From Hyperoplus lanceolatus (Eukaryota; Chordata; Actinopteri; Uranoscopiformes; Ammodytidae): 64,000 bases of DNA. Below are positions 1 to 64,000 of the stretch, one piece after another; the stretch's first letter is position 1; each line of letters starts with the position of its first letter. The notes beneath the pieces are model-generated. The model did not search any database and was not told where the DNA came from. It was given only the letters and a program-made list of their open reading frames with translations. The stretch lies in the NCBI GenBank assembly GCA_026929865.2, contig CM049396.1, positions 28,232,501 to 28,296,500 on the forward strand, written 5' to 3'. The translations under genes were made by a program, and so were the position numbers.

Positions 1-183
1 CCATGGGTAATATGGGTTAGCTGTAAAGGCTTCTTTGCAACTGCCGTCCCTGATCAGGTGAACACTTGAAAGGTGAATTAAAACACAATATAACTTACTA
101 TAAAGGACTTGTACACTGATAATGTATTCTCTTCATTTGCTCAGCTGAGGGATAGATCCACACTGCAGCCATCCTAGATACTT
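1..183. other. Unannotated left edge
   Basis: AT-rich sequence with no convincing exon, RNA gene or complete repeat. It directly abuts the foldback starting at 184. Confidence 0.4.
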
Positions 184-333
184 AAGCAATAGCACACGAG
201 AGGGAGCATGTTGTCGCTCTATATCAGCACTGCTGTGATTCGGTCGTAGGCACGAGGCCGCAGGCCGAGTGCGGAGAGAAACACAGCAGTGCTGATATAG
301 CGACAACATGCGACCTCGAGTGTGCTATTGCTT
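184..333. repeat. Foldback (hairpin) repeat with ~50-bp arms
   Basis: The left arm (184-237) starts AAGCAATAGCACAC and ends CAGCACTGCTGTG. The right arm (282-333) is its near-perfect reverse complement, ending GTGTGCTATTGCTT. The arms differ by only a few bases and small indels and enclose a GC-rich ~44-bp loop. This is the form of a foldback MITE or of one end of a larger DNA transposon. It directly abuts the TATA-flanked element at 339. A weaker copy of the inner arm motif (ATGTTGTTCGCTAATATCAG) recurs near 955-980 inside that neighbour, so the two may be one composite family. No coding potential is seen. Confidence 0.75.
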
Positions 334-334
334 T

Positions 335-1043
335 TATACAGCAGTTTTACAACTGAAATTCACAAGTTAACTTGTGATAATGTGATCTTTAATCATTTAA
401 GAATGTATTTGCTTCCGCCAACACAAATAGTTCGACAACAGCAGTCAGAGCGGAGCGCGTTGCTATGCAACAACTTTACGCGAGTGAGCTCGTCTTGCTT
501 TGTTTACTCTGGTAACATTAACCACGGCGCCCGATGTCCCGTAAAAATCACCAAAGAAACGGAACGGCGGATCTTAATCTAGTTGGTAATAAGGTCCGCT
601 GCCCAATCCAAACCCCCACGCTTCATTTCCCAGAGTTTATGAGTGTATTTCGGCCCGGGGGAAGTAACGTTATACAATGAGGTGGGAAAGCTAGGCTAGG
701 CTAAAGCTATGCAGCGCTCGTATTATTCAGCAGCCTGAGTTTATCTCCACACACTATTGCTGTCTTCAGTAACGTGAGTGTGAGCGACTACCGCACACTG
801 TCTCTGTCTGTGTGTGGCAGCGATGCCCTCTCACAAGGGAGAGACTCGCCATAGTCAACCGGAGTCACACACACACACAGATAACACACAAGTGAAGCTC
901 CGGCTCATCTGTGAGCCGCGGAGTGATTTTGACAGTTGGTGAACAGTCCGAGTGATGTTGTTCGCTAATATCAGCACTCCTTCAGAACGCTCAGAAGGTC
1001 TCTCGTCCAATCAGATCACTCGCTCAGAACCAACTGCTGTATA
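335..1043. mobile_element. Non-autonomous DNA transposon with CAGCAGTT ends, TATA-flanked
   Basis: The 5' end reads TATA-CAGCAGTT (339-346) and the 3' end AACTGCTG-TATA (1032-1043). This gives short terminal inverted repeats with a candidate TATA target duplication on each side. The interior (about 700 bp) has no transposase frame. It contains a short CA run at about 868-882. The superfamily cannot be assigned with confidence from 8-bp ends. The abutting foldback at 184-333 may belong to the same composite insertion. Confidence 0.55.
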
Positions 1044-1204
1044 ACTACAAATAAGGAACAATGTCAGAGGTAACATTTTACATTTTGCAACTTATAATCC
1101 CCCTGTTGATCTCCAGTCCTTGCTGATAATTAAACCTGTTACCAAAAAACTAGTCCCTAAGTTTGTAAACTTGTTTGCGGATCACACTGCCTGATTTTTT
1201 GCTT
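1044..1204. other. Short spacer
   Basis: No gene or recognisable repeat is visible between the TATA-flanked element and the L1 relic. Confidence 0.4.
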
Positions 1205-1880
1205 GCTCATCTCAAGGCACCAATTAATTCAATATAAGGTTGTACATCGGCTCCACTATTCAGGTGACAAATTACATTCATTCTATCCCTCCTCGTCACC
1301 CCTTTTTTTGCATTAGGTGCAGGCACTCTGATGGAACCCTGGCTCATATGTTTTGGTTCTGTATCTACAATTTTCTGGTCAAGCGTGTTTCGTTGTTATT
1401 CAGATGTCTACGGCCAAATCCTCCGTCCCAACCCAGAAACAGCGATTTTGGGCTGGTACCAACAACTAGAGAATTGAAGTCATTGGAAAGCTCTGTTGAT
1501 CCAGTATGGGATGGTTATTGCAAAAACAATTATTCTTAAGGTTTGGAACAAAGAGAAAGACCCCTGTTTTGACTTCTGCCTCATATAATTCTCCACTTAA
1601 TACATGAAGAAAATTAGTTTCAGGGAAATTAGATTTCAGGGAAAGCAGATAAATTTAAACAGATATGGCAGCCTTTCCTTGACTATATAACAGTACTGAA
1701 GGGACCCTCGACACCTTGTTTACTTTTTATTTTCTGCTTAACATTTGCCTATAGTTTAATCAATGTAATTGTAAGTCCTTAGAAAGTAGAGTTAGTTGGG
1801 TGTTTTATTTTGTCTTTTGTTTTTGTGTTCCTTCTTTCAGTTTTTTCTTTTATGTGTGTATGTATGTGTAAAGAAAGTAT
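1205..1880 (+). pseudogene. L1-type LINE relic: C-terminal end of ORF2 plus 3'UTR
   Basis: A decayed 3' fragment of an L1/Tx1-type ORF2. Around 1216-1345 the translated sequence resembles the C-terminal end of the intact ORF2 at 60056-63868: LIQYKVV (intact copy IIQFKVL), followed by a zinc-knuckle-like C-x2-C with GTLAHMFWFC (intact copy NLTHMFWSC). Further downstream, in shifting frames, a Trp-Gln-Pro-Phe stretch near 1660-1690 resembles LINE C-termini. The remainder (to about 1880) is T-rich and resembles a 3'UTR. Stops and frameshifts break the frame, and only the last ~10-15% of the element is present, as is usual for 5'-truncated LINE insertions. It is not a close copy of the intact element. 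Confidence 0.7.
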
Positions 1881-3347
1881 TTTTAAAGAAAACACAATTT
1901 AACACATATCAGACAACAACTCAGTGTGATGAATAACATACAGATAAGGGAAAAAGAAAAGAAAAAAAACACTTCGCTAATTGGATGGAGTGAAGGGGGA
2001 CCAATGAGTGTGGTAAGGGGTCCTCTCCCGTGGGTGCGGTTGGGAGTTAGATGAGCCTTGGCTTTACCCAAGGGGAATGAAAGACAGCACAGTCAGACCC
2101 AAACACAATCCTCTCCTCTCACCCCTTCTCCTCTACTCCCCTCTCCTCCATTGTTTTCACTTCTTCTTCTTATCTGATCGGCCATCCACTCACTCCTATT
2201 TGCAATTCTAATGAAAACCAGACACCTGCCCTGCCAACCTTCGCCCCTCTCAGCATATCCCTGCCACAACAACACAGAGGGAAAAAAGACTGAGAAGCAG
2301 AGAGTCATGAGAGAAAAACGAGAGAGGTGGACAGAGAGAGAGAGAGAGAGAGAGAGAGTCCCTATCAGAAGAGGGATATTATGTTACTGCTGTCCCACTA
2401 GATTGGATTGTCGGATGGGAGAAAAAAATGGTCGCTTATTTTCTGTGTTGCTACGACAGGGGTGTCCTCACACAGTGAAAGAATCATGATACAATGAAAT
2501 GGTCCAATGGGGGGGAGGGAGTAAAATCACCCCCATGGGAGGTCTAATATTGGTGTGATCATTGCCTTTGCTCTGTCATCCCCTTCCAGAGATGGGAGCT
2601 CGTCCACAAGAATTGTTAAACTATCAGTGCTAATATGCAATAGACAAAGCTTCAGAAATCGCCTCCAGAGGGTCATTTCAATGGTGTCCTATTAAAGCTT
2701 TATTCATGAGCTGGTATTGGCGGGTGGATGAATGCATGCCATATAACGTTACTGAATGTGTAATGCTAGTTAAAGAGAGTGTTCACTCTGTAACAAGAGT
2801 TTACTGTGTATTCTCCCTATAACCTTACCTCATCTATCACCGCACACAATCTGTACCTCTCTCTGGCACTCACTCGCTGATAGCCAAAGGTTGAGAGTAT
2901 CAGCAGCTCTAAATGGGGGCCTTTAACAGCCAACAGACTAAAGGGAGGAAAGGAGTCAGGTGGGGAAGGAGGGAGGTCAGCATGATGCTATCAGTCCATT
3001 ACAGACCCCTGAGGACAAAAGCGGCTTCTCTCCCTCTGACAGCGCTCCACATATGGAGTATCTAGACAAAGTGGCCTTGATACAGGTGTCAAGAGGTGCC
3101 AGTCACTTTCACTGGTCTGTGTGCCGAATTCAGCCAGTGTTTGAGGTTACTTTCTAGTATAGGGACAAAGCAACAGAGGCCCCTAAAGGCCTCTTCCTTT
3201 ACCTTGGCCAGTCAAAAGCTACACAGTTGATTATGTATAAGAATTCATAAATTGTTTGGATTCACATGCTGATATCTTGTGACATTCAGCATCCGCTGTA
3301 GTGACAGGAATGCTTGTATACAAGCTACAAGAAATATTAGAATATAT
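1881..3347. other. Intergenic stretch with short GA repeat
   Basis: No exon or RNA gene is recognised. A (GA)n run lies at about 2334-2358. The part at about 2560-2740 is less repetitive and looks like possible conserved noncoding sequence, which is only an impression. Confidence 0.4.
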
Positions 3348-3666
3348 TTAAAGATGGAGTCATTGATTCTGGGGAACACTTCTTGTCAAAATGTTTCAAA
3401 ATCAGTGAATATCTCCTCACGATCCACTTCCTATATGTAATGTGTCTGGGCTGAAAAGCCTAGGCTCTGTAAACAGGCATGTTGCTGCTTACAGTTGGCC
3501 CATTTAGTTTACAAACCCTTTGTTTACATTCCAGTTTACAGAGCCCAGGCTTTTCAGCGCACTCACAGTACAGACAGGTAGCGGATCGTGACGGGATATT
3601 CACTGATTTTGACAAAAAGTAATTTTGACAACTAGCATTCTCCAGAATCGCTGACTCCACCTTTAA
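3348..3666. mobile_element. Foldback MITE, TTAA-flanked, ~130-bp arms
   Basis: The 319-bp element is bounded by TTAA at 3348-3351 and 3663-3666. The left arm begins AAGATGGAGTCATTGATTCT. The reverse complement of the right end begins AAGGTGGAGTCAGCGATTCT. The similarity continues for about 130 bp, including ATCAGTGAATATC and GGCTCTGTAAAC, and leaves only a short centre. TTAA duplication is typical of piggyBac and Kolobok transposons, and no transposase is encoded. The minus-strand open frame across it is a by-product of the arms. A solo arm fragment of the same family lies at about 30298-30365. Confidence 0.85.
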
Positions 3667-5521
3667 GTTATTTTTGCTAGTTCCTCTCCCAGCAACCTAC
3701 TTTGATGGGACAGGGAGAATGTTTTTTGTCTGTGGGGGGCCTAGGGGACAGCTAAGAAAAAACAACACACACCTGTTTCCCCCTTCTTAATGCCTTCCAC
3801 ACAACCCCCCCCCCCCCCGCCCCCCTACCCTTGGAGCAAGCCACTGGGGGCATGCATGGGGGGAGAATGGATTTTACTGGTGGTGGTGGTTAATCCGGAA
3901 GGGCGAGGACAGTGGTATTGCCACCCATTTAGAGGGTGGCGGGGACACGTGGCTCACCCTTTAGCACGCTCGAGGGGGTCCGGGTGAAGGCAGGCTGCAG
4001 GCCACAGTGGCAGGTGCTGTGATGGATGTCCTGTGTGGAGTGCCAAAGCAAACACAGGGGAGGCGAGGTGGAGTCAGGGTGGGGCAATCAGAAGGGTAGA
4101 GCGGGTATGGGGAGATTAGTGTGCCACGGCCCTGCCCTTTAGAGACAGGGCCAAGGGGGGAGGGAGAGGGAATGGGCAGTGAAAAAGAGAGGTGTCAGGA
4201 CACAGGGTCACATTCTGCTGCATCATGCCCGCTGTGTTTTTTCAAGCAAGGTGCCAGAGGAATGACCTCAAAATACAGTTCAGTATGAAATAACGCAAGA
4301 GAGAAAATGAAAAATGTCCAAGTCAGCTTCAATTTCAGCCAAACAAAGAGGCAGTGTTTGAAAACGGCAAACCTAATCTTGTGCACTTGTGAGACAACTT
4401 TGAAGTCTAGCTCCAACTTGCTCCAGCAGCAGCAGCAGTGGGAGGAAGTGGGAATTAGGTAGAGTTTCACGTGCCCCATGTCCTCTAATGGCCCACCCAA
4501 TCATCGCGACATGAGCGTTACACAGAACATGTGCACAGGAAGCCTAGAGGTATTGCTGTTACACAACAGAAACCGGATAGGCCTTGTTCGCTAACCTTGG
4601 GTCCCTGTCCTGCCCTCAGACCCCCATCGCACCATTATAAGGGCGACGAAAGAAGGGCAAAGAGAATGTGTGAAGCTTCAACCTATTCTGGACCCAACAC
4701 TTACTTACGTACAGGCAGCTCCATTGGCTGCAAGGACTTTCCACTGGTTGAAAGGTTGCGTCGATGTTCTGGAGAGTTTGCATTGTAAAGCCAAAGGTCC
4801 TTGGCACATCTGGAAATGTCTTTAATGTTAACATGGCAGGGAGAGGAGCAGGAAAGCTCCAGAAGCATGCAGGCTGTGATTTTGATCAGGCAAATCTATA
4901 GGGCCTATACAGCCTACCTGTGTCTGGGTGCTGATCTGGATCTGCCAGGGTAAATCTGGAAATTGCACACAAAATGAATAGAAGAAATATGCATTATCTT
5001 CTGGTTGAGCACCATTGCCAAAGGGGACATATTAATGTGAGTAACCAGTAATATACCTTACTTTTTCCTTGACCTGACCGTGTATTTTAGGGAGCCTCCT
5101 AGTCCAGTAAAAACCTTCTACATGAATGTGTCTCATGAGAGTCTTATCTTTGCAAGTCTGTCTCTCTTGCCATTCCTCATTGTTATTGCCGGGTTAGGCT
5201 TGAAAGAAAACTACCACCAGCAAAGCATGAAAGTGTTCATGGCTGTTCTGAACAACCACCCTCGGAAGCTTGCTGTCAGAAGGGGGTGTGGGGGGGGGGG
5301 AATTACATCATTGCACTTTCAGACAATCTTGCCTCAAAGGCAGTCATAGTGTTGCACTCGTAAGTGTGTGAAGATTGGGAAAAAAAGACGAGAGGGAGAT
5401 TGAGAGAGACGTTCAAACGTGGCATACTTTGGCTTTTGCACATGCAACCAATTGCTGCGTGAAGAGGTAGTGCTTGTCCCCCCACAATTCTAGTGTTGAG
5501 GCAGGTTTTCAGAAACTGTAT
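3667..5521. other. Intergenic stretch with mononucleotide runs
   Basis: C-rich and G-rich homopolymer runs occur near 3807-3820 and 5288-5300. No supportable exon is seen. Short open frames here lack splice-site context and compositional support. Confidence 0.4.
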
Positions 5522-5657
5522 GACTATCTCAAAGGCACTTTAGTTGAAGAGAACTGATGCCTTTACTCTATATGTTCTATAACTTATCAGACTATCTCAA
5601 AGGCACTTTAGTTGAAGAGAACTGATGCCTTTACTCTATATGTTATATAACTTATCA
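5522..5657. repeat. 68-bp direct tandem duplication
   Basis: The unit GACTATCTCAAAGGCACTTT... at 5522-5589 is repeated immediately at 5590-5657. I see a single difference (TTCTATAA against TTATATAA). The near-identity indicates a recent local duplication. Confidence 0.95.
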
Positions 5658-5867
5658 TCAGGTACCAAACCAGAGCTGAGATGTCCAGTCAACCAAGCCG
5701 TACATGAGCGGTAAACATGAGCCGAGGAATGTCTGATAGAAGTTCAGAGGTCAGAGCGAAGCATGCCTTGGCAGGGACAGGGGGACATAGCCACCTGGTC
5801 ATCTGGGTTAATTATAAATGTTGCAGGCCACAAGGGGGGAAGATGAGCTGGACAGCTGTCTCTCCAG

Positions 5868-5881
5868 ACACACACATATAA

Positions 5882-5914
<33 letters not shown>

Positions 5915-5922
5915 CATACACA
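5868..5922. repeat. Imperfect CA microsatellite
   Basis: An interrupted CACA tract with occasional T and AA interruptions. Confidence 0.85.
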
Positions 5923-6064
5923 CTCTCAGGATCACAGCACATACGCATGGGCCGCTCCGCCGAGCACCAGATCCCAGGGGCCCTTCGTGGCTGAAAAAGC
6001 CCTCCGCCGCAGCCAGGTGGAACTGGGGAAAAGGTTCACCTTCCCAGCCGCTAAAGTCTTTCCA

Positions 6065-6098
6065 ATCTCTCCCTCTCCCTCTCCCTCTCCCTCTCCCT

Positions 6099-6141
<43 letters not shown>
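6065..6141. repeat. Compound (CTCTCC)n-(CT)n repeat
   Basis: A CTCTCC hexamer array grades into pure CT. It is a strand-asymmetric pyrimidine tract. The Ser/Pro- or Arg/Gly-rich frames over it are artefacts. Confidence 0.9.
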
Positions 6142-6691
6142 TCTCTGTTTCTCTCTTAGAGCCTCCCACGGAAATACAAGATGAAGTATGTTCCTTGGAT
6201 TGCTCTACTGTAATTATCTGGTATTCTCATGACTATCCCAATAGGAAATAAAACACTTGGAGGGCCTTTGGAACAGAGAACTTGCTGATTCATCAAGAGT
6301 TAGGCATTGCCGATCAGGTGATGAAATGAGCGGAGTGGTGATAAAAAAGGGGTGACATAAAAGGGTGACATTTTTATTATTCATGCCTCGCAAAGTGGAA
6401 AAATTCAATCTTTTGTCTCAAGGACAATCTCAACCAATGCGTGGATAATTATTTCATTAATGCATCCGAGGAGAGGTTCTATACCTCTTAGTCCCCAAGC
6501 CACAGTCACGGATGAGCAAACACTAAGGATGTTCATAATCGGGCCTCTTCCATTTAATAGCAATTTGTTACAGCCTCCCCTTAGCCATGCCCACAGGGCT
6601 CTGTTCTCGTAGGTTGTGCTCAGTTTAATTGTGCAATAAGTGTTTCTCCATGCACAGGCGGAAATCTGAAACCCCACAGGTGTGACTGCCC
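6142..6691. other. Intergenic stretch
   Basis: Nothing recognisable is seen between the CT repeat and the long CA microsatellite. Confidence 0.35.
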
Positions 6692-8366
<1,675 letters not shown>

Positions 8367-9297
8367 TTAAAGCGGCTACGAGTAACATTTAAATATCTTT
8401 TAAACAGCCTCATGTTTCCTCTGATGATCATAAATTACCTTTAACAGCAAACGAGACCATCAGTGCAAAGAAAGACGTTTTTAAATAGTTTTTATTACTG
8501 CTTTTGGTCTGGTCGCACACCCAGTCCGATTTTCGGTTCGCTCGTGCAGGCTCTATGGTCACATATCCGTATTGGTCGCAGATTTCAGTGTGGCGCAGCA
8601 ACGTGAATTGAGAAGCCTATCCCTCCAGGTGAGGGAAGGGGAGCGGGAGCCTTGTTTGATACAGTTATTTGTCGTCATAATGACTGATAACGGGGCTGAA
8701 CCATCAAAGAAAAAAAAGAAACTGCAATGAAGAAAAGCTAAAAGGGAGAGTGATATAGGCTACGGGGGGGACGAGGGCGTTGCCAAGCAACGTGTATACA
8801 ATTTCACGAGAGCGAAACTAGACTGCAGTGTTCACTCCTAAATGAATGAGCGGTTGGTACTAACACAAAGTTTGCTTTGCTTCACCATCATCAGATAACC
8901 ATTATCTGAAATAGTAATTATTTACAACAACATAAACACATTACCTCATCGTGATCCATACTAACTGCCGTCTCTCGTTCATTCGCTTTCTGCGAGGAGT
9001 CGGACACGTAATCTTTCAGCTCCGTGAGAGAGAGTAGTTAGGTGACACTGCTGCAATCAGGTGCGTGTGGCAGTGACTGGCATTAGTTCATGCAGTGTCA
9101 AAACCACTCTCACGGAGCCAAAAAGAGTCCTCACACTTTCAACACACGGACATGCACTATGTTGCTCCCTTCTCAGTTCACACTCACGCGTGTGGCACTA
9201 GCTATAAAACAGCTTTGCGACAGCGGGCGTCGTAAAAATACTACCGCTTTTGTCCAAAGGGGACGCCAATGTGCCATGTGACTTGTAGTGGCTTTAA
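8367..9297 (+). mobile_element. TTAA-flanked non-autonomous transposon, copy 1 (931 bp)
   Basis: Bounded by TTAA at 8367-8370 and 9294-9297. The left end reads AGCGGCTACGAGTAACAT. The reverse complement of the right end reads AGCCACTACAAGTCACAT, giving imperfect ~18-22-bp terminal inverted repeats. The body matches the copy at 18557-19487 along its whole length with scattered substitutions and small indels. No transposase frame is present, so it would depend on an autonomous relative. TTAA target use fits piggyBac- or Kolobok-type elements, and I cannot choose between them from the ends alone. Confidence 0.85.
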
Positions 9298-9617
9298 TTG
9301 TGCCGCACTCAGAAAGGATCAATAAAGTCATTTACTTGATGGTTAAATCATTTGTTCTCTATTAACTGGTGAGTATTATCATTCTTAGTTGTTGTGTATG
9401 TTTGCCAATCTCAGCAATAGTAACAAACCTTTGAAAGCATAACAAGGTGGACAGAAGAGTCTGTCCCTCAGCTCAGCACACAGAAGTCATGCTAACATCT
9501 TTGCTCAGCAAGTCGTTGAAATGCAAATAGCTTTAAGGGTCATCTGTAATTTAACCTGAGCTTCAAAATGTTGAGTTATATTAGATTTAAGGAGCTTTCA
9601 GTTTTTGTTGATTCTAT
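9298..9617. other. Intergenic stretch between related repeat fragments
   Basis: No gene is seen. It separates copy 1 from the short inverted fragment of the same family. Confidence 0.35.
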
Positions 9618-9659
9618 GGCACCTTTGGATAAAAGCGGTAGTGTTTTTATGACACCAGC
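9618..9659 (-). repeat. Short inverted fragment of the 931-bp TTAA element
   Basis: GGATAAAAGCGGTAGTGTTT and its flanks match the reverse complement of the right-end region of the element at 8367-9297 (GGACAAAAGCGGTAGTATTT). The match covers about 40 bp and lies about 320 bp beyond that element. Confidence 0.6.
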
Positions 9660-10915
9660 ACCCAAGAGCGTGCTAGCGGTGCATGCATTTATTTAGGAAG
9701 CTAATGAGTTAGAGACATTCGGGAAACTTAAGCTTTTTTGGTCTGCCTGCCGTAAATATTTTTTTTTCCCCTGTGAAAAATCGGACCCGAGCAAAAGCAT
9801 TAATAATAGAAATTGTATTATTTTCACTGACTGTCTCGCTAGTTGTTTCAGGTCATTCAGGATCATCAGACGCTTTAATCTCTCTATTAAAACGTACAGT
9901 AACTTGGAAAAGGAGGACTTGCATCTCCTTCTGAGACACATCTTTCTCTGGTCAGAGAAGCTGGCTTTGGTCCAGTGGCACACAGCTACAGCATCCAGCC
10001 ACAGCTAGACAAAGCCAAAGTGCAGTGATCAGCTGCAAGTTGAGCCCAGCTGTTGCTGGGACTGGGAGACATGGAGCAGAGAGAGTAGGGTGGGGTGGTG
10101 TGGCTGCTAAATGTCCAGCACAGGGATCCGGTAATGGGCTGGGCAGTGTGTTTGGCGGCTGTGGCGGTTGGAGTGCAGAAAGGGAACACGGGATCGAGGG
10201 GATCCGTCTGGAGTGTTGGATGAGGGATCGGGTGATGTTTGGCCAAGGCCTGAGGAAGTATCATATGCGACACCTTCATGTGAAAAGGTTACTCTGGGCT
10301 GAGGCAGCCTTCTGGACCACAGGCCTCAGGAAAAGCTGACAGATACACATATTCAAGTCCACACAGACAGATAGATACACACACACAAAGATTCAAAGAT
10401 GTAGGCAGGCACTGGATCACACTCTACGCCAGTGCACACACACACATTGATTAATCCATATGGGCTAGCACAAACACAGCAGCTTCTAACAGCTGAGCGA
10501 TGAAATTGGAGGGCTCCACCCAAACAAAGCTTAGCAGGTCACAAACAGTTCAATAGCCTGCTGTCCCGTCAGGGCCTGGGGACAACAGAAACTCTGCAGT
10601 CTGCACCATCTGCAAATAACTGAACATTCATTTATCGTCTCTAAGAAACAGACATTAGACTCATGTGATGGCAAATATCTAGCAGGAAATAATTTGATAA
10701 TGTAAAGCAGAAGTCACTTAGAAGACAATTGAAACATTTGGCATATCAAAAGATAGGCATGCCTTACGGTGCAGGAGGCATTCCTGATGCTACATGGATA
10801 AAAGAATACCATTAATCTTGAATGTCTGGTCGTGTACATCCATCATCGCACCAAAAGATGAAAAAGACACATGTTATCTGTGGCGCTTTCACCCATCAAC
10901 CCACAGTGGATCACC
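9660..10915. other. Intergenic stretch
   Basis: Overlapping open frames at about 9986-10339 on both strands have no domain I recognise and no splice context, so I do not call a gene. Short CA runs lie at about 10375-10450. Confidence 0.35.
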
Positions 10916-11150
10916 TTAAAGGTGCACTGTGTAACTTTGGATGTGTCAGAAAAGTGAAAATTCTCAAGGTATATTCTCAGAACTGAATAAACAAACTATC
11001 CTCACAGGGAATTTGAATCCCTTGAACACTCTTTGAAGTTAAAGAGTTGCCTTAAAAGTTACTGGTTCACTGTTGTTGTTTACAGCAGCAGGGCCCACAA
11101 TTTTGTTTCCAAACATACTCTTCCTCTAAAATGGCATAGTGAACCTTTAA
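10916..11150. mobile_element. 235-bp TTAA-flanked MITE
   Basis: TTAA lies at 10916-10919 and 11147-11150. The left end is AGGTGCACTGTGTAAC and the reverse complement of the right end is AGGTTCACTATGCCAT, an imperfect terminal inverted repeat. It is too short to encode anything and is a different family from the 931-bp elements. Confidence 0.7.
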
Positions 11151-24366: not shown

Positions 24367-25807
24367 GCCCCTCAGAGCTGCTCTGTGGGTCTTAAGTGTG
24401 CATAACATGGAAGCCATTATCCTATTAACAGCAGCAGAGGCCTGGGGGCTGGCAGGGGGGGGGGGACGAGCAAAGAAAATGGCATTTAAAAAAAGGAGGT
24501 ACAGTCAATGGAAGGGTGGAGGGTGAAGTAGAAGAAGTCTATGGGTGAAAGAAGGGAGGCAGATATTGATGAAGGGGGGAGGGTAAGGGGGGTTGAAGAG
24601 GAAGGAATGAGAAGAGGAGCACAAGGGAGGAAAACAAGCGGACATAAGCTTTGCAGCTGTGGCTATAGAGCAGAGCAACAATGCCAATAGTGCTGTGGAG
24701 ACTAGAAAGACCAAGATAGCGATTAACAAGGGATGGATGGATGTCTGCAGGAAAAGGGATAGAGAGGGCACAGGGAGACAACTGGACATCCATAAGGACA
24801 TGCCTACAAAAATGTCCAGATTGCCACCTGCATTATTAGAGCAGTGGGGGAGACCTGCTGCGTGGATAGCATCACTGCTGTACCAAGGCAAAAACTCCTT
24901 AAAGTACTTAGTTCCTATTTGAGCTTTAGCAGCGGCTGCCTGCCAAGCTTGATTTGGCCAGCGTCCCCCAGATCCCAGCTCCCAAGTCAATCTCCCCTTT
25001 GAACTGCCCCTACATTAATGACTTCTCCTATACCGCTTCATTATAACATGCTAATTCTCCATTATGATTTATTAAACTAAGTCTCTCTTCTTCTTCTTCT
25101 TCTTCTTCTGACCAACCCCAAGAGCCCTGTGTGCGCACAGTGGGGGTATAACGATGGGCTTATGCAAACTCTGTACCCTCTCTCGCCTCCAATACCCCCT
25201 CCATTTTTATTCTTCCTTCCTTCCTTTCTTCCTTCCCTCCCTAACTAACTTCCATTCCTCACTCTCTCTCTCTCTCTCTCTCTGTCTGCATTCAGCTCTC
25301 CCCTGTTCAGGTTCCTTTTCACAAGGTCTCTATTGAAGCCGGGGGGAAAAAGACTCAGCGGTAGCAGCTGGCCCACTCTTTTCTCCCGGGCAGGTATAGA
25401 GGGGCTGGGAGCTCTCTGCATGAGCAAGCCCCAACTCCTCCACTTCCATTCAGCTCTCGCTTTTGCCTCTCTCTGCTATTCACCCAGGGCCCTATACTTT
25501 GTCAAGGAGCAAAGGGGAGCACGGAGAAAAAGGAGGGATCACCCTTTTTCTCTCTCTTTGTACTCCACATAGCTATACAAGCGCTCCCAAAGCCTTCGCT
25601 AATGAGTTGGCCTCCGCAGTGTTGTGTGTGTGAGCGGAAAGAGAGAGAAGCAGGACTGCGAGAGAGACAGAGAGAGAGAAAAGGGATTGATTAATAATAC
25701 GGGGTCCATTCTCTTCACTGATGGAATGTCAGGCTTGTGTTCATTTAGCCTACCGGGTGGTTTTTTGCTTTTTAAGTACACTTGTGTTGTGCATGCCCGC
25801 TTTAGGC
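24367..25807. other. Intergenic stretch with pyrimidine repeats
   Basis: (TTC)n lies at about 25087-25110 and (TC)n at about 25261-25284. The part at 24900-25080 is non-repetitive with TAATGA/CTAATT-type homeodomain-like cores and could be a conserved noncoding element. Confidence 0.35.
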
Positions 25808-25971
25808 AAGGCAAGGCATGGCAAGGCAAGTTTATATATATAGCACAATTCAAACACAAGGCCACTCAAAGTGCTTTACAGGGGCAAGATAAAAATACAT
25901 AAAACACATTAGAAGACATTTAAAAGCGAATGAAAAGAAGTAAAACATTTAAATAAAATAAAAAGTACAGG

Positions 25972-28149
25972 TTAAAATGGAAACAGAATAGTCTTCAGAC
26001 TCGATTTAAAAGAACTGAGGGTTTCAGCAGACCTCAAGTTTTCTGGGAGTTTGTTCCAGATATTTGGTGCATAAAAACTAAAAGCTGCTTCTCCTCGTTT
26101 AGTCCTAACTCTTGGGACTGTAAGTAAACCTGTCCCAGACGACCTAAGGGCTCTGGACGGTTCATAACGTATCAGCAGATCAGTAATGTATTTTGGAGCT
26201 AAACCATTTAGTGCTTTATAAACCAACATCAGTATCCATCCATCCATCCATCTTCTACCGCTTGTCCCGTTAGGGGTCACGGGGGGGCTGGAGCCAATCC
26301 CAGCTGCATTGGGCGAGGGCAGGGTACACCCTGGACAGTTCGAACCAACATCAGTATTTTGAAATCAATTCTTTGAGTGACAGGAAGCCAGTGGAAAGAC
26401 CTCAGAACTGGGGTAATGTGATCCACTTTGTTGGTCCTAGTGAGGACTCGAGCAGCAGCGTTCTGAATTAGCTGAAGCTGTCTGATTGAGTTTTTTGGAA
26501 GGCCTGCAAGGACACTGTTACAGTGGTCAAGTCTACTAAAGATAAATGCATGGACAAGTTTTTCTAAATCTTGCTGAGACATAAGTCCTTTAATTCTTGA
26601 TATGTTTTTAAGGTGGTAGTATGCTGACTTATTAATTGATTTAAAGTGTTTCTTGAAATTCAAGTCGGAGTCTATGACAACACCAAGATTTCTGGCTTGG
26701 GGTGGGGTTTCTAGCATAACAGATGTAAGCTGTGCGCTGACTTTTAATTGTTCATCTTTGGCACCAAAGACAATTACTTCAGTTTTGTCGCTGTTCAATT
26801 GAAGGAAATTTTGGCACATCCAATCATTGATTTGTTCAATGCACTTACTCAGTGCTTGTATCGGACTGTATTCTCCTGGTGATATGGTTATGTAAATGTG
26901 TGTTATGGTAGCATAATTTGTTCTTATTCATAATCTGAGCTAGTGGGAGCATGTAGATGTTAAACAGAAGAGGCCCAAGAATGGAACCTTGGGGGACCCC
27001 GCATTCAATATGTGTCCGCTCAGATGTGAAATTGCCTATTGACACATAGTAGTCTCTGTCCTTTAAGTAGGATTCAAACCAGTTTAGTACAGTTCCAGAG
27101 AGTCCAACCCAGTTTGCTAGTCGATCTAGTGATATGCTGTGGTCGGCTGTGTCAAAAGAGGCACTGAGATCCAGTAAAACTAAAACAGAACTTTTGCCAC
27201 TGTCTGTGTTTAAGTGGATGTCATTGAGGACCTTAACCAGAGCAGTCTGAGTGCTGTGGTGTTGTCGAAATCCTGACTGGAAAACATCAAAGCAGTTGTT
27301 CATTGCTAAGTAGTTATTTAGCTGTTGATAAGCAGCTTTTTCAACGATTTTGCTTAAAAATGGTAGGTTAGATAAGGGCCTATAATTGTTCAGGAGCGAT
27401 GTATCTAGATTGTTCTTTTTTAGGAGTGGCTTGATGACTGCTGTTTTCAGGGCCTGTGGGAATACACCTGTCCAAAGGGACATGTTGACAATTTGTAGAA
27501 CATCTGAGGCCATACAGCTAAAAACAGTTTTAAAGAAGCCTGTGGGAAGAATGTCAAGGCAACAGGAGGAGAAGTTCAGGTGTTGTATAATGTCCTCCAG
27601 GTTTTTGTGGTTTATCAGATAAAATTGTGTCATTGCATTTGGATTGATTTTAAGTGGGCATAGCGATGACACATATGTTGAACTTTGTATTGATGCAGTG
27701 ACAGCTTGTCTAATTTTGTGAATTTTCTCAGTAAAGAAGGAGGCAAATTCATTGCAGGCCCTCGTGGAGAGATGTTCAGACGCTACTGACACAGGAGGGT
27801 TTGTTAATCTGTCGACAGTAGCAAACAGGGCACGTGCATTGTTGTTGTTTTTGGTGATGATGTCAGAAAAGAAAGACTGCCTTGCACTTTTCATCTCTGA
27901 GTTAAAAGTGCAAAGTTTCTCTTTGAAGATGTCATAATGAACCTGGAGATTTGTTTTTCGCCACCTGCGTTCCGCTTTACGGCACTCTCTTTTTTCTATT
28001 CTGACCTGCGGGGCATTTCTCCAAGGAGATCTTTTCTTACCAGAGACAACCTTCATCTTAGTGGGCGCAATAGCATCTATAACACTTGTAAGTTTGCCAT
28101 TAAAGTTGTCTAAAAGCTCATTAACTGAGTTACAGGGGAGGGGTGGCAT
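25972..28149 (-). pseudogene. L2 LINE ORF2 pseudogene (reverse transcriptase)
   Basis: The frame 28149-26845 (434 residues) contains reverse-transcriptase blocks in order: NNYRPLSNLPFLSKIVEKA, FQSGFRQHHSTQTALVKV, VLVLLDLSASFDTADH and GVPQGSILGPLLFNIYMLPL. Where the catalytic Tyr-Ala-Asp-Asp should follow, near 26895-26907, the sequence jumps from Tyr-His-Asn into another frame, so the two catalytic aspartates are missing and the frame shifts. The C-terminal part continues in a second frame (26819 to about 26345: LQLNSDKTEVIVFG, FSRLDHCNSVLAGLP), is cut by the 107-bp insert, and resumes at 26220-25972 (SRALRSSGTGLLTVPRVRTK, FYAPNIWNKLP). In an active LINE this protein would nick target DNA and copy its RNA. 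This copy cannot. Confidence 0.88.
26221..26357 (-). mobile_element. 107-bp LINE 3'-end fragment inserted in the L2 copy
   Basis: The insert 26236-26342 is flanked by a perfect 15-bp direct repeat AACCAACATCAGTAT at 26221-26235 and 26343-26357. Read on the minus strand it holds CCAGGGTGTACCCTGCCCTC, then CTAACGGGACAAGCGGTAGA, and ends in an ATGG tetranucleotide tail. This form is typical of RTE-like (Rex3-type) fish retrotransposon 3' ends, and the class is assigned from memory. It is a severely 5'-truncated insertion made by target-primed reverse transcription. Confidence 0.85.
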
Positions 28150-28185
28150 TAAAGAAAATGCTTGAATAAATGTTTCGAATATTTA

Positions 28186-28437
28186 ATAGGGAGAGCCGGC
28201 CAATTAAAAGTGTTTTTATTATTCAATGTACAAGCGTCAATGCAGCGAACTGTTTTATTGAATCACAGTCATTTGGGTGGTTCAGAGGGACGACTTTTTT
28301 GTCCAAACAGTTTTCCCAAAAAAACATGCCACTCTGAAGATTTCCTGTTTTTCCCATTTGCTGGCAAACACAAACACACACATACACAAATGCACGCTAG
28401 CACAAACACACAGACACACAAATGCATGCTTGCATAC
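28186..28437. other. Intergenic stretch with scattered CA
   Basis: Nothing coding is seen. It leads into the CA tract. Confidence 0.3.
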
Positions 28438-28464
28438 TACACACACACACACACACACACACAC
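28438..28464. repeat. (CA)n microsatellite
   Basis: A short perfect CA run. Confidence 0.9.
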
Positions 28465-29840
28465 TCAGCTAACGTACCATCTAATTGCCATTTCTCCACA
28501 GTTAATAACCCACTTAAGATAATGTAATGATGCTGAATGAATTGCTTGTAAACAATATACAACACACACCAAGGGAGAGGCCATATGGCGCACCGTGCAG
28601 TAAATGGCTATCCAGTTACCTCAAATAAATTGAATTTTCCACCTCTGGCCTGCGGTGCCATTGAGTGTGTTTGAAGACCCCAATTGAATTTAGGCCGGCG
28701 GACCGTTCTGATTTAGCTGGCTAATTAAACCACTCAGTGGATGTCTAAACACGGGGTCTGTGTGTAGCCAACCATGAAATGTGACTGTTCAAAAGGTATA
28801 GGTCTAGTGATCTTATATTTCACGGTTTAAATAAAGTAATTTTACTGAGTTTACTGAGGAAAAACACTGGGGTGGTAAATGGCTTTTTTCTAGTGTTTAC
28901 AGTAAAAGGTTGAGTACAGAGGGGACACTGGGTTTAATCATTCTGACAGCAATAATTACATTCTATACAACAACAGCTGTGTTCCAACTCCCTTCAGACA
29001 CTCAAAGGAGAGCAAGGGTGAGCGACAAAGACAAAAGAGAGAATGAAATGCCTTCTTAGTACAAATGCATCCGCACTAGAAAAACGCAGAAACAAAGCGT
29101 GCTGGCAGACAAAAAGCTGTTTGGCTGCCACAGCCGTGCAACACAGAAGTCACCTTTCAAAGAGTGAAACAAGCACATTCCACTTCTTGCACTGAACAAA
29201 AACTGTTCCAGGCCATCGCTTCTTTTATGAAATGCCCTATTGACAAGGCTTATTAAAACAACCATAGCCAAATACACAAGAGAGTCACCCTTCCTACCCT
29301 GCCTGTCAAAGATGCTGTAAACCAACAAGCCATGGCTTCAACTTTGTCTTTGCAGGGTGAGGATGTGAGCGATGTGGACACAAGCAAACACCTGTTGAAA
29401 GGACCTGGAAACTAACTGCCATTTTGGCCCTACTGTCAACAATGCATACCTTCATTGCGCCTGACACAGGGGCTTGATGTGTAAGCATAACAGACGGGGT
29501 GAGCACCTTGAACCACGCCTACCTCATGATGGAACAGGTTAGGGAGCTGGTATGGTTTGTCTCTAATCGCCTGCCGTTGGGCCGCCAAGCCACGAGTCTT
29601 ATCTACTGACAGGAACTTGGCACAGCAGAGCCTGATTCACTCTCCTCTTTAGACAAACATCGATGAACATTGTCAATGTTAGCACACACTTTCAAAATAG
29701 ATTTAAAAAAAAAATAAAAAAATAAAACATGGGAGAATAAAAGCCCGAGCTGTTGTGTTTGGACACCTGGAGGTCATGTGATTAATGTTGAACACTAACA
29801 GCCACACCAAGGTTGGCGCTTCTTTATTCAGGCATCACAT
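28465..29840. other. Intergenic stretch, possible conserved noncoding element
   Basis: The part at 28560-28745 is non-repetitive, AT-balanced and includes CTAATTAAA (a homeodomain-like core). The rest shows nothing recognisable. Confidence 0.35.
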
Positions 29841-30028
29841 CGTCACCCTCTTAAAATAATGGCCTAAGTCACTTTTTTGCCAAAATGATTTTCTTGCCTA
29901 AATCAGCTCCTTGTGATGCTGGCCACCTCTGGTAAAACTCTCAGCATCCTCAGTTGAACAGATCATGTGATCCCACCCCTTTAGCGTAATGGCCTATGTC
30001 AAGAGTGTGAATTAGGCCATTTTATTTA

Positions 30029-30058
30029 GCCTAAGTCACTAGACAGAGTGACTTAGGC
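30029..30058. repeat. 12-bp perfect palindromic hairpin
   Basis: GCCTAAGTCACT (30029-30040), a 6-bp spacer, and AGTGACTTAGGC (30047-30058). It is built from the same core as the terminal repeats of the surrounding transposon. Confidence 0.9.
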
Positions 30059-30141
30059 AATTTTATAAGCGTTTCAAAATGGCGGTGGTTTGTAAAAAAA
30101 TATATTTTATATGAAATTATAACCAAATATGGTAAACATTT

Positions 30142-30528
30142 ACAATAAGGTTTAGGGTTAGGGGGTTAATCAGCATTAACAGTAAGGTTATGTTTAATTA
30201 CCATGTTTATTCACGTAATGCTTAGTTCATGCTTAATATCTTAGTTAAGCAGTTAAGTAAAATGTGTGGTAAATGATTATTGAGAATGTTTGTTGACAAA
30301 TCACTTTGTCAACATCAGTGAATATCTCCTCCCAATCTGCTACCGGTCCATACTGTGTGAGCACTGACACATCTTCTTAATACACGGCCAAGGCTAGGGA
30401 ATTTTAACAAAGACGACCCGCTTAACCCACCTTCAATGCTAAGTTGATGCTTATAAAACTAACTAACTTAGCATTGATTAATGCTTATTAAGCATTAAAT
30501 AACCATTAATTAATGCACCCTTATTGTG
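30142..30528. mobile_element. Small element with ACAATAAGG ends, hosting a MITE fragment
   Basis: The left end is ACAATAAGG (30142-30150) and the right end is the inverted CCTTATTGT (about 30519-30527). Between them are many TTAA/ATTAATGC words typical of a common AT-rich fish repeat. At about 30298-30365 is a ~65-bp stretch (CATCAGTGAATATCTCCTCC...) matching one arm of the foldback MITE at 3348-3666. Confidence 0.55.
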
Positions 30529-31113
30529 TGCATTAATAAGATAAGAAAAGATAAGATAAGATCATCCTCCTCTCCACCTCCAGACTGTCCAGTTGAAGTC
30601 AGCTTGTTGAGTCTGTTTGACTCCCCAGCCTTGATGCCTCCTCCCCAGCATGCCCCAGCGAAGGACAGCGTGCTGGCTACCACAGACAGATCAAATGTCC
30701 TTAGTAGCCTGCCACACACATCAAACGACCTGAGCCTCCTGAGGAAGAAGAGTCTTCTCTGACTCTTCCGGTAGAGGGCCTCTGTGTTGTCTGACCAGTC
30801 CAGTTTATTGTTGATGTGTACTCCGAGGAATTTCAAATCCACCGTCTCTATTTCAAGTAGAGGATGGAGGGGAGGTGGAAGAGGGGGGCACAGACTGACC
30901 TGCTGAGCTCACTGGGGCAGGGGTTGAGTCAAACCTGTTGAGAAATAGGTTCAGCTCATTAGCATGTTCATGTCCGCCCGCCACAGCTGGACCTGGCAGT
31001 TTGTGTCCCGTGATCTTCTTCATCCCATCCCACACCTCCTTGGCACTGTTCCTTTCGAGCTTGCCCTCCAGCCTCTCCCTATAGCTGGTTTTGGCCGCCC
31101 TTAGTTCCCTTCT

Positions 31114-32868
31114 TCTTGGATGAGTCTTAGTTTCCTGAGTCGTAATGACAGTAAGACAGAAGATATAGTGTTTGGGCGTGTAGAATGTTATGCCGACTGT
31201 ATTGCTGCTCTACCCCCATCCCTGGGTTTAAAAAACTGCTCTGTCATTAAGAGCCTTGGTGTCATGTTTGACAGAGATTTTAAATTTGAGAAGCAAATTG
31301 GCTCTGTAGTCAAAGGTGCCTTCTTCCAGCTGAGACTTCTGGCCAAGGTAAAACCTTACCTCTCTCCCAGTGACCTGGAGAAGGTTATTCATGCCTTAAT
31401 TTTCTCAAGACTGGATTATTGCAATTCACTGTATGTAGGTTTAGGGTGTATTCACACATGCCGTGTTTAGTTCGGTTGAAACGAACTCAGATGCACTTCC
31501 GCCTTTGGTGCGCATCTTTCAGACATGTGTGAATACAGCAATCGCACTCGGGGGCGGACCAAACAAACGATCCGAGACCCAGCTGAAGAGTTCCATACGC
31601 ACTCTGCTGCAGTTCGTTTGTGGTGTGAATTTGTCCGGACTCGATCCGACCCAATTGCAGGAAGTACTGTGATTTTTCTTTTTTAATAAATCACCGTCAG
31701 CTTCACATTATGGGAAAGTGTTGCCTTTGTTGGGAAGATTAGTTGTGGTTTGAGCGGGAGCCCCGAGCAAATATATTACATTTGATAGACAGGACGCGTA
31801 AACATGCTGATGTGTTCAGCGACCAGATGAAGGAGAGGGGAGCGTCTCCCGCACAGTGCCAACAGGTTCACGCTACGCTTTGTATGAAGTGCGTGTTTTT
31901 ATTTTGCTTCCCATGTTACGGGACCATCAATACTATCCCCGTGTCAGTTTGGAGCTGAGCTGCGCCGAACTCACACCCAGCTGACACACGGCAGCTGTGT
32001 GTCAGCATGAGCCTATTCCTCGCGAGCCGCGCGTCCAGCAGCAAAAACACAGTAAATATTATGTTTCACATCGTAGGCTACAAACCACATCATTGACACA
32101 GGCCTACATTTTATAACCATATGAAACAACAATAACTTTATGTTTTTTTTTATTTTATTTATAGGCTAGATGTAGGCCTATTTATTTATTTATTATTTTA
32201 ACCCCATATCGTATCAGTTATATATTTCGCAGTTTTCACTTCGTGCTTCCTGCTTCTCTCCACCCCAGAATGTCTTTCCAATGAATGAATGACCTCAGAT
32301 CACGTGTGGTTTTACTTCTTAATGCTGGTTCACTTGCAAAAGGGGCAATATGAAAGTGGACCACACCAAAAGAAAAAAATCTAAACTTTATTTGGTCTGG
32401 ACCAAAGCAAGTGAACTAGCGGACCTTCCCAGTGTGAATACACCCTTAGACTAGCGCTCGCTGCGTCGCCTGCAGCTTGTACAGAACTCAGCTGCTCGTC
32501 TTCTGACAGGCACAAAGAAGCGGGAGCACATAACCCCTGTTCTGGCCTCCCTGCACTGGCTTCCGGTCCGCTTCAGAATAGATTTTAAGATCCTGATGTT
32601 TGTTTTTAAAGTTTTAAATGGTATGGCCCCCGTGTACTTGGCGGAACTCATACAGGTCCATAGACCAAGCAGAGCTCTGAGGTCTGCAAACAGCTTATCT
32701 CTGGATGTGCCAAACAGCAGGCTTAAAACTAAAGGCGATCGTGCATTCTCCGTGGTTGCCCCGAAACTTTGGAACAGCTTACCACACCATATTCGCTCAT
32801 CTGAGTCTCTGGAAACTTTCAAGTGCACTCTTAAAACTCACCTTTTTTCACAGGCTTTTACGTTTTAA
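31114..32868 (+). pseudogene. L2 ORF2 C-terminal region, split by a DNA element, one stop
   Basis: The frame starts in the post-palm region (WMSLSFLSRNDSKTEDIVFG) and continues VIKSLGVMFDRDF, SPSDLEKVIHALIFSRLDYC and NSLYVGL up to 31443. A 1002-bp element interrupts it. When that and one TTA copy are removed, the frame resumes at 32449 in phase: Asp, a TAG stop at 32452-32454, then RSLRRLQLVQNSAARLLTG, HITPVLASLHWLPV, PSRALRSANSLSLDVPNSRL and VVAPKLWNSLPHHIRSS to 32868. Apart from the single stop the frame is open, so this L2 copy is relatively young. It is incomplete and cannot encode an active enzyme. Confidence 0.88.
31441..32448. mobile_element. 1002-bp non-autonomous DNA element, TTA target duplication
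   Basis: The element 31444-32445 has perfect 14-bp terminal inverted repeats (GGGTGTATTCACAC at the left, GTGTGAATACACCC at the right) and a TTA direct repeat on each side (31441-31443 and 32446-32448). A three-base TTA/TAA duplication is characteristic of PIF/Harbinger transposons. The subterminal regions carry TTCGGTTGAAACGAAC on the left and TTTGGTCTGGACCAAA on the right. Short open frames inside have no transposase or Myb-like motif. It is the innermost and therefore youngest layer of the nest. Confidence 0.88.
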
Positions 32869-33973
32869 TTAATTGTTTTGTGTCATTGCTGTAAGTGTTT
32901 TTTAATGTGTGCTGTTGTATTTTATGTAAAGCACTTTGGTGAATTTAGGTTCTTATAAGGTGCTATATAAATAAAAGTGACCTTGACCTTCTCAGTTCCT
33001 TCTGAACTGATTTTACCCCCTCTCTGTCTCCTGCCATGAAAGCCCTCTTCTTCATGTTGAGTATGTTTTTAATGATCTTATTGATCAAGGGTTTGTTGTT
33101 AGGAAAACAGCGGACCTTCTTGATGGGTACAACGCTGTCCTTACAGAACCTAATGTAATCTGTAATGCAATGGGAGAGTCCCTCAATGTCCTCTGCGTGG
33201 TCCTCCAGGAACAGATCCCAGTCTGTTCTCTGGCAGCAGTCCTGCAGGGCCTCCTCAGCCTCTCTAGACCACACCTTCACGTCCTGGTGGTAGCCGGCTG
33301 CTTGCTTACTACAGGCTTGTACACAGGTGTAAGGTGTATCAGGTTGTGGTCAGACTGGCCGAGGGGTGGGAGGGGAGAGGAGCTGTATGCCTCCCTCACA
33401 TTGGCATCAAGCAAGTCCAGGATTTTATTTCCTCTGGTTTTATATTTCACATACTGTGTGAAGCTGGTCAGAGTTTTGGAGAGGGAGACATGATTGAAGT
33501 CTCTGTTGAATATCATGAGAGCTGTGGGGTGCCGAGTCTGTAGTCTCGCGTCGGTAGAGTGGATTAATGGTGCCATTCACAGCCAAACTTCCCTCTGTCT
33601 CATGAGTCTATGTGTGCTCCACTAGCATATTCAAATGTTTGTGGCATACCCTTCCTCATGGTATGTTACAGTAGTTGGGGGAAAAAAGAAATGCACTGTT
33701 TGCCTTACTTATCCCAGAATTAATTTGGCCCAAGTCAGGTTCAAAATTGCGTAAATCGCAAAGGCATGTTCATAAATTGGCCTAAGTCATTTTATCCTCT
33801 CATGTTACACAATTGACTGACATCCTTATTTGTATATCAATAGTCATCTATTGTCATAACCTTTTTGTTTGAAATGATTCATAAATATCATATACTCTAT
33901 ATATGATTCAGTTTTTTCTGTTTTCTGAACAACTTGAAAATATGACTTAGGCCATTATTTTAAGAGGGTGACG

Positions 33974-34615
33974 AATTGTTTTCACCTCCTCCATTCACAG
34001 TTGTTTAGTTCATGACCCGGGTGAAATATCTGGCCCTCGTGAGCAGTCAGTACGTTTACATGACGTTAGAGAAAATCTATTTATTGTGTTAGTCCGACAT
34101 AAATCGTACTACATTTTATTTCTCAATCCTAAACTAACACCCCCAGATAATGCGATCGGGAGTCAAATTACTTCTGCATGTATACAGTGTGTCCTCAACT
34201 GGCCTAGGCACTCTGCGCAGCCCCTACAGGCTCCCGCCCAGGGCTTCGACCTTGATGTGGAATAGCATTCAATGCAAACAGAAAACAGAACAGCACTATG
34301 AAATGTACAGAGCTTTAGAGATATCCATGAATTCCATACCACCACATGACATGATAACGCTACTGTTTGCTGCTGGTTAACCGTTTGCTACTTGCTAACA
34401 AGTAAGCCGGTCGCTAACTTTTTTGTCGAATGGTTGGTCTGTGACGTAATAAGTCAACTAGGAAAGGGTCCAAATCTCAGGAAAGATACGACAAAAAGTA
34501 GGAAACTCCTTGATGCAGTCTTACCAGCAGGCAGTGTTAGCAAGCTAGCATAGAACACACAACATGTAAATGCAACAATTTTGACCACAGGTTATCTTTT
34601 GTCATTTTGATTGCT
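33974..34615. other. Intergenic stretch
   Basis: Nothing recognisable is seen. Confidence 0.3.
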
Positions 34616-35561
34616 CGTATGGTCAGTGTTGTGCCTGAACGCGTTCAATGAATGAACTATCATGAATGTATTTCTGCCTGATGAACGTTATTGCGAACGC
34701 GTTCATTCTGGCGTTTGTGAACGGCGCTCTTACAGTCGTTCAATCGTTCATTGGGTGCCAGATTTCCATAGAAAACCCCGCTAAAAGACAGCGTAAACAG
34801 GCCTTAATATGCAGCGGAAAAACACCCAATCTGGCAACACCTGCCACCACAGCGTTGCACCGCCGCTGCGCCATCAAAATGCGAAACACCGTGGCAAAAA
34901 ACAAAAACAAATGAATGCAGCAGCACTTACTCAGACCATGGACGTCTCCTCAGGCTCTACCTCTTCTTCGTATGATTGTTACCTACCTCAGATTGTGTTT
35001 GTGTTAATAATTATGTCAACACATCTTCTGGACTTTGTTGTTAACAGTATACTGCAGTTTAGAATGGTCTCCTTGAGGGTTTTACTATTTTAAGTTGTAA
35101 TTTGTTTGTAGAACCTGCCTGGTATATTTTTCCAGTATTGCTTTCTTTGAATGAAATTGGAAAATTATAAAAATGGAAAAACATTTGCACCTTAACCGTT
35201 TTTGTTTGAATAATTCCTCATTAAAAAGACCATTCAAAAAGCTACTTTTTCCTCATGTTTTTGAGAATATACTGTAGAGGTAAAAGCTGCAGCTGGCTTC
35301 TAGTGTGGACTGAATGTTATTGAAATCATTTCTGTCTGTGGTTCTATATGGTAGGCCTATGTGGCAGTTATTTAGAAAAATAATAGCCTGCAGCAACATA
35401 TTGAAAAAAAAGAACTATGAACTAGTTCATTTTTGAACTGTGAACTTAATTCAGAATTTTGAATTGTGAACTATGAACTGAACTAGTTCATTTTAAAGTG
35501 TGTGAACTGAACTTTGAACTAGTTCACGTAGAAAAAGAACTTTCCCAACACTGCGCATGGT
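34616..35561. mobile_element. hAT-type non-autonomous element with GAAC-nn-GTTC repeats
   Basis: The ends are CAGTGTTGTG (from 34624) and CCCAACACTG (to 35553), inverted and hAT-like. Flanking 8-bp duplications are CGTATGGT (34616-34623) and CGCATGGT (35554-35561), one mismatch. The subterminal palindrome GAACGCGTTC occurs at 34637-34646 and 34695-34704. GAACTAGTTC occurs at 35419-35428, 35480-35489 and 35516-35525. There is no transposase frame. The element body is 930 bp. Confidence 0.88.
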
Positions 35562-35812
35562 CTTATCTGATATGAACCTGTCAGAGTGCAGATGCCCATA
35601 AAAGAGATGAAGACAGGCAGACGTGTTGTTTGCTTGAATTTATTTGTTGGTGGTGCAGTGTTGGATGAAGGTTTACCCTCATCCCCAAAGTGTTTTGGTT
35701 TAGTTTCTGGTGGCATCTACTGTATTTGTTTGACATTTATAAATTGTGGAAAGCTCTGCAAAGGATAAAAGGGACCAGAGCAGACGGGCCCCAACCACAG
35801 CTTCAGGTAAGG
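35562..35812. other. Spacer between two hAT elements
   Basis: Nothing recognisable is seen. Confidence 0.3.
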
Positions 35813-36626
35813 CCCCCATCCAGGGGTGGATTACTGCACGGGCACACCGGGCACAGGTCCAGGGGCCAAAGGGCTCAGGGGGGCCCTTAGCCAGAGATAC
35901 TGATAGTAACTTTTCATGTCGCATAGTTAAAGAGCTTAGTCACTAATGTCAATAACAGGGTCCAAAAAGGAATAGCCTAAATATAAGGATATACTTATTA
36001 AAATTTAACAAGATAGAAATCATCATGGGCCCCTCAATTAATAGGGGAGAAATACAAAAGCAAGTTAAAAACAACAGCATTATTAGCTCTGTCTAAGGGG
36101 CTTCATGAGGGGCCTTGAAGGCCCCCTCACACATACAGAAATAAGCTTTCTATGTGTGAATTCTAAATTGTTCATAAAAAGTAGCTATCTACCCTTTATC
36201 TGTTGAAATGGGCCCCTCCATCATAGAACATGGGTTTGCAGACCAATCTACTGTACTGTTTTTACAGTTGCAGAGTGCTGCCTGTTTAAGAAAAATCAGA
36301 AAAATAATGTTCTTTCTGCATCTCAGGATTTGATATAGCCTCTAAAATATCCTCTCAAAGTGCACCAGATTGAAGCATTTTACGTTAAAAAGATAAAAAA
36401 AATTCTGGGGGGTATGCCCCTGGACCCCCCAAAAAGGTACAGGGTCCCTCCAACAGTATCCCAAAATCCTGTGGGAAACACTGACTTCCTTTATATGTTT
36501 TTGCCATTAATTGTATGCATCTGTGTGGAAAAGTCCGTGTACCTGACTGGATAGGGAGGAGTGGGGGGCCCTTTAAGAGTTTGTGCCCAGGGCCCCATTA
36601 TCTCATAATCCGTCTATGCCCCCATC
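35813..36626. mobile_element. hAT-type non-autonomous element, perfect 8-bp TSD
   Basis: Perfect target duplications CCCCCATC lie at 35813-35820 and 36619-36626. The left end is CAGGGGTGGATTA (hAT-like CAGGGGTG start). The inverted right end is CATAGACGGATTA, already diverged. Internally GGGCCCCT/GGCCCC words recur. No transposase survives. The body is 798 bp. Confidence 0.88.
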
Positions 36627-39555
36627 CTTTTATTTTTGGTATCAACCAAAGGTCGTAAAGTAGTGTTGTGGCTTGTCAGCAGATGGAAGGTATTTGTGGA
36701 AAATAAAATCAGCTAGACCTTACAACAAATCCTTTTTACTAGTCCCACCTGTGCCTTGACACCAGCAGTTGACTTATTTTGGCCAAAGATAGCCAGCACC
36801 CCCCAACTCTACTCCCAAAGGACCCTTACTTGTCAGGTGGGTTATATGCCAGATGGCGGCAGGTATGTAACTATCGTGGCTTCATAGCAGTGGGACACAG
36901 TGTAGCCATAAGCATTGCCCACAAATGAATTAAATTAAGAAAAAGAACAAGACACAAACGACAAAGGGCTGCACACAGACATTGTTCTCTAAATACAAAA
37001 TGGTTTACTCTTGCCACGGATATTACACAGCAGTTAATCTCTGACACGGAAATGACCAATAAACTGATTATAGTGTGTAGCTCCAACCTCTTGGGACCCC
37101 TGGGACCGCTTGGTACCCCAAGAAAAAGGGTGACCAAAATAGGTAGGGTATACGATACGCTTATTTTGGTAGCCTTCCGAACTTTCAACAGTGAAAACGC
37201 AAATAATTGTGTGCCATACTGTACCAAAACGATCTGTACCGCTCAGTGGAAACAAGCTCATGATGTCCATTATCCATGGAACCTCTGGTAAGGCAGGGAA
37301 CACGATAACCCCCAAACTTGGGCCTGGAATTAACTCTATAGTTCCTTATGTTTGTTCTGATCAAACCCTGGAGGAGGCTTTTGATCCCATGAACACACCA
37401 TGACGCCCAAAGGCAGAGGAAAGGAGTGAGTGTGTAAGGAAGATTGTGTTCGACAGAAGGATTTGTATACATGTATAAATTGGCCTCTTGCCAATCATGC
37501 TGCATGTTGTCTTCTCACATTTTCTTGCGTTCTCTGCATCTGTCTTGCTTTGCTTCTCCCCCCTTCGTTGCTCACACGTTGCCCCTTGTAAGGCCACGCA
37601 TCAAGCCACTTAGCAGCCAGCCGGGTATTGACAGAAAATGCCCAAAAAACTGTCCCTGCTTCCTATTAGCCAGGAATCTCCACGCTCCTGCAAACACCCG
37701 TTAGCCATCCAGTCCCAATATGATGACTTGGCCGGGTTTCACGCCTCTCCATTTTATAGTTGATGAATAGCCACAGCAGATGGTTCCTTATCTTTGAAGA
37801 CTCCAGTAAGACGAGCGTGATGAATCGCTCCAGGCCTTACGCATCCATCCGCCCTCTCACCATCCCCACCGCCATCAGGTTACACCTCAGGCACCAAAAA
37901 AAAAGTTAAATGTGAACAATGTGTAGTTGACTCGTCAAGTACACCTATGCAGCTTCTGCTTTCACTTTACTTATAGCAGCCCCTCCAAAAAACTTTAGAC
38001 ACTTTCATTCCATTCCAGCTGTGTAAACAGCAATATGGTTGGTGTTAAAAACATCTATACAAAAGCAGAAAAAAAGAGGACAAGGGCTCATCTGGTGCAG
38101 TCATTATCCTCTTTACAATGCACTCTCATGACAGACTCACGTCCACTCGTCTCATCAGTCACAACTTCACACAGCGGCTCAGCGGAGAATGGGTGAGGGG
38201 TGAGCATGAGGAGCCGGAGCAGTTATGGTAGCAAGAGAAGTTAATGCTTTCCTTACAATGTGAATTCTTTGTAGGGCTCACTGTTTCTCAGATTATAAAT
38301 CAATCCATGCCCGGGGAAAAATATCCCTCACGATGGTGACATGGGAAATGTCCAAGCCCTCAAGGAAAGAAACCAGTTTATGAAAAAACTTAGCACACTT
38401 TGTGTGGCTCCGTGCCATGCATTCTTGGTATGACTTGATGGTGATATAATGAAAATGTGCATGCTCAGTTTAATACAAGTGTTAAAAAAAGAAGAAGCAA
38501 AACATGTTGTTCTGTGACACGGAAATTGGCATGAGCTGTTATTGCTTAATGCCAAACACTTTTGTGAAAAATAAATTCCTTGGCGTTTTCTATTGCATCA
38601 GTGAGACACTATCGGATTAACTATAATTTGAGAACAGTGGAAAAGAAAATGTCTATGAAAATATAGAAATGATATTCAAAATCCACTGATTGTAGATTAG
38701 ATTTGTTTCATCAAATGTGTTTGTCAGAGTAAAAATTCAAATTGTGCAAGAGGAAATCGGTTTATGTTAATTTGACTTAATTGTCGAGCTAAAATAATTC
38801 CAACACACTGTGAAGACCCTCTGTTGGAGCTTGGTGTATTTGTCAAAAGTTTAACCGGGTATTTGCCTGCTGCATTAGTAAAGTTATTTCCGTGCCAAGT
38901 CGTCCAGAGCAGGTCATCCACCAAATGAATCACATTAAAAGACATGTCAACAGTCCTCTCGAAATAGGCCCCCAAAGTACCTGGTCCACATACCCCTATC
39001 TGTTGAAGGAAACATCAAAATGCAGGCTTGAACATATTCAGGATCGCTGCAACTGTAGACATCCTGTCACATGTGTCATGTACTGAAGAAGGTATGTGCA
39101 GCAGAACGAAGCCAAAGACCAAACATAATAGGCAAGGTATACAAATACCGTATTCCTAAAAAAACTAATTAAAAAAATATGTTATAAATCCTGACATGTG
39201 ATTTAAAACAGCACCACACCATGTACTGCAGAGATATACAGTGTTATAATTATATAAACTACAACTAAACTTGTAGGAAATCTTGTCACACCAAATCTTC
39301 GTATCAAAGCAAGCATGAGCTAATAATCTCAAGAGCCTAAAAGAAAAGAATGCACATCAGTCAAATCCTGACAGACTGTTTTTGTTCTCATGTCTTCAAG
39401 TAACTTCAGGACAAACTATAGAAATTGTTTGTCCTCCATTACTCACTTTTCCATCACCAATGAAGTCATGTTTTAACAGGGTCTTATTTCTAAGATGTTT
39501 TTACTTGTGTCTATTGAGCCGGAGGCCTCACCTGTAGGCTACTGTGCTCACTCAC
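36627..39555. other. Intergenic stretch, probable old repeat material
   Basis: Sequence near 36795-36850 (ACCCTTACTTGT...TATATGCC.GATGGC) resembles 54240-54273 inside lrig1 intron 2, suggesting a shared old repeat. The part at 37080-37270 looks repeat-derived (GTACCAAAACGATCTGTACC, then CTCAGTGGAAAC), but no termini are seen. No gene is seen. Confidence 0.35.
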
Positions 39556-39591
39556 TCACACACACACACAAACACACACACACACACACAT

Positions 39592-39642
<51 letters not shown>
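39556..39642. repeat. (CA)n microsatellite, ~87 bp
   Basis: A CA run with AA and TC interruptions near 39571 and 39591. Confidence 0.95.
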
Positions 39643-39644
<2 letters not shown>

Positions 39645-40164
39645 GCAATGCGAAACCTTCGCCTATTCACTGGAAAAGGAACGAGGAACTGTGCCACTAA
39701 AAGCGCCCGCAGTGCTGCAGGTGTGAATATCTTGAGTCCTCGCTACTGTGATTAATAGCAGTGAAATCTGGGCCTTCTCCCAACACCAGGCCATCACAAT
39801 AGCTCTGACAAAGTCAATCAATCTGAGTTGTCAGTGCCAGGAAAGAAATGTGTTGAAAAAAAAAGTGTTGATGGTGCCAGGGGGCTGACAGCCCCGCTGA
39901 TTTAACACAGATGTGCCATTTTTAGGAGGACATGCGGACACACAACTTCAACATTTGGGAAAGATTTTGTGCTGTCAAGTGGCCATTATAGGGCACGCTC
40001 AATTGGTTAAAAAAAGATCAGTCTGGATGCACAAAACACACGGACATGCATGCATGGGTGTGCCTGTACGCATACGTGTACACACCTAGTTAGCACATAG
40101 TGGTGTACACAGATGCTCAGGCACACCTGCACAAAACATCTACTTTTGCTCAACACTCACAGAC
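39643..40164. other. Intergenic stretch
   Basis: Nothing recognisable is seen. Confidence 0.3.
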
Positions 40165-40640
40165 GGTATTGAAAGTATTCAGATCCTTTGCTTTAGTAAA
40201 ATGTAATTTGGCACAAGATAAAGGTAGATACCCCATTTCAAGGAAAAGTCCTGCATTCAAAATTGTACTTGAAATCGAAAAATGTAGCAAATGTTCAAGA
40301 GTAACATTAGTCAATTGTAAAACAGAGTATAATTATACCACTATTTTCACCTGCATATCATTCCCAATGCAATTATTTGTAAATAACATTTTAATTGTGG
40401 TTTCTGTAATTAGGAGCCCATTTGAACTTTTATACGCAGTGGTGGAATGTAACTAAATACATTTACCCACGTATTATTACTGTATTTTAGTACTTTAGCT
40501 TTAGTTCATACTTTTACTCATTTACATTTTTTTCATTTTTGCCAACTTTTTTATCTATATTTTTTGACAGTTTCAGTTACAAGTTACTTTGCAGAATAGG
40601 TCCACCAACACAATCAGATAATAAGTATAAGTATTCTTAT
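40165..40640. repeat. Old interspersed repeat relic
   Basis: Phrases such as AAAGTATTCAGATCCTTTGC, AAAAGTCCTGCATTCAAAAT and GGTGGAATGTAACTAAATAC closely resemble a very common degraded repeat family of teleost genomes, recognised from memory. Exact ends are not visible. Confidence 0.5.
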
Positions 40641-41239
40641 AGATTAGAGTAGGCCTATATAACGTAATACAAAAATGTTCCTGGTATATTAATATTTTTG
40701 TATCGATAATCTGAAAAAAAAACATAGTGAACAATATGTCTCACACTGAAATGCAGAGGAAAAGTAAACATAAATGGATCGACACAAATAAAGTAGGCTG
40801 CTGTAGCCTTGAACTGAAGCCTACTAAAAACGTAGGGTAGCCTACTTGGTTTCATGCAACAGTTGATACTTCACAGAGCTGATGATGAGTGAGGTTATAG
40901 AGTCAATTTGTTGAGGCACACACAACTCATGAATACACAAGTTATCAAGGATAGTTTTAATACAAATGTTAGTAGAATTAGGCCAAGAGACACTAGTTGC
41001 TTTCTCCTTCAAATTCCCCTGTGTGTAGCTTGGCGGAAACGTGGCGCACTGCTCACTGCTTCCTCTCTGACTTCTTCTTTTAGGCTACACGTAAATCTTG
41101 ATTTGAGACTTACCAATAACCACTTTAAATGGCATTGTTGTGGCATTCAAACCAATTATGTTATTATGGCTTGTTATAATGCGATTACAGAGCTTGATCC
41201 CAGTGATTGTCTCTTTAAGAAGCAGTGAGAGTGAGAGGA
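40641..41239. other. AT-rich stretch upstream of the lrig1 promoter
   Basis: Nothing recognisable is seen. Base composition changes sharply to GC-rich at about 41225. Confidence 0.35.
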
Positions 41240-42133
41240 GGTGGTGCGGTTTCACACCCCGGGGTGGGAAACACAGGCGGGGCCAGCGACCGCTGACTGA
41301 CAGCCGCTCAAAGGCTCTCCAGCTCCGCGGTGCACGGAGGGGCCCGCAGCGGACCAATGAGGTGGGAGCTCGACCCGCCCATCAAGTCGCAGCAGCCAAT
41401 CACGGCAAGCAATGGGAGGGCCCTGGAATCGCTGTTGTGCATCCAACGTGGGACTACGGAGCGATCGCCCAGAGGAGAGAAAAAAAAGGAAAAGTAACTC
41501 AAGAAAGGAAAAAACTCATGGTGGTGGGACACGGTCGGAAGGAGGGGGGGACTCTATTTTGCTATTAATCGGATCGTCGAGATTTTGCGACCACAGACTG
41601 CACCTGATAAGCGGTCGGCGGAGCTCTCCCGGTGCGGACCTTGTGTATTTCAAAGTTGGATTTTATTGGCGTACAGCGGTGAAGTGCCTGTGAGATTGGG
41701 ACGGTATGCAGCGCTCGGTTTGAGAGACCGACGCCGGAGTTGTCGGCACTGTTCCTGCGGGTCTTAACTTATTCGTTACACCTTCAAATTGGTGCTGGAC
41801 ATTTTAAATAACCTCGTCGGGACCGTGTAGCGAAGTTTTGAACGAGTTTGGCTGCCACTCCAACAGTTTTTTTTAGAGCTACCCGGGGCGCACTGTGTCC
41901 TCTAACATTTTCGCGTTGCATGTTTTCAAAACATGTCACCAAAAGCAGCTCTCCGATCGAGAAAGTAGTTTTTGGCCCTTCACGAACACATTTCTTCAAC
42001 TTAAATCCAAGTTGAGGACGAGAGGCAGGCTCACTGTGGGCTCTGCTGCTTCATCTGTGTGAAGCACCTTTGATTTTCTAGCCCGCGTCCGACACCACGG
42101 GAGAAAGTTGGGACCTGGGAACTTGTGTCCTAT

Positions 42134-42187
42134 ATGACTGTTGTTGGGATGGGAAACGGTGTGCAGCGCCACAGTCGTTCGTGCTAG
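42134..42187 (+). other. Candidate upstream ORF 1 in the lrig1 leader
   Basis: ATG at 42134 followed by 16 more codons and a TAG at 42185-42187. It ends 133 bases before the main ATG. It is conditional on the leader including this stretch. Confidence 0.4.
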
Positions 42188-42214
42188 CCCCTGTGTCACA
42201 AACAAGACATTTAA

Positions 42215-42256
42215 ATGTTCCCCAAAGGGCGTTCAGTCACCCAGAAGCGACATTAA
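42215..42256 (+). other. Candidate upstream ORF 2 in the lrig1 leader
   Basis: ATG at 42215, 13 codons, TAA at 42254-42256, 64 bases before the main ATG. Confidence 0.4.
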
Positions 42257-42320
42257 TATTCCCAGTGTGTGGGTACGGTGTGAGGAGCTCAGCGGCCGCG
42301 CTATTAAAACTGGATACAAA

Positions 42321-42523
42321 ATGGCGGCGTCCCTGGGACGATTTGGATATGTTTCTCGTTGTATTTTCTATTTAATTTTGTCGGTCGAACTGTTTATCGG
42401 CCATGGATTGTGTTCAGACTTGCCGTGTGCACAGAACTGTACCTGCAGCGGAGATTCAGTGGACTGTAGCAATGTGGAGCTGACAGCTACGCCTCTGGAC
42501 CTTCCACTCCGGACTGTTTCCTT
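42321..42523 (+). CDS. lrig1: lrig1 exon 1: signal peptide and LRRNT cap
   Basis: The first coding exon encodes 67 residues plus two bases of the next codon. The ATG at 42321 has a good context (A at -3, G at +4) and is the first ATG in this frame. The frame is open further upstream but has no ATG. Residues 1-31 form a signal peptide with a hydrophobic core (CIFYLILSVELFIGHG). Next comes the cysteine-rich N-terminal cap: LPCAQNCTCSGDSVDCSNVE, followed by the start of the first leucine-rich repeat (DLPLRTVS). The closest remembered relative is LRIG1 (CTCAGDSLDC and DLPSWTRSLNL). LRIG2 and LRIG3 fit less well. LRIG1 is a single-pass membrane protein that binds ErbB and other receptor tyrosine kinases and promotes their down-regulation. 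The exon ends at a strong GTAAGTA donor (42524), phase 2. Confidence 0.9.
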
Positions 42524-42645
42524 GTAAGTAAAGCGCTCACTCAGTTGCCCCCCCTTGCTTATTTATTGACCAGTTCATAACGGGGTAACAATGTCTGCAA
42601 AGATAGGAATAACGTGTATAACAGCGTAATAGCAAACCTTTCTCT

Positions 42646-42663
42646 CTCACACACACACACACA
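42646..42663. repeat. Short (CA)n run in intron 1
   Basis: CACACACACA about 120 bases after the exon 1 donor. Confidence 0.85.
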
Positions 42664-43338
42664 ACTAAGCGGCCACATTAGCCAGTTTACTACGGCTTTT
42701 TCTCTCGAGGAATCTCGTCCGAGAAGATTTTTGTGGTTATGCCTTTTAGAGTTGCATAATTGCCTATTAACTGTAACAGAGGGAGTGAGGCCAGCTGTCA
42801 CAGTGAGTTCTGTCTAGGCCCTCTTCGGCTAACTAACCCAACTTTAAGTAAGTTTATTTTCTTTCAGGAGTGAAATGAAACTTTTCTCCACATAGCCTAT
42901 TGCCGGGGACCCCCTATAAAGCTCCCCCCTCCCCCCACACACAGGTCCCTGCACCCCACTAACAAGCGACCAGCAAACCCCCGGCCCTGTTTGCTCACAC
43001 AGTCCTGACACATCCCCCTGGTAACTTCATTAGGGTTGTTTGTTTGTTCAACTCATGAATGGAGTTTTCACCAGGCAATAAGGCCAGATTACTTTAATAA
43101 AAGTCATTTAATCAGCTCTGTATTTTACAGCAACAGGTGCAGAAGAGGGATGCATTATATTCTGTTAGTGGACATCAATTATGTAGGGGTAAAAATGCCT
43201 TGCTCAGGGGCGCATTGGTGGTATGCAAATAACAAATCTGTATTGTGCCTTCAACTTTTAAAAGTCTTGTGTGAGACTCCTCGTGTGTTAAGACTTCAAT
43301 GGCACCTTGGAAAGCCTTTTTCTGTATTTTCATTATCA

Positions 43339-43357
43339 TTAGATAGATAGATAGATA
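43339..43357. repeat. Short (TAGA)n run
   Basis: Four tandem TAGA units. Confidence 0.85.
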
Positions 43358-44734
43358 TCAGACATGTGCTCAAATATAACAGGCCACAACTTTTCATCTT
43401 CTGCAGTCGATACATTTGAACCTCTTTTGACAGTTTCTGACGCATGGAAACCAGACTTGAGCAATCTAGTGTATCCGTCTAAAAAAATGTTTCCTTTCTT
43501 TCTGAACAAAATATCCCTTCAGGGCGATTTCGACAATTAGACCCAAACATGTCATAACAAATATAGCTCTGCGTTAAATGCAGTCAGATTTATTGCAGGT
43601 ATCATTACCCCAATTCCTATTTTCTGTATAGGAATTGTTATGTATAGTCATAAGTTCAACAGTTAGGTGTTCTTGTCAAGGAAGCATTGTCCTTGGGATG
43701 TGAACCCTGTCTGCCAGCTCATGTAGGAGGTGATGGGAGATATGGGGCGTTATTTTTTATGGAACATCCTCCAATGTTTATAACTATAGCCCTTTTTCAA
43801 ATGTAATAATTATTTATTTAAAGACGACACAACTTTCTGCGCTCTCTCAATCAACATGTTTAGTTCTCAGCGCTGTACATTGCAGCCACTATGTCCACTA
43901 GTGGCAGTTGTGAATCCTCAATTAGCATCTAGTCACAGAATCTTTAGCCTCTGTTTGTGTGAGTGTTTTGCTGGGAATGTGGGGTTAAAGACCCAAAGAC
44001 TCCTCTGGCTCCCAGGTTCCTGTTTTAGGCGGTTTATCTCCCCCTGGGAAGTGAGGAATGCAACTTTTAAAAAGAAAAAGTCCTTTTTAAAAACATGAAT
44101 AACGGCACTTGTGCCCGGCTAGCCTCGTTGCCCTGAAGCACCACTTAGCCAAGTTCAAGTGCGCTGTTTACCGTGCATGTCGTGTACGTGTGTACCCACG
44201 CTGCTGCTCCTGTCCTTATAACGGACAACTACAGTGGACCAAAGGGTCCCATCTGAAAGCAGCTGTTCTGAACCTTTTTGGTTTTTATGTGAAGATAGGG
44301 TCCTGTGTTTGTGTGTGTGTGTGAGCCCCGTCTGGCTCCAAGTTTGCTGCCATTATCTCCAGCAAACCTTATCGGTCAAGATTTAAGGACCCGCAATCTT
44401 GCTGTTTTCAAAGGGAACGGGTTTATGGCGTTTGAATTATCTTTTGAAACACCTAGGTTGCATATTTCCACACCACTTGAGATAGTCACATGATGTTGGC
44501 AGGTTAACTCAAAGGGAGGCCCGCTCTATACCTCTGGGGGTCTGTGAAGGAGCTCAGATTAGCTGATGATTACTGGAAACCCAACCAGTTTATATGGACA
44601 ATTTCACTTGTGGCCCGGCGACGATTCCAATTTTATATACGCCAAGTCCTGTCCAATGGACTGGATGAAATGACTTTTTTGTGCTGTTGGTGGAAAGTTG
44701 TGATTGTGGCTTTTGAGTGCTTCCTGTGCGCAAT

Positions 44735-44736
<2 letters not shown>

Positions 44737-44790
<54 letters not shown>

Positions 44791-44801
44791 TGTGTGTGTG
44801 T
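44737..44801. repeat. (TG)n microsatellite, intron 1
   Basis: A TG run with one C interruption. Confidence 0.95.
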
Positions 44802-47800
44802 TACTCTATTATGAAAGGGAAACAGCAGTTTTGTTGCAAATGACAAGTTCATACAGCAATGGTTTTAGTACAGTTCAGTAATGCTAGTTGTATTGTTGTG
44901 TCAAAGGAGCTGAGTGAGACAGTTTTGCACAATGCCTTTGTTTTAGACAAACGTGCCTTTTTTTCTCCATCTTTACTTTCTGGCATCTTTAAGCCAAGTG
45001 AAATCAGTGTTGGTGCAGACTGTGTCCCCCTGTTATGTTGACCCACGGGAGGGAGCAGTAGCTAGCAGCAGTGGGTGAGGTGGTAGGGAGGATAATATTG
45101 GTAGGTGTCGGTAAACAGACACAGGCCAACTTTCCTCCCACTGCCCTGTTGAATAATGCAGATGTAAGGCTTGAAAGAATATCTCCACAACCTGAAACAC
45201 CTGTAGGATGTAACTGTTACCAAGTAGCTCAAAAATGTGTGTGTGACTGCAGTTGTGAATCAACAAGTCATACATGTTTGTCGGTCTTCTTGTACACATA
45301 CTTACAACCTTATAAAGTCCTCTATTCTGAATTCTGCTTTGCTATCTGTGAACTTGCAGTAGATCAAGCAAGAGAGGATTGAGAGTATAAATCCAGTTTA
45401 ATTAAAGGGATTTTTCCCACCCTTTTGTGTGGAAGAAGAAGAATTGCGCTATCATGTATTTGTTGCAATTATCTTAATACTGGCTCTTTTAATTGGGATT
45501 ACAGTAATGATCCCAGCAGTAATACCTACCTAAGGAGCTGCATTTTATACAGCAGCTGACATAGGGACATGCTTCTCCAGGAGAGTAGTGGGGCGTTGTA
45601 GAGCTTTTAGGACTTCTGTTCTGTCCAGGCGGCAAATTATGAGATTGGCATCACGCTCACACTTTCTGGTAGTCACAGGAATATAAAGTGTCTACCTTTT
45701 CAAAAATTCAAATATTCCTTTTTTAAAAAACAAATTGTCTTTGTTTCAATAAGAAAGTGCCTCGACAATATAGATTATTTCCTCAAATAAGTTGCATAAA
45801 GTGGCCGTTGGACCTTCACAGCCTCCTGCTCTGAGGCCTTTCTGTCTTTAGTCACTTTCAGAGCACTGTGTTGGAGTCATTGTGGGGCACCTTGATTAAT
45901 GTGTGTCCGGTGGGGAGATGGATAGTTAGAGGGAAGGTCTTAGCAGTGTATCCATCAGTAGTAAGTGCATGCTGTGGCTGTAGGTGAAGGTAAACGGCCC
46001 TAGTGTTTTCCACTTGTCCAAATAATCATCTCTCTTTTCGGGGCCCTCAGTTTAATAGTCCCCTGTGAGAAAGTGGCCTTGATGAGTAATCAAGTAAAAT
46101 AAACACATTGGCACATCCTGGAAGACCTAACAAGGAGAGCTGGAGAATTATTAAGGGGGGGGGGGGGGCTCGGGGCCCTTGTTCACATACCAGTTTGTAT
46201 TTCACGTCATAGTCTTGCTGCTTTACATCAGTGCCTCTAACATTTGACCAACAATGTGACCAGCAGCCTCTGATGTTTGTCCATTGTTTCTGATTGATGA
46301 AAAGCCTAATAACATTCAAAGTCAAGTTTGCTCTCCCACAGTCACATATTCCCTCTCAGGAGTGGCGCCTTATCTTATTTGCTGCCACGGTAATGTGTAT
46401 AAAAAGCATTTTTGCCCACAGTGCCACGGGCGTAATGGGATTTTGCAAGTAAATAAAAGCAAGGGCATCACTCATTTTGGCTGAGATTGTGGTGGTTGGA
46501 TCGAGATAAAGCACATACGCTGGGTGTCTGTTTGCCAGCGTCTTTTGGTCTTTTCTCATCATGTGAGTTTTTTTAAGGCCTTTTTCGTTTTTGACTGTTG
46601 TAGAAAAGGCGTGTTTTTTATGGGGTTTGCCTTTTTTTATGTGTCAATGTTGAGTTCTTATTCCACCCCGCTAGTAGCCACTCTGGTAAAAAAAAAAAAA
46701 ACAAGAAACAGCCTGGATCTTGAATGGTTCCTTTTTAGTAACCCAGCATGTTTAGAGTGGTTTCCCAGGTTTCCCAATGTCCTGGCCATAATGTTATGGT
46801 GTGTTCACCAAACGTTTTACTGCGACTCAAACCCCAAAGCGGGGGCCTTAAAACTTTCCCGCTGCTGTTGCCCTTATTGGTAAACAGTAACACCACCCCC
46901 CCAACAGTTACTTTTGGCTTCTGCCCTCAGGAAATGGGGTTTGTGTTGGTGGTTTCCTGGCAGAGGCTCAGACTGTGACTGGTGGGCAGTGGGTTGGGCT
47001 GCAGCAGGTCACCTGGCTTGGGGGAATGTAGAATGAGTGTGTGTGTGTGGGGGGAGATGGGGGATATTTTCCGCCCACATGCATGGAAGTGTTTTGTCAA
47101 TGTCACGGTCTGTTGCTGTTGCTGCTGCCTTGGGGCTGGTTCTACTAGTTGGTGAAAGTCTTGTGTCAGTGGTCAGAAACCTCAACCGCTGTCACACATG
47201 TTTTTTAAAATACTTGACAAAACCCTAGCGGATGTGAAACATTACAGCGGCAGGACTGTCTGCTTGTATGTCACATATCGTCAAGACCAATGCTACACTC
47301 AATTGCTACAATAGGACTTTGCTTGCCCTTGGTTGCATGTGTTTTATCATCTATCACACTTGAACTTGATAGAGGGACTGGCTCAGGTATGAACAGGTGA
47401 ACATTTCAACACTTTGGGGCAGAGAGGCAGAGGCAGCACTCCTTGTGGTTTCCAGGACAATTTCTTGGTTACGCCGCCTTGTAATCTTGTGGTGTTCAGA
47501 GTGATTATACCAACGTTTGTTCAGTGTCATAGTTTCCTAAACCTTTTTGACTCGCATGTCCTCTAGCAGATATTTTAAAAGTCATGTGTTTGGAAGGTTT
47601 TAGGATGATGTTATCATTGGCACTGATTTTTATCGCCTGCTTATCAAGTTTTTGTTCCCCCTTATCAGGCTGTTTGGTGTTCATTTGAACACTAAGGGAA
47701 AAGGGACTTCCTATATGGGAGTGGTAATCTATTTCTATTGTTAATGATCTTTTTATCCTATTGCGGATAAACCATGCAAAACATTCTCATAGATGTTAGA

Positions 47801-48689
47801 AAATTAGGCATGGATAGCTAAGGTTGAGCCCCTTCTCTACTAAGAACAGATAAGGTCTGACATTAACATGAAGACATGGAATGAGCACATGGCCTCACTA
47901 GTGGCGTTAATGACAATCAAACAGCTGCTGCCGCAAGTCATTCTGCAGGAATCCAGTACGCAGAATAGATGAGCCTTTTGTGTTAAGACACTTTGGAGCG
48001 CCAATTTTTTTCTTTTCTTTTTTTTTCTTTCACCTTTCCCTCTCTCCCTCGAAGTCGGTGTCTACAAAGTGGGCCTGATCGATGAATCATCTGTGAATTC
48101 TCTACATCTGGTAAGGGTTTGGAAATCTGGAGAAGATGTTAAGAGAGAGAAAAAAGCGTGACTTGGACAGAGAGGCAGAGGTAACTGTGGTGCAAGTGGT
48201 GAAGCAGCGTCTCCCCTTTGTGTGTGTGCTAAGTTGGGCCAACCATTTATTTTTGTCCTCCCCCCAACCCCTCAATATTAGCCTCTGTATGTTCTGATAC
48301 TGGAGAAAGGGAAGAGGTCCACTGTCTAGACAGCCACACACACTCACACGCAATGAGATTGTAAAGATAGCACAGTCCACTATTTAGACACCACTGGCCG
48401 GAGTGTAATTATTGCAGAATTTTGCTCTGCTAGTATAATAAACAAAAAGCAGGGGAACATTTGAGTAACGATCCTGTCTTTAGTTCACTTTGAAGCTGCG
48501 AACATAAGGTCAACTGTCTACACAGTCCTAAAACAATAGCCCCGCTAAACAGACATACAGTACTTATGTTATTCCCCCGGATTAATTGGGGACGCTCATT
48601 TCCTTTTACCCATAATGAAGTAATCTGGTGCCATTTGTAACAAATTGTTGTCACGCAAGAAACCAGTTTTCAATGCAAGAGCACAATCC

Positions 48690-48691
<2 letters not shown>

Positions 48692-48722
<31 letters not shown>
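48692..48722. repeat. (TG)n microsatellite, intron 1
   Basis: A perfect TG run. Confidence 0.95.
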
Positions 48723-48726
<4 letters not shown>

Positions 48727-49090
48727 ACAGAGTGAGCATAATCACGGCGTACATTCATAGTATGCAGTGTGAACAGCACAAGTGATATTGTGTGTTTTCT
48801 CATCTGGACTGTCCAGTCTGGCGTCTTGGGGCCTGGGCCGCATAGGTTGACACAGTGCCTGGGGCTAGTGCAGACCCTTCTCCCAACCTTCTCCCTGTTT
48901 GTTTGGACTGCCCTGCTCCATCCGTTTGCCTCAGCCCCGAAACAAGCAGCAGCAGCATGAAGACTATGTGGGCGCACATGGCCCCAAGATGTGGCCCGCC
49001 TTCCTGCCTTCGGAAAAAACTTCAGAAACTGAGTCACGCTCCCTCCTAGCCTGACTGATTTCAAAGGCTGGAGCAAACTCCTTTGTTGAG

Positions 49091-49247
<157 letters not shown>

Positions 49248-49620
49248 TGAGTATGTGTGAGGAGGAGACGGTGGGAAATTGTAATGCAAATGTTGAAAAT
49301 ATGCTGATCCCCAATCAGCGCTCAGTTTCTATGATCTTGCACCTAAGTTCTCCTCAACCTTCCAAGATCTTCTTGACTGGTGCTTTACTCGGAGCTCATC
49401 ACATTTATCATTATTATTGCAGATCTTGTTCGGGGCGGCTTATACTTTTAACCTTGTCAGAAAGTTGATAAGATACGGCCTTTGTTCTGCCTGTGGTTTC
49501 CTTCCTCTGTTTGGCTGCTGTGTAAAATGGTGGGTCTGGACCAAGCTGGCGTTGTTTAGCTTTGTGTATACACTCTCACTGCAGTTGCCTGGCTATAAAC
49601 TGGGTCCTTTTAATGACAGT

Positions 49621-49778
<158 letters not shown>

Positions 49779-50030
49779 TCTGACACTCGGGTTATTATTT
49801 GACTAGTTTTTATGAGGCTCTGAAAACGAGCACATTAAAGGGCCTTTTGTCTTCCCATGATAGAGACTACAAAAGGCTCATCAGCCCTGACATCACTTCA
49901 CACTTTCGCTGAGCAAGGTTCACACACACACTGCAGGTTTATCTTTGATTAGAAATGGGGAAAGTTAATGATGATGTATGTCTGTATGTGTAAGGCACTG
50001 CTCTCTCTTCCTCCCTCCCTCCCTCCCTCT

Positions 50031-50032
<2 letters not shown>

Positions 50033-50109
<77 letters not shown>
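50033..50109. repeat. (CA)n microsatellite, intron 1
   Basis: A perfect CA run preceded by a TCCC-rich pyrimidine tract (50009-50032). Its opposite phase makes it complementary in RNA to the GT run at 49622-49776. Confidence 0.96.
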
Positions 50110-50111
<2 letters not shown>

Positions 50112-51595
50112 ACTGTATGCTGACATACAGGCATAGTGTCATGCTATGACCTCACCACTCCTGTACTCCCTGCTTTTCCTGGACTCCCACAGCACTCATA
50201 ACTTAAGACAGCTATTTTTTAAAGGCCTTTAATGAGTTTTATATGTCAGATCAGCTTCATGGTCCAGTAGTGACGGCTCTACTGCAGGCATTTGTCTTCC
50301 TTTAGACAGTTTGCTTAGTCAGACGGGCCTTTCTTTTTATGAGTTTAACACATTGTCTTTCTGTCTTTTCCAGGCAGCCTCAGATTCAAGCTCATGTCTC
50401 CGTTTGCTCACGATTATGAGGTTGATCCAGCAGACATTTTTGTTACGCTGTAAAAAGTAAAGAAAAAAGGACTATGATAAATGCCTCTCAGGAGTTACTA
50501 CAGTGTTAAATAAATTCAAGTGTTACAAATAGCACCTGTTAGTTAAGTGTATTTGTGAATACATTTAATACCAAGCCCTTTTCTGCCTTGAGAAGCTGTA
50601 GTGTGCCACTAGTATACTCTCACCATGTTTCTATGGTTAGTAAAAATGGTTTGTTTTTGAAACTAATAAAGGGATTGTTTAAATTATAATTTGTAAAACA
50701 AACTTGTTAAACGTAGTTCAAGATAATTAACATGACCTCATTTTAACAAGAAGAAGATTTTCCTTTGTAGCCATGATGAATAATTCAATGCCATTTCAAA
50801 TGAAGGTGCAACATGCTCCCCATGCAGCAGTAGTGCACTGTAGTGAGAACAGTCAGAATTCAGTGTGTGAGGGAAATGAGTATTTGGCTCAGGATGCAGC
50901 ATTAGATTATCACACACTTTCTTAGGTTAAGTACCTGGCAGGGAGTGCTTTGTGATTTTGATCCTGCTGACTAATGTCAAACAGGTCCTGCCCATTTGTA
51001 AACTAATTGTAGTGCTCCATGATACAAAGGAGAGCAGTGTTTCAAGCATTAAGGCAAACTGCTCTGTAGTGTTTGCCCTGGTCCATCACAGCCACTGTTC
51101 CGCCATCTCAACATAACATCCTTTTTTCCCCACTTGCTTGAATGATATAATGTAAACTTACGGAAGCCGTTCTCTGAGATATTGTATATTTGGTTATTCA
51201 GGTTATTTTGAAAGTTCTTCTCATTCTCATCTGTCTGTTTGAAAGATGGCACCAATACATGCAGCAGAAACAAAGTGGAACAACTCTAAAGACTTCTAAA
51301 GTCTAAGGGCAAACTCTTCCAGAAACAGCATGATTGTAAGGTCACTTTCTGGTACGCATTAGCCATGCTTAGAACCCCCACCCCTACCACCTTCCTTTCC
51401 ACAGGAGAGAGAGAGAGAGAGAAAGAGGAGGTGGGTTAGGCAGGGATAGACCATTGTTATCACCAACGCCTCATACAGTAGGTGTGAAAACACTGTGAAA
51501 CTTATCTCATCTGATAGGCAAGAAAGAAAAAAAATAATCTGTCCGATTGAGATGGTGGAGGAATAAAGACTTGAGTTGTGTAAACACCATAGCTG

Positions 51596-51598
<3 letters not shown>

Positions 51599-51672
<74 letters not shown>
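51599..51672. repeat. (GA)n microsatellite, intron 1
   Basis: A perfect purine GA run. A shorter GA run lies at about 51405-51422. Confidence 0.96.
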
Positions 51673-51676
<4 letters not shown>

Positions 51677-52026
51677 CTGGAATGCGTGCATACACACATA
51701 GAGGACCAGTTTTGTTTGTTGCCGTGGCCTTTAGCACCAGTACGGCAGGTTTGGCTCTCAAACGTGACATGTTTTTTTTATTGTTAGTCAACCCTTTGTT
51801 CTGTTATGCACTTTTTTTCATTTCAAGCTGTGAGCCTCATGCCTATGAATATGCACATATACACAGCCAGTTTCCTCCACTTTTAAATGCTAAAAAATCT
51901 CTTAAGAGATGGGATTTGCTCATTATGCAAGGTTCCCCACGTATAAATGGCTTGACCCCTTTCTGTGCCAAAAGCGGCTTGATACAAACTAGTGATGAAA
52001 GCTTCCAAATTCATCTTCTCTTAGCT

Positions 52027-52029
<3 letters not shown>

Positions 52030-52100
<71 letters not shown>
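52030..52100. repeat. (GT)n microsatellite, intron 1
   Basis: A perfect GT run. Confidence 0.96.
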
Positions 52101-52103
<3 letters not shown>

Positions 52104-52356
52104 TACATATGTGTTGGCTTAACATATGTATCTCCAGGCACAGACAGACGGCCCATAAGAAAGCGGTGTGATTTTTCACTTAGCTTCAGCATAACGAGGT
52201 AATTGCCTCCTGTTGCAGGGGACGACAATTTAGTGATTCTAGTCCACAATGGGAGGTGCCCCCGAAAAGAATCATAACGTACTAGACACTCACAAGCACA
52301 CCTCCCCTGTCAGACTTGTGCCTGGAGGGCAGACACATGCTCCGCTATTATCTCGT

Positions 52357-52484
<128 letters not shown>

Positions 52485-52623
52485 CTGCAGACGGAGAAAG
52501 CATTGGGGAGGGAGACTGTCATTATCTGCAATCAAGCAGGGAAGACAAGAAAGGGAAATCTGTCAAGAGAGTCGGAGATTGAGATTGATAGGAATAGAAA
52601 GTATTAAAATGTAGAGTGTGTAT

Positions 52624-52625
<2 letters not shown>

Positions 52626-52673
<48 letters not shown>
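52626..52673. repeat. (CA)n microsatellite, intron 1
   Basis: A perfect CA run. Confidence 0.95.
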
Positions 52674-52674
<1 letters not shown>

Positions 52675-52952
52675 GAGCGGTCTTTTAAGGCCATGAGGGA
52701 GAGGAATGTGTAGCATCAGGTAAAAGTGTCCCCAGTTCTCTGTGAACAAGCGTCCATCTCTGGTCCATGGGCCTGTGAAACATTCCTGGTCTGTCTCTCA
52801 CGTCTGGACCTCTGGGCTGGCAGGGCGGGAGGCTCTGAGCTGTGGGCCGCCTTTGTCTGGCCTGGCCTAACCCCACCACCACACAAACACAAACACCACT
52901 CTGCACTGCTCTCTGCCAGCAGACAGGCGGCATGCCAGCCAGGGAGTGTGTG

Positions 52953-52955
<3 letters not shown>

Positions 52956-53034
<79 letters not shown>
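52956..53034. repeat. (TG)n microsatellite, intron 1
   Basis: A perfect TG run, complementary in RNA to the two CA runs just upstream. Confidence 0.95.
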
Positions 53035-53035
<1 letters not shown>

Positions 53036-53084
53036 TGACAGAGATGGCACTTGTTTATGAGAGAAAATGTAATTTATTCATCCT

Positions 53085-53430
53085 CTTTTTTTTCTTTATT
53101 TGGATCCACACTAGCTTCCAGACAGAGTGGTCGCTATAGTCTACCTGGGGTCCACACACGCACACACACACACACACACACAAAGCAACAGCAATTAAAA
53201 CAAACAATAATAAAATCACATTATATGTGAATAAGTCCAACCACGCCATATTACACAAACAATAACTGACGGTAATCAACAAGCACACTTAGTGCAGATC
53301 TAAATGGGATTGTTTGAAAGTAACTGTGTTTGATGTGTCTGATTCTGATGGAGAGCCTATTCCAAGCAGAAAAAGCCCTATAGAGAACAGGTATCATCAT
53401 TACAATTCTTAGTAGACTTGGCATCACCAA
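53085..53430 (-). repeat. Probable LINE 3'-end fragment with internal CA run
   Basis: On the minus strand it ends GTGGATCCAAATAAAG followed by an A-rich tail, a poly(A)-signal-like terminus. The block TGGATCCACACTAGCTTCCA near 53100 resembles a common fish LINE 3' end recalled from memory. A CA run lies at 53157-53182. The phrase near 53358-53390 is shared loosely with the fragment at 21545-22000. Confidence 0.5.
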
Positions 53431-53986
53431 ATTGCTCATTTGTGGGTTAGGTAGGTACACAAACTAGCCACCTCCTCCTCCTCCTCCTCCCTCACTCTTT
53501 CTCTGACGATGGTAAGGCTATACAGTATATCGCTGGACAAATCACTCTAATAATCCCACAGTAGAAGTCAAGTGCCAGCTATTAAACACACGGTTAGGTT
53601 AGCCCTAAAGTGCAAATTGACTGCTGCAGATGAATAGCCTGTGGAGTTCATGTTTTGGAAAGTGAGCCCAGGAGACAGAGGCACTCTGTATCCATAGTAT
53701 CGATCCCAACCCTCTCCTCCAAAGGCCAGGCTGAATGGATGTACTGCACAGTTTTCAGTCACATACTTAATGTGGACGGATGAAGCTGTTTGTCAAATGA
53801 CGGAGATAATTGTTGTTATCAATTTTGAACCCCTTACTTGCACTATACTGAAAACAAAATACAATAGAGGTTATGAGAAATATGGTTGCGGTGCTGATAC
53901 TTTGATTGTTAATTGTTGTCCCCTCGTCCTGCTATGATGCCTTGTAACCTCTTTTTTCATTTACCTCCTCCTTCTCCTTCTTTCAG

Positions 53987-54058
53987 AAACCTCGGCCACA
54001 ACAAGCTGACCGCGATCAATTCTGAAGATTTTGACAACCTTCCCAACTTGAGAGAGCT
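53987..54058 (+). CDS. lrig1: lrig1 exon 2: one leucine-rich repeat
   Basis: A 72-nt exon, exactly one 24-residue leucine-rich repeat. Together with the two bases carried over from exon 1 it encodes L-NLGHNKLTAINSEDFDNLP followed by NLREL. This matches the first repeat of LRIG1 (LNLSYNKLSEID...FEDLPNLQE, recalled from the human protein). The asparagine ladder position (N of HNKL) and the leucine/isoleucine scaffold positions are intact. The acceptor is TTTCAG after a long CT-rich tract and the donor is GTAAGTA at 54059. Both boundaries are phase 2, so the exon is symmetric. Leucine-rich repeats form the extracellular solenoid that contacts partner receptors. Confidence 0.92.
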
Positions 54059-54078
54059 GTAAGTAGTCCCCGACAGAA

Positions 54079-54082
<4 letters not shown>

Positions 54083-54114
<32 letters not shown>
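54083..54114. repeat. (CA)16 next to the exon 2 donor
   Basis: A perfect CA run beginning 24 nt inside intron 2. Confidence 0.96.
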
Positions 54115-54117
<3 letters not shown>

Positions 54118-55119
54118 CCACACATACCCGTCGAGGCCACTTTTGCCTGGTTTTATCCACTAAGCAGCACAGTTTGGTCTGGCATGGTTCGGCAGGGCTA
54201 GGTAACCCGAGATCTGGCTTGCGTTTCCACTGCCTACAGCACCCTTATTGGTAGGCAGGGTATATGCCGAATGGCCTTGTTAGTCACTTTTGACTCTTAG
54301 TTTTTCATTTTGTAATTCACTAGCATCAATTGTGACACATTTTATCAATGACTCAACCTCTGACAAACGTCCACGGACACCACTCTTACTTCCTAGTAGC
54401 ATCCTCGCATGTGTTGTCTTGAACTTAGTCCAATTGAGAATAAAGTGGTGGTTTTCTATATTAAGCCCTCCCCTCCCAACACTCGATACTGTGGCCAACG
54501 CTGGCCTTGTAAATATTTTATATGGTGAGGAGAGGGCTTGGCTCTGTGTCACTCAGAGCCCAGTACACAGGACCCCATACACACACATACACACACGCAC
54601 ACACGGGCTAACTGGTGATACACACACTGGTGACATCTCTGGCGGGCTGGCCGGCTCAGTCATACGCTCCTCGACATCTGTTTTACGGCCCTGTTATTTT
54701 TGGTTTTTAAAAGGATGACTTGCTACTTGCTCTGCGGCCGACGTGACAAGTCCTGTTTTATAATCTTTTTGATTTATTGAAGGTTTCCATTTAAATCTAG
54801 CGCTGTGAAGGATAGCCCCCCTTCCCTGACGACACAGTTCAGCGAGCGTGTACTACACTTTGTTTGATAGCTAAAAAGAATGCAACATATAACTCACAAC
54901 AAGTGTAGCTTAATTTTGACACAGGGATCAAGATTTAAAATAAATATTTCTATTTTAATTTGTATTTAACAGTACGGTAGCTTAAACTTTAATTTTGAGT
55001 TTGGAAGTGTATACTGCTTGGAAAAAGTGCCTTTGCCTTCCATCTAACCTCATAACAACATATTAATCTAACTGTATTTGTTTGTGTCTTCCTCTTCCTC
55101 CTGTTCTCTGACGTACCAC

Positions 55120-55123
<4 letters not shown>

Positions 55124-55164
<41 letters not shown>
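55124..55164. repeat. (TG)n next to the exon 3 acceptor
   Basis: A perfect TG run lying where the branch point and pyrimidine tract would be expected. It ends 13 nt before exon 3. Confidence 0.96.
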
Positions 55165-55167
<3 letters not shown>

Positions 55168-55177
55168 TCACTTTCAG

Positions 55178-55252
55178 GCGGCTGGACCACAATGAGCTGA
55201 CCTCCATACCAGATTTAGGACAAGCTACTTCAAAGATTGTATCTCTCTACCT
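55178..55252 (+). CDS. lrig1: lrig1 exon 3: second leucine-rich repeat
   Basis: A 75-nt exon encoding RLDHNELTSIPDLGQATSKI followed by VSLYL, using the first base to complete the leucine codon begun in exon 2. It matches LRIG1 repeat 2 (NNNELTAVPSLGAASSHVVS recalled from the human protein) in length and in the Pro-x-Leu-Gly break, which distinguishes it from a plain 24-residue repeat. The acceptor is CTTTCAG with a weak pyrimidine tract because a TG run occupies the upstream position. The donor is GTGAGTAT at 55253. The boundary is again phase 2. Exon 4, expected to start near a His-Asn-Lys motif, was not found before the right edge of the window. Confidence 0.92.
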
Positions 55253-56964
55253 GTGAGTATACCAACCCCATTCATTTACTGCTGTACCATGGTCCCTGGA
55301 ATGATCTGGCACTCTGTTACTGTATTCTTAGGCCAGTGGCCTCTTTGAAATGCTCTTGAAATAGTCTCTTGACATCTATAGACGATGCTTATATGCCTGT
55401 GCTTGCTATGCTGCGTTAATGGGAAGTCAGCAATGAGTGTGTGACGCTCTTACACCATAAACTAGATCAAAAATCCCCTCCTTTCCACTTGAGTTCTGTT
55501 GGAATACATTTTGGAGCTCTTGTCTTTGGTGATTAATATGTGGTCATGATGTGACTGGTCTTATTAGCCGGCCATGTGGTCTTGTTCCACAGTGAACGAT
55601 GCTGGCTGCCTGGAGTGTCAGCTCGTGTAGAGTTCCAACTTGGTTTCTCCCAGTTATGAAAGTGCCGGGGGGGGGGATGCTGCCTGCGCTGGCATCTCTG
55701 GAGATTTACTGCCCTATTTGGGAAGGGCGTGTGTTTGCTTGTGTATGTCACAAGTGGGAGCCCGGTAGTCCATCAACAGTCTCATTTTTTTGACACCTTT
55801 CCAGAGAAAAATGGTGGCAGGAAAGTGATTGATGTTATGACTATGGTAATGCAGGTGAAGTTCAGGGATGTTTTACATAGCTGGACAATGGTACATTCCA
55901 GAAGGTTTACTTAAAGAAATGCTACTTGAAATAGACAGGTCTCATTATTTATTCAACAAGTTTTCAGTGTTGTCCCAGTACCATGTGTTAGCATGATGCT
56001 CATTAAGATATAAAATAAAGCTAAGCACATAAAACAAAGTCAATGGGTACAGCGTTCCACCCATATAATCCGTTGGGTGGAGTACTCTTTACTGCTAGTA
56101 CTGCTAAACATTCCCGTCACTCGGGGTATCTCTTTTCACACCTTGCTAACATGCCGGCCCAATGACTGGTGGTAAAGTACGCAACTGTGAGTTCCAGTTA
56201 ATATTGCTCATCGGCATATAGGTTTTCAGTGGTGAACTTTGTTGGAGTCACACACCTTCCGTCTCTGCCCCTGTGTGTCATCCGCCTGCCTCTAGGAAAC
56301 TGATCATGAGGCACTAATGTGGTCGGAACATATCTATAAGCTGTCAACTCGTGACTTCTGCTTGCTCATTTTGTAATGTTTCCAAAAGGTTTTTTTGAGT
56401 TGTTGATATCTTGTGGTTTTTCTTTTTTTCTAGTAGTCTGGATCTGTAGGGGTTAACCCAAAATTCATTTTTTGCTATAAAACATATTGGAGCAAGTTCA
56501 CCTTTTACATGCACAAGCTATGCAGTGTGGCAGGCAGGCCCCCTCCAAAATGATTGGGGGGGGGTGTCTTTATTTGGCCTGAGTTGAAGCCTGTTGCTAG
56601 GGGAAAAGCCTGCGGGGTCTGATGGGAGTAGAGGCCAGAGGGAGGGAGGGTGGGACCTTTTACAAAGCCACACAGCTGAAGCGAAGGCCCCGGCGAATGA
56701 AGCACTTGCAGCTGCAGCTGTCAGTCACATGGCTTACAGTAAAATGGGTGACAGTGAAGAGGGGAGGAAGGATGAGAGAAACAGGGTGGGAGGACGGGAC
56801 GCGGGGGATTGTGAACGTGTCAGATCAGAGTGACATCACCACAATGTCCACAGAGGAATGGTGGAGGAGGCAGGAGGAGGGTACGGACAAGCAAAGGAAG
56901 GGAAAACAAAGGGGAAGCGAGAGTTGAGCTCATACGCAGGGGTTCTTCCCAAAAGTACATCCAA

Positions 56965-56969
<5 letters not shown>

Positions 56970-57034
<65 letters not shown>
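56970..57034. repeat. (GT)n microsatellite, intron 3
   Basis: A perfect GT run. Confidence 0.95.
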
Positions 57035-57035
<1 letters not shown>

Positions 57036-57102
57036 CCCCTGCCATTGGTTGAGATAGTCTGGAATGTCGTCTGACTACAAGTTTGTGTGAGACAGTGGTT
57101 TA

Positions 57103-57149
57103 CACACACACAGACACACAGACACACACACACACACACACACACACAA
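57103..57149. repeat. (CA)n microsatellite, intron 3
   Basis: A CA run with GA interruptions, 69 bp beyond a GT run. The two could pair in RNA. Confidence 0.93.
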
Positions 57150-58382
57150 CAAACACCAACACACAGGCAAATGGGGTAAGAATCTGTCTTAAGCCCCCCC
57201 CCCCACACACACACACCCCAACCAAAACTGAACTGAAGAGAGGCTGAAAACCCATTCTATGTGGTTGCTACTGTCTGGCTATCCAGAGTGTTTGATAGTT
57301 GTTGACAAAGTTTTCACCTAGAATTATACACAATAGCGAAAGTGGCCCTCTGCACGTTCAATTTGTTTTCAATGTCTGCAGGTTTGGGCAAAGTACGTGG
57401 TGCTAGCGAAAGGACCAACATTTAGAATACATCGTAGGTTCTATTTACTGCTATTATCCTACTATGTATGCCACACACTGCAGCGAAAAAAGATACACGT
57501 CTGTAGTTACGCACAGTATTTCTTATATCTGAAAGTGGATAGAGCAGCATGGTTACTCAGCAGAATGCAAAACACAGGCAGAATAAGAATTATTTTTTGT
57601 TGTAAAGACATTTTTGATATGATTTCAGTTGAAATTCAAACAGCTTTATGAAGTCACTATGATATGATATTGAATAGGGCTTGAAACAACATGTCTTTAC
57701 TCCTATGGGAGTACAACATACACAATGAAAAGTAGGCATGTATCCAAAATTATAATAATAAAAGGAATAGGTTGACTAAGAAGAGAAAGGCGAGAAGGCT
57801 GGACTCTACTTTCTCCATTCTTCTTCCCTCCTTATCAACCAATATACCAATCACAACAGAGATGCAAAACGAAAGTCACCAGATCACCTCAAAGCTCACA
57901 AAAACCTAACCAAAGACCATATGCCACGCTCCCCACAGTCCCACCCATACACTTGGCCGGGCCCACTGGCATCCCACACACTCCCAGAATGCCTCAGCGG
58001 GATGGCAAAAAAAAAAGTTTCAAAACAGACTGTCAAAGTGACAGCAGAGCAGCACAAACTTTCCCATTGTGCCCATGGCCTGCCCTGTCAGCATCAAAGG
58101 GGTCGGCCCTTTTAAAACAGCTCGGGATATAAATCATATGGCCCGCCGGATGATCTGCTTTTGAAATAATTCCCCCCTTTCTCCCCGGCGACCAACTTCA
58201 AACGGGACGGGCCAAACAAATCTCCCCCAAAAGATGACACGGGAGGACTTCCGGTTGGCAAATGTGGTGAGCGGACGCACGAGAGAAGGCTCCCAGTCTA
58301 CTTTTTGCTATATTCGTTTTTATCAAGCTTTCTTCCCAGTGCTTTTGACATTAGTGAGTTTTATTAAGTGTTTAAACTTAAA

Positions 58383-59294
58383 ATGAGCAATTCTAAGTTT
58401 GCTAAATCAGGTTGCAGTGCACAAACCCCAGCTACACGCGCTGCTACTAGCGCCGCAAGTAAGCTAGCAACGTTCTCAGCTAACAGCCCTCCGACAGCGA
58501 CAAAAACTTCAGGACCGGGAGCAACCATGGATACCGCTGTCATTTCTAAGGATCAACTGGCTGCAGAATTTGCGAAGCAGAGAACCACACTAAGGGATGA
58601 TGTTTCTCTTCTGATTCAAGAATCTACAAAGCCACTACAAGCCTCGCTGGACTCACTCCAAACAACAGTGAACACATTCCAACAGCGCCTCACCTCAGTG
58701 GAGTCTGTGTCCGGTGATAACTTTGAACGTGTATGCGCTGCGGAGTCTAGCATTAAGACGCTCCAAGCCCAAAACCAATCTCTCTTGACTCGGCTCGATG
58801 ACCTAGAAAACCGATCGCGGAGAGCCAATCTCCGTATACTACACATACCAGAAGGCAGCGAAGACGGCAAGGACCCGGTTAAATTCATGTCTGAGCTGCT
58901 GATGCAGGTGATGGGCCCCGACGTCTTCACTGCGCCGCCCGAACTGGAGAGAGCCCACCGGTCCCCGACCTTCAGATCTGGACAAGGAAAGCCTCCGCGC
59001 ACATTCCTGGTTTGTTTCTCCCGATTCCAACAGAAGGAAGCCGCGCTGCGCTGGGCAAGGAATCACGAACTGCGGTACGGAGGAACTGTCATAAGGATGT
59101 TTCAAGATCACAGCGCAGCTCTCGCTAAAAAGCGAGCTGCATTTAACGGGATAAAACAAGCCCTTTACCAAAAGAACGTCCGGTTCCACCTGATCTACCC
59201 TGCCAGGCTGCGCGTGACACACGGGGACGACGTGCTCACCTTCGACTCACCTGATGAAGCCCAGAGGTTCTACGATCAGAGGATTAAAGAGTAA
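58383..59294 (+). CDS. L1 ORF1 protein (RNA-binding, coiled coil)
   Basis: A 303-residue protein starting at the ATG of AAAATGAG (58383). Residues 1-50 are Ser/Thr/Ala-rich and low complexity. About 60-143 form a heptad-rich coiled coil (DDVSLLIQESTKPLQASLDS, then QNQSLLTRLDDLENRSRR) for trimerisation. About 147-230 match the L1 ORF1 RRM domain (NLRILHIPEG and RTFLVCFSRFQQKEAALRWA). About 234-300 form the C-terminal domain (GGTVIRMFQDHSAALAKKRA and VRFHLIYPARLRV). No CCHC knuckle is present, unlike some Tx1 ORF1 proteins. In the family it coats LINE RNA and acts as a nucleic-acid chaperone. The length is close to other vertebrate L1 ORF1 proteins. No breaks are seen. Confidence 0.92.
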   Translation: MSNSKFAKSGCSAQTPATRAATSAASKLATFSANSPPTATKTSGPGATMDTAVISKDQLAAEFAKQRTTLRDDVSLLIQESTKPLQASLDSLQTTVNTFQQRLTSVESVSGDNFERVCAAESSIKTLQAQNQSLLTRLDDLENRSRRANLRILHIPEGSEDGKDPVKFMSELLMQVMGPDVFTAPPELERAHRSPTFRSGQGKPPRTFLVCFSRFQQKEAALRWARNHELRYGGTVIRMFQDHSAALAKKRAAFNGIKQALYQKNVRFHLIYPARLRVTHGDDVLTFDSPDEAQRFYDQRIKE

Positions 59295-60055
59295 AAATTC
59301 AGCAGCGTTTACCTTCACTATGGACTGGAGACGGACAGTAAATATTGCACACTCTACTGTGTACGTTGCCTTTGCAGTTAGTCTGTCATACGCCCTGGAT
59401 TTTAAGGTACTGTGCTTTCATCCACGCTACGTTTTGGGATAACATGTTTAGAAGGGATAAACAAAAAAAAAAAAAAAAAAAAAGTGGCCCGGATCTTGTG
59501 TTACTCTGTGTGCTACTGCTTTCATTCATGTTATGTTTGGGCTAATTAGGGGGAACAAAAGAGAAGGGGAGGGGGACACATAGCTTTTCCATTACATGGA
59601 TGTGCCATATATATATTTATATATATATATATATATATTTTTTTTACACCTAATTATTACTTTATAATATTTTTGTCCCCTCAGCCCTGCTTTTGCCTTC
59701 ATGGCCTTTGTGTAAAGCTTGTTTATATATTATTACTGGGAGCCTTCTTAGCTAGAAGCAAGAAGATGATGTTCTACCAGAAGTTTTTGGAAATAGTGTT
59801 ATGCCTGCAGCTTGCCTCAGGGAGAGGAACAAGTATAGGCTTAGTGTTAGTTATGTCTGTGTCTATGTCTGGGGTATGGGACAGGGTTATGGGATGGTAC
59901 ACCACTAGAATTTATTTTTTATTTTTTATATTTTTTTATTTCTTTATCTCACTCTTTCTTAATGAGGTTATCCATGGAGCTGTACACATTTTTGTTGTGA
60001 CTATTTATTTGCTTTACAGTTATTATAACAATTTTACCCTTTTTCTGATTTAAAC
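59295..60055 (+). other. L1 inter-ORF spacer
   Basis: A 761-bp spacer, long for an L1. It contains an internal A run (about 59462-59482) and an AT microsatellite (about 59607-59640). The open frame at about 59673-60053 is hydrophobic low-complexity sequence with no recognisable domain and is not called. Confidence 0.7.
59607..59640. repeat. (AT)n tract within the L1 spacer
   Basis: ATATATAT with TTT interruptions. Confidence 0.9.
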
Positions 60056-63000
60056 ATGGAACAAAGAACTAATGTAAGAAAGGCTGATGTAAGATTTATT
60101 AGCTGGAACGTAAAAGGCTTAAATGGGCCTGTAAAAAGAGCTAGAATATTCAATCACCTTAAATATTTAAAATGTGAAATTGCATTTCTTCAAGAAACTC
60201 ATTTGTTGTTGAAAGATCAAATTAGACTCAGGAAAGCTTGGGTGGGACATGTGTTCCACTCAAGTTTCGATTCCAAAACACGTGGGACCGCTATATTGAT
60301 ACATAAAAAAATCCAGTTCAGTGCTACCACTGTTATTTCTGACCCACAGGGGCGCTTTGTCATGGTCTCTGGGCTACTTTTCCACAAGCCTGTCGTTTTG
60401 GTTAATATATATGCCCCAAACTGGGATGATGATAAATTCATGGGTAAAGTTTTCTCATTAATACCAGACATAAACTCACAACAATTCATTTTAGGGGGTG
60501 ATCTGAATTGCACAATTAACCCAATATTGGACCGCTCTAATCCTAAATCTACAGATCCTTCAAAAATGGCCAAATCTTTATCTTTTCTTATGGATCAAAT
60601 AGGAGGTGTTGACCCCTGGCGCTCTCTTTCTCCACTTGGTCAATCCTACTCCTTCTTTTCCCCGGTTCACCACTCATACAGCAGAATAGACTACTTTTTT
60701 ATTGATAGAAACCTTCTTCCCTTTGTCACAAAAGCTGATTATTCAACCATAGTTGAATCTGATCACGCCCCTGTTTTATTAGATCTTGTGTTTCCTCCTA
60801 ACAATTCGGAACGTCCTCCTTGGAAATTAGACAAAACCTTACTGGCTGATAGTTCATTCTGTGATTTGATAAACAAAGAAATTGACAACTTTATAGTTTC
60901 CAACAAAAAAGATGACATCTCCTCCTCATTGCTTTGGGAGACACTGAAGGTTGTGATCAGAGGTGAGATTATATCATATTCAGCAAGAATCAATAAAATG
61001 CGTAGACTTGAACAAGACCAGCTTATTAAATCAATTAGCACAGTAGACTCTCAGTACTCTTCGTCTCCATCCCCTGAACTCTATAAAAAAAAGCTTGACC
61101 TTCAAACTCAATACAACCTGTTGTCAACCGGTAAAACAGAAAAAATGTTGTTAAAATCACGTGGATATGCTTATGAGCATGGAGAAAAAGCTGGCCGCCT
61201 TCTAGCACACCAACTTAAGGCCCAATCTGTTTCTCAACAAATCTCACAAATAAAGAAACCAAATGGGGATTTAACTACTGACCCGGGAGAAATTAATGAA
61301 ACATTTACCTCATTTTATTCTAACCTGTATACATCAGAGGCGACCAATGATAGAACTGATATGGAACATTTCTTTTGCAATCTTGAAGCTCCTTCCATAA
61401 AGGTAACGGATAAGACAAAGACCGAACTCCCATTACAACTGTCTGAAATTATTAACGCAATAATGGCAATGCAAAGTGGTAAGACACCTGGCCCCGACGG
61501 CTACCCAATAGAATTTTTTAAAACTTTTTCTAAGAAACTATCCCCAATTCTACTTGAAATGTTTATAGAGTCTATGTCCCGTGGGTCATTACCACAAACT
61601 CTCACTGAGGCATCGATTATTCTCCTGCTTAAGCCAGGTAAAGAGAATACAGAATGTGGCTCATATCGACCCATTTCCCTCCTAAACAGTGATGTGAAGA
61701 TCCTAGCTAAAGCGCTTGCCCTACGCCTAGAAACCACAATGACTGATGTGATCTCTGCTGACCAAACCGGTTTCATTCTGGGTCGACACTCATTTACAAA
61801 TATCCGACGGCTTTTGAATATTATTCACTCCCCTGCGTCCAGTGAGGTACCTGAGGTGGTCATCTCACTGGACGCAGAGAAAGCTTTTGACAGGGTTGAG
61901 TGGGAATATTTATTCACGTGTTTAAAGAAATTTGGGTATGGTCCAAATTTTATTTCATGGATTAAACTTCTTTACAGCTCACCCAAGGCCTCGGTGGTTA
62001 CAAACGGCAGGCAATCACAGTACTTCACTCTGTCGAGAGCGACCCGTCAGGGATGTCCAATTAGTCCACTGTTATTTGCCTTGGCCATAGAGCCCTTATC
62101 CATCGCACTCAAATCATTGCCATCTATAAGTGGAATTTTCAGAGGAGGAGATGAGCATAGACTAAGTTTATATGCCGATGATTTATTATTATTTGTTTCG
62201 GACCCTATTCTTAGTGTACCTCATATCATCCATGCTCTGTTAAGATTTGGTAAATTTTCCGGGTATAAACTGAACTTTAGTAAAAGTGAATGCTACCCTG
62301 TTAACAACTTGGCTCTTCAAATCCAGGATAATGTTTTACCGTTTAAAATGTCTAGAAACGGTTTTAAATATTTGGGCATTAACATCACAAGAGATATGAA
62401 AAACCTCTACCAGGAAAATTTTGCTCCTCTACTTGATAAAGTCAAACTAGATCTAAAGAAATGGAGAACACTCCACTTGTCCTTAGCAGGTAAAGTGAAT
62501 TGCATCAAGATGAGTGTGCTCCCAAAATTCCTCTACTTGTTTCAATGTATCCCACTTTACCTTCCTAGGTCTTTCTTTAAATGTATTGATAGCGCTTTTA
62601 TTTCTTTTATTTGGAATGGCAAGAACCCTAGGGTACGTTTAGAGCTTCTACAGAGGCCTAAATTACAGGGAGGCCTAGCTCTTCCTAATCTTTTCTACTA
62701 CTACTGGGCTGCAAATGTTCAAAAAATAATGTTTTGGCTTCATACTCCGGATACAGACTGGTGCCAGTATGAAGCTACATCATGCATCTCAACGTCTCTC
62801 ACGGCTCTGGTCACTTCCAGTCTTCCCGTTTCTACTACCCAGTTCACAAACAACCCAATTGTCATCAATACTTTGAAGATCTGGTTTCAAATGAGACGGT
62901 TCTTTGGTTTCAAACAAACTCTTAGCTTAAGCCCTATATGCAACAACCATCTTTTCCCCCCAGCTAAATTAGATGCTACATTCTCTTTTTGGCGGAGACA

Positions 63001-63868
63001 AGGCATTTCTAAATTTAAAGATATGTACATAAATTGTGTATTTGCCAGCTTTAATGACTTATCACAAAAATTTGGCCTTCCTCGATCTAGCCTGTTTCGA
63101 TATTTTCAAGTACGCCACTTCCTTATGAGCCATGACCCCAACTTTCCAAATGTATCTTCAGTGTCAGGCTTAGATGATCTGCTAGAATCCCCATTCAATT
63201 CGAAAAGGCTAATTTCTAGAATACATGATTGTATAGCTTCTCTTAAAACCATAACCATCGCGAAGATAAGGGCGGACTGGGCGGATGAATTGGGGGAAGC
63301 CATGGAAGATGACATGTGGAACTGTGCTTTACTAAGAGTGAATGACAGCACTTCTTGTGCAAAATTAAGTATAATACAATTTAAAGTTTTACACCGGACT
63401 CACTTTTCCAAAGCAAGATTAGCTAAAATATATCCTGATTCTGATGCTAGTTGTAACAGATGTCATCACACCCCTGCCAATTTAACCCATATGTTCTGGT
63501 CATGCCCTGCTCTGGTCACTTACTGGTCTATGATTTTTAAAACATTATCTGAGGCGCTCAATACTGATTTCCAACCAAATGCAGCAGCAGCTATATTTGG
63601 TATCACAGATCGTAGACATTCTATAGTAAGAAAAAGTTATAAAAACATATTGGCCTTTGTGACTCTGCTTGCACGCAGAAGAATATTATTACATTGGAAA
63701 TCAAAAAACCCTCCCAAAGCGTCTTTGTGGATGTGTGACCTGATGCACTTTATACAATTAGAGAAAATTAAATACTCGCTTAGGGGGTCAAGGGACAAAT
63801 TCTACTCCACCTGGGATCCGGTTTTGAAATACATAGGGAAACTCAAAACTATACCTGATACCCCATAG
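60056..63868 (+). CDS. L1 ORF2 protein: APE endonuclease, reverse transcriptase, zinc knuckle
   Basis: An intact 1270-residue frame from ATG 60056 to TAG 63866-63868. The endonuclease covers residues about 10-240 with the expected active-site residues: N18 (SWNVKGLNG), E47 (LQETH), D149 and N151 (GGDLN), and S235-D236-H237 (SDHAP). The reverse transcriptase is about 460-780: GKTPGPDGYPIEFF, GSYRPISLLNSDVKILAKAL, ISLDAEKAFDRVEW (D606), ATRQGCPISPLLFALAIEPL, and the catalytic Tyr-Ala-Asp-Asp at 706-709. FKYLGINITRD follows. A C-terminal zinc knuckle has C1133, C1136, H1145 and C1150. In the family this enzyme nicks target DNA and copies its own RNA in place. Every key residue checked is present, which supports a potentially active copy. 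Confidence 0.95.
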   Translation: MEQRTNVRKADVRFISWNVKGLNGPVKRARIFNHLKYLKCEIAFLQETHLLLKDQIRLRKAWVGHVFHSSFDSKTRGTAILIHKKIQFSATTVISDPQGRFVMVSGLLFHKPVVLVNIYAPNWDDDKFMGKVFSLIPDINSQQFILGGDLNCTINPILDRSNPKSTDPSKMAKSLSFLMDQIGGVDPWRSLSPLGQSYSFFSPVHHSYSRIDYFFIDRNLLPFVTKADYSTIVESDHAPVLLDLVFPPNNSERPPWKLDKTLLADSSFCDLINKEIDNFIVSNKKDDISSSLLWETLKVVIRGEIISYSARINKMRRLEQDQLIKSISTVDSQYSSSPSPELYKKKLDLQTQYNLLSTGKTEKMLLKSRGYAYEHGEKAGRLLAHQLKAQSVSQQISQIKKPNGDLTTDPGEINETFTSFYSNLYTSEATNDRTDMEHFFCNLEAPSIKVTDKTKTELPLQLSEIINAIMAMQSGKTPGPDGYPIEFFKTFSKKLSPILLEMFIESMSRGSLPQTLTEASIILLLKPGKENTECGSYRPISLLNSDVKILAKALALRLETTMTDVISADQTGFILGRHSFTNIRRLLNIIHSPASSEVPEVVISLDAEKAFDRVEWEYLFTCLKKFGYGPNFISWIKLLYSSPKASVVTNGRQSQYFTLSRATRQGCPISPLLFALAIEPLSIALKSLPSISGIFRGGDEHRLSLYADDLLLFVSDPILSVPHIIHALLRFGKFSGYKLNFSKSECYPVNNLALQIQDNVLPFKMSRNGFKYLGINITRDMKNLYQENFAPLLDKVKLDLKKWRTLHLSLAGKVNCIKMSVLPKFLYLFQCIPLYLPRSFFKCIDSAFISFIWNGKNPRVRLELLQRPKLQGGLALPNLFYYYWAANVQKIMFWLHTPDTDWCQYEATSCISTSLTALVTSSLPVSTTQFTNNPIVINTLKIWFQMRRFFGFKQTLSLSPICNNHLFPPAKLDATFSFWRRQGISKFKDMYINCVFASFNDLSQKFGLPRSSLFRYFQVRHFLMSHDPNFPNVSSVSGLDDLLESPFNSKRLISRIHDCIASLKTITIAKIRADWADELGEAMEDDMWNCALLRVNDSTSCAKLSIIQFKVLHRTHFSKARLAKIYPDSDASCNRCHHTPANLTHMFWSCPALVTYWSMIFKTLSEALNTDFQPNAAAAIFGITDRRHSIVRKSYKNILAFVTLLARRRILLHWKSKNPPKASLWMCDLMHFIQLEKIKYSLRGSRDKFYSTWDPVLKYIGKLKTIPDTP

Positions 63869-64000
63869 CAATATTTCTTGCATCAGGGCCCTATATCATG
63901 TAGCGTACAGTAGTTTTTTTTTTTTTTTTTTTTTTTCTTCCCTTTTCTTTTCTTTTGGTTTAATTACCGATTTGGTCACTTCTGGGCCAATCCAATTATA

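What the first reader, a model, noticed from the sequence alone, without database searches (positions are those of the whole stretch)
54059..55177. Complementary CA and TG repeats flank both splice sites of lrig1 intron 2
(CA)16 begins 24 nt after the exon 2 donor, and a 41-nt TG run ends 13 nt before exon 3. In the pre-mRNA these are exact complements and could form a ~32-bp helix that loops out almost the whole intron and brings the splice sites together. The exon 3 acceptor has a weak pyrimidine tract because the TG run sits there, while the exon 2 acceptor has a long CT tract. I recall published work on zebrafish introns in which AC/GU pairing reduced dependence on U2AF2. This intron would be a natural case.
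Basis: partly seen in the sequence, partly recalled or inferred. Interest (0 to 1): 0.8.

Follow-up and report, generated by a model that had tools for sequence, protein, structure and literature searches.

The report
Paired CA/TG repeats bracketing lrig1 intron
One intron of what looks like a fish lrig1 gene carries complementary CA and TG repeats just inside its two ends that could zip together in the RNA, an arrangement already described for zebrafish introns, so this is a candidate example rather than a new phenomenon.

Summary
Intron 2 is 54059-55177 (1119 nt); (CA)16 starts 24 nt inside the donor and a 41-nt TG run ends 13 nt before exon 3. The joined 49 residues align without gaps to LRIG1 in PDB 4u7l. 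A 32-bp helix is predicted: mean pairing probability of the CA run with the TG run is 0.96-0.99, ideal duplex -62.8 kcal/mol; it survives in 4 of 5 longer contexts.

The proposed mechanism is a published class of fish introns with pairing AC and GU repeats (Lin et al. 2016, seen only through papers citing it).

Genome-wide tests are inconclusive: CA after strong donors 43 collapsed (50 raw) against 38.8 expected; TG 526 and CA 533 before acceptor-like words. A backwards-read control gives a weak hint towards the class at acceptors (P 0.04). U2AF2 independence, conservation and splicing could not be tested.

Verdict: structurally competent candidate member of a known kind; function unproven; neutral microsatellite coincidence is a serious rival.

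The parts
53987..54058 (+). lrig1 exon 2 (72 nt, LRR-coding)
54059..55177 (+). lrig1 intron 2 (1119 nt, GTAAGTAG...TTTCAG)
54083..54114 (+). (CA)16 run, 5' arm of the putative bridging helix
55124..55164 (+). (TG)20T run, 3' arm of the putative bridging helix; long enough for a pUG quadruplex fold as an alternative
   Evidence: (GU)11.5 minimum from PMC12962679 passages
55085..55109 (+). pyrimidine tract (23 of 25 C/T) upstream of the TG run, candidate U2AF2 site
55068..55072 (+). candidate branch site CTAAC, A at 55071 (-107)
55108..55112 (+). candidate branch site CTGAC, A at 55111 (-67)
55119..55123 (+). candidate branch site CTTAC, A at 55122 (-56), directly upstream of the TG run
55028..55175 (+). 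AG-free zone upstream of the exon 3 acceptor (148 nt)
55178..55252 (+). lrig1 exon 3 (75 nt, in frame, so skipping would remove 25 residues)

Best explanation
Intron 2 is a structurally competent example of a known fish arrangement: an AC repeat after the 5' splice site and a complementary GU repeat before the 3' splice site can pair in the pre-mRNA. That leaves only 24 + 13 nt outside a 32-bp helix and loops out 1009 nt, favouring joining of exon 2 to exon 3. Shown: the repeats, their positions, exact complementarity, and dominance of the helix in computed protein-free folds. Inferred: that it forms in cells and helps splicing. I think its role here is auxiliary, not a replacement for U2AF2. 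The TG run sits between ordinary-looking branch-site and pyrimidine-tract signals and the AG, so a helix would mainly fold up the long gap before the AG and bring the acceptor near the donor, with U2AF2 still able to load on the upstream tract.
For: Coordinates and sequence. Gapless match of the joined exons to LRIG1. Mean pairing probability of CA-run bases with the TG run 0.988 for the intron alone and 0.963 with both exons; ideal duplex -62.8 kcal/mol. MFE keeps the helix in 4 of 5 longer contexts. Of the 6 introns mapped (2-7), only intron 2 has a CA/TG run of 10 nt or more within 100 nt of a splice site. Per-intron chance 5.5e-6 to 1.5e-4 under independence. Weak genome-wide hint: against the backwards-read control, TG before acceptor-like words is 2.45-fold and CA 1.95-fold (odds ratio 1.25, P 0.04); at donors the matching odds ratio is 1.31-1.52 (P 0.30-0.10). 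The class is described for fish in passages of PMC6093180, PMC12962679, PMC9198270 and PMC9508853; the last also describes RNA structure bringing branch point and 3'ss together.
Against: No clear excess of CA after strong donors against a density-based expectation: 43 sites collapsed, 38.8 expected, P 0.27; 50 raw, P 0.046; the CA share is 0.398 (raw 0.435) where 0.473 is expected, P 0.12 (raw 0.46). TG share before acceptor-like words 0.497 against 0.473, P 0.12. In 1 of 5 contexts (52000-55300) the TG run pairs with a 115-nt CA run of intron 1, which would loop out exon 2. In the exon-intron-exon fold the donor bases are themselves partly paired (unpaired probability 0.06-0.79). The three nearest branch-site consensuses lie on the loop side of the helix, away from the splice sites at its base. 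No RNA data and no orthologues were available.
Confidence: 0.45

Rival explanations
1. Neutral coincidence: two independently expanding microsatellites in a repeat-rich genome happen to sit at opposite ends of the intron. The TG run grew between the ancestral branch site and the AG and was tolerated because it contains no AG. Splicing uses the upstream branch site and pyrimidine tract in the ordinary U2AF2-dependent, distant-branch-point way; the helix may form but does not matter.
For: Repeat-rich genome and a window about twice as dense as 20 samples of its contig. A few such introns expected by chance per genome. Sliding an intron-sized frame gives as many swapped TG..CA as CA..TG placements for runs of 20 nt or more (14 and 14). 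No significant orientation bias against run density at donors or acceptor-like words. The 23/25 pyrimidine tract, CTGAC, CTTAC and CTAAC sites and 148-nt AG-free zone match the distant-branch-point pattern described in PMC1431707 (passages). Subtracting the 41-nt run puts the CTGAC site 26 nt from the exon.
Against: Per intron, the joint placement in the pairing orientation is improbable. A published fish class has this layout. The backwards-read control hints at a TG preference before acceptor-like words (P 0.04). The genome tests have limited power.
Confidence: 0.37
2. Protein-bound regulation: the UG run recruits TDP-43 or CELF-type proteins (CELF from recall) and the CA run hnRNP L, modulating inclusion of the in-frame exon 3, as the (TG)n repeat does at CFTR exon 9. 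A pUG quadruplex in the UG run could act similarly.
For: TG run adjoining a short T-rich stretch directly before the AG. Exon 3 is 75 nt and in frame. TARDBP-GT and HNRNP-L-AC associations and the CFTR (TG)n case are mentioned in PMC13174678 passages. (GU)11.5 is the shortest pUG fold and the run here is longer (PMC12962679 passages).
Against: CA-rich complements interfere with pUG folding (PMC12962679 passages), and the CA run here is such a complement. No binding or isoform data for this gene or species.
Confidence: 0.15

Closest known systems
AC/GU-repeat bridged introns of zebrafish, Lin et al. 2016 Genome Res 26:12-23 (not held; known here from citing papers and recall)
   Same: AC run after the 5' splice site and complementary GU run before the 3' splice site, at opposite ends of one intron in what appears to be a fish gene
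   Different: U2AF2 independence untested here; a good pyrimidine tract and branch-site consensuses remain upstream; this genome gives no clear class-wide excess, only a weak hint
CFTR exon 9 with its upstream (TG)n repeat and TDP-43 (partly recalled; PMC13174678 passages)
   Same: long TG run directly before a 3' splice site of an in-frame exon
   Different: a complementary CA run lies at the other end of the intron here; skipping not observed or tested
Distant-branch-point exons with AG exclusion zones (Gooding et al. 2006, PMC1431707, passages)
   Same: 148-nt AG-free zone, branch-site consensus and pyrimidine tract well upstream of the AG
   Different: the cases described there lie 100-400 nt upstream, here -56 to -107; the zone is partly made by a microsatellite
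Introns whose RNA folds between branch point and 3'ss (fission and budding yeast; PMC9508853, passages)
   Same: helix involving sequence between branch site and AG
   Different: here the partner strand is at the far end of the intron, not local

Membership tests
AC/GU-repeat bridged introns | AC repeat just downstream of the 5' splice site | tested here: met
   (CA)16 starts 24 nt after the exon
[quoted passage not shown]
   41-nt run ends 13 nt before exon 3
AC/GU-repeat bridged introns | the two runs pair into a stable bridging helix | tested here: inconclusive
   predicted: P 0.96-0.99, -62.8 kcal/mol, 4 of 5 longer contexts; no in-cell data
AC/GU-repeat bridged introns | splicing does not require U2AF2 | not testable with these tools
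   needs U2AF2 depletion; the sequence retains a 23/25 pyrimidine tract
AC/GU-repeat bridged introns | class-wide enrichment of the repeats at splice sites in the host genome | tested here: inconclusive
   donor+CA 43 (50 raw) vs 38.8 expected; acceptor-like TG 526 vs CA 533; backwards-read control odds ratio 1.25, P 0.04 at acceptors, 1.31-1.52, P 0.30-0.10 at donors
AC/GU-repeat bridged introns | presence in orthologous introns of other fish | not testable with these tools
   only the window's own genome is held; it has no relatives here
Distant-branch-point exon | long AG-free zone upstream of the acceptor with branch site and pyrimidine tract in it | tested here: met
   148-nt zone; tract 55085-55109; six yUnAy sites within the zone, nearest three at -56, -67, -107
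Distant-branch-point exon | branch point mapped experimentally far upstream | not testable with these tools
   needs lariat sequencing
TG-run/TDP-43 regulated exon (CFTR exon 9 type) | TG run directly upstream of the acceptor | tested here: met
TG-run/TDP-43 regulated exon (CFTR exon 9 type) | TDP-43 binding and repeat-length-dependent skipping | not testable with these tools
   no RNA data

The most novel reading that the evidence does not exclude
The helix works as a length compensator: growth of the TG run pushed the branch point from a normal distance of about 26 nt to 67 nt from the exon, and a matching CA run near the donor lets the expanded stretch be folded away, so that both repeats must stay complementary and change length together while the branch point stays on the loop side. 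This would be a distinct geometry in which a donor-proximal strand folds the branch-point-to-AG gap.
Probability: 0.08. Interest if true: 0.5.

Novelty: new member of a known kind. Interest (0 to 1): 0.3.

Why it matters
If functional, it adds a clear candidate in a receptor-regulator gene to the fish introns spliced with the help of repeat pairing, and suggests that such introns can keep a usable U2AF2 signal. It also shows how microsatellites, which change length quickly, can bear on splicing. As it stands it is a test case, not a new principle.

Tried and rejected
Rejected: that the exon 3 acceptor lacks any pyrimidine tract. Not established: that the case belongs to an enriched class in this genome. 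The first pattern, CAGGTRAGT N5-35 (CA)10, counted one run many times on the reverse strand, so only patterns anchored at the run edge were used for statistics. Those patterns do not match the lrig1 intron itself (its donor is preceded by GCT, and its TG run is followed by T), and each sees only runs of one edge type. Of the 50 raw donor+CA hits, 7 lie in one tandem array on C4 and 2 are the same donor on C6; collapsing gives 43, and both numbers are reported. The 65 donor+TG hits were not collapsed although three (one on C7, two on C18) have the same letters; several have TG-rich spacers (donor-like GTGAGT inside imperfect TG repeats), so 65 is probably inflated. The backwards-read controls were not collapsed either. 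The acceptor-like word YYTNCAGG is expected to be mostly not real splice sites, so that test is diluted. Comparison with lrig paralogues of the same genome was not obtained: the protein search did not complete. Papers seen only as passages and judged not to bear further on the case: PMC9977717, PMC7404189, PMC5766209, PMC10809524. The original Lin et al. paper is not held.

Full report
What is there. Exon 2 (53987-54058, 72 nt) and exon 3 (55178-55252, 75 nt) flank a 1119-nt intron with GTAAGTAG and TTTCAG ends. The joined translation aligns over all 49 residues without gaps to LRIG1 in PDB 4u7l, with the best single-domain score among the three alignments shown; by whole-sequence E-value a bacterial LRR protein with many weak repeats ranks first. 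Pfam gives LRR families. LRIG2 and LRIG3 were not compared. Exons 4-8, placed by eye, follow at 67724-72674 in window coordinates, each a multiple of three.

The repeats. (CA)16 is at 54083-54114 and (TG)20T at 55124-55164, with 24 and 13 nt to the splice sites. Of 6 introns examined (2-7), only intron 2 has a CA/TG run of 10 nt or more within 100 nt of a splice site. Intron 1 was not measured because its start is unknown.

Folding. CA-run bases pair with the TG run with mean probability 0.988 in the isolated intron and 0.963 in exon2-intron-exon3; for TG-run bases, of which 9 have no CA partner, the values are 0.771 and 0.751; the ideal duplex is -62.8 kcal/mol. In the exon-intron-exon fold the donor and acceptor bases are themselves partly paired. 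In minimum-energy folds of five longer contexts, four keep the helix. In 52000-55300 the TG run pairs with the 115-nt CA run of intron 1 at about 52.4 kb, which would loop out exon 2. The window upstream of exon 2 and intron 3 hold many other CA and TG runs, so pairing specificity would depend on proximity and timing. These are protein-free computations.

Branch point and pyrimidine tract. The TG run has no A, so no branch-point A can lie at -14 to -54. Nine yUnAy sites occur in the last 228 nt; the nearest three are CTTAC (-56), CTGAC (-67) and CTAAC (-107), and a 4-of-5 match, GTCAC, is at -8. A tract with 23 of 25 pyrimidines lies at 55085-55109. The acceptor has a 148-nt AG-free zone. PMC9508853 gives human branch-point-to-3'ss spacing as 29.3 +/- 11.9 nt (passages), and PMC1431707 describes distant branch points marked by AG-free zones (passages). 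Without the 41-nt run the CTGAC site would be 26 nt from the exon, so the run plausibly expanded between an ordinary branch site and its AG (inference). If the helix forms, these branch sites are on the loop side and the splice sites at the base, so the helix brings the acceptor, not the branch point, to the donor (inference from the coordinates).

Chance. Twenty 10-kb samples of C2 (190 kb without N) gave 21 CA and 20 TG runs of 20 nt or more; the window has 15 and 11 in 64 kb. Genome-wide there are 89,795 B(CA)10 and 100,052 (CA)10D sites on both strands. With 111 runs per Mb (twice the first density) the joint placement has a per-intron chance of 5.5e-6 to 4.4e-5, about 1-9 per 200,000 introns, a number I assumed; with the window's density 1.8e-5 to 1.5e-4. 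Sliding an 1119-nt frame over the window gives 14 CA..TG and 14 swapped placements for runs of 20 nt or more, 14 and 0 for 24 nt or more.

Genome context. The strong-donor word MAGGTRAGT occurs 22,464 times on both strands, less than the word read backwards at 37,001; what fraction are real donors is unknown. CA runs starting 5-35 nt beyond the word: 50 raw, 43 collapsed, 38.8 expected. TG runs: 65, 43.2 expected, probably inflated by TG-like spacers. The CA share is 0.398 collapsed (0.435 raw) where run density predicts 0.473, P 0.12 (0.46). Before YYTNCAGG, TG and CA runs occur 526 and 533 times; the TG share of 0.497 against 0.473 has P 0.12. The backwards-read controls were 103 (TG) and 52 (CA) at donors, 215 (TG) and 273 (CA) at acceptors. 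Against them the class-predicted direction is mildly favoured: odds ratio 1.25, P 0.04 at acceptors, and 1.31 (raw 1.52), P 0.30 (0.10) at donors. So the two ways of judging differ: nothing significant for the orientation share against run density, a weak uncorrected hint against the backwards control. The 95% upper limit on the donor CA excess is about 19 sites, so a small class is not excluded. Neither test looks at both ends of one intron.

Literature. PMC12962679 states that fish introns hold thousands of pUG sequences accompanied by complementary CA repeats that bring intron ends together and replace U2AF2 (passages). PMC6093180 says about 10% of all zebrafish introns (passages); I recall the original abstract as 10% of genes and could not check, since the paper is not held. 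PMC9198270 and PMC9508853 cite it likewise (passages). None of my paper searches named lrig1, so I make no claim about whether this intron is in print.

Verdict. The sequence features of the bridged-intron class are met; its functional hallmark, U2AF2 independence, is untested, and the intron retains an ordinary-looking U2AF2 signal upstream. I favour an auxiliary bridging helix (0.45) over neutral coincidence (0.37) and protein-mediated regulation (0.15). The repeats are real and the idea is testable, but the kind is already known.

Noticed in passing
window 60029-63865: An uninterrupted frame of 1279 codons on the + strand with endonuclease-like text near its start, looking like a LINE retrotransposon ORF2, inside lrig1 intron 3. 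Identification is by eye only.
   Followed up: no
window 17065-17386, 49622-50109, 52030-53182, 56969-57148: Several neighbouring TG and CA runs in opposite orientation, 88-283 nt apart, able to form local hairpins upstream of exon 2 and in intron 3; they are competitors for the intron 2 repeats.
   Followed up: partly
lrig1 intron 7, acceptor of exon 8 at 72531 (window coordinates, in locus L002): The acceptor pyrimidine tract is itself a long (CT)n microsatellite, with a 177-nt AG-free zone.
   Followed up: no
G000:C4:2611810-2612413: Tandem array whose unit contains CAGGTGAGTGGAC followed by a long CA run, seen 7 times in about 600 bases.
   Followed up: no
G000, whole genome: The strong-donor word MAGGTRAGT is rarer (22,464) than the same word read backwards (37,001), and TG runs shortly after it exceed the density-based expectation (65 vs 43.2), probably in part because the word arises inside imperfect TG repeats.
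   Followed up: no
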